NCBI RefSeq assembly: GCF_900112575.1
Contig: NZ_FOMH01000012.1
Location: 1 to 64,000, forward strand
Length of the DNA: 64,000 bases
Reading direction: 5' to 3'
Origin: Flavobacterium phragmitis
GTDB taxonomy: Bacteria > Bacteroidota > Bacteroidia > Flavobacteriales > Flavobacteriaceae
The notes under the pieces were generated by a model. That model was not told the DNA's origin and ran no database searches. It saw nothing but the letters and a program-made list of their open reading frames with translations. This document shows positions 1-64,000 of this stretch, piece by piece (position 1 is the first letter of the stretch; each line of letters opens with the position of its first letter). The position numbers and the translations under genes are program-made.

Positions 1-213
1 TCTCTATGTGTTCAAATCTAGATTTGTTCTCTTCTCTTTTTACAGATTTAAAAAAGTCTATGTTTCTATGTGTTTAAAAAGTTTAGCCACTGATTGTAAA
101 AAGATTCAAAAAAATCTGCTAAATCTGCGGGAGAAAAAGTAAGCCACGAATTTCACAAATTTCCACAAATTATAATTCGAAAAAATTGGTGCAATCTGTG
201 GCAAAAAAAAAAC
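1..213. repeat. Intergenic repeat tract at the window edge
   Basis: No coding sequence is seen. The stretch carries fragments of AT-rich dispersed repeats found elsewhere in the window: phrases like aaatctgctaaatctgcggg, gccacgaatttcacaaattt and aatctgtggc. Similar phrases flank genes near 15.1, 27.9 and 45.6 kb. The tract lies just downstream of cheB and shows no clear terminator hairpin. Confidence 0.6.
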
Positions 214-807
214 TTAAACCGTTTCCTTATTAATTGCAGTAATAAACTCCAGAATTTCCTCCGTAGTCAAAACGTAATCCGGAGTGCTATGCAGAATAGC
301 GTTATTCGGCATAAAAGGCATATCTGCAGAAAGCGGATTCTGTACGACCGTGATTCCGCCTTCGGCCTGAATGGCTCTTAATCCGACAGTTCCGTCAGAA
401 TTTGAGCCTGAAAGTAATATTCCGACTAAAGTTGATTTGTATATTTCTGAAGCCGATTCAAAAGAAACATCTATGCTTGGTCTGCTGTAATTTATTTTTT
501 CTGAAGTATCCAACGAAAGCGTTTCTTCTTTTTCAAATAATAAATGATAGTTGGAAGGCGCTATATAAATGAACCCCTTTTTTAAGGCCACTTTATCTTC
601 AACTTCTTTTACCTTAACTTTCGTTTTTAAATCGATTAAAGCTTCAAGAGTTTGTTCGTCCGAATGTTTACGATGTACTACGATTACTATGGCAAAAGAA
701 ATAGGGTTTTCTATAAAAGGCAAAATCTGTAATAATGCCTGTAAACTTCCTGCCGAACCGCCTATTATAACTACTTTACAATTTGTTATTCTTTTATTTT
801 CCTCCAT
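214..807 (-). CDS. cheB: CheB-type protein-glutamate methylesterase, catalytic domain only
   Basis: This is a CheB-family methylesterase/deamidase domain of 197 residues without the usual N-terminal receiver domain. The expected Ser-His-Asp triad is visible: Ser18 in IIGGSAGS, His45 in VVHRKH and Asp138 in SGSNSDGTVG, which aligns with the TGMGNDG motif of chemotaxis CheB. It is the last gene of a five-gene signalling operon and overlaps the end of cheR by 22 bp, implying translational coupling. With no receiver of its own it may be controlled by the separate receiver protein two genes upstream; that is inference. No methyl-accepting receptor lies in the window, so its substrate is unknown and need not be a chemoreceptor. 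Confidence 0.9.
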   Translation of the reverse strand: MEENKRITNCKVVIIGGSAGSLQALLQILPFIENPISFAIVIVVHRKHSDEQTLEALIDLKTKVKVKEVEDKVALKKGFIYIAPSNYHLLFEKEETLSLDTSEKINYSRPSIDVSFESASEIYKSTLVGILLSGSNSDGTVGLRAIQAEGGITVVQNPLSADMPFMPNNAILHSTPDYVLTTEEILEFITAINKETV

Positions 808-1598
808 ATTTTCTCTTTATCAAATTGTTTGTATTTGGTTGGAGATATAGAATATTTTATAGTTTCTTTTGTTCCAAGTGCTAAAAATCCCAGCACCGCC
901 AGACTGTCATCAAAAAGATTAACCACTCTTTTCTGCAGATTATTATCAAAATAAATTAAAACGTTACGGCATAAAATCAGATCGAATTCATTAAAAGAAG
1001 TATCTGAAACTAAATTATGCTGTGAGAAAACCATCTTTTCTGAAAGGTCTTCATTGAACTTCGCAAATCCGTAATTGGCGATATAATAATCCGAGAAATC
1101 CTCTTGTCCGCCTGAATCACGGTAATTATCGGCATAATCTTTTATCATTCTCAGCGGAAAAATACCGCTCTTCGCTGTTTCTAAAACCGATGCATTTATG
1201 TCAGTCGCATATAAAATAGATTTATGCAGTAAACCGGCTTCTTTCAGCATAATGGCCATCGAATAGACTTCTTCGCCTGTAGAACAGCCTGCATGCCATA
1301 TTCTGATGAAAGGTTTGGTTCCCAATAAAGGAAGTACTTCCTTTCGAAGTGTCATATAAAAAGACGGATCACGGAACATTTCTGTCACATTCACCGTTAT
1401 TTCGTCAATCATTCTTTTGCAATACTCTTCGTCTGTACGCACTTTTGATAAAAACTCATGAAAATGCGTAAATCCGTCTAAATAAAAAACCCGGTTGACA
1501 CGTCTTTTCAGTGAAGCCCTCGAATAACTTCCGAAATCGAAACCATAATATTCGTAAACTTCATTTATAAGAGTTTCTAATTCAATATCTTCAATCAT
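786..1598 (-). CDS. cheR: CheR-type SAM-dependent methyltransferase
   Basis: A 270-residue CheR methyltransferase, the usual length of the family. The N-terminal helical region (about 1-75, including SRASLKRRVNR) matches the CheR all-alpha domain. The SAM-binding loop is IWHAGCSTGEEVYS near residues 99-112, and the C-terminal motif LILCRNVLIYFD is the characteristic CheR signature. It would add methyl groups to glutamate side chains that CheB removes. It follows the lone receiver gene with an 8 bp gap and overlaps cheB at its 3' end. No chemoreceptor, CheA or CheW is nearby, which argues for a role in the neighbouring kinase network; this is inference from context. Confidence 0.92.
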   Translation of the reverse strand: MIEDIELETLINEVYEYYGFDFGSYSRASLKRRVNRVFYLDGFTHFHEFLSKVRTDEEYCKRMIDEITVNVTEMFRDPSFYMTLRKEVLPLLGTKPFIRIWHAGCSTGEEVYSMAIMLKEAGLLHKSILYATDINASVLETAKSGIFPLRMIKDYADNYRDSGGQEDFSDYYIANYGFAKFNEDLSEKMVFSQHNLVSDTSFNEFDLILCRNVLIYFDNNLQKRVVNLFDDSLAVLGFLALGTKETIKYSISPTKYKQFDKEKIWRKIKE

Positions 1599-1606
1599 AA
1601 TTCATT

Positions 1607-1978
1607 CTAAATTTCACCCAATATCTGCAATAATTTATCCACATCTACGGGTTTTGAGATGTATGCATCTGCCCCAGCCTCTAAACATTTTTCCTTATCT
1701 CCTGCCATTGCCTGCGCCGTTACCGCTACGACCAAGGTAGATTCCTGAGACGGAATGGCTTTTATTAACGGAATAGCTTCGTAGCCATCCATTTCTGGCA
1801 TCATCATATCTAATAAAACAGCATCGATCAAACTGTCGTTTTTCAATATTTTTAAAGCCTCTTCGGCACTTAGACACGACAAACAGTCAAACGATTTTGC
1901 TTTTAAGGTATTCACCAAAGCAAAAATATTTCTGGAATCGTCATCTACAATCAATACTCTTTTCTTTCCCATTAGCAC
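1607..1978 (-). CDS. Stand-alone response regulator receiver protein
   Basis: A single receiver domain of 123 residues with no output domain. The acidic pocket is VDDD at 11-14, the phospho-acceptor is Asp57 in VLLDMMMPEMDG, the conserved Thr is in AVTAQAMAG and the conserved Lys in ISKPVD. A second Met at residue 3 is an equally good start. It begins 8 bp after the hybrid kinase gene and closely resembles that kinase's third receiver (DMMMPNMDGYE, ITKPVDVDQLL), which suggests duplication. A likely role is phosphotransfer from the upstream kinases or control of CheR/CheB. Confidence 0.92.
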   Translation of the reverse strand: MLMGKKRVLIVDDDSRNIFALVNTLKAKSFDCLSCLSAEEALKILKNDSLIDAVLLDMMMPEMDGYEAIPLIKAIPSQESTLVVAVTAQAMAGDKEKCLEAGADAYISKPVDVDKLLQILGEI

Positions 1979-1986
1979 TTTAAAAA

Positions 1987-4900
1987 TTAGATTTTATCAT
2001 ACAACCAAACACGCAGTAACGATAACAGCTGATCTACATCGACAGGTTTTGTGATATAATCTGAAGCTCCCGCTCTAATGCACTTTTCACGATCCCCCGT
2101 CATCGCTTTAGCTGTTACGGCAATTACGGCTAAGTTAAGAAATTTCGGATTACTTCTTATCTTTTCTGCTGTTTCATAACCATCCATATTGGGCATCATC
2201 ATATCCAACAATACCACGTCTGTGTCTGGATTTTCATCTAAAATTTTAATCGCTTCTTTTCCGTCAAAAGCTGTAATGACATTCATTTTAAAAGCTTCCA
2301 AAGCTTTAGAAAGCGAATAAATATTACGAACATCATCATCTACAATTAATACTTTCTTTTCGAATAAAACATTGTTTAATGAATTCAGTTTCTTGTGACT
2401 TTCTTTTTTCTTGCCTTCTTTCTTTTCTTCCACCAAGTGAAGGAAAAGCGAAACTTCATCAAGCATTCTTTGGTAAGAATGTGCCGTTTTTACAATGATG
2501 GAATCGGCATATTTTCTAATTTTTAATTCTTCTTTAATCGATAAACTTTTTCCGGTAAATACAATTACAGGAAGGTTCTCTAAGCCCGGACTTTTCTTCA
2601 CTCCGTCCAGAATTTCATACGCTTGCTGATCCGGAATTCCCATATCCAGGATTACGCAGTCTACATCTTGTTTGTTTAAAACGGTTAATCCTTCGGAAAC
2701 ATCGCTTTTAATTTCAGAATTGATATTATACGTTTCTAAGTAATACGCCAGTGCTTTTGCATGTTTCGGGTTATCTTCAATAATTAAAACCTTTTGAGAT
2801 TCTTTATTGATGATATGTTCAATACGCATAAAAACTTCCGGAATCTTATCAAAAGCAACCGGTTTGTCTAAGAAATCTACCGCTCCTTTTAATAAACTTT
2901 CCTGTTTCAGTTTGTGCGAAGACATAATATGAACCGAAATATGTTTGGTCTGAGAATGATTTTTTAATTCTTCCAAAACTTCCCAACCGCTCTTAATTGG
3001 AAGTTCGATATCCAATAAAATTCCGATTGGTTTGTAGATTAAGGCAAAATTCAATGCATAATCTCCTCTTACCGCGACAACCGCTTTATAGCCTTTTTTC
3101 TGAGTGAAAGCCAAAAGTGATTTAGCAAAGCTAATGTCGTCTTCTACAATCAGAATAACCTTGTCACCTTCTACGATAGAATCCCTGTCATCTTCTATTT
3201 CTTCAGGTACAACCTGACTGATGTATTTTGGTCTTTTATCATTTGTTTCGTCCGTTTCCTCTATGACTTCAGCATCTTCAATTCTGTTAACTGAAACCCT
3301 GTTTATCGCAAATCCTAAAACCGGAAGACATAAAGTAAACGTACTTCCTTCATTTACTTTACTATTTAAAACAATTTCTCCTCTCAGCAATTTAGCCAGT
3401 TCACGGCTGATTGACAATCCTAAACCAGTTCCTCCGTATTTGCGTTTGGTCGAACCATCAGCTTGCTGGAAGGCTTCGAAAATTAAAGGTTGTTTCTCCG
3501 GCGGAATTCCGATTCCTGTATCTTTTACAATGAAGCAGATAATTTTATCGTCGTCTGTATCTACTTTTATTTCTAGAGAAACGGTTCCTTTTTCTGTAAA
3601 TTTAATTGCATTCGAAATCAGGTTTTTCAGAATCTGTTCCAAACGCATTTTATCTGTTTTAATGACAATTGGCGCTTCCTTGGTAATAATTTCAAACTTG
3701 ATTCCTTTTTCTTTGGCTACAATAAAGAATAAGTTATACAGACTGTCCGTGATTTCTTTGGTGGAAACATCTAAGAATTCTAAATCCATTTTACCGGCTT
3801 CAATCTTAGATAAATCCAGAATTTCGTCAATTAAACCTAATAAACTTGTTCCCGAACTCTGAATTACTTTGGCAAATTCAATTTCCTCGTTGTTCATGTT
3901 TTTATTATTGTTTTCTGCCAATAATCGGCTCAACAATAAAATGGAATTCAATGGAGTTCTTAATTCGTGCGACATATTCGCCAAAAACTCTGATTTGTAA
4001 CGCGTAGTCAATTCCAACGCTTCGGATTTTTTCTGTATTTCGGTATTTTTTTCTTCTAAAAGAACACTTCTTTCGGATAATTCTTCGTTGGTTTGTTCCA
4101 ATTCTTCCTGCTGTACGCGAAGTTCTTCTTCAGAAGCTTGCAATTTTTCGGTTTGTGCTTCCAATTCTGCATTGATGGCTTCTAGCTCGCTGTGCTGAAC
4201 CTGAAGTTCTTCTGCCTGAGATTTGGTTTCTTCAAGCAATTCCATTACTTTTTTACGGTTTTGAGTTGCTTTTAAAGCAATACCGATATTATTGGCAACC
4301 AAATTCAAAAACTCTAATTGCAACATAGAGAAACCATAAATACTGGCCAATTCGACTGCACCTTCTACTTTGAAATCCATTAGCGGAAGCGCCACAATAT
4401 GAGTGGGTTTGATTTCGCCTAAAGCGTAATTAATCTGAATATCATCTGGCGATAAAGTTTTTAATTCCAGCATTTTTCCGGAAACAATCGCTTGGCCAAT
4501 AAGTCCTTCACCTTTTTTAATTCTTTCGCGGTTTTTACTCGGAATATAACTATAGCCTCCTGAAATTGCCATTTCTTCACCATCCAATACATACAAAACT
4601 CCCGCACTGCTATTCGTATATTGGCATAAAAATTCGATAACATCTTTGGATAATTTCTGAATCGTTTTTTCGCCCAGCATTTTATCATTTAAAGTAGCAA
4701 CTCCCGTCTGAAGCCATTCTTTTTGAGATAATAAATCGAAAGAACTTTTAAGCGAATCTTTCATATCGTGAATAGAGGTTCCAAGCGAACCTAAAGTATC
4801 GGCTTTCCTGTCATCTATCTGAACATCATAATTCCCTTTTGAAATTTGAGTTGCGATTCCTGCAATAACTTCTAATCTTTCGGCAATTTCTTTATCTTTT

Positions 4901-5550
4901 TTCTCCAATTCATGCTGCAAAGCAGTTCTTTCATTGTAATCTTTCAAAATTCGAATTAGGAAAACAATAGATATTATAAAAGCAATAAAGAAAGCGACAA
5001 CAATCAAAACCAAACTGTAAGTTCCGTAACGTTCTGAATTTGAATTGCGTTCTTCCAGAAGTTTTTGCTCTGTATTTTCGACCTTTCTGATGATTGCTCT
5101 CATCTCATTCATCATATTTCGGCCTTCATTCAGGTCAAAAATCAGTGTTTGTTTGTTTAAACGCTTTTTTACGATTTGATTATTTAGGTATTTAAAGAAA
5201 CCGGAGCGCTTAGCGCGTAAGTCATCTAAAAGTTTTTTTTGAGAAGGATTATCGACAGTAAGTTCATCCAGCTTATCAAAATAACTATTAGATTTATTTT
5301 CGGCATCGTTAAAACGATCTACAAATTGTTCATCACCAGTAAGCAAGTAACCGCGCATGCTGGTCTGGGCTTCTGTAATAATCGATGAACCTTCATTTAA
5401 GTTGTAAATTACATCCTGAGTATGATTTACCCAAAAATTACTGTTTAGTAAGCTTTTAATACTAATAAAAGAAGCAACAGAACTAATAGTGAGTACAAGT
5501 AGTGAAACTAGGGAACTAATTAGTAAATTTCTTTTAAAATTACCATTCAT
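1987..5550 (-). CDS. CHASE3-HAMP-GAF hybrid histidine kinase with three receiver domains
   Basis: A 1187-residue membrane sensor. Order: TM1 about 9-31; a periplasmic CHASE3-like four-helix domain about 40-175, with the typical segment TEAQTSMRGYLLTGDEQF; TM2 about 178-200; HAMP about 205-275; GAF about 285-430; a long Glu/Gln-rich coiled coil about 435-515; HisKA with phospho-acceptor His528 in NMSHELRTPLN; HATPase_c with N box LISNAIKF, DTGIGIP and GGTGLGLS; and receivers at about 800-910, 920-1040 and 1065-1185. The third receiver ends in the same pattern as the free-standing receiver next door. It begins 11 bp after the upstream REC-kinase gene. Domain identities are clear, but the signal sensed is unknown. 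Confidence 0.93.
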   Translation of the reverse strand: MNGNFKRNLLISSLVSLLVLTISSVASFISIKSLLNSNFWVNHTQDVIYNLNEGSSIITEAQTSMRGYLLTGDEQFVDRFNDAENKSNSYFDKLDELTVDNPSQKKLLDDLRAKRSGFFKYLNNQIVKKRLNKQTLIFDLNEGRNMMNEMRAIIRKVENTEQKLLEERNSNSERYGTYSLVLIVVAFFIAFIISIVFLIRILKDYNERTALQHELEKKDKEIAERLEVIAGIATQISKGNYDVQIDDRKADTLGSLGTSIHDMKDSLKSSFDLLSQKEWLQTGVATLNDKMLGEKTIQKLSKDVIEFLCQYTNSSAGVLYVLDGEEMAISGGYSYIPSKNRERIKKGEGLIGQAIVSGKMLELKTLSPDDIQINYALGEIKPTHIVALPLMDFKVEGAVELASIYGFSMLQLEFLNLVANNIGIALKATQNRKKVMELLEETKSQAEELQVQHSELEAINAELEAQTEKLQASEEELRVQQEELEQTNEELSERSVLLEEKNTEIQKKSEALELTTRYKSEFLANMSHELRTPLNSILLLSRLLAENNNKNMNNEEIEFAKVIQSSGTSLLGLIDEILDLSKIEAGKMDLEFLDVSTKEITDSLYNLFFIVAKEKGIKFEIITKEAPIVIKTDKMRLEQILKNLISNAIKFTEKGTVSLEIKVDTDDDKIICFIVKDTGIGIPPEKQPLIFEAFQQADGSTKRKYGGTGLGLSISRELAKLLRGEIVLNSKVNEGSTFTLCLPVLGFAINRVSVNRIEDAEVIEETDETNDKRPKYISQVVPEEIEDDRDSIVEGDKVILIVEDDISFAKSLLAFTQKKGYKAVVAVRGDYALNFALIYKPIGILLDIELPIKSGWEVLEELKNHSQTKHISVHIMSSHKLKQESLLKGAVDFLDKPVAFDKIPEVFMRIEHIINKESQKVLIIEDNPKHAKALAYYLETYNINSEIKSDVSEGLTVLNKQDVDCVILDMGIPDQQAYEILDGVKKSPGLENLPVIVFTGKSLSIKEELKIRKYADSIIVKTAHSYQRMLDEVSLFLHLVEEKKEGKKKESHKKLNSLNNVLFEKKVLIVDDDVRNIYSLSKALEAFKMNVITAFDGKEAIKILDENPDTDVVLLDMMMPNMDGYETAEKIRSNPKFLNLAVIAVTAKAMTGDREKCIRAGASDYITKPVDVDQLLSLLRVWLYDKI

Positions 5551-5561
5551 ATATTTCTAAA

Positions 5562-6782
5562 TTATTTTGATTTGTATTTCAATGGAAGCACAATAATAAA
5601 GCTTGCGCCTTTTCCTACTTCACTTTTAGCTGTTATTAATCCGTTATGTTTTTCTATAATTTTCTTGGCGATTGCGAGTCCTATTCCGGTTCCTTCGTAA
5701 GTCTGGCGGTCGTTTAGGCTTTGAAAGATAATAAAAATTCTGTCTAAATAAATTTCGTCAAAACCAATTCCATTATCTTTTACCACAATTCTGCAAAAAC
5801 TACCCTCCGGCGACGTGGGACTATCAAATGATTTTTCTACGATAATTTCAGAAGTGATTTCGATTTCCGGTTTTTGGTCTATTCCTGAAAATTTCAGTGC
5901 ATTTCCAATCAAATTCTGGAAAACCTGACGCATCTGACTCGGAATACTATCCACAGTCGGAAGTTCGTTGGTTTTGATTGTCGCATTTTTGTTTTCTATC
6001 AGATAATCAAAATCAGATAAAACTTCCTGTAAGACTTCATTCAAATCTGTTTTTTCCGGTTTTACCTGAGCCGAAAGTCTGGAATACGCCAAAAGATCGG
6101 TAATTAAAGTCTGCATTCTTTCCGCCGATTTTATCGTTCGATTGACATAATCGACTGCTTTGTCATCGGTTTTTAAATACAGATCTTTTATAATTTTAAT
6201 GAAAATCTGAATTTTACGAATCGGTTCGTTCAAATCGTGCGAAACCACCCATGAAAATTGCTGTAATTCATGATTTCGAAGTTCCAGTTCTTCGTTTTTC
6301 TGAACCAGTTCTTTGGTTCTCTCTGCAATTTTAATTTCAAGATTGTCCTGTGCTTCTTTTCTAATTTTGATTTCTTTAGAAAGAAGGTCTTTCATAACCT
6401 TAAGTTCGTTTTGCTGTTCGTAGATTTTGATAAAAGTTTTTACTTTTAAAATCAGCAAATCGGTATCGACTGGTTTGGTAATGTATTCAACAGCCCCTGT
6501 TTCATACCCTTTAAAAATATATTTCTTCTCGGTATTAAGAGCCGAAAGAAATATAACAGGAATATCTTTGGTACGCTGATTTCCGGAAAGGATTTTAACG
6601 ACTTCAAAACCGTCAAGTCCTGGCATCTGAACGTCCATTATAATCAGGCAATAATCTGTTTTTAGAATTTTCTTTAAAGCTTCTTCTCCAGATTCAGCAC
6701 TATCGACATCGATATTATGCAGTTCTAATGTTTTCTTTAAGGCAATAATATTGGCCCGTATATCGTCTACAATTAATACCAT
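5562..6782 (-). CDS. Receiver-histidine kinase (REC-HisKA-HATPase_c), soluble
   Basis: This 406-residue protein starts directly with a receiver domain (MVLIVDD; phospho-acceptor Asp50 in IIMDVQMPGLDG; KPVD at the end of the domain). A coiled coil follows at about 130-175, then HisKA with His182 in VVSHDLNEPIRKI and HATPase_c with NLIGNALKFS, DNGIGFDE and GTGIGLAI. There is no membrane segment, so it is cytoplasmic. It is the first gene of the signalling operon, 11 bp upstream of the hybrid kinase. The architecture suggests an internal relay whose kinase output is gated by phosphorylation of its own receiver. The ATG lies about 110 nt after a TACATTTG promoter box. Confidence 0.92.
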   Translation of the reverse strand: MVLIVDDIRANIIALKKTLELHNIDVDSAESGEEALKKILKTDYCLIIMDVQMPGLDGFEVVKILSGNQRTKDIPVIFLSALNTEKKYIFKGYETGAVEYITKPVDTDLLILKVKTFIKIYEQQNELKVMKDLLSKEIKIRKEAQDNLEIKIAERTKELVQKNEELELRNHELQQFSWVVSHDLNEPIRKIQIFIKIIKDLYLKTDDKAVDYVNRTIKSAERMQTLITDLLAYSRLSAQVKPEKTDLNEVLQEVLSDFDYLIENKNATIKTNELPTVDSIPSQMRQVFQNLIGNALKFSGIDQKPEIEITSEIIVEKSFDSPTSPEGSFCRIVVKDNGIGFDEIYLDRIFIIFQSLNDRQTYEGTGIGLAIAKKIIEKHNGLITAKSEVGKGASFIIVLPLKYKSK

Positions 6783-7151
6783 GCCCTTTTAAAACTAAAT
6801 CTGTTGTGAATCAAAACTCTTGAATTTAAATTATTATAAAAATTTTCTTATTTTTTTATGGAATTACATAAGTAGTTCTTAAAAATGATGTGGAAATTCT
6901 CAAATGTATAAAAAAAATAACGGGCAGGTTTTTTATCTAAATCATAAATAGTTACAAAATTCCCACTTTTGATGTCTTTCTTGGGCTGAACAATGGTTCT
7001 GTAAAGCATTAGAAATTCGTGTTATTTTAACATTTTTTTAAAAACAAAGGTTTTTCATACAAAATCATTTATTGAGGCAAACAAAATTTCTTTTAAGGCA
7101 AGGCAAATTGTTGTTCTGAACTAAATTTAAAATGCATTAAAAGAAAAAATC
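6783..7151. other. Divergent intergenic region, 369 bp, no gene seen
   Basis: This region separates the minus-strand signalling operon from the plus-strand SDR gene and must hold both promoters. The only recognisable element is the minus-strand TACATTTG box at 6901-6908. The sequence aaggcaaggcaaattgttg just before the SDR gene could be a weak promoter region, but no clear TAnnTTTG is seen. No small ORF or stable hairpin stands out. Confidence 0.5.
6901..6908 (-). promoter_or_regulatory. Candidate -7 box of the signalling operon
   Basis: Read on the minus strand this is TACATTTG, matching the Bacteroidota TAnnTTTG -7 element. It lies about 118 nt upstream of the first gene of the five-gene operon, which would give a long 5' leader. 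A convincing -33 TTG at the usual spacing is not present, so confidence is limited. Confidence 0.35.
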
Positions 7152-8000
7152 ATGACGAAGACAAAAAAATTCCCCGAACAAAAACAAAATCTTCCCGGCA
7201 ACGAACATATGATGAAACCGGAACCGGAAATCATTCGAGAAAACTATGTCGGAAGTGGAAAATTACTCGGAAAAACAGCTTTTATAACCGGTGGCGACAG
7301 TGGCATTGGAAGAAGTGTTGCCGTACATTTTGCCAGAGAAGGTGCCAATATTGCGATTGTTTATCTGAAAGAAGACAAAGATGCCCGCGAAACAAAAGAG
7401 TTGATTGAAAAAGAAGGACAGCAATGTCTTTTGATAAGTGGTGATCTAAAGGATGAAAAGTTCTGTAAATCGGCGATTAAAAAATGCCATACCACTTTTA
7501 AAAATATCAATATTGTTGTAAACAACGCAGCAGTGCAATTTCCTGAAAAGGAACTAGAAAATATTACAACAGCTAATCTTCATAAGACTTTTGAAACGAA
7601 TATCTATCCGTATTTTTATATTACGAAAGCGGTACTTCCCTTTTTAAATGAAGGCGATACGATTATCAATACTACTTCTGTAACTGCCTTTCGCGGAAGC
7701 GAACATCTAGCCGATTATGCTAGTACAAAAGGTGCGATTGTCAGTTTTACAAGGTCGCTCTCGACAATGCTGGCAAAACGAAAAATACGGGTAAACGGTG
7801 TTGCGCCTGGACCAATCTGGACACCGCTTATCGTATCGACTTTTGATAAATTATCAGATTTCGGAAAAGATAATCCGATGGAAAGAGCCGGACAGCCGTC
7901 TGAAGTTGCGCCTGCATATGTGTTTCTGGCGTGCGAAGACAGTAGTTATATTACGGGGCAGTTTATTCATATTAATGGCGGTGAATTGGTTGGTGCGTAG
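7152..8000 (+). CDS. SDR family oxidoreductase, YghA / general stress type
   Basis: A classical short-chain dehydrogenase/reductase of 282 residues with the long N-terminal extension (about 40 residues, ending ENYVGSGKLLGKTA) typical of the YghA / GSP39 stress group. The cofactor motif is TGGDSGIG near residues 46-53, NNAAVQ follows, the catalytic Ser is in TTSVT, and the Tyr-Lys pair lies in ADYASTKGA. PGPIWTPL and the C-terminal TGQFIHINGGELVGA are also typical. It would reduce or oxidise small aldehydes or alcohols with NAD(P)H; the substrate cannot be read from sequence. It is a single gene followed by a repeat tract. Confidence 0.9.
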   Translation: MTKTKKFPEQKQNLPGNEHMMKPEPEIIRENYVGSGKLLGKTAFITGGDSGIGRSVAVHFAREGANIAIVYLKEDKDARETKELIEKEGQQCLLISGDLKDEKFCKSAIKKCHTTFKNINIVVNNAAVQFPEKELENITTANLHKTFETNIYPYFYITKAVLPFLNEGDTIINTTSVTAFRGSEHLADYASTKGAIVSFTRSLSTMLAKRKIRVNGVAPGPIWTPLIVSTFDKLSDFGKDNPMERAGQPSEVAPAYVFLACEDSSYITGQFIHINGGELVGA

Positions 8001-8015
8001 TTTTTTTAACCGCAA

Positions 8016-8033
8016 TCCCGATAGTTATCGGGA
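8016..8033. repeat. Inserted palindrome TCCCGATAG..ATCGGGA, copy 1
   Basis: An 18 bp near-perfect palindrome (TCCCGATAGTTATCGGGA, one substitution in the centre) sits inside a cgcaa/gcaaag dispersed repeat. Copies of the same palindrome lie at 15066-15083 and 27846-27863 in the same flanking context. Confidence 0.75.
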
Positions 8034-8168
8034 GCAAAGATTTACGCAAGGATCGCAGAGTTTTTTAACCTCGCCAAGTCGCTAAGTTTTGTTTCACGCA
8101 GATTTGGCAGATTTTAGCAGATTTTTTATCATCTGAGTCTTCATGAAAAGTACAGTTTTTCCACAATC

Positions 8169-8271
8169 TTGTCATCCTGAGGAACGAAGGATCACACGCG
8201 AGAATCGATAAAAATTGTCCGCTATACTTTGTGGAGTTTCTTGTGTGATCCTTCGTTCCTCAGGATGACAA
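8169..8271. repeat. Palindromic repeat element, copy 1 (GTCATCCTGAGG type)
   Basis: A 103 bp element with perfect 29 bp inverted arms: the left arm runs from ttgtcatcctgagg at 8169 to 8197 and the right arm from 8243 to 8271. The 45 nt loop contains gtccgctatactttgtggag, which matches the loops of the copies at 8744 and 32615. It lies between the SDR and SemiSWEET genes. As RNA it would fold into one long hairpin. Confidence 0.9.
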
Positions 8272-8363
8272 AAATACGGGCAACGAATGAAAAAATCTCA
8301 GAGCAATAGAACCTCAGCATCTTAGCAACTTAGCATCTCAGAACCTTAGACCCTTAGAAAAAA

Positions 8364-8624
8364 ATGAATTACATAGACATCATTGGACTTTTTGCAGGAG
8401 CTTGTATCACCATCTCCACGATTCCGCAGATTTTAAAAGTTTGGAAAACCAAAAAAGTAAAAGAGATTTCCCTTAAAATGTTTTCAATACTAACTTTCGG
8501 AATTGCGATATGGATTATTTATGGCATTTTGAAAAGCGACTGGCCAATCATTATCACTAATGGAATTTCGCTTTGTTTGAATCTTATTATGGTATATTTT
8601 ATTCTTCATTATGAAAAAGAGTAG
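8364..8624 (+). CDS. SemiSWEET-type sugar transporter
   Basis: An 86-residue protein with three predicted membrane helices (about 5-23, 38-58 and 63-82) and the PQ-loop motif TISTIPQILKVWKTK in helix 1, diagnostic of the MtN3/SWEET/PQ-loop family. Bacterial SemiSWEETs are 3-helix half-transporters that dimerise to carry sugars across the inner membrane by facilitated diffusion. Length and motif placement fit well. It stands alone, flanked on both sides by palindromic repeat elements, and ends shortly before the second copy. The sugar is not predictable. Confidence 0.88.
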   Translation: MNYIDIIGLFAGACITISTIPQILKVWKTKKVKEISLKMFSILTFGIAIWIIYGILKSDWPIIITNGISLCLNLIMVYFILHYEKE

Positions 8625-8743
8625 TATTATAGAACATAAAATATCTCAAGCAGATATAGCAGATCTAGCAGATTTTCTATTGATTTATAAATATAATACT
8701 TTACTACCAAAACCTTCTAAAAAAGAAAAGCTCATACACAATC

Positions 8744-8846
8744 TTGTCCTCCTGAGGAACGAAGGAACACATGCGAGATTCGACAAAGATTGTCTGCCAT
8801 ACTTTGCGGAGTTCCTTGTGTGATCCTTCGTTCCTCAGGAGGACAA
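8744..8846. repeat. Palindromic repeat element, copy 2 (GTCCTCCTGAGG type)
   Basis: Second copy of the 8169 element: arms of about 30 bp with one indel or mismatch, outer sequence ttgtcctcctgaggaacgaa at 8744 and its complement ending at 8846. The loop gattgtctgccatactttgc is shared with the other copies. It occupies the 3' half of an apparent short reading frame (8611-8823), which is therefore not a gene. Confidence 0.88.
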
Positions 8847-8911
8847 AAAATACACACAACAAATAGAAAAAACTTAGAATCTCAGTACCTCAGAATCTTA
8901 GAATCTTAAAG

Positions 8912-8942
8912 AAAAAAAACTGCTCGTATGAGCAGTTTTTTT
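8912..8942. terminator. Bidirectional intrinsic terminator
   Basis: Stem actgctc/gagcagt with loop gtat, preceded by eight A and followed by seven T, so it can act on both strands. It ends the minus-strand AraC-like gene (stop at 8962) and any transcript coming from the SemiSWEET side. Confidence 0.85.
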
Positions 8943-8961
8943 GAAGTATATGTCAGGCTTT

Positions 8962-9786
8962 TTAGCTAGCTAATTTCTGGTTGTACGGTTTTAATTCCAA
9001 TTGATATTTTTGCTTGAGTGTTCGCGACTGTAAACTTCTACGGATCATCTGCAAGGGCATTGTTACAGTCGAAACACTTAAAGTCGAAAGTTTTTTGATT
9101 TCGTTTATTTGTTTAGAAGCAAAATTTAAAATCGGATTAAAGGTGCTTAAATAGTTATAACTGTGTTGTGCTATCTCCAATTCCAGTACTTCTCTCAATA
9201 TATTTCTCATCATCAAATAACGAACTGTTCCTTTCTTTGGAATTGCTTTTAATTCCTCGAACTTCTGTTCTATTTTATGATTTTCGTTTCCAATGTAAAT
9301 GTAATTACCAGATTCATTTGTAAATATTTTTTTCACTTGAGAAACAAAATCGGTTTCTTGATTATTTACCATAGTAGGCATTCCAATTAGTGAAAACTGA
9401 ATGTGTTTGTGACTGTTAAAATACAATACACTATTGATGGATGAAGAATTACTCATAATTCCCGACTGGTTTTTCTTTAAACCTTTCACATCGCCATTTG
9501 CGCCGAAACTATGGTTTAGATTTCCTTTTTCACAATACACAAAGAATACTGGTGTTAACGGATTAGATTCAATACTTAAACTAACATCTTCATTAAAGGT
9601 AAAATCAAAATTGAGATAGGTCATTTCTTTCTCAAAACGAACACCGGAAATACTTCCTTTTGCCCATTTGGATTTAAAAGTCAATTTATATTCGTTGGCG
9701 GAAATCGTTAATTTACCGTCAAAACTATCTTTAAAGTTATTAAAAACAGCATCAAATCCTCCAGTATTTATGTAAAGTTTCTTCAT
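8962..9786 (-). CDS. AraC-family regulator with apparently collapsed DNA-binding domain
   Basis: A 274-residue protein. Residues 1-210 form a mixed alpha/beta sensory region followed by helices (LREVLELEIAQHSYNYL), resembling the N-terminal part of flavobacterial AraC regulators. The C-terminus is odd. After QINEIKKLSTLSVSTVTMPLQ it jumps within a few residues to SRTLKQKYQLELKPYNQK, which looks like the last helix of an AraC HTH domain (SRxxxxxFKxKYxxxPxxY). About 70-80 residues containing both helix-turn-helix units seem to be missing without a frameshift. It may be a non-DNA-binding remnant or a gene decaying by in-frame deletion. The family assignment is from remembered family pattern and is moderate. 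Confidence 0.55.
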   Translation of the reverse strand: MKKLYINTGGFDAVFNNFKDSFDGKLTISANEYKLTFKSKWAKGSISGVRFEKEMTYLNFDFTFNEDVSLSIESNPLTPVFFVYCEKGNLNHSFGANGDVKGLKKNQSGIMSNSSSINSVLYFNSHKHIQFSLIGMPTMVNNQETDFVSQVKKIFTNESGNYIYIGNENHKIEQKFEELKAIPKKGTVRYLMMRNILREVLELEIAQHSYNYLSTFNPILNFASKQINEIKKLSTLSVSTVTMPLQMIRRSLQSRTLKQKYQLELKPYNQKLAS

Positions 9787-10141
9787 TATAAGGTTTTTGG
9801 TTGAACAACTGGTTAGTACTTATTTACGTACAAAAACTAACCTTGGTTTTTATCTTAATTTCTATACTTCAAATTTCGTTTATCTTGTCACTCAATTCCT
9901 TATACAATTTCGGACAGATATTTCATAATTATTATTTTGTGAGGTACAAAGGTTCAAAGTGACAGAGTGACAAAGATTTTACTTCTAAGTGCTTTATGCA
10001 TAAAGAAACTCCGCCAACTAAATAAACCTTTGCCTCTTTGTAACTTTGCCACTCTATAACTCAAAAAAAAGCAGCTGCCTCAAATAAATTTGAAACAACT
10101 GCTCATCAGCAAAATAAAAATATCAATCTATTTTTACCTAT
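9787..10141. other. Intergenic region with inverted repeat and dispersed repeat text
   Basis: Next to the AraC-like gene lies a 7 bp inverted pair, GGTTAGT at 9811-9817 and ACTAACC at 9836-9842, a possible regulator site. From about 9941 to 10060 the sequence is a dispersed repeat (aaaggttcaaagtgacagag ... tttgtaactttgccactc) seen also near 23.6, 24.8, 34.3 and 36.9 kb. No coding sequence is seen. Confidence 0.45.
10061..10103 (-). terminator. Intrinsic terminator after the 113-residue gene
   Basis: Arms agcagctgcctcaaa (10070-10084) and tttgaaacaactgct (10089-10103) pair over 15 positions with two G-U pairs and a 4 nt loop. On the minus strand the hairpin is followed by eight U. It lies 38 nt downstream of the stop codon at 10142. 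Confidence 0.8.
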
Positions 10142-10483
10142 CTATGTAAGTTCGTTTATGTCGGCATTTTTAGAATAATTGGCTTTTGGAATATCCTTGA
10201 AAAATTCAGCTTCTTCTAAATCCGCTGTAGGACCATAACCTAATAAATGAGTTCCTTTTCTGTTATCTTTTGTTTCGATTACATATAAAATTGACATATC
10301 ATCCGGATCGCTCATTCCTTCATAGCGCTGATGTGCTACAATAAAAATATCTTCGGGCTTGTAAGCAATTTTAGTTTCTGCATCGATTAATTGATCGTTT
10401 TCAAATAAGTAAGTAACAGTATATCCTTGGTCTTGATATGTTTTTATATAGTCGGTTTCGTGTTTTGAATATTCTCGTTTCAT
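10142..10483 (-). CDS. Small conserved protein, 'PDDMSILYVIE' family, function unknown
   Basis: A 113-residue soluble protein of unknown function. The central motif YKPEDIFIVAHQRYEGMSDPDDMSILYVIET, followed by a Gly-rich GTHLLGYGP segment, resembles small Bacteroidota proteins that databases often label as phosphoribosylpyrophosphate synthetase-like, a name without real support. No membrane segment or signal peptide is present. It is transcribed alone, ends at its own terminator and is divergent from the multi-PAS kinase gene. A role in the surrounding stress set is only suggested by position. Confidence 0.7.
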   Translation of the reverse strand: MKREYSKHETDYIKTYQDQGYTVTYLFENDQLIDAETKIAYKPEDIFIVAHQRYEGMSDPDDMSILYVIETKDNRKGTHLLGYGPTADLEEAEFFKDIPKANYSKNADINELT

Positions 10484-10614
10484 AATTTTTATTTTAATCT
10501 ATTTATCAAATTTCCGTATTGAAACGCGATAAAATTAACTCTAACGATTTTAATCGTAGCTCATTCAAAAATCATAGAAAAACTCATTTTATTTTTTATT
10601 AATTTTAACCATGC

Positions 10615-10629
10615 CTTACTCTGAGTAAG
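10615..10629. promoter_or_regulatory. Candidate operator palindrome upstream of the PAS kinase
   Basis: CTTACTC T GAGTAAG is a perfect 7 bp inverted repeat with a 1 nt centre, followed by a T-run, 52 nt before the kinase start. Such a tight palindrome is more like a protein-binding site than an RNA hairpin. No regulator can be assigned. Confidence 0.35.
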
Positions 10630-10681
10630 ATTTTTTTATACGAACTTTAGAATTATTACAAGACGACAAATACCCTTTTTA

Positions 10682-13600
10682 ATGAATAATAATTATGATT
10701 TTTTGGCAAATGGAGGAGAAATGGGAGCACTTACCCGAGCCAAAGATTGGAGCAAAACACCCGTTGGACCAGCAGAATTTTGGCCTCAAAGTCTTCGTAC
10801 TACTTTGGGGATTTTGTTAAATTCTAAATTTCCAATGTTTTTGTTTTGGGGGCCAGATCATATTTGTTTTTATAATGATGCTTATCGTCCAAGTCTTGGA
10901 AACGATGGCAAACATCCTGCAATACTCGGAGAAAAAGGAGCCGATTTCTGGCCTGAAATATGGGATTTTATTCAACCTTTAATCGATCAGGTTTTAACTC
11001 AAGGAGAAGCTACCTGGCACGAAGATCAATTACTTCCCATTTATAGAAACGGTAAAATGGAAGATGTTTACTGGACTTTCAGTTATAGCCCTGTAAATAA
11101 TGAAGATGGAAAGACTTCTGGAGTTTTGGTCATCTGCAATGAAACTACAGATAAGGTTTTAACCAACCAAAAGCTCAAAGAAAGCAATGAACGTCACTTA
11201 AACAGCATTTTGCAGGCGCCCAACGCAATGTGCATTTTTAGAGGCCCTGATTATACTATTGAAATTGCCAATAAACTAATGCTCGAAATTTGGGAACGAA
11301 AGGAAAAAGAAGTACTCCATAAACCCGTTTTTGATGCTTTGCCTGAAGTTCGTGACCAAGGTTTAGAAGAAATTTTAAAAAATGTTTATACAACTGGAGA
11401 AACTTTTACAGCTCAGGAACTCCCTGTGAAATTGTACCGAAAAGGCAATATCCTTACTCATTTTATCAATGTAACTTATGAAGCCTTAAAGGAATCTAAC
11501 GGCGAAATCTCTGGGATTCTGTCTATTGCCAATGATGTTACACTTCAGGTCAATGCACGAAATGCTGTTGAAGAAAGTGAAAAACGTTTTAGAAATACCG
11601 TAAAACAGCTGCCGCTTGGAATTGGAATTTTAAAGGGAGAAAATCTTGTTTTGGAAATGGCGAATGCGACTTACCTTCATATTATTGATAAAAATGAAAG
11701 TGATGTTATCGATAAACCTATTTTCGACTCGGTCCCCGAAGCAAAAGAAACTGTCTTTCCATTATTAAAGAACGTTTTTGAAACAGGAGTTCCTTATTAT
11801 ACGGATGAACTTCCTGTGACATTAAACCGTTATAATAGTGAAGAATTGGGTTATTTTAATCTGGTATTTTATCCATTGAAAGAAAGTGACATTATTACTG
11901 GAGTTATTGTCGTAGCTTATGAAGTAACTGAAGAAGTAAAAGGAAGACATCTTTTGACCGAAAGCGAAAAAGCCTTTCGAAATATTGTGATGGAATCTCC
12001 CATTGCAATGGCAATCTTTAGAGGGAAAAAACATATTATCGAAATGGCCAATAATACTATGATGTATACCATTTGGCAAAAAGAAGAAAAAGATGTTATT
12101 GGAAAACCTCTACTGGAAGTTTTTCCCGAACTGGCTAATCAAAAATATCCCGAATTATTAGACGAAGTTATCAATAATGGTAAAACCATTCGCGAAAACG
12201 AATCTATTGCTTATGTTGATATTAAAGGAAAACTAAAAAAATTCTATCTCGATTACGAATATACACCTCTATATGAAAAAAATGGGAAATCATCCGGAAT
12301 TATGGTAACCGTTAATGATGTCACACCCAAAGTTAAAGCAAGAAAAAAACTGGAAACTGCCGAACAAAGATTGCGATTGGCTGCCGAAATTGGTGAAATT
12401 GCCATGTGGGATTTAGATCTCAAAACCAAAAAACTAATCTATAGCGATAATCTACTGGAACTTTTTGGTTTTGAAAAAGACAAAAAGTTGGTTCACCAAG
12501 ATATTAGAAGCAGAATTCTTCCTGAAGATGAACCTATTATAGAGGAAGCTTTAGCAAAGGCTTTTAAAACGAGTATTTACAGATATGAAGCCCGTATTTT
12601 AAAATTAGACAATACCATCAGCTGGATAAAAGTACACGGAAAAGTGTTTTTTGATGAAAATAAAGAACCTGCCAAAATGATTGGAACTGTAATGGATATT
12701 ACGGTCGAGAAAAACAATCAGCAGGTTTTGGAGAAAAGCGAAAAGAAATTCAGACTCCTTGCCGACTCTATTCCACAATTAATCTGGACAAGTGATTCAC
12801 TGGGAAATTTGAATTATTTTAATGAAACTTTTTATACCTATTGCGGTTATTCCAAAAAAGAAATTGAAAAAGATGGCTGGCTTCAAGTTGTTCATCCAGA
12901 TGACCGGGAAGAGAATATCAAACTTTGGATGGAGTCTGTCAAAACAGGGCATGATTTTTTATTTGTGCATCGTTTTAAACGTTACGATGGAGAATATCGA
13001 TGGCAACTCAGCCGTGCGATTGCACAAACAGATGAATTAGGAAAAATCCTGATGTGGGTTGGAACCAGCACGGATATCGAAGAACAAAAAAACTTTACAA
13101 ATCAGCTGGAAGAACAAATTATTGACCGAACTACACAACTTGAAATTCAAAATCGTGATTTAGTCAATATGAATATTGAATTGCAGTCTTTCGCCTATAT
13201 CTCAAGTCATGATCTTCAGGAACCTTTAAGAAAAATACAAACTTTCGCCAGCCGATTAAACGAATTGGATGATCAGAATATTTCGGCGAATGCCAAAACC
13301 TATTTGTCTAGAATTGAAGCATCGGCAAGAAAAATGCAGACGCTTATACAAGACTTATTGACTTATTCCCGTGCAAATTCTGCCGATCGTGTTTTTACAA
13401 CTGTAAATATAAATGACATTTTGGATGAAGTAATCAGCGATTTCTCAGAAAAAATTGAAGAAAAGAAAGCCAAAGTAGAATACCATGATTTGGGAGAAGC
13501 CGTATTGATTCAGTTTCAATTCAGACAACTATTACACAATTTAGTAGAAAATGCTTTAAAATTCTCTAGAAACGGTATTCCTCCAAGAGTGCAAATTTCA

Positions 13601-13882
13601 GTAACAGAAGTAAATGGAAGTGCTATCCCAAATGCCGAATTTAAAGATAAAATCTACCATCATCTGAAAGTTTCGGATAACGGAATTGGTTTTGATATGG
13701 AATACAAAGAAAAAATCTTTGAGGTATTTCAGCGTTTAAATACAGAAAGCGAATTTAAAGGTACAGGAATTGGTCTTGCAATTGTCAAGAAAATTGTTGA
13801 AAACCATAAAGGTTTCGTCACCGTTTCCAGCGAAAAAGACAAAGGATCAACTTTTAATATTTTTATCCCTGATTTATCGTAA
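10682..13882 (+). CDS. Soluble sensor histidine kinase with six PAS domains
   Basis: A 1066-residue kinase with no membrane segments. Domains: PAS1 about 35-160, which starts with GALTRAKDWSKTPVGP, a pattern common in such kinases; PAS2 170-295; PAS3 300-425; PAS4 430-560; PAS5 565-690; PAS6 695-815; a short coiled coil; HisKA with phospho-acceptor His843 in ISSHDLQEPLRKI; and HATPase_c about 940-1066 with LVENALKFS, DNGIGFD and GTGIGLAI. PAS2, PAS3 and PAS4 are clear internal duplications sharing the patterns IANxxM, KPxxxxxPE and DVTxxVxAR. The gene converges on a receiver gene 4 bp away on the other strand, a plausible partner. Confidence 0.92.
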   Translation: MNNNYDFLANGGEMGALTRAKDWSKTPVGPAEFWPQSLRTTLGILLNSKFPMFLFWGPDHICFYNDAYRPSLGNDGKHPAILGEKGADFWPEIWDFIQPLIDQVLTQGEATWHEDQLLPIYRNGKMEDVYWTFSYSPVNNEDGKTSGVLVICNETTDKVLTNQKLKESNERHLNSILQAPNAMCIFRGPDYTIEIANKLMLEIWERKEKEVLHKPVFDALPEVRDQGLEEILKNVYTTGETFTAQELPVKLYRKGNILTHFINVTYEALKESNGEISGILSIANDVTLQVNARNAVEESEKRFRNTVKQLPLGIGILKGENLVLEMANATYLHIIDKNESDVIDKPIFDSVPEAKETVFPLLKNVFETGVPYYTDELPVTLNRYNSEELGYFNLVFYPLKESDIITGVIVVAYEVTEEVKGRHLLTESEKAFRNIVMESPIAMAIFRGKKHIIEMANNTMMYTIWQKEEKDVIGKPLLEVFPELANQKYPELLDEVINNGKTIRENESIAYVDIKGKLKKFYLDYEYTPLYEKNGKSSGIMVTVNDVTPKVKARKKLETAEQRLRLAAEIGEIAMWDLDLKTKKLIYSDNLLELFGFEKDKKLVHQDIRSRILPEDEPIIEEALAKAFKTSIYRYEARILKLDNTISWIKVHGKVFFDENKEPAKMIGTVMDITVEKNNQQVLEKSEKKFRLLADSIPQLIWTSDSLGNLNYFNETFYTYCGYSKKEIEKDGWLQVVHPDDREENIKLWMESVKTGHDFLFVHRFKRYDGEYRWQLSRAIAQTDELGKILMWVGTSTDIEEQKNFTNQLEEQIIDRTTQLEIQNRDLVNMNIELQSFAYISSHDLQEPLRKIQTFASRLNELDDQNISANAKTYLSRIEASARKMQTLIQDLLTYSRANSADRVFTTVNINDILDEVISDFSEKIEEKKAKVEYHDLGEAVLIQFQFRQLLHNLVENALKFSRNGIPPRVQISVTEVNGSAIPNAEFKDKIYHHLKVSDNGIGFDMEYKEKIFEVFQRLNTESEFKGTGIGLAIVKKIVENHKGFVTVSSEKDKGSTFNIFIPDLS

Positions 13883-13886
13883 AAAA

Positions 13887-14318
13887 TTAGAATTTGAAAA
13901 CAAAATTAGATTTGGTTGGAATAAATTTATCCCACTCAATCTGAATAGCTAATTCTATAGATTTGATAATATCACTCATCAAAATAGGTTTTGTTATAAA
14001 GGCATTTGCTCCCAGAGCTCGGCATTTCTCAATAATTCCAGGTTCGCTTGAAGTAGAATAAATTACAACTGGAATATCTTTTTTATAGTCGGAATTTCTA
14101 AGCTCTTCTAAAACATCGAATCCATTTTTTCCTGGCATATTTAAATCTAGAAAAACTACATATGGAGTTGATGGCGGATTAAATATGGCACTTAGCAGTT
14201 TATCTCCTCCACTATAGGTCTGCAATTTAATTTCTCTTGGTATCGAATCTACTGCGTCGGTAAAAATGCTGATATCATCTTCGTCATCGTCAGTATATAA
14301 TATAGTGTAATCAGCCAT
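13887..14318 (-). CDS. Single-domain response regulator
   Basis: A 143-residue receiver protein starting at MADYTILYTDDDEDD. The frame is open 30 residues further upstream, but that stretch has no receiver sequence. The acidic pocket is DDDEDD, the phospho-acceptor Asp lies in VVFLDLNMPGKNGFDVL, the Thr/Ser position in VIYSTSS and the Lys in FITKPI. This DDDEDD group is the type often paired with PAS kinases or phytochromes. The 3' ends of this gene and the multi-PAS kinase gene are only 4 bp apart on opposite strands. Confidence 0.9.
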   Translation of the reverse strand: MADYTILYTDDDEDDISIFTDAVDSIPREIKLQTYSGGDKLLSAIFNPPSTPYVVFLDLNMPGKNGFDVLEELRNSDYKKDIPVVIYSTSSEPGIIEKCRALGANAFITKPILMSDIIKSIELAIQIEWDKFIPTKSNFVFKF

Positions 14319-14520
14319 GGTGTTTTCGAGTGTAATTTTAATAAGCCAAATATAGGGTATTTTTTTGGGGTAAGCCCAATTTTGAGTTAAATTCCTACAA
14401 TATCTCAAATTGGAATCTCATAATTTCTATGTTTTATTATATAATAAGAAAGAAATTAAAAATCCCAACTTTACATTTCTATTACTTATTAGATAAATAC
14501 AAATTTTAAAATACAACATC

Positions 14521-15021
14521 ATGGGAGATCATAAAGACCTTACAGACGAATTTGCTGTCGATAAAATTAAAGATCTGGCAGAACATATTAAAACCTGTAT
14601 GTTTTGTACATACAATGAATATAGATTACAATCAAGACCAATGTCTGTGCAGAAAATAGACGATTTAGGACAACTTTGGTTTTTATCGGATCGAAACAGC
14701 AGTCAGAATGCTGAAATTACTGCAAATCCAACAGTAGAAATTTTCTTTTCTGAACCGCACGACAAATTCCTTACATTACATGGAACGGCAAGTATTTCGT
14801 ATGATCGAGAAACGATTAAAGAATTATGGAGTCCAGTTGTAAAAGTCTGGATGCCAGGAGGCGAAGACGATCCAAATTTAAGTGTAATTAAAGTCGTGCC
14901 GGAAGACGGTTATTATTGGAATAACAAAAACGGTAAAATGGTCGCTATCGCTAAAATGACCGCTGCCTTTGTTACTGGAAAAACAATGGATGATGGAATT
15001 GAAGGAACTTTGAAACTTTAA
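14521..15021 (+). CDS. Pyridoxamine 5'-phosphate oxidase family / general stress protein 26-like
   Basis: A 166-residue split-barrel flavin-binding protein. The features MCTYNEYRLQSRPMSVQ, LWFLSDRNSSQNAEI, VEIFFSEPHDKFLTLHGTASI and a C-terminal WNNKNGKM match the GSP26 / PPOX-like group that binds FMN or FAD. Members are stress-induced; the reaction is usually unknown, and this protein is too short and divergent to be called PdxH. It is a single gene followed by a repeat tract. Its neighbours (DUF892, DUF5661, DUF1328) point to a stress role. Confidence 0.85.
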   Translation: MGDHKDLTDEFAVDKIKDLAEHIKTCMFCTYNEYRLQSRPMSVQKIDDLGQLWFLSDRNSSQNAEITANPTVEIFFSEPHDKFLTLHGTASISYDRETIKELWSPVVKVWMPGGEDDPNLSVIKVVPEDGYYWNNKNGKMVAIAKMTAAFVTGKTMDDGIEGTLKL

Positions 15022-15281
15022 TGGTGGGGCTGGTTTAACCGCAAAGAGTGCAAAGAATTACGCAATCCCGATAGCTATCGGGAGCAAAGTTTTTTTAGCC
15101 ACAGATTAAATAGATTACAAAGATTTCAAAAAATCCTAATAATCTATTTAATCTGTGGCTAAATATTTTAAACGCAAAGTTCGCAAAGCTTTATTCTTAA
15201 AACTTTGCGAACTTTGCGTTTTTTTTTAGACCCCGCATATCAAAAAACTTTGCGTGCTTTGCGGTTAAAAACAAAATTTAT
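15022..15281. repeat. Composite repeat tract with three inverted repeats
   Basis: Three structures lie in a row: the inserted palindrome TCCCGATAGCTATCGGGA at 15066-15083 within a cgcaa/gcaaag repeat; an inverted pair agccacagattaaatagatt (from 15098) and its complement ending near 15162; and aacgcaaagttcgcaaag (from 15170) with its complement near 15205-15221. Any of these may act as a factor-independent 3' end for the PPOX-like gene. No coding sequence is present. Confidence 0.7.
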
Positions 15282-15998
15282 TTAGACATTCATTCGTTTT
15301 AATTCTAAAGCATTCAAAATACCAGCTTCGCTTGCAGTATTATTAAAATAAACAAATCCTTTCTTTTTAGTATCAATATTACTATTTATATCAGTTAATT
15401 CATCAGTAGAATAACTGGAATGAAACATTTTGGGAATTCCGTGAAATCTAATATACAATAAAGGAAAATCTTTAAAGATAGTCTGCGGAAGATTAGGATG
15501 ACTCACACTGCAGAATGTAATATTATTTTCTTTGAAAGAATTCCAAACCTCAGCATTCCACCAGCTTTCATGTCTAAATTCGATTACATTTTGAAAATCA
15601 TAATTCAAAATACCAATTATACTATGCAATTTTTCTTTACTAAACACATAACTAGGCGGAAATTGAAACAAAATTGCCCCCAGTTTATCCTTCATTCCAT
15701 TTTTACAAATACTATAAAAGTCATCTAAAAGACTTTCGCAATCTTGAAGTTTTTTGATATGTGTAATTTCTTTTGGGACTTTGATTGAAAATAAAAAATC
15801 TTTGGGTGATTTATCGTACCAATTCTTAAAAATTCGAAGGGTTGGAAACTTATAAAAACTGCCGTTAAATTCATAAGTGTCAAAATGCTGGCAGTAAAAA
15901 TTAAACCATTCTTTTGACGGTAAAGTCTGTGGATAAAATACTTTTTTCCAAAAACTGTTATAATAACTCGAGCAACCTATTAAAACTTGATTTTTCAT
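15282..15998 (-). CDS. DUF72 domain protein
   Basis: A 238-residue protein beginning MKNQVLIGCSSYY; the frame is open further upstream but that part lies inside the nei gene. DUF72 (TIM-barrel-like, YecE family) features are GCSSYYNSFWKKVFYP, the YEFNGSFYKFPT segment, FLFSIKVPKEITH, LGAILFQFPPSY and VIEFRHESWW. The family function is not established. Its start overlaps the stop of the upstream glycosylase gene by 4 bp (ATGA), so the two are translated together. That pairing hints at a link to DNA or nucleotide repair, but this is inference from position only. Confidence 0.85.
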   Translation of the reverse strand: MKNQVLIGCSSYYNSFWKKVFYPQTLPSKEWFNFYCQHFDTYEFNGSFYKFPTLRIFKNWYDKSPKDFLFSIKVPKEITHIKKLQDCESLLDDFYSICKNGMKDKLGAILFQFPPSYVFSKEKLHSIIGILNYDFQNVIEFRHESWWNAEVWNSFKENNITFCSVSHPNLPQTIFKDFPLLYIRFHGIPKMFHSSYSTDELTDINSNIDTKKKGFVYFNNTASEAGILNALELKRMNV

Positions 15999-16726
15999 AT
16001 GTATAATTCTTGACAATTGGGACAGAAAAAACTTCTGCGTTTTCGGTCTCCAGTCTGTTTTTTGTGAATAGGAAGATTGCATCTTAGACAGACACTTTTG
16101 GTGTAAGCTTCCCAATGCTGTTTGAGTTCGAATTTCTTTTTCCAATACAAAAATTCGAAACTATAAATCGAACATTCGGCAATAATCTGACTGATTTCAT
16201 TTGGCGGAATTTTTCCAATTATAGATTCTGGATGAATATAACAGCGGTACAATACTTCGTTTTTGATGATATTCCCTACTCCTGCAAAAATATTTTGATC
16301 TAGGACCACATCACAAATCATTTTATCTGGCATTTTTTCTAAACTGACTTGCGCCATTTTGGGATCCCAATTTTCATTCATTACATCGACACTCCAATCG
16401 TAATGAGAATTAATATCGCCTTCTAAGAATTTAACGGAACAGGTGTAGAAATTGAGTTCTCCATCTTCAAAAACGAGACTTAAACGTGGCGTCGATTCTT
16501 TACGTTCGTTAACTCTATAAGTACCAAACATCAGCATGTGAATTTTAACGGTAAAAGAATCAAAACAAATTAAAAAATGTTTACCCCAGGTATTGAATCT
16601 ATTAATCGTCTTATCTTTTAGTCGGGAAATATCAATACTCGCATTTCCAGAAACAGAAATGATTTTCTTTCCAGTAAATTGCTGTACTTCTTCTTTTAAA
16701 ATTACTATGGAAGGACCTTCTGGCAT
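15995..16726 (-). CDS. nei: Fpg/Nei family DNA glycosylase (endonuclease VIII-like)
   Basis: A 243-residue formamidopyrimidine/endonuclease VIII family enzyme for excision of oxidised bases. The start at 16726 gives the essential N-terminal MPEGP, in which Pro2 is the Schiff-base nucleophile and Glu3 the general acid; the longer frame would hide this and run into a terminator. The H2TH region holds DQNIFAGVGNIIKNEVLYRCYIHP, and the C-terminal zinc finger is CxxC...CPNC in SVCLRCNLPIHKKQ...FFCPNCQ. The finger loop has GDRKRRSFFC with the conserved Arg. It overlaps the DUF72 gene by 4 bp. Nei versus Fpg is judged from the EGPS start and is not certain. Confidence 0.88.
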   Translation of the reverse strand: MPEGPSIVILKEEVQQFTGKKIISVSGNASIDISRLKDKTINRFNTWGKHFLICFDSFTVKIHMLMFGTYRVNERKESTPRLSLVFEDGELNFYTCSVKFLEGDINSHYDWSVDVMNENWDPKMAQVSLEKMPDKMICDVVLDQNIFAGVGNIIKNEVLYRCYIHPESIIGKIPPNEISQIIAECSIYSFEFLYWKKKFELKQHWEAYTKSVCLRCNLPIHKKQTGDRKRRSFFCPNCQELYI

Positions 16727-16748
16727 ATAATTTTCTTTAGGTTTGTAT

Positions 16749-16776
16749 AAAAAAGTGCAGTCCGAAAACTGCACTT
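16749..16776 (-). terminator. Intrinsic terminator of the DUF892 gene
   Basis: A perfect 9 bp stem (aagtgcagt at 16753-16761 and its complement at 16768-16776) with loop ccgaaa. On the minus strand it is followed by a run of U. It sits 18 bp after the DUF892 stop and before the nei start, which supports the internal nei start codon. Confidence 0.88.
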
Positions 16777-16794
16777 ATAAGTATATTTTATTTT

Positions 16795-17376
16795 TTATTC
16801 AATTTCTGCAGCTTCAAGATTCACTGCATTTACGGCAACTTCAGTCAAAATCTTATCGGCACCTTTTTCTTCATCTAGTGTCTGCTCTAAAAGTGTTGCT
16901 GCTTCCGGCAATCCTAGAGTTTCAGCAAATTGTCTTAAAGTTCCATAAGTGGCAATTTCATAATGTTCAATTTTCTGGCTTGCAGCGATAATTCCTGCAT
17001 CACGAACTACTCCAATTTCGGTTTCTTCAAGCATTCCTTTGGCTTCTTCAATAAGCCCATCCATGGCGTCGCATTTTTTGGCTGTAGCTTTTTTTCCAAT
17101 AATTTTAAAAACTTCCTCCAGACGAGTAATTTGTTCTTCGGTTTCGGTTAAATGATTGTCAATTGCATCTTTCAATTCTACTGAAGAAGCATTTTTAACC
17201 ATTGTTGGCAATGCTTTGGTCAAAGCTTTTTCAGCCCAATAAATATCTTTTAAACCGTCTTCAAATAATTCTGTAAGTCCCGAAGCCGCATTCGATTTTG
17301 GTTTTGTAACGCCTCTAGGCGTTGTTTCTTTTGCAGTGGCTTTTTTACTATTCGTAGTTTTCTCTGTAGTTTTCAT
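16795..17376 (-). CDS. Ferritin-like DUF892 protein (YciE/YciF family)
   Basis: A 193-residue protein. Residues 1-32 are a Lys/Thr/Ala-rich tail (TTEKTTNSKKATAKE); the rest is a DUF892 ferritin-like four-helix bundle: LTELFEDGLKDIYWAEKALTKALP, then HLTETEEQITRLEEVF, KCDAMDGLIEEA, KIEHYEIATYGTL and LLEQTLDEEKGADKIL. The Glu/His residues of the helices (E43, E81, H-x-E in IEHYE, and E in LDEEK) fit a di-iron site. YciE/F proteins are general stress proteins of unclear reaction. It is monocistronic, with a strong terminator, and divergent from the acidic protein gene. Confidence 0.9.
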   Translation of the reverse strand: MKTTEKTTNSKKATAKETTPRGVTKPKSNAASGLTELFEDGLKDIYWAEKALTKALPTMVKNASSVELKDAIDNHLTETEEQITRLEEVFKIIGKKATAKKCDAMDGLIEEAKGMLEETEIGVVRDAGIIAASQKIEHYEIATYGTLRQFAETLGLPEAATLLEQTLDEEKGADKILTEVAVNAVNLEAAEIE

Positions 17377-17564
17377 GGTAATAATTTTTATGATTAATAA
17401 GATGATAAAATTACTGCCTGCAAAATCAGACTGGTTATATGATTTTATCTTTAAATTTCATTCTAAACATCTGTTAATTATACAATTACACAAGACAATC
17501 GTATAAGAATTCCTAAATTATTCAGCGCTAAATTTGAAGATATAAATTACTAAAATTGAATATC

Positions 17565-18122
17565 ATGGATACGACAGACAAAAGAAACAGCACCTTTCCT
17601 AAAGATCCAGGAAATCCAAATACTTCAGACAGAAACACTGTAATGAATGAGGAACTTTATGACTTAAATACAAAAAGAACCCAAAGCAGTAATGCTGAAG
17701 ATGCAGAACGAGGCTACACGGTTCGAAATGGCCATAATCCGAATAAACCAAATCCTGACGAAAAACTTAACGGTTATGACGACGATTTGGACGATTTAAA
17801 TGATGATTTTCATAATGACAGAGATCTGGAAGATACCGATGACGATGTTTATGAAGTGGTTTTGGAAGAAGGAGAAGAATTTGACGATGAATTCGATGAG
17901 GAAGAGGAGTACATCGAAGAGGATTTAGATGATGAAGTTGAAAATGACGAATTTGACAATCCTGCCGATACCTTCGAAAATGACTTCAGCGAAACCGAAG
18001 ATGTTTTAGAAGACATCGACGATGATGAAGATTATGAAAACAACAATTATGTTGAAGACGATGTACAGCGTCAAAAGAAAAAAAATAAATTTACAAAAGA
18101 AGAGCAAAGAAGGCTTTACTAA
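17565..18122 (+). CDS. Very acidic low-complexity protein, function unknown
   Basis: A 185-residue protein starting at the ATG at 17565; an in-frame TTG three codons earlier is less likely. The first 75 residues are polar (DKRNSTFPKDPGNPNTSDRN). Residues about 75-165 are almost entirely Asp/Glu with Asn and aromatic residues (DDDLDDLNDDFHNDRD, EEYIEEDLDDEVEND), and the end is basic (RQKKKNKFTKEEQRRLY). No fold, signal peptide or membrane segment is apparent, so it is probably intrinsically disordered. Possible roles are cation binding or a stress-protective hydrophilin-like function, inferred only from composition and from the DUF892 gene it is divergent from. Confidence 0.75.
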   Translation: MDTTDKRNSTFPKDPGNPNTSDRNTVMNEELYDLNTKRTQSSNAEDAERGYTVRNGHNPNKPNPDEKLNGYDDDLDDLNDDFHNDRDLEDTDDDVYEVVLEEGEEFDDEFDEEEEYIEEDLDDEVENDEFDNPADTFENDFSETEDVLEDIDDDEDYENNNYVEDDVQRQKKKNKFTKEEQRRLY

Positions 18123-18130
18123 GTAAAACC

Positions 18131-18165
18131 AAAAAAGCCGTTAAGTTCATTCTTAACGGCTTTTT
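18131..18165. terminator. Bidirectional intrinsic terminator
   Basis: Stem aaaaagccgttaag/cttaacggcttttt with a 6 nt loop, A-run on the left and T-run on the right. It is shared by the convergent acidic-protein gene (plus) and the DUF5661-like gene (minus). Confidence 0.92.
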
Positions 18166-18183
18166 ATTGAGTTTAAAATTCAA

Positions 18184-18828
18184 TTAATCACCAATAATTT
18201 TCAATACCGGGATATCGTCCATTCGCTCCAAGCGTTCTGCCAAGCCCGCTCTTGCTTCACTAAGTTCCTGCTCTGCTTTGCCTAATTCTTTATACCATTG
18301 CTCCTTTCCTATTGATGAAGACTCCAGTTTACGCACTATTTCATAAATTTCACCCTCAGCTTCCATCACTTTTAATCTTTTATAATAGGTCAAACTTTCG
18401 GTCATGTGTGCTAGTGCAATCATAGCCGTTAAAAAAGGATGATTGTTGGTCACATTCACATCTTTTACTTTTCCATGCTCCAATTCTACTTTCAATGCAA
18501 ATGCAAATTCTTCCATATTAAAAGCTTCATGTTTGCTATTTGGGTCTAAATAGGCTTTTATAGCATGCACATTATTCATTGTCGAAAGATCAACATCTGT
18601 AGTTTTACTATTTAAATCTTTAAAAACTACATTTGCAATTGCTCTGGCTTCGGCAATTGTGGGATCGTTGTCAGGATTGTCAAAATCGCGAACCGACCAA
18701 TCCCAATTTTCAGGATGAACAGGTTTAATGTATTTTTCACAAAAATCTGTTACATCATTTTTTAGGCTTACCATCACATCATCCCTTTTAATATAAACAT
18801 CCTGATAAGCACCGCTTTTTGTTCCCAT
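18184..18828 (-). CDS. DUF5661-like stress-associated protein
   Basis: A 214-residue soluble protein. The middle section EEFAFALKVELEHGKVKDVNVTNNHPFLTAMIALAHMTESLTYYKRL matches the pattern of DUF5661 proteins (VELEHG ... P..T..IALAHL.E...YY.RL). The N-terminal 95 residues (FCEKYIKPVHPENWDW, IANVVFKDLNSK) are not recognised, and the C-terminus is a charged helix (KAEQELSEARAGLAERLERM). The biochemical role is unknown. It shares a terminator with the acidic-protein gene and lies near DUF1328 and topoisomerase IB. Confidence 0.65.
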   Translation of the reverse strand: MGTKSGAYQDVYIKRDDVMVSLKNDVTDFCEKYIKPVHPENWDWSVRDFDNPDNDPTIAEARAIANVVFKDLNSKTTDVDLSTMNNVHAIKAYLDPNSKHEAFNMEEFAFALKVELEHGKVKDVNVTNNHPFLTAMIALAHMTESLTYYKRLKVMEAEGEIYEIVRKLESSSIGKEQWYKELGKAEQELSEARAGLAERLERMDDIPVLKIIGD

Positions 18829-18921
18829 GATTGCTATTTTTTCTTTATTGAAACCACAAACGACACATTATCGAAATAAATGTGCCGTTGTAGTTTGTTC
18901 TTTATTTTACTGATATTCTTC

Positions 18922-19083
18922 TTATACTTTTGATCTTCCTGAGATTAAAGAAATAATAAATAATACTAAAAAGATGAAGAATAAAATCTTAGCTATACTT
19001 GCAGCTCCAGCGGCAATTCCGCCAAAACCAAATATTCCCGCCACTATGGCTAGAATAATAAAAATGACTGTCCAACGTAACAT
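18922..19083 (-). CDS. DUF1328 (YtjA-type) small membrane protein
   Basis: A 53-residue gene read directly from the minus strand. It starts MLRWTVIFIILAIVAGIFGF and ends SLISGRSKV before TAA at 18922. There are two hydrophobic segments, about 4-22 and 30-47, separated by GGIAAGAASIAK. The motif LRWTVIFIILAIVAGIFGFGG is the family signature of DUF1328, a tiny inner-membrane protein common in stress regulons. The function is unknown. It fills most of the otherwise empty gap between the DUF5661-like gene and topoisomerase IB. Confidence 0.88.
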   Translation of the reverse strand: MLRWTVIFIILAIVAGIFGFGGIAAGAASIAKILFFIFLVLFIISLISGRSKV

Positions 19084-19155
19084 AATAATAGTTTTTTAGT
19101 TAATACTGATTTTGTTTGTATTGAAAGCTTTTAGAGAGATGCTTCAAACTCTATA

Positions 19156-20253
19156 TTATTGACACGGCGATTCTAAATCGATTTGATAATTCTGAATCAA
19201 TTCAGAAAAAGCTGTTTCTGTTTTTGTAAAATATTTTTTTGTGCTTCGGCTTTTCTTTACTTTATCAAAATACTTTTGGATACTTCCATCTTCGTAAGTT
19301 GAAATCAAAAGGGGATGCACATAATAATCTTTGCAAACTTTTCTAGTGTTTCCGAGTGCTTCGGCGGTTAGATCAAAAGCAGTTATAATATTTTGTTTAA
19401 TTTCTTTTTCGTTGGAAGTAATTCCTAATTCCATCAAACTTTCAAAAAATATTATGGATGCTGCCCAGGTTCTAAAATCTTTTGCACTGAAATATTCTCC
19501 CGAAATAGCATGTAGATATTCATTTACAGCATGGCTATCCAATACCTTTTTTTCGCCATTTTTATCGTAATATTTAAAAACTTCATAGCCTGGAATTTCT
19601 TCGCAGCGACTTACCAATTTGATGAGTTTTTTATTTCGGGTTGTGATCGTGTGTTGTTTTCCTTTTTTACCTACAAACTCAAATCGAAGTGAATTACGAT
19701 TGATATTAATATGTCTTTTTCTTAAAGTAGAAAGTCCATATGATTTATTGTCTTTGGCATATTTCTCGTTACCGATTCTGATATGCGTTTCCTCCATTAA
19801 TCGAATTACCAATGCCGTTACTTTTTCTTTTGACCATTCTTTCTTTTCTAAATCAATATCGACCTGCTTTCTTATGGAGGGAAGCTTTGCTCCAAACTCT
19901 GCTATTTTGTAAAACTTAGTCTGATTCCGAATTAAATTCCATTTTGGATGATAACGGTACTGCTTTCTATTTTTAAGATCGGTTCCAACTGCTTGTAAAT
20001 GTCCGTTTGTAACATCTGTAATTCGGACATTTTCCCATGCGGGAGGCAAAACAAGACTGTTGATGCGTTTGATTTCATTTTTGCTTTTTACATCTCTTCC
20101 GTTCTTTTTATAAACGAAATTTTCACCTTCACGACAACGGATAATCGTTAATTGATTATCATTTATATATTCTAAATCCAGTTTTTCAATTACTAAATGC
20201 GGCGCTTTAATCAACTGATTCATTAAGACTTCTTTTCGGGCTGCTGCATTCAT
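19156..20253 (-). CDS. Bacterial DNA topoisomerase IB
   Basis: A 365-residue type IB topoisomerase of the poxvirus-like bacterial group. N-terminal domain: VLPPAWENVRI, LQAVGTDLKNRKQYRYHPKW. Catalytic domain: the Arg in EETHIRIGNEKYAKDN, the Lys/Arg of YGLSTLRKRHI, VGKKGKQH, the Arg in FSAKDFRTW, and the nucleophilic Tyr in CKDYYVHPLLI. All pentad residues appear present. It relaxes supercoils by transient 3'-phosphotyrosine nicking. A second possible start is the Met at residue 11 (MNQLIKAPHLV). In many bacteria this enzyme is encoded with stress genes, as here. Confidence 0.92.
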   Translation of the reverse strand: MNAAARKEVLMNQLIKAPHLVIEKLDLEYINDNQLTIIRCREGENFVYKKNGRDVKSKNEIKRINSLVLPPAWENVRITDVTNGHLQAVGTDLKNRKQYRYHPKWNLIRNQTKFYKIAEFGAKLPSIRKQVDIDLEKKEWSKEKVTALVIRLMEETHIRIGNEKYAKDNKSYGLSTLRKRHININRNSLRFEFVGKKGKQHTITTRNKKLIKLVSRCEEIPGYEVFKYYDKNGEKKVLDSHAVNEYLHAISGEYFSAKDFRTWAASIIFFESLMELGITSNEKEIKQNIITAFDLTAEALGNTRKVCKDYYVHPLLISTYEDGSIQKYFDKVKKSRSTKKYFTKTETAFSELIQNYQIDLESPCQ

Positions 20254-20294
20254 GGTATTTATTTTTTTATCACTGAAATGGTTTTGATCAATTA

Positions 20295-20534
20295 TTAGTT
20301 ATTTCTTAAAGATTCAATCAGATCTTTTTTGTTCATATAAGACCTTCCTTTTATTCCAACTTTACTAGCTTGTTTTTGAAGTTCTTCTTTTGTCCATTCT
20401 TCATAAGGTTTTGCTTTTCCACCTTTTTTTCCTGCATCTGGTGTATTGGCAATACGAGCAGATTTTTCTTTGCTGTATCCTTTTTTTACCAACGCTTCAT
20501 ATTGCTCTTCATTCTTAATTCTCGGATTTGGCAT
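20295..20534 (-). CDS. Small Rho-N/SAP-like protein (DUF7218-type)
   Basis: A 79-residue basic protein. The N-terminus MPNPRIKNEEQYEALVKKGYSKEKSARIANTPD and the Gly/Lys linker are typical of a small stress-associated family, and the C-terminal YEEWTKEELQKQASKVGIKGRSYMNKKDLIESLRN is a Rho termination factor N-terminal / SAP-like helix-extended-loop-helix that usually binds nucleic acid. It lies 41 bp upstream of topoisomerase IB on the same strand and may be cotranscribed with it. The function is not established. Confidence 0.75.
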   Translation of the reverse strand: MPNPRIKNEEQYEALVKKGYSKEKSARIANTPDAGKKGGKAKPYEEWTKEELQKQASKVGIKGRSYMNKKDLIESLRNN

Positions 20535-20663
20535 GACTTTAAATTTTAAGGTTAAATTCTAAAAATCTGATAAGTCAAAGTTCATCAAAAAGTAAGGCGT
20601 TTCTGTTATAGAATTTTTTGCAGAATTTTCATATTTGTGGGATGGGAATTGTGAAAGACAGGA

Positions 20664-20698
20664 TATAAAAAAATCCCGCTCATTGGAATGACGGGATT
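20664..20698 (-). terminator. Intrinsic terminator of the small membrane-protein gene group
   Basis: Arms aatcccg (20672-20678) and cgggatt (20692-20698), extended by an inner tcatt/aatga stem. On the minus strand a run of U follows. It lies 22 bp downstream of the stop at 20721. Confidence 0.8.
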
Positions 20699-20720
20699 CT
20701 TTAATAAAAGAAATATTTAT

Positions 20721-21170
20721 TTATTTGAGTTTACTTCTAATAGCAGAAATAATTTCTACATAGTTTTCAAAACTATCTGGCGAAATTATTAAGTTTTTGT
20801 TATTAACTAATTGTAATACTGTTTGAGTATATCCGTCTGTAAGATATCCTGATTTCCCTTTCATTCTAATTTTTTGAGTTTTAAAACCTATTATAGATAT
20901 AAAAGGAATAAATTGTCTATGCCTAGAAATAACAAATATCTTTTCAATCCCTTCTTCTTTTATTGTTAACTTGAAAGTTTTAGCCAAATCTAATGCTGCG
21001 AAAAAGAGAAGAACTAAAAAAACAAGCGAAAAAATAAAAACAGGGTTTTTAGTAAGTTTAGAATATTGCGAAATACTATTTATGCATAAGTATAATGTAA
21101 AAATAAAAACCAGAAAACCAATCCCTGCTCTTATCCAAAACAACTTTCTAAATTTCGATTTGATTTCCAT
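20721..21170 (-). CDS. Membrane protein with bPH-like soluble domain, function unknown
   Basis: A 149-residue protein starting MEIKSKFRKLFW; an in-frame Met seven codons earlier would overlap the upstream gene. Two membrane helices (about 12-32 and 43-63 from this start) are followed by FKLTIKEEGIEKIFVISRHRQFIPFISIIGFKTQKIR, a beta-rich stretch resembling bacterial PH-like domains anchored behind a double TM hairpin. It is the last of three closely spaced minus-strand genes of unknown function and is followed by a good terminator. Confidence 0.6.
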   Translation of the reverse strand: MEIKSKFRKLFWIRAGIGFLVFIFTLYLCINSISQYSKLTKNPVFIFSLVFLVLLFFAALDLAKTFKLTIKEEGIEKIFVISRHRQFIPFISIIGFKTQKIRMKGKSGYLTDGYTQTVLQLVNNKNLIISPDSFENYVEIISAIRSKLK

Positions 21171-21181
21171 AATTATATTAA

Positions 21182-21577
21182 TTAACTCCAACTCATATCA
21201 ATTACAACTCTATTTCCCGTAATCTTAACTCTTCCGCCATAAGCACCTTTTTTAGGATGGATTTCGTAAGTAATTGTTCCATCCTTTACTTTCATTTTAC
21301 TGTTTTTAAATCCTTTACTTTCTTGCATCCAATTTTTTATCTGTGAATCAGAGCAAGTAAATTCAATTATAAACTGTCTGGTAAACATACTTCCTCTTTT
21401 TTCCAGATGTGTAATATCGGCATCTTTTGGAAGTTTTTGTAACTCTCCCCAACTTAAGGCCGCTTCAATAGCTTCCTCTCTATACCAAGGCATAACAAAT
21501 GGAGAGAAAAAATTAATATAAAAGCAAAAAACTCCAAAAAAGAAAATTCCGAAAAAAAACTTAGCGCTTTTTGTCAT
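21182..21577 (-). CDS. Hypothetical protein with N-terminal membrane anchor
   Basis: A 131-residue protein with an N-terminal hydrophobic segment (FFFGIFFFGVFCFYINFF, about 8-25), probably an uncleaved anchor, and a small exported or cytoplasmic alpha/beta domain: WGELQKLPKDADITHLEKRGSMFTRQFIIEF, CSDSQIKNWMQESKGF, GGRVKITGNRVVIDMSW. No family is recognised. It starts 3 bp after the stop of the upstream secreted-protein gene, so the pair is translationally close. Confidence 0.55.
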   Translation of the reverse strand: MTKSAKFFFGIFFFGVFCFYINFFSPFVMPWYREEAIEAALSWGELQKLPKDADITHLEKRGSMFTRQFIIEFTCSDSQIKNWMQESKGFKNSKMKVKDGTITYEIHPKKGAYGGRVKITGNRVVIDMSWS

Positions 21578-21580
21578 AAA

Positions 21581-22456
21581 TTAATCACATTTTACTTTTT
21601 CTAATTTACCCGATTTAGTATCTAATTTAAGACAGGTTTGCTTTAGCAAAACCATCTTATTATTGACTACTTTATATTCTGCATCAATAACACTGCTTCC
21701 AGCACAGCACGAATTATGTTCGTAGATTCGTTTGTTTTTTTTGTCAAATTCTAAAGAACTCCCACTAAAACTACTTTCAAAATATTTTCCTGTTTTGGGA
21801 TTGTACAAAAAATACAAACTGGAAGTATTTGGGCCGGCAGAGCCTCCTTCATAAACAGAAAAATCTTCTATTCCATCAAAATTATAATCATCAATACTAA
21901 TGTTTCCTATTCCTAAAAGCTGGCATTCTACATCGAATTTCTGAATTAACTTATCAGTCTTTTTTTCATAAATCTTCACTCCTTTCACTTTCGGTTCATA
22001 ATCATCTTTTTGTTTAGAAAGTACTAATTTAAAATACTTATCTTTAAAAGAAACCCGCTGCAGCATTTCCCTTTCTTTCCCTTCCATATCATAAGCCTGC
22101 TCTACATCAAATTCTCTTGCTAGTCTTATTGAAAGCTCTTTACCTGAATTTAAATCTTTCCAAATTCCATTTAGCTGACTACTTTTTGCATTATAGTTTT
22201 GAAATGTTAGACTAGCAGTAGCTTTATCATTTGTGTCTTTTTCTGTAAAAACCAAAGTTTTGCCCTTTATTTTAGCATCTAAGCCAATTGGAGTATCAAA
22301 ATTAGTGTAGGCGTAAATTCCAGAACCAACGCCATCAGAATAAACATAGCTCACAAACTCTATTGGATATTTATCAATAAAACCTTTGTAGCTTATTTGA
22401 GCAGAAAGGAAGATTGTTGTTATAAAAAATAGGAAAGTAATTTTTTGTTTCATCAA
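21581..22456 (-). CDS. Secreted protein of XAC2610-like type
   Basis: A 291-residue protein with a cleavable signal peptide (KITFLFFITTIFLSAQ). The C-terminal half contains NISIDDYNFDGIEDFSVYEGGSAGPNTSSLYFLYN, a D-x-N-x-D-G-x-x-D calcium-binding-like loop as found in XAC2610/FG-GAP-related domains, followed by HNSCCAGSSVIDAEYKV. The N-terminal half is a beta-rich repeat about response to the protein's own 'IDKYPIEF' type domain. The function is unknown. It is the first gene of a three-gene group. Confidence 0.6.
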   Translation of the reverse strand: MMKQKITFLFFITTIFLSAQISYKGFIDKYPIEFVSYVYSDGVGSGIYAYTNFDTPIGLDAKIKGKTLVFTEKDTNDKATASLTFQNYNAKSSQLNGIWKDLNSGKELSIRLAREFDVEQAYDMEGKEREMLQRVSFKDKYFKLVLSKQKDDYEPKVKGVKIYEKKTDKLIQKFDVECQLLGIGNISIDDYNFDGIEDFSVYEGGSAGPNTSSLYFLYNPKTGKYFESSFSGSSLEFDKKNKRIYEHNSCCAGSSVIDAEYKVVNNKMVLLKQTCLKLDTKSGKLEKVKCD

Positions 22457-22575
22457 AAATAGATTTGAGTATTCAGATTCAATATGCGTATAAATAGTTT
22501 TATTTTTTACATTATTTCAAAGATCCATCATCCTTTATGAATTGAAAAGGATAACATCCCTTATTATTTTTCCTC

Positions 22576-22749
22576 CTATCTGCATAAATGTTCCAAATAA
22601 TCCCCTCTCCAATCTTCTGTATCATTTTCTTTAGGTGTGTCCCAGCAAATCACTCCACAAAAATTAGGTTCATCTAAGTCGTCTTTTACTACTATACCAT
22701 TCTCATTACCTAAAGTAACCTTCATTCCATAAGTAAAAGTATTTTCCAT
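22576..22749 (-). CDS. Small ORF, 57 residues, probable gene of unknown function
   Basis: Read directly from the minus strand: ATG at 22749, TAG at 22576. It begins MENTFTYGMKVTLGNENGIV and ends EDWRGDYLEHLCR. The sequence looks protein-like: a short beta-rich domain (MKVTLGNENGIVVKDD) with CGVICWDTP and an acidic WRGDYLEH end. It resembles small SH3-like domains only in a general way. It fills the middle of a 445 bp gap that otherwise has no gene. Coding status is likely but not proven. Confidence 0.55.
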   Translation of the reverse strand: MENTFTYGMKVTLGNENGIVVKDDLDEPNFCGVICWDTPKENDTEDWRGDYLEHLCR

Positions 22750-22901
22750 TTTTTTGATTTTCTAGTTTAGCTAATATAATATCTTTTTATTTGAAAAATG
22801 AGAAATTACATCCAAATCCTATAAAAATCTCTAAAAATCCTGTAAGATATTCCTTTTTGTTCTAGATAATTTTACATCATAACATTTAAAACCATACAAT
22901 C

Positions 22902-23489
22902 ATGAAAAAGTTACTATTAGCCGGAAAAGCCATTTTAGGAGCAGGATTAATTATTATATTCCTTCAGTCTTGTAAAAACGAAACGAAACAAGAAGACCCA
23001 AAAGAAGTTGCAGAAGATGCAAACGAGGCTAAATTTGATTCTATAGACAGTAAAGAAGATGATTCTGAATTTTTAGTAGATCAGGCAGAAATCAATTTAG
23101 CTGAAATCGAAATAGGAAAATTGGCACAAAGTAAAAGTACCAATCCAGAAGTGAAGAAATTTGGTAAAATGCTTGTTGATGAGCATACTAAATCAGCTTC
23201 AGAAGTAAGCGCTTTAGCAAAAGCAAAAAACTTTACTTTACCAACTTCTCTAACAGAAGAAGGTCAAGAAGAATATAAAAAACTAAACGAAAAATCAGGT
23301 GTAGATTTTGATAAAAAATTCGCAGATATGATGATCGACGGTCACGAAAAAGCAATTAATAAACTTCAAGATGCCTCAAAAAATGCGGTAGATGAAGATG
23401 TTAAAACGTGGGCATCTAACAGCATTGCGGGTTTAACTGCACATCTAGAACATGCAAAATTATTAAAGCAGAATTTAGATAAAAAGTAA
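22902..23489 (+). CDS. DUF4142 lipoprotein
   Basis: A 195-residue lipoprotein. The signal peptide ends in a lipobox FLQSC with Cys24 as lipidation site, followed by an acidic linker. Residues about 60-195 form the DUF4142 ferritin-like helical domain: FLVDQAEINLAEIEIGKLAQSKSTNPEVKKFGKMLVDEHTKS, DFDKKFADMMIDGHEKAI, AHLEHAKLL. The Glu and His residues of these helices are typical of the family. It probably sits in the periplasm or outer membrane; the role is unknown but often linked to stress. It is followed by a strong terminator. Confidence 0.9.
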   Translation: MKKLLLAGKAILGAGLIIIFLQSCKNETKQEDPKEVAEDANEAKFDSIDSKEDDSEFLVDQAEINLAEIEIGKLAQSKSTNPEVKKFGKMLVDEHTKSASEVSALAKAKNFTLPTSLTEEGQEEYKKLNEKSGVDFDKKFADMMIDGHEKAINKLQDASKNAVDEDVKTWASNSIAGLTAHLEHAKLLKQNLDKK

Positions 23490-23596
23490 AATAAATTTAA
23501 TTGGTTATTTATTTTTAAACGGCAAGGATTCTGAGATTCTGAGTAAGTATTTTTTTAAACAATTTAGTATTATTAGACCCTCAAATCTTTGCTAAA

Positions 23597-23635
23597 AAAC
23601 CCCTCAAGAGTTGAATTGCTTGAGGGGTTTGTTTT
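23597..23635 (+). terminator. Intrinsic terminator of the DUF4142 gene
   Basis: A perfect 12 bp stem, aaacccctcaag (23597-23608) with its complement (23619-23630), a 10 nt loop and then gttttt. Confidence is high for an intrinsic terminator on the plus strand; an A-run on the left also allows minus-strand use for the aldo/keto reductase gene. Confidence 0.9.
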
Positions 23636-23731
23636 TAGATGCAAAGGTGCAGAGGCTCAAAGTGACAGAGGTTTCCCTGTGCAAAAACCTTTGTCACTTT
23701 GAGCCTTTGTCACTTTGAGTCTTAGAGAAAC
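23636..23731. repeat. Dispersed repeat with inverted copy
   Basis: The text aggctcaaagtgacagaggt is followed by its near-complement acctttgtcactttgagcct, then tttgtcactttgagtctt. The same family occurs at about 9946-10060, 24725-24890, 34290-34345 and 36890-36958. Confidence 0.6.
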
Positions 23732-24727
<996 letters not shown>

Positions 24728-24887
24728 TTAGGGACAGAGTTACAAAGGTTTCTTTGCAAAAACCTCTGGAGGTTTAAAGCTTTATCCCTTTAAACCTAGT
24801 TTCAAATTCTTTTTTATTAATTTGAGAAAAGCTAAAAGATTTATTCAAGAAAAAACTCTGAACCTTTGTAACTTTGTCACTTTGAAC

Positions 24888-25940
24888 CTATTTCAAAGAC
24901 TCCATATCAATCACAAATCGATATTTAACGTCTCCTTTTAATAATCTTTCGTAGGCATCATTCACATCATTTACGCCAATTACTTCAACATCTGAAGTAA
25001 TGTTGTGTTCTGCGCAGAAATCAAGCATTTCCTGAGTTTCTTTAATTCCTCCAATTAGCGAACCAGAGAAACTTCTTCTTCCTAAAATCAAACTGAAAGA
25101 GGTTACGGGAAGCGGATCCATCGGCGCACCAACCAAAGTAAGTGTTCCATCAACTTTTAGTAAGTTTAAATAAGCATCGATATTGTGTTCTGCAGAAACG
25201 CAATCTAAAATAAAGTTTAAACTTCTGGCATGTTGTGCCATCTGTGTTTCGTCTGTAGACAATACAACCTCATCTGCTCCAAGACGTTTTGCATCATCAG
25301 TTTTAGATAAAGAAGTTGTAAAAACCACAACGTGAGCCCCCATAGCTTTTGCTATTTTGATTCCCATGTGTCCGAGACCTCCAATTCCAACGATTCCTAC
25401 TTTTTGACCAGGACCTACTTTCCAGTGTTTTAATGGCGAATAAGTGGTGATTCCGGCACATAATAATGGGGCTACAGCAGCAAGATCTAATTTGTCTGAA
25501 ATGTGTAGAACGAAGCTTTCATCAACTGTAATACTTTGGGAATAACCTCCGTAAGTTTGTCCTCCTAAATGTTTGTCAGGTGAATTGAATGTTTGAATAT
25601 TTCCTTCATCACAAAACTGTTCCTGATCATTTTTACAATGTTCGCATTCTCTACAAGAATCCACCATACAACCTACTCCTGCCAAATCGCCAACTTTGAA
25701 ACCTTTTACATGTTCTCCTACTTTTGTAATACGACCCACAATTTCGTGTCCCGGAACAATCGGATAAATGGTTCCATGCCATTCATTTCTAGCCGTATGC
25801 AAGTCTGAGTGACAGATTCCGCAGTATAAAATTTCGATTTCAACATCGTGTGCCTGTACTGCTCTTCTTTTAATATCTAAGGTTTGTAATGGTGCTTCGG
25901 CTGCTTCTGTACCAAAGGCTTTAATGCTTTTTGTTTCCAT
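24888..25940 (-). CDS. Zinc-dependent NAD(P) alcohol dehydrogenase (CAD/YahK type)
   Basis: A 350-residue medium-chain dehydrogenase. The catalytic zinc ligands are in CGICHSD and PGHEIVGRI, and the structural zinc cysteines in CMVDSCRECEHCKNDQEQFC. The nucleotide motif is GIGGLGHMGIKIAKAMGAHV. GGYSQSITVDESFV and the KVGDLAGVG region place it in the cinnamyl-alcohol-dehydrogenase/YahK group that reduces aldehydes with NADPH. It lies between the cupin and aldo/keto reductase genes on the same strand. Confidence 0.93.
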   Translation of the reverse strand: METKSIKAFGTEAAEAPLQTLDIKRRAVQAHDVEIEILYCGICHSDLHTARNEWHGTIYPIVPGHEIVGRITKVGEHVKGFKVGDLAGVGCMVDSCRECEHCKNDQEQFCDEGNIQTFNSPDKHLGGQTYGGYSQSITVDESFVLHISDKLDLAAVAPLLCAGITTYSPLKHWKVGPGQKVGIVGIGGLGHMGIKIAKAMGAHVVVFTTSLSKTDDAKRLGADEVVLSTDETQMAQHARSLNFILDCVSAEHNIDAYLNLLKVDGTLTLVGAPMDPLPVTSFSLILGRRSFSGSLIGGIKETQEMLDFCAEHNITSDVEVIGVNDVNDAYERLLKGDVKYRFVIDMESLK

Positions 25941-26064
25941 TTTTTTTATAATTTGTTTCGATTTTTTGTTTCAGGTTTAACCGCAAAGAGCGCTAAGGTT
26001 TACGCAAAGCACGCCAAAGAGAATAAACATAGAACCTTGGTATCTTAGAATCTTAGCAACTTTA
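25941..26064. repeat. Dispersed repeat, uninterrupted form
   Basis: Contains ggtttaaccgcaaagagcgc and tttacgcaaagcacgccaaa, the version of the accgcaa/acgcaa repeat without the TCCCGATAGC palindrome, then the aaccttggtatcttagaatc type of repeat. No gene is present. Confidence 0.55.
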
Positions 26065-26472
26065 CTAGAAACTACTTAAGAGAAAATACTCTCCGTCCGT
26101 TACAGGCTCAAGCCAAACGCCGTGACCTTTATCCACTTCTGTAATAATGGCTACATAAGAGAATTTCTCAAACGGAGTGGCACCGTACCAGTGCTCTACA
26201 CCTGGTAAAATAGTCACTACTTCATTTTTTTTAAGCATTCTCACTGCACTTCCTCTCTCTTGGTAATAACCACTTCCTTCTTTTGCAATCAGCATATGCA
26301 AGCCTGCATTACTATGCCAATTACTTCTTGCGCAAGGCTCGAAAGTCACTTCCTTTACAACAGTGTTTTCTGGATGAATATCACTGGTTTGTTTTTTATA
26401 GGAAACGTCACCCGTCATGTAGGTGTTCGGGACTTTTCCTTCTTCGATAACGGCTGAATAATTTGTTGACAT
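26065..26472 (-). CDS. Cupin domain protein
   Basis: A 135-residue single-domain cupin. The first cupin motif contains FEPCARSNWHSNAGLHMLIAKEGSGYYQE with metal-ligand-like His in WHSNAGLH, and the second is VTILPGVEHWYGATP with His in VEHWYG. Such proteins are close to the carboxymuconolactone-decarboxylase-associated cupins often encoded next to AKR/ADH genes. The reaction is not known. It is the gene nearest the AraC regulator; the 407 bp upstream region holds an inverted CATTACC/GGTAATG pair. Confidence 0.85.
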   Translation of the reverse strand: MSTNYSAVIEEGKVPNTYMTGDVSYKKQTSDIHPENTVVKEVTFEPCARSNWHSNAGLHMLIAKEGSGYYQERGSAVRMLKKNEVVTILPGVEHWYGATPFEKFSYVAIITEVDKGHGVWLEPVTDGEYFLLSSF

Positions 26473-26879
26473 AAATTTACTTATTTTTTGAGTTTGATTT
26501 TATTTTAAACTATATATTATTCATTACCAAAACGTTAAGAACAACCCGTTATTCCTTTTTTTTGCATTTTCGGTAATGTATAAATTCACTGTTTGGTTAA
26601 TTTTCCTTCCAGTTGGTGTAAAATATTCTAAAAGCTACATCTCGCTTTAGAAAATAGAATTGTTAATTCATTTCAGAGTTTTTCATAATTTTTCGGTTTT
26701 AGGAATTATCAGAATCAGAAACTAAATTGGAGAAAGCTAGAAGGCGCTTTATGAAGTAGTTATTTAGTCCGTTAAAAACTGATAAATGATTAATACTGTA
26801 ATTTCAGAGGCAAAATTAGGCTAACAATGCTTCTGAAAAATAACAATATTCAAACAAAAAATTATGAAATTGAAACAAT
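26473..26879. other. Upstream region of the cupin gene, no gene seen
   Basis: 407 bp between the cupin start and the AraC stop. Apart from the inverted CATTACC/GGTAATG pair at 26522-26578, no promoter box of TAnnTTTG type, hairpin or coding sequence is evident. Base composition is strongly AT-rich. Confidence 0.45.
26522..26578. promoter_or_regulatory. Candidate operator: inverted CATTACC ... GGTAATG
   Basis: CATTACC at 26522-26528 and GGTAATG at 26572-26578 are perfect complements separated by 43 nt; the flanking aaaacg and gcattttc extend the similarity. They lie 50-106 nt upstream of the cupin gene. Widely spaced half-sites would fit binding by the adjacent AraC-type regulator. This is inference; no second instance was found upstream of the dehydrogenase genes. 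Confidence 0.3.
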
Positions 26880-27749
26880 TTACATGCGAAATGATTTTGG
26901 AACCGTTCCTGTAAGCCTTTTAAAATAATTATTAAAATAACTTGGATATTCAAATCCTAGCGAATAACCAATGTCCGAAATACTCCAATCAGTATGCTGC
27001 AATAATGCTTTGGCTTCGTTTATAATTCGGTCCGTAATATGTGCTGTTGTTGATCTTCCTGTAACTTCTTTTACAGAACGGTTTAAATGATTGACATGGA
27101 CCGCTAGACTTTGTGCATAATCCTGCGGTGTCTTTAATGCCAAAGGCTCGTTTTTGGTTTCTATCGGAAATTGTCTTTCTAATAATTCCAGGAATAAAGA
27201 GGTAATTCTGGATGAAGCATTTTTATGTTTGAAGAAATTCTCCGAAGGCTGCATCTTCATTGATTCGTGAATTATCAAGTTGACATAACTGCGCATTAAA
27301 TCGTCTTTAAAAACATAATCGGTTTCATATTCCTGAATCATTTTTTGGAATAACGAATCTATAAAAACCTTTTGCTCAGCGTTTAAAGAAAAGATTGGGG
27401 TTCCTCCTATTTTAAACAAAGGCGATTCCTGCAATGTTTCAGAACGGTCTTTTGCTTTCAGGAATTCTTCTGTAAAAACGCAGGCGTAACCTTCATAATT
27501 CTCTGAAAGTGTTTCCCATGAATACGGAATAATAGGATTACCGAAAAACAAAATGCTTCCGTCGGTTTCTATGCCGCGGTCAGCGTATTGTATAAGGCTT
27601 TTGCTGGTATTGATGCAGATTTTATAAAAGTCTCTTCGGCTATAAACTGGAACTTTACTAAAATCTCCATTTATAGGATACACTTTAAATCCCTTCATTT
27701 TTAAATCTGAAGTAAAATCGCAATTCTGAGTTTCTGTCTGATTATTCAT
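26880..27749 (-). CDS. AraC-family transcriptional regulator
   Basis: A 289-residue regulator: N-terminal cupin-like sensory domain (about 15-165) and C-terminal AraC DNA-binding domain (about 190-289) with DYAQSLAVHVNHLNRSVKEVTGRSTTAHI as the first HTH and ISDIGYSLGFEYPSYFNNYFKRLTGTVPKSFR as the second. The C-terminal signature is complete. It most likely controls the adjacent cupin, alcohol dehydrogenase and aldo/keto reductase genes. A TAACTTTG box lies only 4 nt upstream of the ATG, so the mRNA may be leaderless. Confidence 0.92.
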   Translation of the reverse strand: MNNQTETQNCDFTSDLKMKGFKVYPINGDFSKVPVYSRRDFYKICINTSKSLIQYADRGIETDGSILFFGNPIIPYSWETLSENYEGYACVFTEEFLKAKDRSETLQESPLFKIGGTPIFSLNAEQKVFIDSLFQKMIQEYETDYVFKDDLMRSYVNLIIHESMKMQPSENFFKHKNASSRITSLFLELLERQFPIETKNEPLALKTPQDYAQSLAVHVNHLNRSVKEVTGRSTTAHITDRIINEAKALLQHTDWSISDIGYSLGFEYPSYFNNYFKRLTGTVPKSFRM

Positions 27750-27753
27750 TTTG

Positions 27754-27761
27754 CAAAGTTA
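27754..27761 (-). promoter_or_regulatory. -7 box of the AraC gene
   Basis: Minus-strand TAACTTTG matches TAnnTTTG and ends 4 nt before the ATG at 27749, placing the expected transcription start at or next to the start codon. No well-spaced -33 TTG was found. Confidence 0.45.
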
Positions 27762-27779
27762 TGAAAATCAAACAATATT

Positions 27780-28021
27780 TAGTTTTTTTTTGTTTCAGGT
27801 TTCAGGTTTCAGGTTTAACCGTAAGGAGCGCTAGGATTTACGCAATCCCGATAGCTATCGGAAGTATTTTTTTTTTTTTTTTGGGAGGGGACAAGAAATA
27901 ATCTCGCAAAGTCGCAGAGCCGCAAAGTTTTTTCTCTCGCAGATTTTGCAGATAAAGGAGATTTTTTATTTTTGATTGGATTAATCTAATAATCTGCTTT
28001 ATCTGCAAAATCTGCGGGAGA
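27780..28021. repeat. Composite repeat tract
   Basis: It contains three tandem copies of tttcaggt (about 27795-27818), then a cgcaa repeat with the palindrome TCCCGATAGCTATCGG (27846-27863), a 12-T run, and an inverted pair ctcgcagattttgcagataa (from about 27937) with its complement ending at 28020. The last inverted repeat abuts the GH2 stop codon and may serve as its 3' end. No gene is present. Confidence 0.65.
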
Positions 28022-30841
28022 CTATTTTAAATTTAAACTTCCAGTTCGTAATCCTTTTGCGGAAGCGGATAAAATAACTTCTTTGGCATTATCTTCTTTT
28101 TGGATAATGATTTGAGCGTAGCCGTTGAAAAGCCTTCTTTTCCAAGATTCCGCAGGCGTAATAACCTGAATAATTCCGGGATCGGTATTCATAACGTCCC
28201 AGTCTTTTATTTTTTGTAAAGGAGTTGCTACTATATGAATCGTATTTTTTCCTTCTTTTAAAATTGCTGTATTAAAAGTATATTTTAGGGAATCTTCTTT
28301 ACATGGTTCTACTTTAGTTCCGTTTACAAAAACAGCTGCTTCTACTCCTATTTTTTTGTAAAAGAAACTCACTGTATTTTTAACCGAATTTCTTTTTAAT
28401 TCAAATTCCCCTCTATAAACATAACTCGGTGCTTGTTTTTTATAATCACGGTCTTTAAAAGCGGTAATCCATTTACTCTCAGTATAATTTGATAATTGCT
28501 GAGGCAAAACAGCAGTTGTTTCTTCTTGCTCCTGAAAATTCGTTATCGAAACCAAAGCCAAATCATCTATAAACTGATCGTTTTCTAATGACGTTGGATT
28601 GCCGTTTCCTACGCCTAAAATTTTACCGCCTTTTATCGAAAATTCTATTTCATCGTTTGCTGTGGGAACATGAAGACCGTTTTTATCTGTAAGTTCAACC
28701 GTAATTACAGAAACATTTCCTTTTGCAACATTTTCTTTATCCAAAGACAATTTGATATTTTCAGCTTTAGCCGTGGTTTTCTGAATTTCAGTAAGTACTT
28801 TTTTACCATTCTTATATCCTACAGCTTCCAAAGTTCCCGGCGCATAATTTACTTTCCATTCTAAATGTCCATTTTGCTCCATTTTCTTTTTTCCTAAACT
28901 TTTTTTGTTCAGGAAAAGTTCTACCTCATCACAATTAGAATATGCCCAGACATCAATTGCTGCGCCTTCCATTCCACTCCAGTTCCAATGTGGTAATAGG
29001 TGTAAAACAGGTTCTTTTCCCCACCAAGATTTTAAATAAAAAACATTGTCTTTGGGAAAACCGCAGACATCCATCATTCCGAAATAAGACGTTACAGATG
29101 GCCAGCCATAAGGCGTTGGTTCTCCTCGATAATCAAAACCGGTCCAAATGAACATTCCAGCTAAATAAGGACGTTCTGCATAAAATTTCCAGCCTTCTTC
29201 TATACTATAAAAAGTAGGTCTTGGCTTTTTGTCGTAGGCACTTTGGTAATGTTTGGCATCGTCAGTAAAATAAATCCCTCGGGTTGCAAACGTAGAACCT
29301 TCCTCCGTTCCCATTCCGGGCTGATTTTTAAACTGATTTCTATGTGCATCAATATCTCCGTTTCCAAGATAATTATACCCCATAATTTCAACTACAGAAG
29401 AAATCCCGCTTTTAAATCCGCTGCTGATTCCAACCGTTATTGGTCTTGTCGGATCGATGCTTTTGGCGAAATTCTGCATTACATTGGTCACTCTTTCACC
29501 TACAATGCCACCTTCAATATTCCATTCTTCATTTCCAACCGACCAGCAGAAAATACTTGGATGATTTCGGTCACGCTCCATCATTCGTTGCAAATCATTC
29601 AAATGATAATCGTTTATTCCCATTAAACGAGTTTCATCAATCACCAACATCCCTAATTCATCACAAGCTTTTAACAACTCAGGAGTCGGAGGATGATGCG
29701 AGCAACGATACGCATTTGAACCCATTTCTTTCAGTTTCTTAATTCTGTAATACTGAATTTCGTCTGGCAATGCCGTACCAATTCCTGCATGATCTTGATG
29801 ATTGTTGGTTCCTTTCAATTTTAAAGGTTTTCCGTTAAGGAAAAAGCCATTTTCAGGATCAAACATAATGGTTCTGATTCCGAAAGTAGTTTCATAGCTG
29901 TCAATTACTTTTCCGTTTTGCTGTATTTGAGTAACCAAACGATATAAATTTGGATAATCAACATCCCACAAAAGTGGATTTTTCACATTTAGTTTTGAAG
30001 TAAAAGTTGCTGTTTTATAAAATTCAGGTGCAGTAAATTGTTCAGATTTTGTTGCAATCTGTTTATTCGAAGCGTCGAAAATAGTCTGAATAACTTCTAA
30101 AGAACCAAAAAAATTCCCTTTATTTTCAATAGAAACCTCTGCCGTAATTTCAGCATCATTATTTTTCAGTTCGGAAGTTACATAAGTACCATTTGTCCTA
30201 ACATGAATCGGATTTGTCTTTTGTAAATATACGTGTCTATAAATCCCTGCTCCTTCATAAAACCAGCCTTCTTCCATCGAAGCATCAGCACGTACAACGA
30301 CTGTATTTTCTCCGCCATAATTGACATAAGCCGTAACATCATATTCAAAACCATTATAACCGCTTTGTTCAGTTCCAAGATAAAATCCGTTATAAAATAC
30401 TTTTGAATTTCTAAAAACACCGTCAAATTTGATTGAGATAATTTTACCTAAATCACTTTCTGGAATATTAATTTTCTTTCTGTACCAGCCAATGCTTTTT
30501 TCAGGATAATTTTTACCTGCCGCTTTAAATCCGTGGCTGAAACTGGCGCTTTCGCTAAAAGGCTGTTCAACCGCCCAATCATGAGGAAGATCTAGTTTTC
30601 TCCAAGCGCGATCGTCAAAATCTTTTGCTGCAGGGCCATCTCCAAAACCTGTTTTGGTTAAATATGAAAAATAACCTTCTGCATGTCCAAAATCTTTTTT
30701 AGTGTCATATAAATGTCCGAACGAAAATCGCCATTCTTTATCAATTAAAATTAGTTCTCTATCCGATTTTTGAGCCGAAACCCAAAACGATAATAACAGA
30801 AAAAAAGAAAGTAAAGTTTTTGGAACAAAAGTGGTTTTCAT
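28022..30841 (-). CDS. Secreted glycoside hydrolase family 2 (beta-galactosidase-like)
   Basis: A 939-residue enzyme. The start at 30841 gives a clean signal peptide (MKTTFVPKTLL...FWVSAQ); the longer frame adds 17 unrelated residues. Order: GH2 sugar-binding jelly roll (DLPHDWAVEQPF ... IGWYRKKI ... GGENTVVVRAD), immunoglobulin-like domain, and a TIM barrel with GTNNHQDHAGIG and SHHPP motifs. The acid/base is Glu438 in WSVGNEEW, and the nucleophile is probably in MGTEEGSTFATRG. A C-terminal DUF4982-like domain and a further beta domain follow. It acts outside the cytoplasm on beta-galactosides or related glycans. No SusC/D pair is adjacent; the exact substrate is not predictable. Confidence 0.92.
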   Translation of the reverse strand: MKTTFVPKTLLSFFLLLSFWVSAQKSDRELILIDKEWRFSFGHLYDTKKDFGHAEGYFSYLTKTGFGDGPAAKDFDDRAWRKLDLPHDWAVEQPFSESASFSHGFKAAGKNYPEKSIGWYRKKINIPESDLGKIISIKFDGVFRNSKVFYNGFYLGTEQSGYNGFEYDVTAYVNYGGENTVVVRADASMEEGWFYEGAGIYRHVYLQKTNPIHVRTNGTYVTSELKNNDAEITAEVSIENKGNFFGSLEVIQTIFDASNKQIATKSEQFTAPEFYKTATFTSKLNVKNPLLWDVDYPNLYRLVTQIQQNGKVIDSYETTFGIRTIMFDPENGFFLNGKPLKLKGTNNHQDHAGIGTALPDEIQYYRIKKLKEMGSNAYRCSHHPPTPELLKACDELGMLVIDETRLMGINDYHLNDLQRMMERDRNHPSIFCWSVGNEEWNIEGGIVGERVTNVMQNFAKSIDPTRPITVGISSGFKSGISSVVEIMGYNYLGNGDIDAHRNQFKNQPGMGTEEGSTFATRGIYFTDDAKHYQSAYDKKPRPTFYSIEEGWKFYAERPYLAGMFIWTGFDYRGEPTPYGWPSVTSYFGMMDVCGFPKDNVFYLKSWWGKEPVLHLLPHWNWSGMEGAAIDVWAYSNCDEVELFLNKKSLGKKKMEQNGHLEWKVNYAPGTLEAVGYKNGKKVLTEIQKTTAKAENIKLSLDKENVAKGNVSVITVELTDKNGLHVPTANDEIEFSIKGGKILGVGNGNPTSLENDQFIDDLALVSITNFQEQEETTAVLPQQLSNYTESKWITAFKDRDYKKQAPSYVYRGEFELKRNSVKNTVSFFYKKIGVEAAVFVNGTKVEPCKEDSLKYTFNTAILKEGKNTIHIVATPLQKIKDWDVMNTDPGIIQVITPAESWKRRLFNGYAQIIIQKEDNAKEVILSASAKGLRTGSLNLK

Positions 30842-31053
30842 AAAGATGGTTGTTAGTAAATCAAATAGCGATAAAAATAAGGTTTTTAGCATAAACGGAT
30901 TAATAGTATTTTATCAAAAGCTGATAACTCATTCATATTAATGCTTCTAAACAGGCTTTCAAAATTTAGAATGAATCTAATGGCTTAAGATTCAAGAATA
31001 ATTTTCTTTTGATGTAACTTTATCTTAAAATCATAAAAAAAGCAAGAATTATT

Positions 31054-31434
31054 ATGGGTACTATTATAAACGAAAATAGACTCCACAGTAAATTTAAAAC
31101 CCTGGATCATAAGATTAGCGAGCTTAATGATCAAAAGATTGTTGCTTTTTTTGAATCTTTAGGATTAACAGAAAGAAGTGATGTTGCAAAGGATTTCCTG
31201 AAATGGGAAAACATTCTGATAGTCGTTCCAAACCGACATGTATCTCATGAATTGAAATATTACAAATATGCAATTTCCAGAATTTCATTTCTAACAAATC
31301 CTTACGCAGATCAGATTCATATCTATGATCTTAAAGAATGGAAAAGAGCATCGGGAAACAAAACACAGTTTCAGATTAGAGAAATGCTGAAGACGAGTTT
31401 TGGAGGGGTTAAAAAGATTATTAAGGAATCTTAA
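31054..31434 (+). CDS. Hypothetical protein, 126 residues
   Basis: A soluble protein that I do not recognise: HSKFKTLDHKISELNDQKIVAFFESLGL, KDFLKWENILIVVPNRHVSHELKYYKYAISRISFL, IHIYDLKEWKRASGNKTQFQIREML. It is mixed helix/strand, basic overall, with no signal peptide or membrane segment. It stands alone between the GH2 gene (divergent) and a 117 bp element with terminal inverted repeats. The composition is that of a real gene. Confidence 0.6.
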   Translation: MGTIINENRLHSKFKTLDHKISELNDQKIVAFFESLGLTERSDVAKDFLKWENILIVVPNRHVSHELKYYKYAISRISFLTNPYADQIHIYDLKEWKRASGNKTQFQIREMLKTSFGGVKKIIKES

Positions 31435-31455
31435 AAACAAGGAAAAAGTAATGCG

Positions 31456-31572
31456 AAAAGAGGCTGTCTCAAAAGTCGAGACAACCTCTTTTTTATTTGG
31501 GTACCTATCGGAGAAATTTTCCATTTACGCGATTCTCAACAGCTTGATTTTACTTTTGAGACAGCCTCTTTT
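31456..31572. mobile_element. 117 bp element with perfect 21 bp terminal inverted repeats (MITE-like or IS remnant)
   Basis: The left end aaaagaggctgtctcaaaag at 31456-31476 and the right end at 31552-31572 are exact complements over 21 bp. The left end also pairs with a third, internal copy of the sequence (gagacaacctctttt, about 31478-31492), forming a strong hairpin. A diverged relative of that hairpin (aaagagcctgtctta/aaggacaacctctttg) occurs at about 35971-36005. No transposase is encoded. No target-site duplication could be recognised. Confidence 0.65.
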
Positions 31573-31600
31573 TTAATTTTTTAAAGCTGAAATTAAAAAT

Positions 31601-32005
31601 CTAATTTCTCTTAATCAATTCTTTCACTCTTCCAAAAACAAAATTGGCTTTTTCATCAAAAACAACCATCTCAAAATCACGGGTTCCTTCGATAAAATGT
31701 CCTTCTTTCTTCGTATCAGCATAAACTTTTTCAAAATAGACATCCCTTTTTTTAAGCCATTCCAGTTGTTCTTTTTTTAGTTTAGATTGTTCTTTGGAAC
31801 TTATTTTCTCTTTAAGATTTTTATAAACCACATTTAGCAGACTGTCCGATTGATTGTAATAATTTATCGAACAACCACTCATATTATTTCCTTTATCCAA
31901 ACATTTCTGATAATTCAATTTCATTTTTGAAACTGTTTCCAGTGTCTGCGAATTGGATTTAAACGAAACCAAGACCAATACTGCTAAAAGTGTCTTTTTA
32001 ATCAT
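31601..32005 (-). CDS. DUF1311 / LprI-like periplasmic protein
   Basis: A 134-residue exported protein with a signal peptide (KKTLLAVLVLVSFKSNSQ). The mature part matches the DUF1311 (LprI N-terminal-like) domain: a Cys pair in YQKCLDKGNNMSGCSINYYNQSDSLLNVVYKNLKEKIS, then KLKKEQLEWLKKRD. Family members are proposed lysozyme inhibitors or simply small periplasmic proteins. It follows the TlpA-like gene on the same strand with a 65 bp gap. Confidence 0.8.
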   Translation of the reverse strand: MIKKTLLAVLVLVSFKSNSQTLETVSKMKLNYQKCLDKGNNMSGCSINYYNQSDSLLNVVYKNLKEKISSKEQSKLKKEQLEWLKKRDVYFEKVYADTKKEGHFIEGTRDFEMVVFDEKANFVFGRVKELIKRN

Positions 32006-32070
32006 AATCTTATTTATTTAATTATTGTTATTCCTGATTGTAAAACATACAACATAAAAGCCGAGAAAAC

Positions 32071-32559
32071 TTATTCCAAAATACTTTTTACCATATCTTC
32101 AAGCGCTTTTCCGTGAATGTTTTTAGCCAAAATAATGCCATTTTTATCAACCAAAAAGTTCAAAGGCACCGATTGCAACATATAATCGCCCACAACTGGA
32201 GACTGCCAGTATTTTAAGTCACTAACGTTTGTCCACGGTAATTTCCCTTTTGCAATGGCTCCAGTCCATAAAGGCTTTTTGGTATCCATTGAGACACCAT
32301 AAATAGATAATTTATCTGGATACGCATTGTGCAACTTTAGCAATAATGGCTGTTCTTTAATGCAAGGTCCACACCATGAAGCCCAAAAGTCTACTAAAAC
32401 CAAGGAACCTCTTAAAGAAGAAAGTGCTATTTTTTCTCCTTTAGTATCTGGAAGATCAATTTCTGGAGCGATGTCGCCAACATCAACACCTACAACTTGT
32501 GCTTTCACACCAGTTATTACACAACATAAGAATGTAAAAATGAGTAAAGTTTTTTTCAT
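32071..32559 (-). CDS. TlpA/ResA-like thiol-disulfide oxidoreductase
   Basis: A 162-residue exported thioredoxin-fold protein: signal peptide (KKTLLIFTFLCCVITGVKAQ), AhpC/TSA-like start GDIAPEIDLPDTKGEKIALSSLRG, active site DFWASWCGPCIKEQP (WCGPC), cis-Pro region SVPLNFLVDKNGII. It should act as a reductant of periplasmic disulfides. It is the first gene of a pair with the DUF1311 gene. Confidence 0.92.
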   Translation of the reverse strand: MKKTLLIFTFLCCVITGVKAQVVGVDVGDIAPEIDLPDTKGEKIALSSLRGSLVLVDFWASWCGPCIKEQPLLLKLHNAYPDKLSIYGVSMDTKKPLWTGAIAKGKLPWTNVSDLKYWQSPVVGDYMLQSVPLNFLVDKNGIILAKNIHGKALEDMVKSILE

Positions 32560-32614
32560 GATTTAAGTTTAATTTGATTTGAGGTTATTTAAATTTTGCT
32601 ATAACTGCATTGTT

Positions 32615-32714
32615 TGTCATTTCGACGAAGGAGAAATCACACTAGAAATTCCGCAAAGTATGTCGTCAATCTTTGTCGATTTCCGAGTGTGATTTCTCCT
32701 TCGTCGAAATGACA
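32615..32714. repeat. Palindromic repeat element, copy 3 (GTCATTTCGACGAAGG type)
   Basis: A 100 bp element with perfect 29 bp arms: tgtcatttcgacgaaggaga from 32615 to 32643 and its complement from 32686 to 32714. The loop ccgcaaagtatgtcgtcaat is the reverse complement of the loops of copies 1 and 2, although the arms differ from theirs. Confidence 0.9.
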
Positions 32715-32829
32715 TAAAATGAGAATAGAATACAAAAACAAATATAAATTTTCTTTGCTAAAATTCTAAAACATCAAAGCATTTTCTCCTTCCACAATCA
32801 TAAAATTATGCTAAATAAATTTCTCTTAA

Positions 32830-32859
32830 TTGGTATATCGGGAAAAGTCGATATATTTG
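32830..32859 (+). promoter_or_regulatory. ArsR-type operator embedded in the arsR promoter
   Basis: A -33 TTG at 32830-32832, a 19 nt spacer and a -7 box TATATTTG at 32852-32859 form a textbook Bacteroidota promoter. An inverted repeat TATATCG (32834-32840) with its complement CGATATA (32849-32855), 8 nt apart, fills the spacer and overlaps the -7 box. This is the expected geometry for autorepression by the ArsR protein. The -7 box ends 4 nt before the ATG, so the transcript is probably leaderless. Confidence 0.7.
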
Positions 32860-32863
32860 TATC

Positions 32864-33166
32864 ATGGAAACGATAGAAATTTTTAAAGCTTTATCTAACA
32901 AGTCCAGACTACAAATGCTGGAATGGTTAAAAGAACCGGAAATTAACTTTCCGGGTCAGCTGGAACATGCCGGATTTGAACACGGAGTATGTGTGGGTCA
33001 GATTCAGGCTAAGGCTGGTTTAACACAATCGACAGTTTCAGAATATCTGTCTATTTTACAACGCGCTGGTTTTATCGAAGCCAAACGTGTGGGACAATGG
33101 ACTTACTATAAACGCAACGAAGGTGCCTTTGAAGCACTTAGTAAATTAATTCAATCTAATTTGTAA
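32864..33166 (+). CDS. ArsR-family winged-helix regulator
   Basis: A 100-residue HTH regulator: EIFKALSNKSRLQMLEWL, then CVGQIQAKAGLTQSTVSEYLSILQRAGFIEAKRVGQWTYYKRNE, which is a typical ArsR winged helix. The Cys in HGVCVGQI precedes the recognition helix, but there is no CxC metal site, so it may sense something other than arsenite. It lies 7 bp upstream of the Old Yellow Enzyme gene, so both form one operon controlled by the palindrome over the promoter. A role in response to electrophiles or redox stress is inferred. Confidence 0.92.
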   Translation: METIEIFKALSNKSRLQMLEWLKEPEINFPGQLEHAGFEHGVCVGQIQAKAGLTQSTVSEYLSILQRAGFIEAKRVGQWTYYKRNEGAFEALSKLIQSNL

Positions 33167-33173
33167 AATTACT

Positions 33174-34280
33174 ATGAGTACAAACAACCTTTTTTCTCCG
33201 TTTAACTTAAAAACGTTAAACCTGAAAAACAGAATCGTAATGGCGCCAATGACGCGCTCTTTTTCTCCAAACGGAGTTCCAACTGACGAAGTAGCCGCTT
33301 ACTACCAAAAAAGAGCGGAAGGCGAAGTTGGTTTGATTTTATCTGAAGGAACTGTAATTGACAGACCTTCATCTTCTAACGACGCTAATGTTCCTCACTT
33401 TTACGGTGATTTAGCTTTAAACGGTTGGAAAAAAGTAATTGAGAAAGTTCATGCTGCAGGCGGACAAATGGGACCGCAAATCTGGCATATGGGAATTATG
33501 GATAACCATCATTCAGGATGGGTTCCTCCAGTTCCTTTCGAAGGTCCGTCTGGATTAAATCGCCCTGATTTTAGAAATGGTGTTGCCATGACTGAAAAAG
33601 ATATCGAAGACACTATCCTTGCTTTTGGTAAAGCAGCTGCTGATGCTAAAAGATTAGGTTTTGACACGATCGAAATTCATGGCGCACACGGTTATTTAAT
33701 CGATCAATTCTTTAGAGCTGAAACTAATTTACGTGAAGATATTTACGGTGGTAAAACTTTGCCAGAACGTAATCGCTTTGCTATCGAAGTAATCAAAGAA
33801 ATCAGAAAACAGGTTGGAAATGATTTTGCAGTTATTATGCGTTTTTCTCAATTCAAACCTTCTGATTACAATTATAAACTGGCTAAAAATCCGCAGGAAT
33901 TAGAAGCTTGGCTTACTCCTCTTGTAGATGCTGGAGTTGATATTATACATGCTTCTCAACGCAGATTCTGGGAACCTGAATTTGAAGATTCTGATCTAAA
34001 CTTTGCTGGTTGGGCTAAAAAAGTAACGGGAGCACCAACTATTACGGTAGGTTCTGTTGGGCTTTCTGGTGATTTCTTCGGTGCATTTGCGGGAGAAAGC
34101 TCTCAGCCGACTTCTTTGGAAGAATTAAACAGACGTTTCGACAGAGGCGATTTTGATTTGGTTGCCGTTGGAAGACCTCTTTTATCTGATCCAAACTGGG
34201 TAGCTAAAATCAAAGCAGGAAAAACTGATGAGTTAAAAGGTTTTAGCAAAGAAGCTTTGGGACAATTGGTTTTAGAATAA
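33174..34280 (+). CDS. Old Yellow Enzyme family NADH:flavin oxidoreductase
   Basis: A 368-residue FMN-dependent ene-reductase. Motifs: IVMAPMTRSFS at the N-terminus; FMN/substrate residues in GGQMGPQIWHMGIM; the HGAHGYLIDQFFR segment with the His pair; TNLREDIYGGKTLPERNRF; VGRPLLSDPNWVAKI near the C-terminus. It resembles NemA/OYE enzymes that reduce activated C=C bonds and nitro compounds with NAD(P)H. It is cotranscribed with the ArsR regulator 7 bp upstream. Confidence 0.94.
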   Translation: MSTNNLFSPFNLKTLNLKNRIVMAPMTRSFSPNGVPTDEVAAYYQKRAEGEVGLILSEGTVIDRPSSSNDANVPHFYGDLALNGWKKVIEKVHAAGGQMGPQIWHMGIMDNHHSGWVPPVPFEGPSGLNRPDFRNGVAMTEKDIEDTILAFGKAAADAKRLGFDTIEIHGAHGYLIDQFFRAETNLREDIYGGKTLPERNRFAIEVIKEIRKQVGNDFAVIMRFSQFKPSDYNYKLAKNPQELEAWLTPLVDAGVDIIHASQRRFWEPEFEDSDLNFAGWAKKVTGAPTITVGSVGLSGDFFGAFAGESSQPTSLEELNRRFDRGDFDLVAVGRPLLSDPNWVAKIKAGKTDELKGFSKEALGQLVLE

Positions 34281-34515
34281 TTTTTTTTTAAGATACAAAG
34301 GTTCAAAGGGATAAAGTTTTTCCTTTGAACCTTTGTTATTTTCTACCATGCAGGTTTATATTCAAATCTGTGTATATCTGCTGAAATCTTTTAAAATCTG
34401 CGTGAAATAATTTTGCGCATCGATTTTTCACTCAGATTTATACAAATTAAGCAGATCAAATTAGATTTTATTTATTGTATTTCAGCTAACGGATCAAAAG
34501 TTAGTACAAAACATT
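34281..34515. repeat. Dispersed repeats between the OYE gene and the tyrS leader
   Basis: Contains caaaggttcaaagggataaa with an inverted copy tttcctttgaacctttgtta, and fragments such as gctgaaatcttttaaaatct and ctcagatttatacaaattaa. No gene is seen. The inverted copy can serve as the 3' end of the OYE transcript. Confidence 0.5.
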
Positions 34516-34523
34516 TATCTTTG
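34516..34523 (+). promoter_or_regulatory. -7 box of the tyrS leader transcript
   Basis: TATCTTTG matches TAnnTTTG exactly and ends 5 nt before the ATG of the leader ORF, so transcription should begin at or beside that ATG. No good -33 TTG is visible at the usual spacing. Confidence 0.6.
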
Positions 34524-34528
34524 CAGTC

Positions 34529-34639
34529 ATGAAATTCTTGAACAACATATTACGCCTTCCATTTTTCAGCACTTATTATTATGCAATAATATCTGCTCGG
34601 ATAGGCTATGCATATAATTCAACGTATTCACAACTGTAA
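34529..34639 (+). CDS. Tyr-rich leader peptide of tyrS (36 codons)
   Basis: ATG at 34529, TAA at 34637. It begins MKFLNNILRLPFFSTYYYAI and contains six Tyr in 36 residues: a run of three (codons 16-18, 34574-34582) and single Tyr at codons 27, 29 and 33. It is placed between a -7 box and a strong terminator that precedes tyrS. The layout is that of a transcription-attenuation leader: scarcity of charged tRNA-Tyr would stall the ribosome on the Tyr codons. A possible antiterminator exists: gctcgg at 34595-34600 can pair with ccgggc (34671-34676) of the terminator's 5' arm. The leader function is inferred; the Tyr codons and terminator are directly visible. Confidence 0.7.
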   Translation: MKFLNNILRLPFFSTYYYAIISARIGYAYNSTYSQL

Positions 34640-34665
34640 ATTAAACAGATAAATTATATAACCTT

Positions 34666-34696
34666 AAAGCCCGGGCATTTTGTCCGGGCTTTTTTA
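34666..34696 (+). terminator. Attenuator terminator in front of tyrS
   Basis: Stem aaagcccgggca (34666-34677) and tgtccgggcttt (34681-34692), 12 bp with one G-U pair and a TTT loop, followed by a T-tract. It ends about 11 nt before the tyrS ATG, so full-length transcription of tyrS requires read-through. Confidence 0.88.
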
Positions 34697-34706
34697 TTTT
34701 AAAAAA

Positions 34707-35909
34707 ATGGAAACAATTCAAAAACTTAAAGAAAATGCCACCATCTTCCTTCCTGAAAATGGTTTGGAAGAAAAATTAAATCAGGTTGCAAAAGAAAACA
34801 GAAAACTGATTATCAAAGTGGGATTTGATCCTACTGCACCTGATTTACATTTAGGACATGCTGTTGTATTGAAAAAGCTAAAACAATTTCAGGATCTCGG
34901 ACATCAAATTGTAATTGTAGTGGGAAGTTTTACCGCACAAATTGGCGATCCAACTGGTAAAAACAAAAGCAGAAAACCATTAAATGAAGAAGAAGTACAA
35001 CACAATGCTGCTACATACATTTCGCAATTATCAAAGATTATTGATGTAGAAAAAGCGCAAATCGTTTTTAATTCTGATTGGCTTGATGCGCTTTCTTTTT
35101 CTGAGATTATTCAGATCATGTCTAATGTTACGGTTGCTCAATTAATGCACAGAAATGATTTTAATAAACGTTTTACAGAAAATACCCCTATAGCCATGCA
35201 CGAATTGGTTTACCCTATTCTGCAGGGATTTGATTCAGTAAAAATCAATGCAGATATTGAAATGGGTGGTACCGATCAGCTTTTTAATTGCACAATGGGA
35301 AGACAATTGCAGGAAAATTTTAAAATGCCTGCCCAAATTGTAATGTGCATGCCTTTGTTGAAAGGTCTTGACGGAAAAGAAAAGATGAGTAAATCACTTC
35401 ACAATACCATCGGTTTAATTGATGAACCAAATGAAATGTTTGGCAAAACGATGTCAATTCCGGATAATCTTATTTTGGAATTTCTAGAATTGACAACCGA
35501 TTTTTCATTCAAAGAAAAACTGGAAATAAAGAAAAGGCTGGAACTAGAGAATCCGATGGACATCAAAAAGCTAATTGCAAAAAATATCATCAGACAATAC
35601 CATGATCAAAATAGCGCTGAGGAAGCTGAAAGATTCTTTGTCAATCAATTTCAAAATAAAAATGCAGAAGCCAAATCATTTACCTCGGTTATGATTTCTT
35701 CTTTAGAAAACGAATCCAATCAAATTGCCTTAATTGACCTTTGTTCGTTAATTAAAAATGATATTACAAAATCGGCAAACAGAAGATTGATTGAAAGCGG
35801 TGCCGTTCAGATTAATCAGGAGAAGATTCTAAATCCATACGAGTTGGTTCCGCTAATCAAAGAGACCAAAATCAAAATCGGAAAAAGAAATTTTTATGAG
35901 TTACTTTAG
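34707..35909 (+). CDS. tyrS: Tyrosyl-tRNA synthetase
   Basis: A 400-residue class I aminoacyl-tRNA synthetase starting at the ATG after the attenuator (METIQKLKE). The frame open further upstream has no ATG and crosses the terminator. The HIGH-type motif is PDLHLGHAVVL and the KMSKS motif is GKEKMSKSL. Substrate-pocket elements are the Tyr-binding GFDPTAPDLH and GGTDQLFN. The C-terminal S4-like RNA-binding domain is SANRRLIESGAVQINQEK. It matches the TyrZ-like type rather than the long TyrS subclass in spacing, which is a weak judgement. It is regulated by the leader described above. Confidence 0.96.
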   Translation: METIQKLKENATIFLPENGLEEKLNQVAKENRKLIIKVGFDPTAPDLHLGHAVVLKKLKQFQDLGHQIVIVVGSFTAQIGDPTGKNKSRKPLNEEEVQHNAATYISQLSKIIDVEKAQIVFNSDWLDALSFSEIIQIMSNVTVAQLMHRNDFNKRFTENTPIAMHELVYPILQGFDSVKINADIEMGGTDQLFNCTMGRQLQENFKMPAQIVMCMPLLKGLDGKEKMSKSLHNTIGLIDEPNEMFGKTMSIPDNLILEFLELTTDFSFKEKLEIKKRLELENPMDIKKLIAKNIIRQYHDQNSAEEAERFFVNQFQNKNAEAKSFTSVMISSLENESNQIALIDLCSLIKNDITKSANRRLIESGAVQINQEKILNPYELVPLIKETKIKIGKRNFYELL

Positions 35910-36172
35910 GTTAAGGTGCAAAGTGGCAAAGTAACAGAGAAACAAAGGCTTTACTTTGGTTATCTAAAATGCAAAAGAGCCTGTCTTACAAGGACAACCT
36001 CTTTGAATAAAAGATAATGCTTGCTAAAAAAACACTACCATAAACTCCAAAAGGGTACATTATTTATAGAATTTCGATTAGAAAATGAAAAACATTTGCC
36101 CTTTTCTATAAATATGACTCCTCTCCAAAGCTTACAAAAAAGGAGCTGTGCTTTTTGACATCTCCTTTTTGT
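35910..36172. repeat. Decayed repeats and terminator-like hairpins
   Basis: After tyrS come a ggtgcaaagtggcaaagtaa repeat, a relic of the 31456 element (aaagagcctgtcttacaagg at about 35971), and an inverted pair ATTTATAGAA (36062-36071) with TTCTATAAAT (36104-36113). The hairpin aaaaaggag/ctccttttt at 36137-36170 is a candidate terminator for the minus-strand gene starting at 36679. No coding sequence is present. Confidence 0.5.
36136..36170 (-). terminator. Candidate intrinsic terminator
   Basis: A 9 bp stem (aaaaaggag at 36137-36145, ctccttttt at 36162-36170) with a 16 nt loop, followed on the minus strand by U residues. It lies 3 nt beyond the stop at 36173. The long loop weakens the call. 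Confidence 0.6.
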
Positions 36173-36679
36173 TTATAAATCATCATCGTCATCATCTGAA
36201 TTAAAAAAATCGTTTGGATTAAATGGAATATCCTCATCTGGATCTTTATCATGCGCATTTACACCAGGTGGATTAAATAATCCCCAACTGTCTTTTATAT
36301 AATTCCAAACATCAAAACTTGCCACCCAATCAATAAACAAGAAGCGGAATTCTTCAATTGTATTGCGTAAGAGATAAATATAATCAGTATCTGTAATTCC
36401 ATCCTCATAGCGAAGACTTCCTGCCTGTACATATAATTCTCTTGCCGCTTTTCTAATAATTGCAGCATTTTCCATTCTAAGATCATACAAATCACCGGCT
36501 TCGGCTCCAGCAATTTTAGCGGGGATAATCATGGCGTTCTCCAACATAAATCGAACAGTCGTTTCCTGCAAAAACTCATTCTCTGCTGGAATAATCTGAA
36601 CTAAACCTTCAGTTAGTTTCAAAATCTGTTCTGCCTTTTGAAAAATTGGCATTTTGTGCGTTTCATCTAATCTTGCCAT
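36173..36679 (-). CDS. Helical protein with acidic tail, function unknown
   Basis: A 168-residue protein, mostly helical (residues about 5-130): FQKAEQILKLTEGLVQII, FLQETTVRFMLENAMIIPAKIAGAEAGDLYDLRMENAAIIRKAARELYVQAGSL, TDTDYIYLLRNTIEEFRFLFIDWVASF. The pattern recalls four-helix-bundle proteins of the 23S rRNA intervening-sequence / Avd type, but I am not certain. The end is disordered and acidic (FNPNDFFNSDDDDDDL). It is transcribed alone; the stop lies next to a hairpin. Confidence 0.55.
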   Translation of the reverse strand: MARLDETHKMPIFQKAEQILKLTEGLVQIIPAENEFLQETTVRFMLENAMIIPAKIAGAEAGDLYDLRMENAAIIRKAARELYVQAGSLRYEDGITDTDYIYLLRNTIEEFRFLFIDWVASFDVWNYIKDSWGLFNPPGVNAHDKDPDEDIPFNPNDFFNSDDDDDDL

Positions 36680-36802
36680 ATCTTATTTACATTTTGTGGT
36701 TTCAATTTTAGACGCACTGCGGTACGTCTCTACAGTTTAAAACATTATCTAATCCGCGACTGATATTCATTAAACTTAATCATTTTCATTTTATTATCTA
36801 AA

Positions 36803-36837
36803 AAACAAAGGGATGAAATTTAAAATTTCACCCCTTC
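36803..36837 (-). terminator. Intrinsic terminator after the acyltransferase gene
   Basis: Nearly perfect arms gggatgaaattt and aaatttcacccc (about 36810-36834) are followed on the minus strand by ccctttgttttt. It lies about 120 nt downstream of the acyltransferase stop, beyond a dispersed repeat at 36890-36958. Confidence 0.65.
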
Positions 36838-36958
36838 CTGAATATCTATAACTAACAAAATTAAGAAATTCAATATTTTCTTACAGGTACAAAGTAGCAA
36901 AGAGACAAAGTGGCAAAGTTTTGTACTTTGTTTCTTTGTTACTCTGTCTCTTTGAACC

Positions 36959-38092
36959 TTAACTAGATCTTTTCTGAAACTTACTTACAAGCCATTTTCT
37001 AACTGGTTCATCATATAATTTTAAACATACAAAAGCCAGTACGATACTTGCGATTAAAACTCCAATTCCTTCCAGATAACCATTTTCCATAGAAACTTTA
37101 TTATCTACGACCCAAGCGGTAAACCAATAAATTAACGGGTAATGTGTAATGTAAATTGGATACGAAATATCACCTAAAGCTTTACAGATTTTTAGAGAAA
37201 CTTCATTTTTAATTTCTCCTCCTGCTCCAATGGCTACAATAAGAGGAAACATAACAATAATACAGAATGATTCGTATAAACCATTCATCCAAAGACTGTT
37301 TTCATCTCCAAACCTTGGCAAAGCCAAAACGATAGTAATCAAAATACTGCAGATCCAGAAAGCATTTTTTACATGAATCAGTTTTCCTAAACGACATAAC
37401 AAAACACCGGCAAAAAACGGAAATAATAAACGTGTAAAACCAACATTCAACTGTTCTAAATTTAACGACCAGCCGCCAATTACATCTCCTTTTGGTCCAA
37501 AAACAGTATAATTGATTAACAGTCCAGCAAATATCAGTACGAAAACCGACATGACTTTGTTCGAAAATTTACGAAAGATTAAAGCATATAAAATGTTTGC
37601 AATGTATTCGAAGAAAAGTGACCATGCCGGACCATTTAAGGGATGCATTTCTCCCCAACCTCTAATTTCTAATGAAGGCGGAATTGGCAATAAAGTAAAA
37701 CCGATTACCATAGTCAAAATCACTTTCCACACTTCCATTCTTCCAATCATTGGAAATAGAATATCAGATGCTTGAAAATAGTAAAATACAGCCCCTATAA
37801 TCATTCCCATAATGACCATTGGCTGTAAACGAATCAAACGACGTTTGTAAAATTCCCACTGCCCCATTTTCCCCCAGCGATCGTCATACGCATAAGCGAC
37901 AACAAATCCTGACAAAAGAAAAAAGAAATCAACGGCCAGATAACCGTGATTGATAATTTGTTTGAAACGGTTTCCTCCAGCGAAAGCTTCAAAAATATGA
38001 AAAGCAACTACCAGAATAGCTGCAACTCCGCGCAGACCATCTAAAATTTCATAGTGCTTTTTTGGTGTAATATCAGATGAAATTGAACTCAT
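36959..38092 (-). CDS. Acyltransferase family 3 membrane protein
   Basis: A 377-residue integral membrane protein with about ten predicted helices. The N-terminal signature LDGLRGVAAILVVAFHIFEAF (catalytic His) and DFFFLLSGFVVAYAYD are diagnostic of the acyltransferase 3 (NolL/OafA-like) family, with YKRRLIRLQPM as the following Arg-rich loop. It would O-acylate a surface polysaccharide or small carbohydrate at the inner membrane. It is 72 bp downstream of the DUF1349 gene on the same strand, probably one transcript. Confidence 0.9.
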   Translation of the reverse strand: MSSISSDITPKKHYEILDGLRGVAAILVVAFHIFEAFAGGNRFKQIINHGYLAVDFFFLLSGFVVAYAYDDRWGKMGQWEFYKRRLIRLQPMVIMGMIIGAVFYYFQASDILFPMIGRMEVWKVILTMVIGFTLLPIPPSLEIRGWGEMHPLNGPAWSLFFEYIANILYALIFRKFSNKVMSVFVLIFAGLLINYTVFGPKGDVIGGWSLNLEQLNVGFTRLLFPFFAGVLLCRLGKLIHVKNAFWICSILITIVLALPRFGDENSLWMNGLYESFCIIVMFPLIVAIGAGGEIKNEVSLKICKALGDISYPIYITHYPLIYWFTAWVVDNKVSMENGYLEGIGVLIASIVLAFVCLKLYDEPVRKWLVSKFQKRSS

Positions 38093-38164
38093 TTATATTT
38101 AGTTTTGGTTAAGTTTTTTTAGTTAGTAATGATTTTGGAATTTGGAATTTGAAAATTAACTTCC

Positions 38165-38812
38165 CTATTGATGATTTTTCAACCATTCGGATCTTCTTTG
38201 ATCCGGCAGATGTTTTACAGAGAAATTTTCAAATTTGGCTTCAAATCCTTTTCCATCAGGAGAAGCGGCCATCAAACCAACCATAACTGGTGTATTATCC
38301 TGTAAGGGTGCATTTCTGGTCATGATATAGTTTTTATCATCAAAAGAATAAAATACCTCAACAGCATCTAATCTTCTAACGGCTTTTATCCAAATAAAAG
38401 GTGGTGCTTTTTCCAGAGTCGTTACGCTCCAGTCACTTTTATCATGTGTTACAACGGTGCTGACATTGAATTTTCCGTCAACAAACTCGACGCCAGTTTT
38501 GATATAGTTTTTTTCGTCAACACGAATCATTAAACCCATTTGATCAAAGCGGGCAATATAATTTCCTGTCAATTTTACTTTAGCTTCAAATTCACCTCCA
38601 TAAGTGGCGTAATAAAACGGAGCATCATCAACCGTAAATCCGTAATGCGAAATACGCCAGTAATCACTGTTTGCCGTTACATTCATGATTAAAGCATTGT
38701 TTTTAATTTCCCATTTTTCAGGTTCATTAAACCACTGCATTTTACTTAGAGTTTGTGCTGAAATATTTTGGCACAAAAACAAACCAATTGTAAAAAATAA
38801 TATTCGTTTCAT
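38165..38812 (-). CDS. Secreted DUF1349 protein (concanavalin-like fold)
   Basis: A 215-residue protein with a signal peptide (ILFFTIGLFLCQNISAQ). The mature part is a DUF1349 jelly roll: MQWFNEPEKWEIKNNALIMNVTANSDYWRISHYGFTVDDAPFYYATYGGEFEAKVKLTG, QMGLMIRVDEKNYIKTGVEF, MTRNAPLQDNTPVMVGLMAASPDG. The family often binds or modifies carbohydrate; no enzymatic residues are evident. It lies between GH3 and acyltransferase genes in a carbohydrate-related stretch. Confidence 0.82.
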   Translation of the reverse strand: MKRILFFTIGLFLCQNISAQTLSKMQWFNEPEKWEIKNNALIMNVTANSDYWRISHYGFTVDDAPFYYATYGGEFEAKVKLTGNYIARFDQMGLMIRVDEKNYIKTGVEFVDGKFNVSTVVTHDKSDWSVTTLEKAPPFIWIKAVRRLDAVEVFYSFDDKNYIMTRNAPLQDNTPVMVGLMAASPDGKGFEAKFENFSVKHLPDQRRSEWLKNHQ

Positions 38813-38889
38813 TTTATTTGATTCTTATTTAGAGAAAGTAAAACTTCTAACATTTTACTCCTAACTTTTAACTTTTTTAAAACAAAAGC

Positions 38890-38919
38890 AAAGCTGCAAA
38901 TTTTTACACTTGCAGCTTT
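38890..38919 (-). terminator. Intrinsic terminator of the GH3 gene
   Basis: Perfect 10 bp stem aaagctgcaa/ttgcagcttt with a 10 nt loop; on the minus strand it is followed by gcttttgtttt. It lies 33 nt downstream of the stop at 38952 and separates GH3 from the DUF1349 gene. Confidence 0.8.
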
Positions 38920-38951
38920 ACAAACCAACCAATTTTTAGAAATAAAAACTC

Positions 38952-41168
38952 TTATTTAAGTGAGAATCCCACTTTAGATTTTATATCTGTTGATGAAGCA
39001 CCAATAACTGCTTCGAAATCACCAGGTTCCGCAACCCAGTCATGTTTTTTATCGTCAAAGAAACTTAAAGCCGTTTTGTCGATTGTAAAAGTTACTGTTT
39101 TTTCTTCTCCAGCTTTAAGCGATACTTTTTCAAAGCCTTTTAATTCTTTTACCGGACGTGGTAAAGAAGATTTAGAATCTGTAATGTACAATTGAACGAC
39201 CTCTGCTCCTTCTCTGCTTCCTGTGTTTTTAACGTTTACAGAAAATGTGATTTTGTCCCCTGCATTGATTTGTTTTTTATCAGCCGTTACTTTTCCGTAA
39301 GCAAAAGTCGTATAACTCAAACCATGTCCAAAAGAGAATAAAGGTTTAATATTGTTTTTGTCAACCCAACGATAACCCACAAAAATTCCTTCGTTGTATT
39401 TTACTTCATCTCCACCCGGGAATTCTCCTAAAGCATGTGCACCGTTATCAGCCAATTTTACTGGGAAAGTGAAAGATAATTTTCCAGACGGATTAACATC
39501 TCCAACCAAAACATTAGCCAAGGCATTTCCAGCCTCAGTTCCTAAAAACCATCCTTGAACAATTCCCGGAACCTCTTTGATCCAAGGCATTTCCACGGCG
39601 TTTCCTGAAATATTTACGAAAACAATGTTTTTGTTCACTTTCGCCAATTCGCTGATTAATTTATCCTGACCATAAGGCAATTCTAATTGTTTACGATCGT
39701 GTCCTTCATCATCTTGATTTGGGCTTTTGTTCAAACCTCCAATAAAAAGAACAATATCAGCATCTTTAGCTACTTTTAAAGCCTCTGCAGTTAATTCTGC
39801 CTGAGGACGTTTTTCTTCTAAACTAACTTTAGCTACAACACCATTATAATTGCTTGTTGGATCTCCAACATAACCTCTAGCATACATAATTTCAGCCTGA
39901 TTTCCGATTCTCTTTTTTAATCCCTCAAGCGGTGTGATTTCATATCTTGCTTTAAGTGAAGAACTTCCTCCTCCAACAGTCATCATTTTGATTGCATTTT
40001 CTCCAATTACCGCAATCTTCTTCGTTTTAGAAAGATTGATTGGTAATATATTGTTTTTGTTTTGAAGCAATACAATTCCTTCTTCTGCAATTTTACGACC
40101 AGCCAAAGCATGTTCTTCTGTTCCAAAAGATCCAAACGGACGATTTCTATCCATAGTGGTCAAGAAAGACAAACGTAAAATACGACGCACTTTCTCATCT
40201 AATTCTTTTGTCCCAACTTCTCCTTTTCTGATCATTTCAGAATATGGTTTTGCTAAATAATAGTTGTCATAAGCGTTGCTTGTTCCCCAAGAAAGTCCGT
40301 TTGTCCAAGAACCAAATTCCATGTCCAAACCATTATGGATAGCTTGTTTAGTATCGTTAACACCGCCCCAATCTGAAACCACAACTCCTTTGAAGCCCCA
40401 TTCTCCGCGAAGAATATCATTCAACAAATATTCATTGTGGCAACATTGCTGTCCTTTATATTTGTTGTAAGATCCCATAATTGACCACACCTCTCCCTCT
40501 TGAACAGCCGCTTTAAAAGCAGGAAGATAGATTTCATATAATGCACGATCATCAACAATTACGTTAACCGAATTACGATTTGTTTCTTGATTGTTTAAAG
40601 CGAAATGTTTTACGCAGGCTGCAACTCCGTTTGACTGAACGCCTTTAATATAAGGAACTACCATTTTAGAAGCTAAAAATGGATCTTCTCCCATATATTC
40701 GAAGTTACGTCCGTTTAATGGACTTCTGTAAATATTAACTCCTGGCCCTAATAATACATTTTTATTACGGTAACGTGCCTCTTCTCCAATTGATTTACCA
40801 TACAAAGAAGCCAATTCTTTATTCCATGTTGACGAAAGTGCTGTAAGCGCTGGAAAAGCAATACAAGAGTCGTTTGTCCATCCCGCTTGATCCCATTCAT
40901 CCCATTTTACCTCTGTACGAATTCCGTGTGGCCCATCGGTCATCCAGTTTTCTGGAATACCAAGACGTTTTACACCTGGAGAACTAAATTTTGACTGCGC
41001 ATGAATCATGGCGATCTTTTCATCGGTTGTCATTCGCTTAAGTGCATCTTCTACCCTTTCATCTATTGGCTTTTTATCGTCCAGATAAACTGGAACTTTA
41101 TTTTGGGCATTCATTCCCAAAGAACTTAGTAAAAGTAAAACAACAACTGTTTTAACGTTTTTAAACAT
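38952..41168 (-). CDS. Secreted glycoside hydrolase family 3 (beta-glucosidase-like)
   Basis: A 738-residue enzyme with a signal peptide (KTVVVLLLLSSLGMNAQ). GH3 N-terminal TIM barrel: ERVEDALKRMTTDEKIAMIHAQ, TDGPHGIR, NLGPGVNIYR-like LGPGVNIYRSPLNGRNFEYMGEDP, KHFALNNQETNR. The nucleophile is Asp266 in VVVSDWGGVNDT. The C-terminal GH3 domain has GGNNxSPNQDDEGHDR, and a fibronectin-III-like end (GAEVVQLYITDSKSSLPRPVKELKGFEKVSLKAGEEKTVTF) closes it. It acts on beta-glucosides or xylosides in the periplasm. A 14 bp palindrome lies 88 bp upstream of the start. Confidence 0.94.
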   Translation of the reverse strand: MFKNVKTVVVLLLLSSLGMNAQNKVPVYLDDKKPIDERVEDALKRMTTDEKIAMIHAQSKFSSPGVKRLGIPENWMTDGPHGIRTEVKWDEWDQAGWTNDSCIAFPALTALSSTWNKELASLYGKSIGEEARYRNKNVLLGPGVNIYRSPLNGRNFEYMGEDPFLASKMVVPYIKGVQSNGVAACVKHFALNNQETNRNSVNVIVDDRALYEIYLPAFKAAVQEGEVWSIMGSYNKYKGQQCCHNEYLLNDILRGEWGFKGVVVSDWGGVNDTKQAIHNGLDMEFGSWTNGLSWGTSNAYDNYYLAKPYSEMIRKGEVGTKELDEKVRRILRLSFLTTMDRNRPFGSFGTEEHALAGRKIAEEGIVLLQNKNNILPINLSKTKKIAVIGENAIKMMTVGGGSSSLKARYEITPLEGLKKRIGNQAEIMYARGYVGDPTSNYNGVVAKVSLEEKRPQAELTAEALKVAKDADIVLFIGGLNKSPNQDDEGHDRKQLELPYGQDKLISELAKVNKNIVFVNISGNAVEMPWIKEVPGIVQGWFLGTEAGNALANVLVGDVNPSGKLSFTFPVKLADNGAHALGEFPGGDEVKYNEGIFVGYRWVDKNNIKPLFSFGHGLSYTTFAYGKVTADKKQINAGDKITFSVNVKNTGSREGAEVVQLYITDSKSSLPRPVKELKGFEKVSLKAGEEKTVTFTIDKTALSFFDDKKHDWVAEPGDFEAVIGASSTDIKSKVGFSLK

Positions 41169-41255
41169 AATAGTATTAATTAAAGCATTAGGTTATATAG
41201 TATAATAGTGGTTTCTTTTTTAAAGAACTTTTATCATAATGTAAAACTAAAACGT

Positions 41256-41269
41256 TATCGTACACGATA
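41256..41269. promoter_or_regulatory. Candidate operator palindrome upstream of GH3
   Basis: TATCGTACACGATA is a 14 bp sequence of perfect 6 bp arms around AC, lying 88-101 nt upstream of the GH3 start and after the DUF6377 gene. Its form suits a dimeric repressor of LacI type, but no such regulator is in the window. Confidence 0.4.
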
Positions 41270-41375
41270 CATTTTTAGATAGAAAAAAGTAGTAAGTCAA
41301 AAAATTAAAACATTGATTTACAATACTTTAAACAAAATAAATAATAAAAAAAAGTAGTAGATTTAAAATAAATCT

Positions 41376-43022
41376 TTATACTTTCAAAGCCATTGAACCG
41401 ATTTTCATGACCATTTCTTCGAAATCATTTCGAGAAACTACAGCCTTATTTCGAGCTCGGGTTCTATAGTTATAAATTGTGCTTAAAGAGTAACGCAAAA
41501 ATGCGGCGATTTTGACACTGTCAGTAATTCCAAGTCTAATTAAGGCAAAGATTCGAAGTTCTGTATTGAGCAGTTCATTTTGTTTGAGGACAATCTGCTC
41601 TTCTGGAATTAATAAAGTATTGAAATCTTTTACGAATGTTGGATACAAGTTCAAAAAGATGATATCAAAGTTCTTGTAAAGTTCCTCTAATTCATTATCA
41701 ACTAGAGTGGTTGATTTTAAGATTTTATAAATTTCATCAAACTGTTTTGCGGTTGCTTTTTTGTTTAGAATAATTCGGTAGTTTTCTAATTTATTGATGT
41801 AAGTCGAACATAAACTGAAAAAATGCGCGATATATTCTTCCTTAACTAAATTAGATTCAGACAATTGCAGATTACTCTGTTGCAGTTGATTGTTGGTTTC
41901 CGTAATATCTTTGTTCAATTCTGCCAGTTTCTGACTGGTTTCATATAATTCTGTTCGAATTCTAGAAACCTTTTTCATCTGTTTATAAACATAAATAATG
42001 GCAACTAATAAGAATAGTGAAAGCAGACTGATACAAAGCAGATAAATCTGCAACTCGCTTTTTCGTTTTTTTTCACGTTCTAAATAAGCCGTGTTGATAA
42101 TCGAATAAACTTCTGACATCAACAGCGTTCTAAACTGAACATTACAATAAAGCGCATCTTCAATAGCCGATTGCGTCAATTTATAAGCCATATCAACATC
42201 GCCTATTTCATAAAAAACCAAAGCTAATTCCTGTAAGGAAGCATTATCTTTGTTGGCATTTTTAATATCTGAAGTGGCAGAAAGGGCGTAATATTTTTTT
42301 CTGTTTTCTAATTGATGTGTGGCTTCTGCAATTTTACCCAATAAATAGGTAATCATAGCGTAGTTTGGACTTTCTTCTTTTGTTTTACTCAATAAAGAAA
42401 GCAGCTGTTTTTCTGGTTCATTGTATTTTCTATGAATAAAAATATCCTGCTGGATTCTATTGATTTTATATTCTAAAGTATTGGGATTTAAAATTCCTAA
42501 TAAGGAATCACGGTATTTTCCAATCTGTATTCTGTATTCCCGATTATCACTATTGGCTGCGTAGTGCTCAAAAAATTCACGATACGAAATATAATAATTA
42601 GGTAGTAATGAAGCTGAAAGTGTCTTTTTATTAATACTTTTTAAAATAGCCTCAGATTCCCGATATTTTCCAGATGAAGAATAGAGTGTTACTAATTGCA
42701 ACTGTGCCAAATTCAAAAGTTCTTTGTTTTGAAGTTCTTCAGCAATTTTTATATTCTTCTTTACATATTGAATAGCCGAATCTGAATTTAACTTTTGATA
42801 TTCTAAATACATCGTTTTATTATAATTATACTCCTGTTCTTTAGTAAGATTATCCGATTTTATTTTCTTGAAATTGAGAATTCTTTCTTCCTTTATTTTT
42901 ACGTAATGCTGTTTGTTTTTTATGGCTTCATTTAATTGTTTTAAAATAGCATCAGAACCTTCCAATGCGAAGACTGGAAAACTTACAATAAAAAGAAACA
43001 GAAATAAGTAATAATTTTTCAA
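41376..43022 (-). CDS. DUF6377-type membrane regulator with TPR sensor and C-terminal HTH
   Basis: A 548-residue protein. Signal peptide or first helix (YYLFLFLFIVSFPVFA), periplasmic TPR-like helical repeats about 20-330 (LQLVTLYSSSGKYRESEAIL, LQELALVFYEIGDVDMAYKL), one membrane helix (LQIYLLCISLLSLFLLVAIIYVY, about 325-347), a cytoplasmic coiled coil, and a LuxR-like HTH near the end: LNTELRIFALIRLGITDSVKIAAFLRYSLSTIYNYRTRARNKA. This is the plan of Bacteroidota SusR/DUF6377 regulators, which turn on carbohydrate genes. It lies upstream of GH3 on the same strand. A -7 box TATATTTG lies 24 nt before the start. Confidence 0.85.
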   Translation of the reverse strand: MKNYYLFLFLFIVSFPVFALEGSDAILKQLNEAIKNKQHYVKIKEERILNFKKIKSDNLTKEQEYNYNKTMYLEYQKLNSDSAIQYVKKNIKIAEELQNKELLNLAQLQLVTLYSSSGKYRESEAILKSINKKTLSASLLPNYYISYREFFEHYAANSDNREYRIQIGKYRDSLLGILNPNTLEYKINRIQQDIFIHRKYNEPEKQLLSLLSKTKEESPNYAMITYLLGKIAEATHQLENRKKYYALSATSDIKNANKDNASLQELALVFYEIGDVDMAYKLTQSAIEDALYCNVQFRTLLMSEVYSIINTAYLEREKKRKSELQIYLLCISLLSLFLLVAIIYVYKQMKKVSRIRTELYETSQKLAELNKDITETNNQLQQSNLQLSESNLVKEEYIAHFFSLCSTYINKLENYRIILNKKATAKQFDEIYKILKSTTLVDNELEELYKNFDIIFLNLYPTFVKDFNTLLIPEEQIVLKQNELLNTELRIFALIRLGITDSVKIAAFLRYSLSTIYNYRTRARNKAVVSRNDFEEMVMKIGSMALKV

Positions 43023-43045
43023 GCTGATTTAATATAAAGGAATTA

Positions 43046-43053
43046 CAAATATA
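43046..43053 (-). promoter_or_regulatory. -7 box of the DUF6377 gene
   Basis: Minus-strand TATATTTG matches TAnnTTTG and ends 23 nt before the start codon at 43022. A -33 TTG at the usual spacing was not found. Confidence 0.45.
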
Positions 43054-43233
43054 ACAAAGCGAAAATATAAAAATTGAATTATTTGACTGTGGTTAAAATG
43101 TACTAAAAATAGGGGCGATTTAGTTTTTTTGACATAAATAAAATAATTAAAAACCAATATCGCTATAAATAAAATGATTTCGATCTGATTAAAACCAAAC
43201 TCGAAATCATTTAAAATTTATTAGATATCAAAA

Positions 43234-45498
43234 CTAAATATGCGCAGCAATGGGCGCGGCTAAACAGCTTTCCGGAATATCAAATGCGTTAACCAATGCC
43301 ACTGCATCTGGACGAATATCCCAGCAAAGCTGATTAACGATTTTACGAACCGCTTTTGTTTTGATTGCTTCCATATAACCATCTTCCAAATACCAAGCTT
43401 TATTTTTTTCTATCTGCGAAAGCGCATACAATTGACACTGCTTTGTCAAAATCGTTTTTGATTCTTCATCTTCAATTGCTTTAATCGCGGTTTGAAATTG
43501 CTCTAAAACCACTCTTTCCAAATAAGCCTGAGCGACATCAATCATTTGATGCTGTACAACGTTAAAGGCATCATAGGCTTCTAAACCACCATCAACCAAT
43601 TTTTTAATACGTCTTGCTGCAGATGCCAAAATTGTTTTTTCTCTGTGAACAAAAGCCTGAAGATGAAATTCGCTGTCTAATAAATGCTCATCATCTGTTC
43701 TTCGTGTTGCAATTGGGTTCTTTTCTGTAATTGCCGTTTTAGCATTTTCATAAACGTAATTGATAATTCCCAACGATCCCATTTCGCCAAACGATTTTCT
43801 AAACTCAGACAAACGGTTTTTCGCAACCAACTGCATTAAAACGGTATTATCTCCTTCAAAAGTGGTGTAAATTTCAGTATCATTTTTTAAAGCATCAATT
43901 CTATTTTCAGACAAATAACCTTTTCCGCCGCAAGCCTCACGGCATTCCTGTAAAATATCTCTTGTACTCCAGGTAGAATAGGATTTCATTCCGGCTGCCA
44001 AAGCTTCGATTTCCTGCATCTCTGCTTCTGTTCTATTTAAGAATCTCTTGGTTAGATATTGCAATGCAAAATGAACGGCGTATGTTTTAGCTAAATGAGG
44101 CAATAATCGACGCTGATGCATTCTATAATTTAAAATCGGAACTTCTGATCCGCCTTCTGGGCCAAATTGTCTTCTTTGATCGCTGTAGCGAATGGCGATT
44201 GTTAAACCAGATTTCGCTGCAGCCAGAGCCGAACGCGGAATCCCAATTCGTCCTCCAACTAAAGTTCCTAACATCGTAAAAAATCTTCTGTTATCACTTG
44301 GAATCGGACTTTCAAATTCCCCTTTTTCATTTACCGAAGCAAAACGATCCAGCATATCGTCTTTCGGAATCACAACATTATCAAAACTGATGGTTCCGTT
44401 ATCTACTCCGTTTAATCCCATTTTATGACCGCAATCACCAATTGTTACACCGTTTACGACTTTTCCATCCGGATCACGTAACGGAACAATAAAGGCATTC
44501 ACGCCATAATCATGTCCATCTATAATTAGTTTTGCAAAAACCGTCGCTTTTTGTCCGTGAACTGCTGCGTTTCCGATATATTCTTTCTGAGCATTTTTAT
44601 TGGGAGTATGAATCGTAAAAGTTTGATCGTTATGATTGTACGTTGCTGTAGTTTCCAAGCCTTTTACGTTTGATCCATGATGAGTCTCAGTCATGGCAAA
44701 ACAGCCCGGAAGCTTCAACGTTCCAATATCTTTTAAATATTTAGCATAATGTTTTTCGGTTCCTAAAGACTGTACGCTCATTCCCCATAATCCAAACTGA
44801 ACACCAAATTTAATTACCAAACTTAAATCATGATAACTCAACGTTTCCATAATCGCAAAATAATCGGCTATGTTTTCTCCTCCTCCGTATTGTTTTGGAT
44901 ATGCCATATTTCCAAGGTTTTCCTCGGCTAATATTTTACACCATTTGTAAACAGTTTGCCTGAAAACATTAATATCTGTAGAAGTTTCATAAGCAAATTC
45001 AGGTCTCGAAATAACCGATTTTACTCTTTCAATTATCGCCGCTTCTTTTCCGTTTAAGATTTTGGTGATTTTCTGAATATCAAAACTGGCATTGGTATGT
45101 GAATCTGCTGTAAAAGAACCTGCTTTGGTTTTGAAGTTTTGAAGTGCTTCTTCTCCTAAAATTCCTAAATCATTTTCCAATTTTTTAAAATCGGATTCGA
45201 TAGGCGATAAATCCAATTCATTTGCTGAAAGTGCTTTTGCAATATCAAAAATCGATTTGATAGAAGAAGTATCCTGAATGCTTTTTTCAATATCCGATTT
45301 CCATTGTGTGAGTTCATTTCGCGAAGGCGGATTTGAAATATCTACTTTAGATAATAAATATTCTTTTTCTTCTTCTGATAAAACAGTCAGTGAATTAATA
45401 AACTCTTTTAGTGTCGAAAATTCTTTCTGCGTCAGTAAATCATCTGACCACACTAAATAAAATAATGGCGTAAAGGCTTGAAGTTTGGTAGCTTTCAT
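43234..45498 (-). CDS. Large acyl-CoA dehydrogenase (acyl-CoA oxidase-like)
   Basis: A 754-residue flavoenzyme, much longer than ordinary acyl-CoA dehydrogenases (about 380). The start at 45498 (MKATKLQAFTPLF) is chosen because the longer frame runs into a repeat tract. An N-terminal extension of about 170 residues precedes the dehydrogenase core: QYGGGENIADYFAIMETL, CFAMTETHHGSNVKGLETTATYN (FAD/substrate), NDTEIYTTFEGDNTVLMQLVAKN (catalytic region) and a C-terminal extension to 754. This resembles acyl-CoA oxidases and large ACADs. Likely role: fatty-acid or branched-chain acyl-CoA oxidation. It has no partner gene nearby. Confidence 0.88.
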   Translation of the reverse strand: MKATKLQAFTPLFYLVWSDDLLTQKEFSTLKEFINSLTVLSEEEKEYLLSKVDISNPPSRNELTQWKSDIEKSIQDTSSIKSIFDIAKALSANELDLSPIESDFKKLENDLGILGEEALQNFKTKAGSFTADSHTNASFDIQKITKILNGKEAAIIERVKSVISRPEFAYETSTDINVFRQTVYKWCKILAEENLGNMAYPKQYGGGENIADYFAIMETLSYHDLSLVIKFGVQFGLWGMSVQSLGTEKHYAKYLKDIGTLKLPGCFAMTETHHGSNVKGLETTATYNHNDQTFTIHTPNKNAQKEYIGNAAVHGQKATVFAKLIIDGHDYGVNAFIVPLRDPDGKVVNGVTIGDCGHKMGLNGVDNGTISFDNVVIPKDDMLDRFASVNEKGEFESPIPSDNRRFFTMLGTLVGGRIGIPRSALAAAKSGLTIAIRYSDQRRQFGPEGGSEVPILNYRMHQRRLLPHLAKTYAVHFALQYLTKRFLNRTEAEMQEIEALAAGMKSYSTWSTRDILQECREACGGKGYLSENRIDALKNDTEIYTTFEGDNTVLMQLVAKNRLSEFRKSFGEMGSLGIINYVYENAKTAITEKNPIATRRTDDEHLLDSEFHLQAFVHREKTILASAARRIKKLVDGGLEAYDAFNVVQHQMIDVAQAYLERVVLEQFQTAIKAIEDEESKTILTKQCQLYALSQIEKNKAWYLEDGYMEAIKTKAVRKIVNQLCWDIRPDAVALVNAFDIPESCLAAPIAAHI

Positions 45499-45710
45499 AT
45501 CAATACTATTCGGGTTTGTATTTTTTTGCCACAGATTACACAGATTAAAAGGATTTTTTTTCGCCACGAATTACACGAATTTGCACGAATTATTTTTTTT
45601 AATCTAAAATGAAAATTTGTGTAAATTCGTGTAATTCGTGGCTATTTTTTTTGCACAAAGAAATAATCCTTTTAATATGTATAATCTGTGGCTTTATTCA
45701 TTTAACTGCA
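45499..45710. repeat. Nested inverted repeat tract
   Basis: An outer pair tttgccacagattacacaga (from about 45525) and its complement ending in ataatctgtggc (about 45680-45692) encloses an inner pair gccacgaattacacgaattt (from about 45564) and its complement gtgtaattcgtggc (about 45629-45642). One repeat is placed inside the other and both are palindromic, giving a two-tier hairpin. No coding sequence is present. Confidence 0.75.
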
Positions 45711-45711
45711 T

Positions 45712-45746
45712 AAAAAAACAGGAATGAAAAATAATCATTCCTGTTT
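45712..45746 (-). terminator. Intrinsic terminator of the EamA transporter gene
   Basis: Perfect 12 bp stem aaacaggaatga (45716-45727) and tcattcctgttt (45735-45746), loop aaaataa. On the minus strand a T7 run follows. It lies 64 nt downstream of the stop at 45811. Confidence 0.85.
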
Positions 45747-45810
45747 AAACATCCTGTTAAGATTCTTGTAATTTTCGATTTTAAACCAATAAAAAATATG
45801 AAAACTAAGA

Positions 45811-46764
45811 TTATGAACCTTTGGATATTGCGGTCATTTTTTGCTTGATGGCAAAAATATGATGTGAATTAAAAACTAACACTGCTATAAAAATGATTCC
45901 GTATGCGGTAACCTGCAGAGATGTGATATTCTCTTTGAAGAAAAAGGCTGCTAATCCAAATGCAATCATTGGATTGATGTTTAAAAGCATCCCGACTGTT
46001 GAAGAATTGATTCCGGAAAGTGCGTATAAATTTAAAAACAACGGAATTATCGTAAACATAATTGCAATGGTCTCAATGCAGAGATAAAACTTAAATTCCG
46101 TTGGTACCGGTCCCCCAAAAACCGGATAAAAAGGTAATAATACTAATCCTGCCAAAGTAATATGAAACGTTAATACAATAAATTTATCAAAACCTTTATT
46201 GGCACGCTGGCTTACTAAATAAGTGGCATAAGTTAATCCGATAATGATACTGAAAACCATATCCATAATAGCGGCATACGATAATAACATGCAGCCGGAA
46301 ATACTTAATCCTACCGAAATCCATTGTGTTTTGGATAATTTTTCTCTTAATATGAAATAGGCCAATAAAGTGGTCAAAATTGGACAGACTAAATAAGCTA
46401 GAGAAGTTGCTTTAACGCTTACGTGATTCATCACATAAATATAAGTAAACCAATTCCCCATTAGAAAAGCGCTTCCGCCAATATTCAGTAAAACCGATTT
46501 TCTTTTTTCAGCTTTTGGTAAAGCTTTAAATATTTCTATAGTCTCTTTTATTTTTTTTCTTTTAAATAAAACAGCAATCAAAAGCATCAAAATACTACAG
46601 CTGAAAACACGAAAAAACAAAATATCCAATGATGGATATTCATGAATTGGCCTTAAAACCAAGCTGAAAAGTCCCCATGTTGTAAAGGCAATAATAGCCG
46701 CTATATAATACTTTGTTGTTTTCACAAAAACGCTGTTTTGAATTGTTTTCTTTTGATGAAGCAA
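45811..46764 (-). CDS. EamA-family (RarD-like) drug/metabolite transporter
   Basis: A 317-residue transporter with ten predicted helices in two EamA repeats: YIAAIIAFTTWGLFSLVLRPIHEYPSLDILFFRVFSCSI at the start, SVKATSLAYLVCPILTTLLAYFILREKLSKTQWISVGLSISG closing repeat 1, and SSTVGMLLNINPMIAFGLAAFFFKENITSLQVTAYGIIFIAV closing repeat 2. This is the RarD/DMT pattern. It probably exports an amino acid or related metabolite. It is divergent from a MocR regulator with only 73 bp between starts, so the regulator very likely controls it. Confidence 0.88.
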   Translation of the reverse strand: MLHQKKTIQNSVFVKTTKYYIAAIIAFTTWGLFSLVLRPIHEYPSLDILFFRVFSCSILMLLIAVLFKRKKIKETIEIFKALPKAEKRKSVLLNIGGSAFLMGNWFTYIYVMNHVSVKATSLAYLVCPILTTLLAYFILREKLSKTQWISVGLSISGCMLLSYAAIMDMVFSIIIGLTYATYLVSQRANKGFDKFIVLTFHITLAGLVLLPFYPVFGGPVPTEFKFYLCIETIAIMFTIIPLFLNLYALSGINSSTVGMLLNINPMIAFGLAAFFFKENITSLQVTAYGIIFIAVLVFNSHHIFAIKQKMTAISKGS

Positions 46765-46837
46765 ATTTCTAAAAAATAAAACAGCAATACAGATACAGTT
46801 TTTGTAAATTGCACCATAACAGTTTTATTTTTTTCTG
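46765..46837. promoter_or_regulatory. Divergent EamA/MocR promoter region
   Basis: 73 bp between two divergent start codons. acagtttt occurs at about 46794 and 46819, about 25 nt apart, as direct repeats; aaataaaac and gttttattt form an inverted pair at the two edges. Direct repeats here are the kind of site MocR proteins use. Neither promoter matches TAnnTTTG well. Confidence 0.4.
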
Positions 46838-48259
46838 ATGAAAAACGCCAATTACTTATATCTTCAATTTGCAGACCGTATCGAAAAACAGATTAAATCT
46901 GGTCTTTTGAATGTTGGCGACAAACTACCTTCCATTAGAGAAATCTGCGCTGAAACAGGTTATAGTATGAGTACAGTCAGCAAAGCGTATTATGAAGTCG
47001 AAAGCCGTTCTTTGATAGAATCTCGTCCGCAATCTGGTTATTATGTGAGTAATATTTCGGCGCGAACCATTCCGGAACCATCTTCAAGCACACCAATTTT
47101 GACTTTGGAAAACATTGAACGTGAAGATTTAGTCGATTTGGTTTACGACGACATGCGTAAAAAAGACCTTACGATGCTGTCGCTTGGTTTTCCATCAAAT
47201 GAATTACTGCCAATTGCAAAACTGAATAAAGGAATGGTTCAGGCCATGCGTCAATTGCCTAACAGCGGAACGAGTTATGAGGAAATTCAGGGAAACAGTA
47301 ATTTACGTAAAGAAATTGCCCGCTGGTCGTTTACTTGGGGCGGTTCTTTGACAGAAGATGATATTATTACAACTCCCGGCTGTATCTCTGCAATTTCAGA
47401 CTGTTTACTGACTCTGACCAAACCGGGAGATACCATTATCACAGAAAGTCCTGTATATTTTGGAATTCTACAGCTAGCGAGATCTTTAGGTTTATATGTT
47501 ATGGAACTTCCAACCAACATGACAACTGGAATCGAATTGGAAGCTGTAAAAAAGACATTGGCTTCTAATAAAGTAAAAGCTTGTGTTTTGATGAGTAATT
47601 TCAGCAATCCATCAGGAAGTATGATGCCTAACGAACATAAAAAAGAAATTGTCCGTTTAATGGATTTTTATAATGTTCCTTTGATTGAAGATGATATTCA
47701 CGGCGATTTGTACTTTGGCAACAGCCGACCAACCAATTGCAAAACCTACGACGAAAGCGGGATTGTACTTTGCTGCAGTTCGGTTTCTAAATCTCTAGCA
47801 CCTGGTTATCGTGTAGGCTGGGTTTCGCCTGGAAAATTCAAAAAAGAAATTCTGAGAACCAAATTATACCATACCATTTCTAACACAACGATTACACATG
47901 AAGTGGTGGGAGACTTTTTGAAAAACGGTCGTTATGAAAACCATCTTCGTAAAATTCGTCAGATTTTAAATCGAAACTGTACCAATTATATCAATACTGT
48001 TTTAGAATCTTTCCCTGCAGGAACAAAGGTAAGTCAGCCACAAGGCGGATTTTTTCTTTGGGTTGAAATGGATAAAAAAATTGATACTGCTGCGTTTTAT
48101 CATTTGGCTTTAAAACACAATATCAGCATTGCGCCGGGAAGGATTTTTTCGCTTCAGGATCAATTTTCCAATTGTATGCGATTGAGTTTTGGATTGCCTT
48201 GGTCGAATGAATTGAGAACTGCTATTCAGACTCTGGGAAAATTGGCGAAACAATTGTAA
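46838..48259 (+). CDS. MocR-type regulator (GntR HTH fused to aminotransferase-like domain)
   Basis: A 473-residue PLP-dependent regulator. The N-terminal GntR winged helix (about 1-75) is LYLQFADRIEKQIKSGLLNVGDKLPSIREICAETGYSMSTVSKAYYEVESRSL. The fold-type I aminotransferase domain (about 100-470) has the PLP Lys318 in CCSSVSKSLAPGYRVGW, the NPSG motif in SNFSNPSGSMM and an Asp in IEDDIHGDLYF. Such proteins sense an amino acid or aldehyde bound to PLP. It is divergent from an EamA transporter, the probable target. Confidence 0.93.
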   Translation: MKNANYLYLQFADRIEKQIKSGLLNVGDKLPSIREICAETGYSMSTVSKAYYEVESRSLIESRPQSGYYVSNISARTIPEPSSSTPILTLENIEREDLVDLVYDDMRKKDLTMLSLGFPSNELLPIAKLNKGMVQAMRQLPNSGTSYEEIQGNSNLRKEIARWSFTWGGSLTEDDIITTPGCISAISDCLLTLTKPGDTIITESPVYFGILQLARSLGLYVMELPTNMTTGIELEAVKKTLASNKVKACVLMSNFSNPSGSMMPNEHKKEIVRLMDFYNVPLIEDDIHGDLYFGNSRPTNCKTYDESGIVLCCSSVSKSLAPGYRVGWVSPGKFKKEILRTKLYHTISNTTITHEVVGDFLKNGRYENHLRKIRQILNRNCTNYINTVLESFPAGTKVSQPQGGFFLWVEMDKKIDTAAFYHLALKHNISIAPGRIFSLQDQFSNCMRLSFGLPWSNELRTAIQTLGKLAKQL

Positions 48260-48280
48260 ATATTTCGTTTTAACATAACC

Positions 48281-48352
48281 CGCGGTTTCAACCGCGAGAA
48301 CGTATAGAAGGTTTTGATTTTGATTGCGTTCAGTGGTTGAAACCACTGGCTT
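48281..48352. repeat. Inverted repeat with CCGCGGTTTCAACCGCG
   Basis: acccgcggtttcaaccgcga (about 48280) and cagtggttgaaaccactggc (about 48331) are two short palindromic units 30 nt apart with partial similarity in gtttcaacc/ggttgaaac. They lie between the MocR gene and the bestrophin terminator. No gene is seen. Confidence 0.5.
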
Positions 48353-48380
48353 TATTTAAAATGCTTGTGAATTTAGCAAT

Positions 48381-48418
48381 GAAAAAAAAACTGGACAGCG
48401 CAACTACACACTGTCCAG
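48381..48418 (-). terminator. Intrinsic terminator of the bestrophin gene
   Basis: Perfect 8 bp stem ctggacag (48391-48398) and ctgtccag (48411-48418), 12 nt loop, then a U9 run on the minus strand. It lies 32 nt after the stop at 48451. Confidence 0.88.
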
Positions 48419-48450
48419 CCAACAATTAAAAGAAGACCAAAATTAAATAG

Positions 48451-49398
48451 TTATAAGACAAAGTAAGCGTCTTTTTCGACTTTCTTAGGTTCGTCTACTA
48501 AGTGAAATTCATTCAGAATATCAAATTCACTTTGATATTCATTCAGCATTTGCTTGATATTTTTTTCTATAGTATTTGCAATAGCCGTAACAGGTGTATC
48601 GGTTGCTCTGTTTTCGAATGGATCTTGCAAATGAATTGCCATTCTTTCGATCAAAAAGAAAGCGGCGCCAATTGCTGTAATTAACGGAATCGCGAACCAG
48701 CTTAACACACTTGTTAGACCAAAAGGCAATAACAAAATGAACAGACATAAAGTCAATCTGATATACATACTGTAGGTTGTCGGGAAAATGGTGTTTTTAA
48801 TTCTTTCACATTTTCCCATTTCATCACAAAGTCTGGACAACGTATTATCAATCTCAACCTGCTGATACATATTGATTTTCTTTTCGTTTTTTGCATTTCG
48901 CAAATCTCTTGCATGCAACATCAAAATAGCATTTGGAACATTTTGATGGTTTTTGATGTATCTGATTTCTTCTTCACTCATCAAACCTTCGAGCGGTTTT
49001 ATAGCATCTCTATTTCTAAGAGATTCTCCTAAACTATAACACCATGCAATTTGTCTTTTAGCAAAATTCTCTTTGAATTCACTAGCTTCAACAGAAAAAT
49101 CAGGATCTTTATAAAACGTCAAAACCTGACGGATTAAGGTTCTGGAATCGTTTACAATCGCTCCCCAGACAATTCGGGCTTCCCACCATCTGTCATAAGC
49201 CTGATTGGACTTAAACGCTAATAATAAGGAAATAATGGTTCCAATCATTGTCGGAATCGCGATTGGAATATCTACGGGAAGGTTTATAAAATAGTGATGA
49301 AATATTTCAAATAGTATCGTATAAGCCAATACTAAAGCAATTTCTACTTTAATTTTCCCGAGAACGTACTTCATTGGTATTCTTTTCTTTAATAACAT
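48451..49398 (-). CDS. Bestrophin / UPF0187 family membrane protein
   Basis: A 315-residue bestrophin-like channel protein. Four main helices: LAYTILFEIFHHYF, IGTIISLLLAFKSNQAYDRWWEARIVWG (signature RWWEAR), LCLFILLLPFGLTSVL and IPLITAIGAAFFLIERMAIHLQDPFENRATDTP (the ENxxxDTP-like end). Bacterial bestrophins are pentameric ion channels. A later Met (MKYVLGKIKVE) is also possible as start. It follows the Usp-like gene with a 46 bp gap and shares its transcript probably. Confidence 0.9.
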   Translation of the reverse strand: MLLKKRIPMKYVLGKIKVEIALVLAYTILFEIFHHYFINLPVDIPIAIPTMIGTIISLLLAFKSNQAYDRWWEARIVWGAIVNDSRTLIRQVLTFYKDPDFSVEASEFKENFAKRQIAWCYSLGESLRNRDAIKPLEGLMSEEEIRYIKNHQNVPNAILMLHARDLRNAKNEKKINMYQQVEIDNTLSRLCDEMGKCERIKNTIFPTTYSMYIRLTLCLFILLLPFGLTSVLSWFAIPLITAIGAAFFLIERMAIHLQDPFENRATDTPVTAIANTIEKNIKQMLNEYQSEFDILNEFHLVDEPKKVEKDAYFVL

Positions 49399-49444
49399 AT
49401 TTTCGGTTTTAAATTAAATTATTACTTATTTTGAAGAGATTCGT

Positions 49445-50167
49445 TTAAACTATCTCTTCGTACAACGAGAGCACCGGAAGTCCCAATTTCTCATTGACAT
49501 TTTCTTTTTTTACTTTTTTAAATTTGATTTTTTCGCCTTTTCGAGTTTCTACCAGCATGTCTATGTTATGCTTCGAAATGGCTTCTGATAAAAATGGTGC
49601 CACATTTTCGTAGTTGTCTTCAAAATTGGCCGTCTGGCTTACGATTTCAAAAGAGAAATTTTCGCTCAAATATTGCTGTACATCTTTTACATGAATATTT
49701 GCCGTTGAATTTTCTACATAAAGCGCTTTACTGAAAACCTCTTTGTTGATTTCGGTACTTAAATGCAGAATTGGACATTTCTGATTGCCAGCCAACTGCA
49801 CAAAATATTGGTGGATTTTTTTGGTTTCCTGTTTATAGGAATGCGTCAGGATAACCAGTTTTACAGAAAAAGCTTCTATAAGACGTTTTAAAATAGGTGC
49901 AGAAAGTCCGTATTGGTTGTGTACTTTCAATTTTGCATTTGGCGTGTGATCAATAATATATCTGCAGGTTTCCAGAACCTCTTCTTGACTTTTAGTAAGT
50001 CCCGATCTCATTTCACGCAAAAAACTGGAAGATGAAAAGGTATCGGGTGCTTCTGAAACTAATACTAATATAATTTCTGATTCAGTATCTTTTGACTGAT
50101 TCACCGCAGATTTAACAGCCGAAATGGTATCATCTTTTAAAGTCGTAGGTATAAGAAAATTTTTCAT
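49445..50167 (-). CDS. Universal stress protein-like, two half-domains
   Basis: A 240-residue protein starting MKNFLIPTTLKDD (two codons after the longer frame start). The N-terminal half matches the Usp fold: LIPTTLKDDTISAVKSAVNQSKDTESEIILVLVSE and VKLVILTHSYK; the second half is a more diverged copy (ISKHNIDMLVETRKGEKIKF). The ATP-binding GxxGxxxxG motif is not seen, so nucleotide binding is doubtful. Likely a stress or osmotic helper of the bestrophin gene downstream. Confidence 0.75.
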   Translation of the reverse strand: MKNFLIPTTLKDDTISAVKSAVNQSKDTESEIILVLVSEAPDTFSSSSFLREMRSGLTKSQEEVLETCRYIIDHTPNAKLKVHNQYGLSAPILKRLIEAFSVKLVILTHSYKQETKKIHQYFVQLAGNQKCPILHLSTEINKEVFSKALYVENSTANIHVKDVQQYLSENFSFEIVSQTANFEDNYENVAPFLSEAISKHNIDMLVETRKGEKIKFKKVKKENVNEKLGLPVLSLYEEIV

Positions 50168-50250
50168 AAGCATAATCGTTTAGTTTATACTTACAAATTA
50201 ATAATCAACAAATTAGACGCTTCTTAATCTAAAATTAGAATTTCCTAAGA

Positions 50251-51633
50251 TTAAACATTAGATTTTTTAATGTTTCGTTTTTTGAAGATAATAGTAACAA
50301 TTGTACCCTTATTTTGTTCGGACTGAACCTGTAATTCCCCTTCGTGCATTCTGATAATTTTGGAAGCTAAAGGGAGTCCTAAACCATAACCAATATATTT
50401 AGTCGCAATTTTACCTCTAAAGAAAGGTTCATATAAATGAGGAATGTCTTCTGGCGGAATTCCGATTCCAATATCGTTAATCGTAATTTTAATCATTTCG
50501 TCATTTGCCGAAAGATTTACGAACACTTCGTTGTTATCTGAATATTTTACACCATTGGTAATGATATTATTAATCGCTAATTCTAATAAAGGTTTGTTAC
50601 ATGGAAGCAAAAGCAAATTAGACTCTTTTGGAGCAATATTAATTATGATGCTAACACGATTATCTGGATAAATTTTGTCTAAATCCGATTTTACATCTAA
50701 TAACAATTCATCTATTCTTGCAACATCCGAAACTTGTTTTTGTCCGTCGTAACCTGTTTGAGTTAACTTTAGAAGACTTTCCGTTAGATTTCCTAAACGT
50801 GATGCTTGACTGTATATGTTTTCTAAAGATTCTACATACTCATTTACTTCACGTTCTTTTAGAAGCATAATTTCTGCCTCGGCAATAATAGTTGTTATTG
50901 GCGTTTTTAATTCGTGTGAAGCATTATTAATAAAGTTAGCCTGAATTTCGAAAGAAGTTTCCAATCGATCCAACATATTATTAAAAGTATTGGTCAAATC
51001 TGATATTTCATCAGAGTTTTTAACCTCCGGTAAACGATTGTGAAGATTAGAGGCACTGATTCTCTTTACTTCTTTTGTAATACGAGCGACAGGATTGATA
51101 ACTCTTTTAGCTAAAAATCTTCCTAAAAGAAAAGCCAAAATCACAAAACCGATTCCGCCAAACAACATAATTTTGACAATATAAACCGTGGTATCTTTTC
51201 CTTTGCGGTCTCTTGCTCCAACAATTACGATATATCGCTGTCCGTTTTCTTCAAAAATCTGACCTAAATAATACTTATTATCCTTTTCATAAGAATCTTT
51301 TCCTGTACTTAAAATATTAGTGTAAAAGGTATTCGGAAGATTCAAATTCGTATTATAATCAAAACTATTGTGGCTGTTGATTTTTAATACATATTCTTCT
51401 TCCTCAATTAATTCTTCGAGACCGTTTTTTTGAAGGTTTTTATAGTATTTTATTTTCTCAGGATCTTTTTGAAAATGAATAGATGCCACAATTTTGGACC
51501 TGTCATCTAAACGCTTTAAGAAATGGTATCGATTATTTTCTCTAAATAAAAAGAACACAATAATACACAATAGCGAAGTACTAAAGGTAGAAAGGGCAAC
51601 GTAATTAAAAGTAATTTTTTTTCTAATATCCAT
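50251..51633 (-). CDS. Sensor histidine kinase of an OmpR-type two-component system
   Basis: A 460-residue membrane kinase. TM1 about 10-30, a periplasmic domain about 31-155, TM2 about 156-178 (IMLFGGIGFVILAFLLGRFL), HAMP about 180-232 (KRVINPVARITKEVKRISASNLHNRL), HisKA with His240 in NNASHELKTPITTI and HATPase_c about 340-455 (INNIITNGVKYS, DIGIGIPPEDIPHLYEPF, GYGLGLPLA). The N box has NIITNGVKYS instead of N-x-x-x-NA, a mild variation. The gene starts 1 bp after the stop of the regulator gene. Confidence 0.92.
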   Translation of the reverse strand: MDIRKKITFNYVALSTFSTSLLCIIVFFLFRENNRYHFLKRLDDRSKIVASIHFQKDPEKIKYYKNLQKNGLEELIEEEEYVLKINSHNSFDYNTNLNLPNTFYTNILSTGKDSYEKDNKYYLGQIFEENGQRYIVIVGARDRKGKDTTVYIVKIMLFGGIGFVILAFLLGRFLAKRVINPVARITKEVKRISASNLHNRLPEVKNSDEISDLTNTFNNMLDRLETSFEIQANFINNASHELKTPITTIIAEAEIMLLKEREVNEYVESLENIYSQASRLGNLTESLLKLTQTGYDGQKQVSDVARIDELLLDVKSDLDKIYPDNRVSIIINIAPKESNLLLLPCNKPLLELAINNIITNGVKYSDNNEVFVNLSANDEMIKITINDIGIGIPPEDIPHLYEPFFRGKIATKYIGYGLGLPLASKIIRMHEGELQVQSEQNKGTIVTIIFKKRNIKKSNV

Positions 51634-51634
51634 T

Positions 51635-52309
51635 TTATGGCTTTATAACATACCCCAATCCTTTCATTGTATGAATCAGTTTGGTATTAAAAGGCTTATC
51701 AATTTTTCTTCTTAAATACGTTATATATACATCGACAACATTAGTATTCATATCAAAATTGATATCCCAGACATTATCTAAAATCTGATCGCGAGAAACG
51801 ATACGTCCTGTATTTTTTGCTAAATAGTATAAAAGTTTAAACTCTTTTGCTGTCAAAACAATATTTTCGCTTCCTCTTTTTACTGATTTTGCTCTTCCAT
51901 TTATCTCTAAATCACCAATTACAATGGTATCAATTTTTTCCGTTTCCTGATGCGATCTTCTGTAAAGTGCATTTACACGGGCATCTAGTTCTCCGAATTT
52001 AAATGGCTTTACTAAATAATCATCGGCACCGGCATTAAGCCCTGTGACAATGTTTTCTGAAGTTCCTAAAGCTGTAAGGAGTAAAATGGGAACAAAATTC
52101 TTGCTGGCGCGAAGTCTTCTACAAATTTCGATTCCGTTAATATCTGGAAGCATTACGTCTAAAACTACAACGTCAAAAGTATAATTATGAATCATCTCCA
52201 AAGCGGTCTTACCGTCTAGAGCTACGCTAACTTCATTATTATTTTCGGCAAATCCTTTACGCAGAATTGATAATAGATTTGGCTCATCTTCAACTATTAG
52301 TAACTTCAT
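51635..52309 (-). CDS. OmpR-family response regulator
   Basis: A 224-residue regulator starting MKLLIVEDEPN; the seven upstream residues in frame lack receiver character. Receiver (about 1-120): VEDEP pocket, phospho-acceptor Asp in VVVLDVMLPDINGIEIC, LTALGTSENIVTGLNAGADDYLVKPF. C-terminal winged helix (about 128-224): LTAKEFKLLYYLAKNTGRIVSRDQILDNVWDINFDMNTNVVDVYITYLRRKID. It is cotranscribed with the kinase (1 bp gap). A -7 box TATTTTTG lies 18 nt upstream. Target genes are unknown; the outer-membrane protein gene is on the same strand upstream. Confidence 0.95.
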   Translation of the reverse strand: MKLLIVEDEPNLLSILRKGFAENNNEVSVALDGKTALEMIHNYTFDVVVLDVMLPDINGIEICRRLRASKNFVPILLLTALGTSENIVTGLNAGADDYLVKPFKFGELDARVNALYRRSHQETEKIDTIVIGDLEINGRAKSVKRGSENIVLTAKEFKLLYYLAKNTGRIVSRDQILDNVWDINFDMNTNVVDVYITYLRRKIDKPFNTKLIHTMKGLGYVIKP

Positions 52310-52327
52310 AGTAATTTGTATATACAA

Positions 52328-52335
52328 CAAAAATA
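52328..52335 (-). promoter_or_regulatory. -7 box of the two-component operon
   Basis: Minus-strand TATTTTTG fits TAnnTTTG, ending 18 nt before the regulator start. The A-rich surroundings make a chance match possible. Confidence 0.4.
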
Positions 52336-52518
52336 AGGATTGAGTTTCAAAAATAGTACTTATTACGGATAGAAATTATGATTTAATTATGAACAATTAA
52401 ACCAATACATAAAAAACCAGATCAATTTACCTTCTTATTCTTATTTTTTTATATTTTTTCTTATTTTAAAAAGAAAGTAAAACTCAAGATTACTTTAGCC
52501 ATTTTCAAATACTTAAAC

Positions 52519-53793
52519 TCAAAACACTTCTCCTGCGTTTAAGTAAAATCCTTTCGAATTGTTGCCCCATGCATAGTCGGCTACAAGATTGGTTCTTGTT
52601 TTTTTGTCAATTAATATCCTAAATCCAACTCCTGCTGCGGGCTGAATGGAATGAAAAAGCCCTATATTATTGTCTGCATTACTTGCCGTAACGAAATTGA
52701 TAAAAACCGTTCCGCTCAACATTTGATTACAAGTAATAGGAAAACGGAACTCTGTTGAAAGATAAACCAATCCATTTCCTCTAAATAACCCCTGTGTATA
52801 ACCTTCCCCACTCCTGCTCCGTTGATCCCAACCAATAGCCGGAAGATTTAAATAAGGCACTTCGCCTCTGGTTACAAATTGACCGTAGGCCCAGATTCCT
52901 AAAATGTAACGATCATTCTTTCGCGAAAGCGGTAAAAAATGTCGATACTCCGCATACAAAACATTACTATATTTCTGATTGTGAAATAAAACGGGATTAA
53001 AGCGATAATTGAGATTCGCAAACCAGCCTCTGGAAGAATTTACCTGATTATCTCGGGAATCATAAACCAGATTCAGACTTAATCCTGTTAGGAAATATTC
53101 TAAATTATCAAAACCATGCAACTGACTGTAATTGTAATGATAGGTTAAATTTCCGTTCTCAACATCCAGTTCTTTATCTTTTATATTGGTGTACCAATCA
53201 ATATTGATACCTCCACCCACATAAAAATTCTTTCTTACCTCAAAAGATGCCGTTTGATGAAATTTAAAGTAATTGTAATCCATGGATTGGGCAATAGAAT
53301 CAATACTAAAACCATCGGGACGATCTCTTCTAGGCGGAATAATAGCTGTTCCAAGTCCGTAATTGGGTTGAGAAAAAATATAAAACCGATAATCGCCGCT
53401 TAGAAAAATTTTATTGTTTTTTAGCAGAATATTATTCTTGACATTAATCATCCATTGTTTTTTCACGGTATAAAGTATCCCCAGATTAGCCACAGAATAT
53501 TTATCATTTTCCTGTTTCCCTTTGAAAGTATATTGTGCAACGCCACCAAAGAAAAAACCTGTAGCAGGCTGAGAACCAATTGCTGGTATTACAAGAAAAA
53601 AATCGTTTTTTGTAGGTTTTACAACGTAAACAGAATCTTTCTTTCTAAAAAGTTCTAAAATAGTTTTAGGAGAACATTCTTTTTGACTTTGAGATTCTAT
53701 TTCAGTTTGAGCATTCAAAAATGACGGAATACTAAAAAGTAAAATCGTCACTTTTAATATACGTCTAAAATTCGTCTTTTTGAAAAACTCCAC
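52519..53793 (-). CDS. Omp85/BamA-like outer-membrane beta-barrel protein
   Basis: A 424-residue exported protein with a signal peptide (ILKVTILLFSIPSFLNAQ). After a linker the sequence is alternating beta-strands typical of a 16-stranded barrel: ATGFFFGGVAQYTFKG, YSVANLGILYTVKKQWMI, GLSLNLVYDSRDNQVNSSRGWFANLNYRF (the DxRxxxxxxxxG signature of Omp85/D15 barrels), LVYLSTEFRFPITCNQMLSGTVFINF, AAGVGFRILIDKKTRTNLVADYAWG. POTRA domains are absent, so it is not BamA; a single-barrel surface antigen/patatin-like barrel is likely. The role is unknown. Confidence 0.8.
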   Translation of the reverse strand: MEFFKKTNFRRILKVTILLFSIPSFLNAQTEIESQSQKECSPKTILELFRKKDSVYVVKPTKNDFFLVIPAIGSQPATGFFFGGVAQYTFKGKQENDKYSVANLGILYTVKKQWMINVKNNILLKNNKIFLSGDYRFYIFSQPNYGLGTAIIPPRRDRPDGFSIDSIAQSMDYNYFKFHQTASFEVRKNFYVGGGINIDWYTNIKDKELDVENGNLTYHYNYSQLHGFDNLEYFLTGLSLNLVYDSRDNQVNSSRGWFANLNYRFNPVLFHNQKYSNVLYAEYRHFLPLSRKNDRYILGIWAYGQFVTRGEVPYLNLPAIGWDQRSRSGEGYTQGLFRGNGLVYLSTEFRFPITCNQMLSGTVFINFVTASNADNNIGLFHSIQPAAGVGFRILIDKKTRTNLVADYAWGNNSKGFYLNAGEVF

Positions 53794-53892
53794 ACTCTTA
53801 AAGTTTTAATTTTTATATAGGCCAAGATTCAAACCTTATGTAAATATAATTCATTTTCAACACTTTACATAAATAACTTTTTAAAAATCAAC

Positions 53893-53918
53893 AAAAAAAA
53901 CTGTCAATTTCTTGACAG
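53893..53918 (-). terminator. Intrinsic terminator of aspA
   Basis: Stem ctgtcaa (53901-53907) and ttgacag (53912-53918) with loop tttc; a U8 run follows on the minus strand. It lies 27 nt after the aspA stop at 53946. Confidence 0.85.
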
Positions 53919-53945
53919 CTTGTTATTATAAAATTTATATCAAAA

Positions 53946-55355
53946 TTATTTTGTGATAAATTTTGGATGAATTAAATTTTCTAAAGAATAGATTTCATCC
54001 CATTTTTCCTGAGTGATTAATTTTCGTTCCAAAACAGCAATTTGATGTACACTCTTACCTGTTTTTAAAGCTTCTCCAGCAATACTCGCACTTTCTTCGT
54101 AACCGATAATTGGGTTTAATTGTGTTACGATTCCGATACTATTCATTACCATATTGTAACAATGATCAACATTTGCTGTAATTCCAACAATACATTTGTC
54201 AATCAAAGTTTGTATTGCATTTGAAAGATAATCCAAAGAAGTAAACATAGCAAAGGCAATAACTGGTTCCATAACGTTCAATTGCAATTGTCCTGCTTCT
54301 GCTGCCATTGTAACCGTTAAATCCTGACCAATTACATAAAAACAAGTCTGATTTACTACTTCTGGAATTACTGGGTTTACTTTTCCCGGCATAATAGAAG
54401 AGCCTGGCTGACGTGCTGGAAGATTGATTTCGTTAAGACCTGTTCTTGGACCTGAACTTAATAAACGTAAATCGTTGCAGATTTTAGAAATCTTAACTGC
54501 AGAACGCTTTAAAGTTCCCATAATCTGAACATAAGCTCCAGTATCAACCGTTGCTTCAATTAAATCTGGAGAAAGTGTCAACGGAATTCCAACCTCATCT
54601 GCTAAATATTTCACGCAGATTTCAGGATAACCTTCTGGGGCATTTACTTTTGTACCAATTGCAGTTGCCCCCATATTGATTTCCAACAACAATTCTTGTG
54701 CATTTTTTAACCGCTGAATATCTTCTCCAATGGTTGTTGCATAAGCTTTAAATTCCTGTCCTAACGTCATTGGAACTGCATCTTGCAGCTGTGTTCTTCC
54801 CATTTTCAGAACATCCTTGAACTCTTCTCCTTTTTTAGCGAAAGCAACTTCTAAGCCTTCAAAAGTTTTAATGAAACTTTCCATTTTCAAATACAAAGCA
54901 ATTCTAAATGCTGACGGATAAGCATCATTTGTTGACTGAGAACAGTTTACATGATTGTTGGGATGAAGAAAATTATATTCGCCTTTTTTGTGGCCTAAAT
55001 ATTCCAATCCAATATTCGCGATAACTTCGTTAGCATTCATATTAACAGAAGTTCCCGCTCCGCCCTGAATCAAATCGCTTACAAATTCTTGATCAAATTT
55101 CCCTGCAATTACCTGATCGCTTCCGTAACAAATTGCTTCAGCAATTTTAGGATCAATTGCTCCGCAGTCTTTGTTTGCCATTGCTGCCGCTTTTTTCACA
55201 TATCCTAAAGCTTTGATAAACAAAGGTTCTTTTGAAATGGGAATTCCTGTAATATTGAAATTTTCTACAGCTCTAAAAGTCTGGATTCCGTAGTATAAAT
55301 GATTCGGGATTTCTAATTCTCCTAAAAAATCATGTTCCTTTCTTGTTGATTCCAT
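53946..55355 (-). CDS. aspA: Aspartate ammonia-lyase
   Basis: A 469-residue enzyme of the aspartase/fumarase superfamily. N-terminus DFLGELEIPNHLYYGIQTFRAVENF matches aspartases (YYGIQTxRAxENF). The three conserved regions are present: VNCSQSTNDAYPSAFRIAL, MGRTQLQDAVPMTLGQEF and the signature GSSIMPGKVNPVIPE with the catalytic Ser. It converts aspartate to fumarate plus ammonia. It stands alone with its own terminator. Fumarase C is excluded by the N-terminal pattern. Confidence 0.93.
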   Translation of the reverse strand: MESTRKEHDFLGELEIPNHLYYGIQTFRAVENFNITGIPISKEPLFIKALGYVKKAAAMANKDCGAIDPKIAEAICYGSDQVIAGKFDQEFVSDLIQGGAGTSVNMNANEVIANIGLEYLGHKKGEYNFLHPNNHVNCSQSTNDAYPSAFRIALYLKMESFIKTFEGLEVAFAKKGEEFKDVLKMGRTQLQDAVPMTLGQEFKAYATTIGEDIQRLKNAQELLLEINMGATAIGTKVNAPEGYPEICVKYLADEVGIPLTLSPDLIEATVDTGAYVQIMGTLKRSAVKISKICNDLRLLSSGPRTGLNEINLPARQPGSSIMPGKVNPVIPEVVNQTCFYVIGQDLTVTMAAEAGQLQLNVMEPVIAFAMFTSLDYLSNAIQTLIDKCIVGITANVDHCYNMVMNSIGIVTQLNPIIGYEESASIAGEALKTGKSVHQIAVLERKLITQEKWDEIYSLENLIHPKFITK

Positions 55356-55511
55356 ATAATAAAAATGATCTGTTTTAACTTAAAAATAAGTGTAAAGCTA
55401 AAGCATTTTAGGCATTAAAAATAGAATTAGAATCAAAATGATTTAGGATTAGTTCTATTTATTTTATGGTAAATTAGTACCTTTTCACTCTCAAATAATT
55501 ACTGGAAAGAG

Positions 55512-56090
55512 TTGAAAAAAGAAAGCGAATATTTTCTTGATAAAGAATACAATACGATTATTTACGCCAAAGACGATCTTAATTTTAAAGACTTCGAAGG
55601 TTGCGTATTTAATGATTGCAACTTCTCTGCCTGCACTTTTCTAGCCGTTACTTTTATTGACTGTGTTTTTAATGATTGCATTTTTAGTGAAGCAAAGATT
55701 AATTACGTCGCTTTGAGAACAGTCACTTTTAATCGATGTGAAATTAAAGAGGTAAATTTCGCCATGTGCGACAAATTAATTTTTGAAGTACATTTTAATA
55801 ATTGTATTCTCGATTTTTCGAAATTCTACTCTTTAAAACTAAAAGGAACTCCATTTATCAATTGCAGTTTAATTGCTGTAGATTTTATGGCGACAGATTT
55901 AACAAGTGTTGTGTTTGACAATTGTGATTTGTATCGTTCCGAATTCAACAAAGCCATTGCTAACAAAGCTGATTTTAAAACAAGTTACAATTACACTATT
56001 GATCCTTCTAAAACTAAATTGAAGAAAGCTGTTTTTTCTTTGAATCAAGTGAAAGGGTTATTGTTTACGCATGATATTGTTGTGAGTTGA
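55512..56090 (+). CDS. Pentapeptide-repeat-like protein with a TTG start
   Basis: A 192-residue right-handed beta-helix protein. The central repeat unit is about five residues: FKDFEGCVFNDCNFSACTFLAVTFIDCVFNDCIFSEAKINYVALRTVTFNRCEIKEVNFAMCDKLIF, rich in Cys and Asn at fixed positions and resembling the A(D/N)LxX type. No ATG is available: the frame opens at 55473 and the first ATG lies about 80 codons downstream inside the repeat region, so the TTG at 55512 (with ggaaagag before it) is the probable start. A TACCTTTT box at about 55479 could serve as promoter. The function is unknown. Confidence 0.82.
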   Translation: MKKESEYFLDKEYNTIIYAKDDLNFKDFEGCVFNDCNFSACTFLAVTFIDCVFNDCIFSEAKINYVALRTVTFNRCEIKEVNFAMCDKLIFEVHFNNCILDFSKFYSLKLKGTPFINCSLIAVDFMATDLTSVVFDNCDLYRSEFNKAIANKADFKTSYNYTIDPSKTKLKKAVFSLNQVKGLLFTHDIVVS

Positions 56091-56097
56091 GCCACAG

Positions 56098-56214
56098 TTT
56101 GTCATTTCGACTGAAAGGAGAAATCACACTATCCCGAAGCTTCGGGACGCACAGATAGTCTCCAATCTTTGTCGAGCTCCGCGTGTGATTTCTCCTTTCA
56201 GTCGAAATGACAAA
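56098..56214. repeat. Palindromic repeat element, copy 4, with inserted palindrome
   Basis: A 117 bp element with perfect 32 bp arms (56098-56129 and 56183-56214) starting tttgtcatttcgactgaaag. The loop carries the palindrome TCCCGAAGCTTCGGGA at 56132-56147 and then gatagtctccaatctttgtc, part of which (caatctttgtcga) is shared with copy 3 at 32615. It separates the pentapeptide gene from the GNAT gene. Confidence 0.88.
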
Positions 56215-56226
56215 AATGCTGGAAAA

Positions 56227-56730
56227 TTACTTTGAAATATGCTTCCCCATTACATAATCCTCCATCAAATACCCTTTCCCAATTTCTATATCAACGGTTT
56301 CTTTAATTTCGAAACCTAGCTTTTTATAGAAATTCAAAGCGGTATTAAATCGGTTTACATTTAATAAAAGTTCATTTGAATTGTTTTCTAAAGCCAGTTT
56401 TTCAATAGATTCAAAAACTGTTTTGCCATATCCTTTTCCTTGTGTTTCTGGCAAAAGATAGATTTTGTGGATTTTGGTAATGGCTTCGTTTTTATAATGA
56501 TGCTCAATTCCGATAAAACCAATTACTGATTCAGAATCTGAAACCAAATAAAATAACTCTTCTTTATTCTGAATTTGTTTTGAAAGCGCTTCATCAGAAT
56601 AAATGAGATCTAACATATACTCTAATTGTTCTGAAGTCAAAATTTCGCCATACGTAATGGGCCATGTTATATTTGCAATCTCTTGAATTTTAGCAATATC
56701 TTCAATCGACGCTTCGGTAATTTTAATCAT
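56227..56730 (-). CDS. GNAT-family N-acetyltransferase
   Basis: A 167-residue GNAT protein: ITEASIEDIAKIQEIANITWPITYGEILTSEQLEYML at the start, the acetyl-CoA loop IYLLPETQGKGYGKTVFESIEKLA (Q/RxxGxG/A), and LLNVNRFNTALNFYKKLGFEIKETVDIEIGKGYLMEDYVM. The substrate is unknown. It starts 1 bp after guaC and is clearly in the same operon. Confidence 0.9.
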   Translation of the reverse strand: MIKITEASIEDIAKIQEIANITWPITYGEILTSEQLEYMLDLIYSDEALSKQIQNKEELFYLVSDSESVIGFIGIEHHYKNEAITKIHKIYLLPETQGKGYGKTVFESIEKLALENNSNELLLNVNRFNTALNFYKKLGFEIKETVDIEIGKGYLMEDYVMGKHISK

Positions 56731-56731
56731 A

Positions 56732-57772
56732 TTATTTTGTAAAAACCTGATTTTCCTGTTCGCTTACGCGGATGAAAGTTGTTCTTTTAGTCAATTCTTT
56801 TAATCTTGAAGCGCCAACATAAGTGCAAGTGCTTCTAATTCCACCTAAAATATCTAAAACAGTGTGAATCACATCTCCTTTAAACGGAACCTGAACTGTT
56901 TTTCCTTCACTCGCTCTATATTCTGCAACTCCTCCAGAATGTTTGTCCATTGCAGTTTTTGAACTCATTCCGTAAAATTGTTTAAATTTTTCGCCTTTTA
57001 CTTCTATCAATTCACCTCCGCTTTCCGTATGTCCTGCTAACATTCCGCCTAACATTACAAAATCGGCACCAGCTCCAAAAGCTTTGGCAACATCGCCCGG
57101 AGTTGTACAGCCACCATCGCTTATAATATGTCCGCCTAAACCGTGAGCGGCATCTGCACATTCTATAATTGCGGATAACTGCGGATAACCAACGCCTGTT
57201 TTTACGCGAGTTGTACAGACTGAACCTGGTCCAATTCCGACTTTTACAATATCAGCGCCGGCTAATAAAAGTTCTTCGGTCATTTCGCCAGTCACAACGT
57301 TTCCGGCAATAATTATTTTGTCTGGATATTGTTTTCTGGTTTTCTTTAAAAATTGAACAAAATGTTCCGAATAACCATTGGCAACATCAATACAGATAAA
57401 TTTCAGTAAAGGATTTGCAGAGATTATTTTTTCGATTTTCTCAAAATCTTCTTTTCCTGTCCCAGTGCTTACCGCAATATAATCGTAGAAATCTGTAGTT
57501 ACGTTTTGAAGAAAACTATTCCATTCTTCTAAAGTGTAGTGTTTATGAATGGCCGTAAAAAGTTTTTCTTTTGCCAAAACCTTTGCTATTTCAAAAGTTC
57601 CAACTGTATCCATATTGGCAGCCATAATCGGAATTCCTGTCCAACTTGCGGTGCTGTGCAAAAACTTGAAATTTTGTTCTAAGGAAACTTCTGACCTACT
57701 TTTTAATGTAGATCTTTTAGGTCTGAACATTACGTCTTTAAAGCCTAATTTTAAGTCCATTTCTATTCTCAT
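56732..57772 (-). CDS. guaC: GMP reductase
   Basis: A 346-residue IMPDH/GMPR family enzyme without CBS domains. Features: [41 protein letters not shown], the catalytic Cys in [51 protein letters not shown], and [16 protein letters not shown] near the C-terminus. GMPR is preferred over IMP dehydrogenase because of length and the GVGYPQ region. It converts GMP to IMP with NADPH. It is upstream of GNAT on the same strand, 1 bp apart. A -7 box TATATTTG lies 22 nt upstream of the ATG. Confidence 0.93.
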
Positions 57773-57794
57773 AGCTCAAGTTTTTGGTTACTCT

Positions 57795-57802
57795 CAAATA
57801 TA
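57795..57802 (-). promoter_or_regulatory. -7 box of guaC
   Basis: Minus-strand TATATTTG fits TAnnTTTG and ends 22 nt before the guaC ATG. No clear -33 TTG at the usual spacing. Confidence 0.5.
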
Positions 57803-57875
57803 AGGAATTTTAAATTTCAGACTTTAGATTTTAGATTATAAAAACTAAAAAAAATGAACACGGATAAAACTGATT

Positions 57876-57891
57876 CGCTTTCGCGAAAGCG
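57876..57891. repeat. Palindrome CGCTTTCGCGAAAGCG within a repeat
   Basis: A perfect 16 bp palindrome placed inside a dispersed repeat (aacacggataaaactgattc before it and gctgataaaaacggattttt after it). It belongs to the same class of short palindromic inserts as TCCCGATAGCTATCGGGA. No gene in the 228 bp between guaC and miaE. Confidence 0.7.
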
Positions 57892-58000
57892 CTGATAAAA
57901 ACGGATTTTTTTTTAGAATTCCACAGAGATACACAAAGTTTTTCGCAAAGCTTCACAAAGTAAAAACTGAAAACTGTCACTGAGACTGAACAGTAAAAAA

Positions 58001-58594
58001 CTACCCGTGAATCGTTTCGTTTTTCCCGTAATTACTAATGATTGACTCTTCAAAAGCCAGCCATTCTCTCCAACGTTTTTCAACATCAATTCCAACTCCG
58101 TATTTACGAGCGTATGTGATAAAAGTGGTGTAATGTCCTGCTTCACTTTCCATTAATTCTCTATAGAAAACAGCCAATTCTTCATCTTGAATATTTTCAG
58201 AAAGTACCTTAAAGCGTTCACAGCTTCTAGCTTCAATCATAGCTGAAAAAAGAAGTCTTTCTACAAGGCCAGAAACACGGCTTCCGTCTCCGCTTCTCTT
58301 CATGTATTGATACAACTCGTTTACATATTCATCTTTACGTTCACGTCCTAATTTCAATCCTCTTTTGATGATGATATTATGCACTTGCTCAAAATGATCC
58401 ACTTCTTCTTTTACCAAAGCCAATAAATCTTGAACCAAGTCCTGATGTTCTGGATTGTTTGTAATGATCGTAATGGCATTTGTTGCCGCTTTCTGCTCGC
58501 ACCAAGCGTGATCGGTTAGAATTTCTTCTATATTTTTCTCCACAATATTTACCCATCTTGGGTCTGTTGGCAATTGTAATCTTAATACTCCCAT
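58001..58594 (-). CDS. miaE: tRNA-(ms2io6A)-hydroxylase
   Basis: A 197-residue ferritin-like di-iron enzyme. Family patterns are WVNIVEKNIEEILTDHAWCEQKAATNAI, VKEEVDHFEQVHNIIIKRG (a ExxH iron motif), LLFSAMIEARSCERFKVL and YRELMESEAGHYTTFI (second ExxH). It hydroxylates the isopentenyl group of ms2i6A at tRNA position 37, an oxygen-dependent step. It is monocistronic, lying 112 bp after glyA on the same strand. Confidence 0.92.
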   Translation of the reverse strand: MGVLRLQLPTDPRWVNIVEKNIEEILTDHAWCEQKAATNAITIITNNPEHQDLVQDLLALVKEEVDHFEQVHNIIIKRGLKLGRERKDEYVNELYQYMKRSGDGSRVSGLVERLLFSAMIEARSCERFKVLSENIQDEELAVFYRELMESEAGHYTTFITYARKYGVGIDVEKRWREWLAFEESIISNYGKNETIHG

Positions 58595-58706
58595 TTCTAA
58601 AAGTTATGAGTTATGAGTTAAAAGTTATGAGTCTTAAAAACAAAAATCGAAAGTCAAAAATAAGACTTTTGACTTTCGACTTTAAAAACTTTAAGACTTA
58701 TCTTAA
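58595..58706. repeat. Tandem and inverted short repeats
   Basis: Tandem copies of agttatgagtta (about 58600-58630) are followed by an inverted pair aaatcgaaagtcaaaaataa/ttttgactttcgac (about 58645-58680). The latter may act as the glyA 3' end. No gene. Confidence 0.55.
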
Positions 58707-59981
58707 TTAATACGCAAAAATCGGTCTTTCGCTCATTAATTCATTTACTTGTTCAGCAACTTCTTCGATAACGTCCTCATCTGTATGATTTGCTAATACT
58801 TTATCGATAAGTGCCACAATAGTTTCCATATCTTTTTCAACCAAACCACGAGTTGTGATTGCAGCTGTTCCAACACGGATTCCAGAAGTGATAAACGGAG
58901 ATTTATCATCAAAAGGAACCATATTTTTGTTTACTGTAATTTCAGCTTTTACCAATGCGTTTTCAGCTTCTTTACCAGAAATATTTTTATTTCTTAAGTC
59001 GATAAGCATCATGTGGTTGTCTGTTCCGCCAGAGATAATATTGTAACCTCTTTTTACGAAAGCATCCGCCATTGCATTTGCATTTTTCTGCAATTGCATT
59101 GCATAAGTAAAGAATTCATCTTTAAGAGCTTCACCAAAAGCAACCGCTTTAGCAGCGATAATGTGCATTAAAGGTCCACCTTGATTTCCTGGGAAAACAG
59201 CTAAGTCTAATAATGAAGACATCATTCTGATTTCTCCTTTTGGAGTTGTTAATCCTTGTGGATTTGGGAAATCTTTCCCCATTAAAATAAGACCTCCACG
59301 TGGTCCTCTTAATGTTTTGTGAGTTGTTGTAGAAACAATATGACAATGTGGAATTGGATCGCTTAATAATCCTTTTGCAATAAGACCTGCTGGGTGAGAA
59401 ATATCAGCAAATAAGATAGCTCCTACACTGTCAGCAATTTGTCTGAAACGAGCAAAATCCATATCACGAGAATAAGCCGAAGCTCCTGCGATGATTAATT
59501 TTGGCTGTTCTTTAGTTGCAATTTCTTGAATTTTATCATAATCTAAACGACCAGTTTCAGCATCTACACCGTAGAATACTGGACGATATAAACGTCCTGA
59601 GAAGTTTACTGGAGAACCGTGAGTTAAGTGACCACCATGAGATAAGTCAAAACCTAAAATCGTATCACCAGGATTCAAACAAGCGTGGTACACAGCAGTG
59701 TTCGCTTGAGAACCAGAGTGAGGCTGTACGTTTGCATATTCAGCGCCAAATAATTCTTTAGCTCTGTCAATAGCAATTTGCTCAATAACGTCAACTACTT
59801 CACAACCGCCGTAGTATCTTTTGCCAGGATATCCCTCAGCATATTTATTAGTTAAAACAGACCCTGCTGCCTGCATTACTTCATCACTTACAAAATTCTC
59901 TGAAGCAATAAGCTCTAGTCCATGAATTTGTCTTTCTTTCTCCTCTTGGATAAGATCAAAAATTTGTTCGTCGCGTTGCAT
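58707..59981 (-). CDS. glyA: Serine hydroxymethyltransferase
   Basis: A 424-residue PLP enzyme starting [15 protein letters not shown]; twelve upstream residues in the frame are not SHMT-like. Features: [53 protein letters not shown], the PLP Lys in [29 protein letters not shown]. It interconverts serine and glycine with tetrahydrofolate. A -7 box TATTTTTG lies 25 nt upstream. It is divergent from fahA. Confidence 0.97.
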
Positions 59982-60006
59982 TTTTTTGTTTTTCGTTAAT
60001 TTCACG

Positions 60007-60014
60007 CAAAAATA
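60007..60014 (-). promoter_or_regulatory. -7 box of glyA
   Basis: Minus-strand TATTTTTG fits TAnnTTTG and ends 25 nt before the glyA ATG at 59981. The -33 element is not evident. Confidence 0.45.
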
Positions 60015-60024
60015 CAAAAAAACG

Positions 60025-60055
60025 TTTGTTGTACTGTTAGATTATGATATATTTG
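60025..60055 (+). promoter_or_regulatory. Promoter of fahA
   Basis: TTTG at 60025-60028, a 19 nt spacer and TATATTTG at 60048-60055 form a complete Bacteroidota promoter, with the expected start about 30 nt before the fahA ATG. The glyA promoter box on the other strand is only 11 nt away from the -33 element, so the two genes share a narrow control region. Confidence 0.7.
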
Positions 60056-60091
60056 ACATGTATTTTTTCAACAAACTAATTAACATCTAAC

Positions 60092-61375
60092 ATGCCTATA
60101 ACCGCCAACGATACCAGTAGAAAATCATGGTTAGAAGTGCCAGAAAATAGCGACTTCCCTATTCAGAATATTCCTTTCGGCGTGTTTCTTACCAAAGAAA
60201 ATGTCGTTACAGTTGGAACACGAATTGGCGATTATGCTATAGATTTAGGGGCTTTACAACAATTAAACTATTTTGAGGGAATAGATTTAACAGACGATAT
60301 GTTTATGCAGGATACGCTGAATGATTTTATTTCCGATGGAAAAAAAACATGGCGTCTGGTTCGAAATCGTATCGCTGATATCTTTGATATCAACAACCCG
60401 CAATTAAGAGATTCAACAAAACATCGAGATATTGTTATATTTAAAATCGAAGATGTAGAGATGCAATTACCCGTTTTGATTGGTGATTACACTGACTTCT
60501 ATTCGAGCAAAGAACATGCTACAAACGTAGGTAAAATGTTCCGTGATCCGGAAAATGCTTTATTGCCAAACTGGCTTCATATTCCAGTAGGATATCATGG
60601 AAGAAGTTCTACTATTGTACCGTCTGGAATTCCGGTTCACAGACCAATGGGACAAACTTTGCCAGCTGGTCATGACACACCTGTTTTTGGCGCTTCACGC
60701 TTAGTAGATTTTGAATTGGAAACTGCTTTCATTACAACTGATGTCAATGTAATGGGAGAAAACATCTCTACTTACGAAGCCGAGGATTATATTTTTGGAA
60801 TGGTTTTACTAAATGACTGGAGTGCTCGCGATATCCAGAAATGGGAATATGTTCCTCTTGGACCGTTTTTAGCTAAAAACTTCGCCACATCCATTTCTCC
60901 TTGGATTGTAACTATGGATGCTTTGGAGCCTTTTAGAACAAAAGGTCCAAAACAAGATCCGTCACCGCTTCCTTACTTACAGACAAAAGGAAAAAAAGCT
61001 TTTGATATTCATTTAGAAGTTTCCCTAAAACCTGAAGATCACGAAGAAACTGTTATTTCTAAATCCAATTTCAAATACATGTACTGGTCTATGGCACAGC
61101 AATTAACGCATCATACCTCAAACGGATGTCGTGTAAATTCTGGCGACATGATGGGTTCTGGAACTATTTCTGGACCAACTCCGGACAGTTTTGGTTCTAT
61201 GCTTGAATTAACTTGGGGCGGAAAAAATCCGTTAAAGTTAAATGGTGGCGAAGAACGTAAGTTTATTGAAGATAATGACACTGTTATCATCAGAGGTTTC
61301 TGCGAAAACAATGAAGTAAGAATTGGTTTTGGCGAAGTTTCAAGTCAATTATTACCTCCGTTTATCAGACAATGA
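60092..61375 (+). CDS. fahA: Fumarylacetoacetase
   Basis: A 427-residue FAH enzyme, the last step of tyrosine/homogentisate breakdown, giving fumarate and acetoacetate. N-terminal SH3-like domain: SWLEVPENSDFPIQNIPFGVFLT. Catalytic domain: DYTDFYSSKEHATNVGKMFR (metal Asp and catalytic His), PVGYHGRSSTIVPSG, LDFELETAF-like VDFELETAFI (Glu ligands), LLNDWSARDIQKWEYVPLGPFLAKNF, and SGDMMGSGTISGP near the C-terminus. It is a single gene; no other homogentisate-pathway genes are in the window. Confidence 0.96.
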   Translation: MPITANDTSRKSWLEVPENSDFPIQNIPFGVFLTKENVVTVGTRIGDYAIDLGALQQLNYFEGIDLTDDMFMQDTLNDFISDGKKTWRLVRNRIADIFDINNPQLRDSTKHRDIVIFKIEDVEMQLPVLIGDYTDFYSSKEHATNVGKMFRDPENALLPNWLHIPVGYHGRSSTIVPSGIPVHRPMGQTLPAGHDTPVFGASRLVDFELETAFITTDVNVMGENISTYEAEDYIFGMVLLNDWSARDIQKWEYVPLGPFLAKNFATSISPWIVTMDALEPFRTKGPKQDPSPLPYLQTKGKKAFDIHLEVSLKPEDHEETVISKSNFKYMYWSMAQQLTHHTSNGCRVNSGDMMGSGTISGPTPDSFGSMLELTWGGKNPLKLNGGEERKFIEDNDTVIIRGFCENNEVRIGFGEVSSQLLPPFIRQ

Positions 61376-61413
61376 AGAGCAGATAAAGAATCATCTGAAA
61401 ACAGATAGAAAAC

Positions 61414-61448
61414 AAAAAAACCTTGGTTATCGCCAAGGTTTTCTTTTT
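61414..61448. terminator. Bidirectional intrinsic terminator
   Basis: Stem aaaaccttgg (61417-61426) and ccaaggtttt (61433-61442), loop ttatcg, with A-run left and T-run right. Shared by fahA (plus) and the converging endonuclease/phosphatase-family gene (minus). Confidence 0.92.
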
Positions 61449-61488
61449 TTTCTATTTTAAATCTCTAAAAACTGAAAGTAAAAATTGT

Positions 61489-62673
61489 TTATTCCAGAAT
61501 CACCTTTACCCAAACCAAACGATGATCGGAACTTGATTCACGTTTTTCAACTAATTCTGACATTGGCTCACCTTTAGCAGGCCAGAACACTCCACTGTTG
61601 ACAACCTTAAAACCAAGTTTGGATGGCAATACATAATCAGCGCGCATTCTCCAAAACGCAGTATGATTAATTCCAAAAGGATTTTTAGGACTAAATTCAG
61701 CACCACCTTTACTAGCAGGTGTAAAGTCGCTATTAACTTTCGGATCATCGACTAAAGACTTTATACCTTCTCTAATAGCGTCTCCCTCAACTGGCGAAGC
61801 GTTTTGATCACCCAATATCACAAATCGAGAATCCGGAGGCAAACCACCTTTTACTCCTTTATCATCATAAATATACGAAGCCGAATTGTCTGAAATATAA
61901 TCTTTCCAGAATCGGATTTCATCGTGATTTCTTTTTCCATTACGATCCTCAGCACCATCAAAAGTAGGAGGAGTTGGATGACTGACTAAAACATGAACTG
62001 TTTTATTGCCAATCTCTACAGGAACATCCCAGTGAGATTTTGAAGACAATGGAAATTCCTTCCATGCTTTCTTGCTATACCAATCCGACCCATCCGCTTT
62101 TTTAGTAAGCAATGCTCCCGGCATATCTTTCCATTTAAAATGCTGAAAAGTACGAACTGCCTTAACATCAATAGGATATTTAGACAAAAGCATCATTCCA
62201 TATTGTCCAGGATACATACCAAACGCCCATGCATCATTTCCAAAATTATCGAACTTCCCATCATTGTTCAAATCGTAAGAACTTGACTGTCCAGTATTCA
62301 CTGTTGAATAGTAATAATAAGGATAATCAATAGCGGTGGTTTTACCTTGGCTAACATTCAAATAATTTTTAATAAATGCTTTTACACCAAGTTCAGGATC
62401 TTTAATATAATCGAATTCGTTTAGCAAAATAACGTCTGGCCTAACAGTCTGAATAATCTGGGCAATATTTCTAATTTGAGCATTATGCCCTGAATTAAGT
62501 TGATTAATCAGCATCTGCTCCGATTTTCCCATTGCGCCTTTGGGAGAATAATTATCAGATTCCATACTTACATTGTAGGTCGCAAATGTAAGTTCGGTTT
62601 TTTCTTGCGACTCAGACTGTGAAAAAAGAACTCCGGAAGAAAGCACGGAAAGGATAAAAAATATTTTCTTCAT
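61489..62673 (-). CDS. Secreted endonuclease/exonuclease/phosphatase family protein
   Basis: A 394-residue exported protein with a signal peptide (KKIFFILSVLSSGVLFSQ). EEP motifs: FATYNVSME (Asn), VRPDVILLNEFDYIKDP (metal Glu), VLVSHPTPPTFDGAEDRNGKRNHDEIRFW (His), FVILGDQNASPVEGD (GDxN), SSDHRLVWVKV (catalytic SDH). All five core residues are present, so it should hydrolyse phosphodiesters of nucleic acid or a phosphate compound outside the cell. It is convergent with fahA. Confidence 0.9.
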   Translation of the reverse strand: MKKIFFILSVLSSGVLFSQSESQEKTELTFATYNVSMESDNYSPKGAMGKSEQMLINQLNSGHNAQIRNIAQIIQTVRPDVILLNEFDYIKDPELGVKAFIKNYLNVSQGKTTAIDYPYYYYSTVNTGQSSSYDLNNDGKFDNFGNDAWAFGMYPGQYGMMLLSKYPIDVKAVRTFQHFKWKDMPGALLTKKADGSDWYSKKAWKEFPLSSKSHWDVPVEIGNKTVHVLVSHPTPPTFDGAEDRNGKRNHDEIRFWKDYISDNSASYIYDDKGVKGGLPPDSRFVILGDQNASPVEGDAIREGIKSLVDDPKVNSDFTPASKGGAEFSPKNPFGINHTAFWRMRADYVLPSKLGFKVVNSGVFWPAKGEPMSELVEKRESSSDHRLVWVKVILE

Positions 62674-62887
62674 ATAAAATTAAATCTGCATTTCTGCATT
62701 ATTGAAAACACGAATATAAGAAGGTTGTCCGGACACATGATAAATCTGTCTGTTAAATATACAACAAAAAAAAGCCGCCACTTTTGGTGACAGCTTAAAT
62801 AATATAAGAAAGTCTCTGTATATCTGACAATTCTATCACAGATTAAAAAAATCAAAACGATTACTTTATAATCTGTAGCTACTATTT

Positions 62888-63928
62888 TTATGCAGGAATC
62901 TGCTGACTTAAACAATGTAAAGTTCCAAATCCCCAGATGAAATCAATACAGCTGATTCCAATAACTTCTCTGTCAGGAAAACATTCTGCTAAGATATTTA
63001 ATGCTACGCGATCATTACTATCGTTGAATGTTGGCACTAAAACGCAATTGTTCAGGATTAAGAAATTAGCATAACTCGCAGGTAATCTTAAATCTTCAAA
63101 ATCTACACGTTTTGGCATTGGCAATGCTACAATTACTGGAGATTTTCCGTTTTCTAATTTTGCATTTTGCAAACGTTTCAAATTATCCTGCAAAGGCTTA
63201 TAATTAGAATCGTTTTTATCAGTTTCAACAATGGTTACGATAGTATCTTCATTTACAAATCGGCATAAATCATCGATATGACCGTGTGTATCATCACCTT
63301 CTATTCCGTCTCCAAGCCAGATTACATTAGTAACTCCAAGATATTCTTTAAAAACCGCTTCATAATCTTCTTTTGTAAAACCAGCGTTACGAACTTGAAT
63401 TGTTGGATGCATTAAACATTCCTCAGAAGTCAGTAAAGTTCCTTTTCCGTTTACATCAATCGCTCCTCCTTCAACAATTACCGGCTTTCCTTTATACATA
63501 ACTTGCGTTAGCGGAACATCAATAAAATCCGCCACTTTACCTGGAACGAATTTATCTAATTGATAGTTTTTATATTTTGCCCAGCCATTGAAATTGAAAT
63601 TTAAAGCTTCTCTTTTCGAACCATTTTTTACAATAATTGGCCCAGAGTCGCGCATCCAGCTTCTGTTGGTTTTATGAATGATATAAGAAACATTTTCAAG
63701 ATTTACACGAGCTCTTTCAAGCATATCGGCAACTTTTTCTTTCAGTTTTTCGTCAGCTACAACCAAAAAAACAGTTTCAAAAGTGGCTACTTTTTTTATA
63801 AATTCTACAAAAGCCCATTGAACAGCTTCGTATTTTCCCGGCCAATCGTTACCGTTATGCGGAAAACACAATACAATTCCTTGTTGTTTTTCCCATTCTG
63901 CTGGAAATCTTCTATTATTTGTTGACAT
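62888..63928 (-). CDS. aguA: Agmatine deiminase (peptidyl-arginine deiminase family)
   Basis: A 346-residue guanidino-group-modifying enzyme. Catalytic residues are visible: Asp in RSWMRDSGPI, His in GDDTHGHIDDLCRFV, and the nucleophilic Cys in GFGTLHCLSQQIP near the C-terminus; EGGAIDVNGKGTLLTSEECL is the central family motif. It converts agmatine to N-carbamoylputrescine in polyamine synthesis. It lies alone; its upstream region has a good TATCTTTG promoter. The name rests on motif pattern and length; no partner gene such as aguB is in the window. Confidence 0.9.
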   Translation of the reverse strand: MSTNNRRFPAEWEKQQGIVLCFPHNGNDWPGKYEAVQWAFVEFIKKVATFETVFLVVADEKLKEKVADMLERARVNLENVSYIIHKTNRSWMRDSGPIIVKNGSKREALNFNFNGWAKYKNYQLDKFVPGKVADFIDVPLTQVMYKGKPVIVEGGAIDVNGKGTLLTSEECLMHPTIQVRNAGFTKEDYEAVFKEYLGVTNVIWLGDGIEGDDTHGHIDDLCRFVNEDTIVTIVETDKNDSNYKPLQDNLKRLQNAKLENGKSPVIVALPMPKRVDFEDLRLPASYANFLILNNCVLVPTFNDSNDRVALNILAECFPDREVIGISCIDFIWGFGTLHCLSQQIPA

Positions 63929-63952
63929 AAATAGGTTCTAATTTAGAAAGTG

Positions 63953-63985
63953 CAAAGATAAGCATTCGTTAGGATTATAAAACAA
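63953..63985 (-). promoter_or_regulatory. Promoter of the agmatine deiminase gene
   Basis: Read on the minus strand: TTG at 63985-63983, a 22 nt spacer and TATCTTTG at 63960-63953, ending 24 nt before the ATG at 63928. This fits TTG-N17-23-TAnnTTTG. Confidence 0.6.
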
Positions 63986-64000
63986 ATGAGTAAAAATCAT

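Follow-up and report, generated by a model that had tools for sequence, protein, structure and literature searches.

T-box elements, which bind tRNA directly, and ribosome-mediated attenuators, found before genes of housekeeping enzymes such as pheST, are both points of comparison for the locus described here; an auxiliary synthetase gene that was studied by Vecchione and Sello, reportedly in Streptomyces coelicolor, is a further one. According to the accessible text of PMC1262725, classical attenuators precede the aminoacyl-tRNA synthetase genes pheST in gamma-proteobacteria and trpS and leuS in Streptomyces. Auxiliary or duplicated synthetase genes have been described as well. An antibiotic-resistant auxiliary tryptophanyl-tRNA synthetase (TrpRS) gene is under ribosome-mediated transcriptional attenuation (Vecchione and Sello 2010, cited in PMC4787780), and the hisS paralogues of bacilli, hisZ and hisS*, carry His leader peptides (PMC2965389, main text). 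In Bacillus subtilis, tyrZ is the second tyrosyl-tRNA synthetase (TyrRS), and it is subject to T-box and MarR control (Williams-Wagner 2015, cited in the available portion of PMC9437257). Finally, amino-acid operons with leader-peptide attenuators are found in F. psychrophilum, where the -7 box spans -12 to -5 and 5.5% of the mapped mRNAs are leaderless (accessible text of PMC9723704).

Here, we describe a locus of Flavobacterium phragmitis in which a short Tyr-rich open reading frame (ORF) and an intrinsic terminator precede a gene that we call tyrS2, a name coined in this analysis. In the following, the window is the whole stretch of 64,000 nucleotides that was analysed. The element upstream of the accessory tyrS2 is very probably a ribosome-mediated attenuator of the classical type with charged tRNA-Tyr as its signal, to which the nascent peptide may contribute. 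As far as the cited texts describe them, the attenuators of pheST, trpS and leuS are of the same class and also stand before synthetase genes, but concern other amino acids and other phyla. The TrpRS gene is likewise an auxiliary synthetase gene under ribosome-mediated attenuation, and hisZ and hisS* are likewise duplicated synthetase genes preceded by a cognate-codon leader peptide and a terminator; these differ from tyrS2 in amino acid (Trp and His, respectively) and in phylum. Like tyrS2, tyrZ encodes a second TyrRS under a tRNA-sensing RNA, whereas the sensor of tyrS2 would be the translating ribosome. A literature search returned no description of this tyrS2 leader element and none of Bacteroidota synthetase genes under leader-peptide attenuation; the survey of synthetase attenuation by Lopatovskaya (2010) may list related cases. 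A word search of the main text of PMC2965389 found no tyrS, Flavobacteri- or Bacteroid-.

The amino-acid attenuators of F. psychrophilum, as far as described in the same accessible text, and a leader before hisG share with the tyrS2 element the clade, the Bacteroidota promoter, a cognate-codon leader ORF and a terminator. The genome of the window itself carries such a His leader, MISIQLHHHHLHYCSQAMC, which is accompanied by a terminator and stands before the hisG that was matched at 89195 (L219, G000:C19). Including this genome, His leaders were found before hisG at 27 of the 30 loci fetched (L199-L228). The His-codon leader in the same genome indicates that such attenuation is established in the clade.

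The features of the locus are collected in Table 1. A preliminary description of this DNA, made from the letters only, had already named the -7 box, the leader ORF beginning 5 nt after it, its 36 codons with six Tyr codons (three of them consecutive) and the 12-bp terminator stem with its T-tract before the synthetase ATG; all of these were found again at their places. The leader region folds with a z-score of -3.98, and none of 200 shuffles was equally stable. A search of the 64-kb window against Rfam gave no match at the gathering score of any family, the T-box among them, and a T-box or riboswitch was ruled out by this absence. Directly 3' of a flavin oxidoreductase gene, at 34295-34336, lies a 17-bp stem with a T-rich tail that is probably the terminator of this gene; in that case, the leader would belong to a separate transcription unit. 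Further upstream, an intergenic inverted repeat of 51 nt (32608-32721, arms 86% complementary and 12 nt apart) is the source of mirror-image ORFs on both strands and resembles an interspersed palindromic element.

Table 1. Features of the tyrS2 leader locus of F. phragmitis, in window positions.
Feature	Position	Strand	Basis
-7 box TATCTTTG, Bacteroidota sigma-A promoter	34516..34523	+	motif match; predicted +1 ~34528
Leader peptide ORF MKFLNNILRLPFFSTYYYAIISARIGYAYNSTYSQL, 36 codons	34529..34639, stop TAA 34637-34639	+	kept in 85/85 examined tyrS2 loci
Leader codons 2-15, putative nascent-chain segment	34532..34573	+	amino-acid-level conservation
Tyr codons 16-18, putative regulatory codons	34574..34582	+	16 and 17 invariant across loci
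Predicted hairpin 1:2, hides region 2 in ribosome-free RNA	34554..34606 (34554-34580 with 34585-34606)	+	folding model
Region 2, antiterminator 5' strand TGCTCGG	34594..34600	+	position conserved, covariation
Region 3, antiterminator 3' strand CCGGGCA, part of terminator 5' arm	34671..34677	+	covariation
Intrinsic terminator	34666..34695	+	12-bp stem 34666-34692, T-run 34690-34695
tyrS2, accessory tyrosyl-tRNA synthetase, 400 aa	34707..35909	+	TIGR00234; HLGH, KMSKS

The regulated gene is an accessory second tyrS and not the housekeeping tyrS. The control of tyrS proposed in the preliminary description is supported in outline, with the correction that the gene is that of a second, accessory TyrRS. 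The product of tyrS2 scores 337.1 bits against TIGR00234 (cut-off 113.8), and compared with solved structures it matches TyrRS chains best. Regarding the class I signatures, H[IL]GH is present in 85/85 TyrS2 sequences and KMSKS in 84/85. Another TyrRS, 33% identical to TyrS2 over the matched part, is encoded elsewhere in the same genome, and its tyrS has no such leader within 350 nt. Short ORFs with two adjacent Tyr codons (YY) were found within 350 nt of none of 22 housekeeping-type tyrS loci (the genome's own and the 21 that were parsed of 25 from relatives, L007-L031), by which control of the housekeeping gene was ruled out. No YY-bearing short ORF was found either at 27 TyrRS genes of 43-46% identity from other classes (L172-L198).

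The tyrS2 type was detected in five of 120 genomes searched as relatives, the window genome included, the other four copies being 94, 76, 76 and 75% identical; all five genomes also carry the other TyrRS type. Within the genus, three of 73 genomes have it. In a class sample of 395 genomes a match at E 1e-60 was obtained in the window's genome only, and in a phylum sample of 395 genomes a copy at least 75% identical was present in three. In the latter sample, 269 further genomes pass E 1e-60, among them those of the 27 TyrRS genes mentioned above; among the matches listed, these are about 39-46% identical and belong to other classes.

Conservation of the leader was assessed at 85 loci, namely the best 80 of 200 confirmed candidates from a scan of a sequence collection with TyrS2 and five whole-genome loci. 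These are partly non-independent, as L099 includes L006 and Chryseobacterium accounts for more than half of the loci; 62 of the 85 are distinct in their first 17 codons. The leader is present at all 85 loci with the consensus M-K-x-L-N-x-I-L-R-L-P-F-F-S-x-Y-Y, and its start codon is ATG in 83 and GTG in two. Each leader has between two and six Tyr codons in total. The conservation check in relatives thus came out in favour of the element: Tyr at codons 16 and 17 is invariant (85/85), and the terminator was scored at 84/85 loci, the last one (L123) having the same hairpin with one mismatch. Stalling had been proposed on a run of three Tyr codons. For the Tyr pair this fits well, whereas codon 18 is Tyr in only 30 of the 85 leaders. 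As in known attenuators, there is a leader ORF with clustered cognate codons, and its N-terminal half evolves like coding sequence. In four short Chryseobacterium leaders (L141, L136, L075 and L114), the ORF has 27-29 codons and ends soon after region 2, which may alter the timing of ribosome release.

The reverse search, starting from the peptide, led back to tyrS2. In its own genome the leader was found once. With the peptide alone, a search of 149 family genomes gave two strong matches besides the window (E 8.5e-10 and 1.5e-6); each is followed by tyrS2 motifs, at a distance of 282 and 293 nt from the start of the leader. The match ranking next (E 3.1e-4) has no tyrS2 motifs in its locus and is probably due to chance. 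Similarly, a leader profile run on the 395 phylum genomes, with at most 23 candidates scored per genome, gave matches below E 1e-3 exactly in the three genomes whose tyrS2 is 75% identical or more.

Concerning the promoter, a strict TAnnTTT[GA] motif is located within 40 nt upstream of the leader in 78 of the 85 loci, versus 31 of 680 background windows. In 77/85 loci the -7 box ends 4-9 nt before the start codon, and this spacing supports the leaderless mRNA proposed in the preliminary description. Applying the F. psychrophilum box spacing, transcription in the window would begin at the position listed in Table 1, with a 5'UTR of about 1 nt, and the box-to-start distances predict 5'UTRs of about 0-5 nt across loci. 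The leader mRNA is probably near-leaderless. The His leaders differ in this respect: only two of 27 have the -7 box within 9 nt of the start codon, whereas 24 have a box ending 17-35 nt upstream and one lacks a strict box.

The substitution pattern divides the leader ORF into two parts. Calculated over the 62 distinct sequences, dS and dN are 0.66 and 0.13 for codons 2-15 and 0.64 and 0.06 for the ten core codons (4, 5 and 7-14). Parsimony on the 85-tip TyrS2 tree gave 49, 36 and 140 changes at the first, second and third positions of codons 2-15, and in the ten core codons 126 codon changes were accompanied by 28 amino-acid changes. RNA pairing alone was ruled out as the cause of this conservation, since third positions vary and residues stay constant. 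The second half was analysed in a Chryseobacterium-type set of 48 leaders, chosen for R-S-G after codon 17, a choice which itself removes changes at those three codons. In this set, codons 19-29 show 36, 28 and 23 changes by position against 13, 12 and 64 in codons 2-15 (Fisher p 1.2e-9), and 54 codon changes in codons 19-29 produced 51 residue changes. Additionally, the alignment shows 2 nt missing just upstream of region 2 in these leaders, so that region 2 is kept as RNA and read in a different frame. Altogether the substitution pattern indicates that the first half of the leader is kept as peptide and the second half as RNA, and RNA pairing is accepted here as the likely basis of the conservation from codon 19 onward. 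In the first half some RNA-level constraint is likely as well, because third positions in the Chryseobacterium type change about half as fast (64 changes over the 14 codons 2-15) as in tyrS2 (8.85 per codon).

Protein-level selection on the N-terminal half would also be expected if the ORF were a functional micropeptide gene with the terminator as its ordinary 3' end and tyrS2 were transcribed from another promoter. We consider this very improbable: the C-terminal half is free of protein-level selection and differs in frame between clades, a complement to the terminator arm is retained in a fixed position downstream of the Tyr pair (see below), and strong leader matches were found only upstream of tyrS2.

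The two RNA helices were examined in a covariation alignment of 34 of the 85 sequences, picked for spread. In the terminator 97.9% of cells are paired and four pairs changed on both sides, a number reached by 5 of 500 shuffles; in further pair types, the terminator does not exceed the shuffles. The pairing of GCTCGG (34595-34600) with CCGGGC (34671-34676), named in the preliminary description, proved to be real and extends to the 7 bp of TGCTCGG and CCGGGCA, with one G-U pair. This helix 2:3 is conserved in position and covaries: 88.2% of cells are paired, and neither this value nor the covariation score was reached by any of 500 shuffles. At column pair 72-161, 17 sequences have CG, 16 have UA and one has UG. 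This split falls mostly between two clades, so that the independent covariation events are few. Three pairs show double changes, which 69/500 shuffles match, and the end pairs 70-163 and 77-156 each fail in 16 of 34 sequences. Controls with slid partners gave 11.8-46.3% paired cells for helix 2:3 and 23.1-53.4% for the terminator.

The geometry is likewise conserved. At 75 of 84 loci, the sequence most complementary to the terminator 5' arm starts 10-16 nt downstream of the Tyr pair and extends to 19-22 nt from it. At the remaining nine, a stronger complement is located 3-10 nt after the pair, and GTTCGGG is retained in the usual position as well. All 85 loci have the motif G[CT][TC]CGG between +11 and +24 relative to the Tyr pair. 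In single sequences the complementarity of region 2 is only moderately unusual (p < 0.05 in 44/61, median 0.035, dinucleotide shuffles). Short ORFs are common, a 10-kb stretch here being overlapped by 71 ORFs with a length of at least 30 aa, so a Tyr-rich ORF could come to stand before an unrelated terminator by chance; with leader conservation at 85/85 loci, the covariation, the fixed geometry and the complete lack of YY short ORFs at the 22 testable housekeeping-type loci, we give this practically no credence.

To describe the effect of the ribosome, a footprint from -18 to +12 around the A-site was blocked and the transcript was folded up to the terminator loop for 61 distinct sequences, as equilibrium folding rather than kinetics. 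In this model the antiterminator probability exceeds 0.5 in 61/61 sequences with the A-site at codons 15-17, in 56 at codon 18, in 11 at codon 19 and in none at codons 20-25. The loss after the Tyr pair follows from the location of region 2. With three alternative footprints, codon 16 gives 60, 61 and 57 of 61, and 0/61 is reached by codons 21, 19 and 20, respectively; the fall is thus shifted by about one codon. At codons 6-14 the antiterminator is already predicted in 48-55 of the 61 sequences. In the model, the Tyr pair is therefore the last, and not the only, permissive ribosome position, the permissive span being codons 6-18. As in a classical attenuator, the predicted antiterminator and the terminator are mutually exclusive, the 5' strand of the former being free with the ribosome at the cognate codons and covered once it is past them. 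The switch proposed in the preliminary description, in which a stall frees the antiterminator and passage restores the terminator, was reproduced in this way.

Two other ribosome states were modelled. In the ribosome-free RNA, the predicted antiterminator exceeds 0.5 in 30/61 sequences with a mean of 0.49, the F. phragmitis window having 0.01. Pairing of region 2 upstream, in hairpin 1:2, has a predicted probability of 0.84 in the window and a mean of 0.22 over the 61 sequences. Both values suggest that termination by default in untranslated RNA is not general. Once the ribosome is beyond region 2, the predicted antiterminator rises again, in 17/60 sequences at codon 27 and in 32/53 at codon 31, so that the outcome there must depend on timing.

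From these observations the following mechanism can be proposed. As the promoter position suggests, RNA polymerase would start at or next to the leader start codon, giving a ribosome immediate access to the 5' end. With ample charged tRNA-Tyr, this ribosome would pass codons 16-17 and cover region 2; according to the folding model, the terminator would then form and tyrS2 would be off. When charged tRNA-Tyr is scarce, due to tyrosine shortage or to a housekeeping TyrRS that fails or is inhibited, the ribosome would stall on the Tyr pair. Region 2 would then remain available for pairing with region 3, which forms the loop-side portion of the terminator 5' arm, and the model predicts read-through into tyrS2; the pairing itself is backed by covariation. 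The benefit to the cell would be that the backup enzyme is, apparently, made only when charged tRNA-Tyr runs short.

The role of the conserved peptide deserves closer attention. Amino-acid conservation upstream of the putative stall site, as in arrest peptides, was found here, and codons 2-15, which evolve like protein, may encode a nascent chain that tunes or strengthens the pause. Taken further, the same conservation would suit a nascent-peptide sensor, TnaC-like or Erm-leader-like, in which the 15-residue chain in the exit tunnel arrests the ribosome in response to a small molecule. Candidates would be free tyrosine, a tyrosine analogue or an inhibitor of TyrRS or the ribosome; the Tyr pair would be the place of arrest and not the sensor, and the arrest would free region 2 in the manner described above. 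If codon 16 occupied the A-site, residues 7-14 would be placed immediately behind the P site. The His leaders of the clade differ from the tyrS2 leader in having 14-20 codons and in reaching their His run at codon 5-8 (27/27), hence with no long preceding chain, and their short prefixes differ between families as judged by eye; with 4-7 residues, these prefixes are a weak comparison. A TyrRS as the downstream product, and the fact that the only residue-invariant codons in all 85 leaders are both Tyr, fit charge sensing directly. The fixed prefix could equally serve general pausing strength, and such a sensor has no known ligand. Overall, we regard it as unlikely.

Charge sensing as the preferred reading can also be combined with a contribution of the chain. 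In this hybrid sensor, a near-leaderless attenuator, the nascent chain L-N-x-I-L-R-L-P-F-F-S would prime the ribosome and two Tyr codons would then suffice for a decisive arrest dependent on Tyr-tRNA. We put this forward tentatively, as an idea with somewhat less than even chances.

Leader and tyrS2 seem to form one unit that has moved between lineages. In the TyrS2 tree, a Sphingobacterium copy groups with one from Vaginella (support 0.966), and the two resemble each other in their leader tails. Two further copies, L076 from Chryseobacterium and L005 from the genus of the window, are placed near this pair and not with their own genera, though they are less well supported (0.387 and 0.74). In 16 neighbourhoods inspected by eye no common neighbour was seen beyond close relatives, and a shared operon or conserved neighbourhood was consequently discarded as a clue to function. 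A plasmid origin was rejected as well, as the four plasmid records with a relative at E 1e-100 are all below 60% identity. The large Pantoea dispersa plasmid NZ_CP106661.1 encodes at 150681-151844 a TyrRS 49% identical to TyrS2, a possible hint at wider transfer of this synthetase type.

In conclusion, the element would be a well-supported example of a TyrRS gene under leader-peptide attenuation, and for a backup TyrRS the Bacteroidota would have in it a ribosome-based equivalent of the T-box of Firmicutes. Peptide-level conservation before the putative stall site and the near-leaderless start are its unusual features. The conserved prefix makes it testable whether attenuator leader peptides use the nascent chain besides the codons. 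If the hybrid sensor is true, classical attenuation and arrest-peptide control would be joined in one mobile unit that carries a backup TyrRS. Finally, the near-leaderless start would be a natural reporter for the translation of leaderless mRNAs in bacteria that do not rely on Shine-Dalgarno sites.
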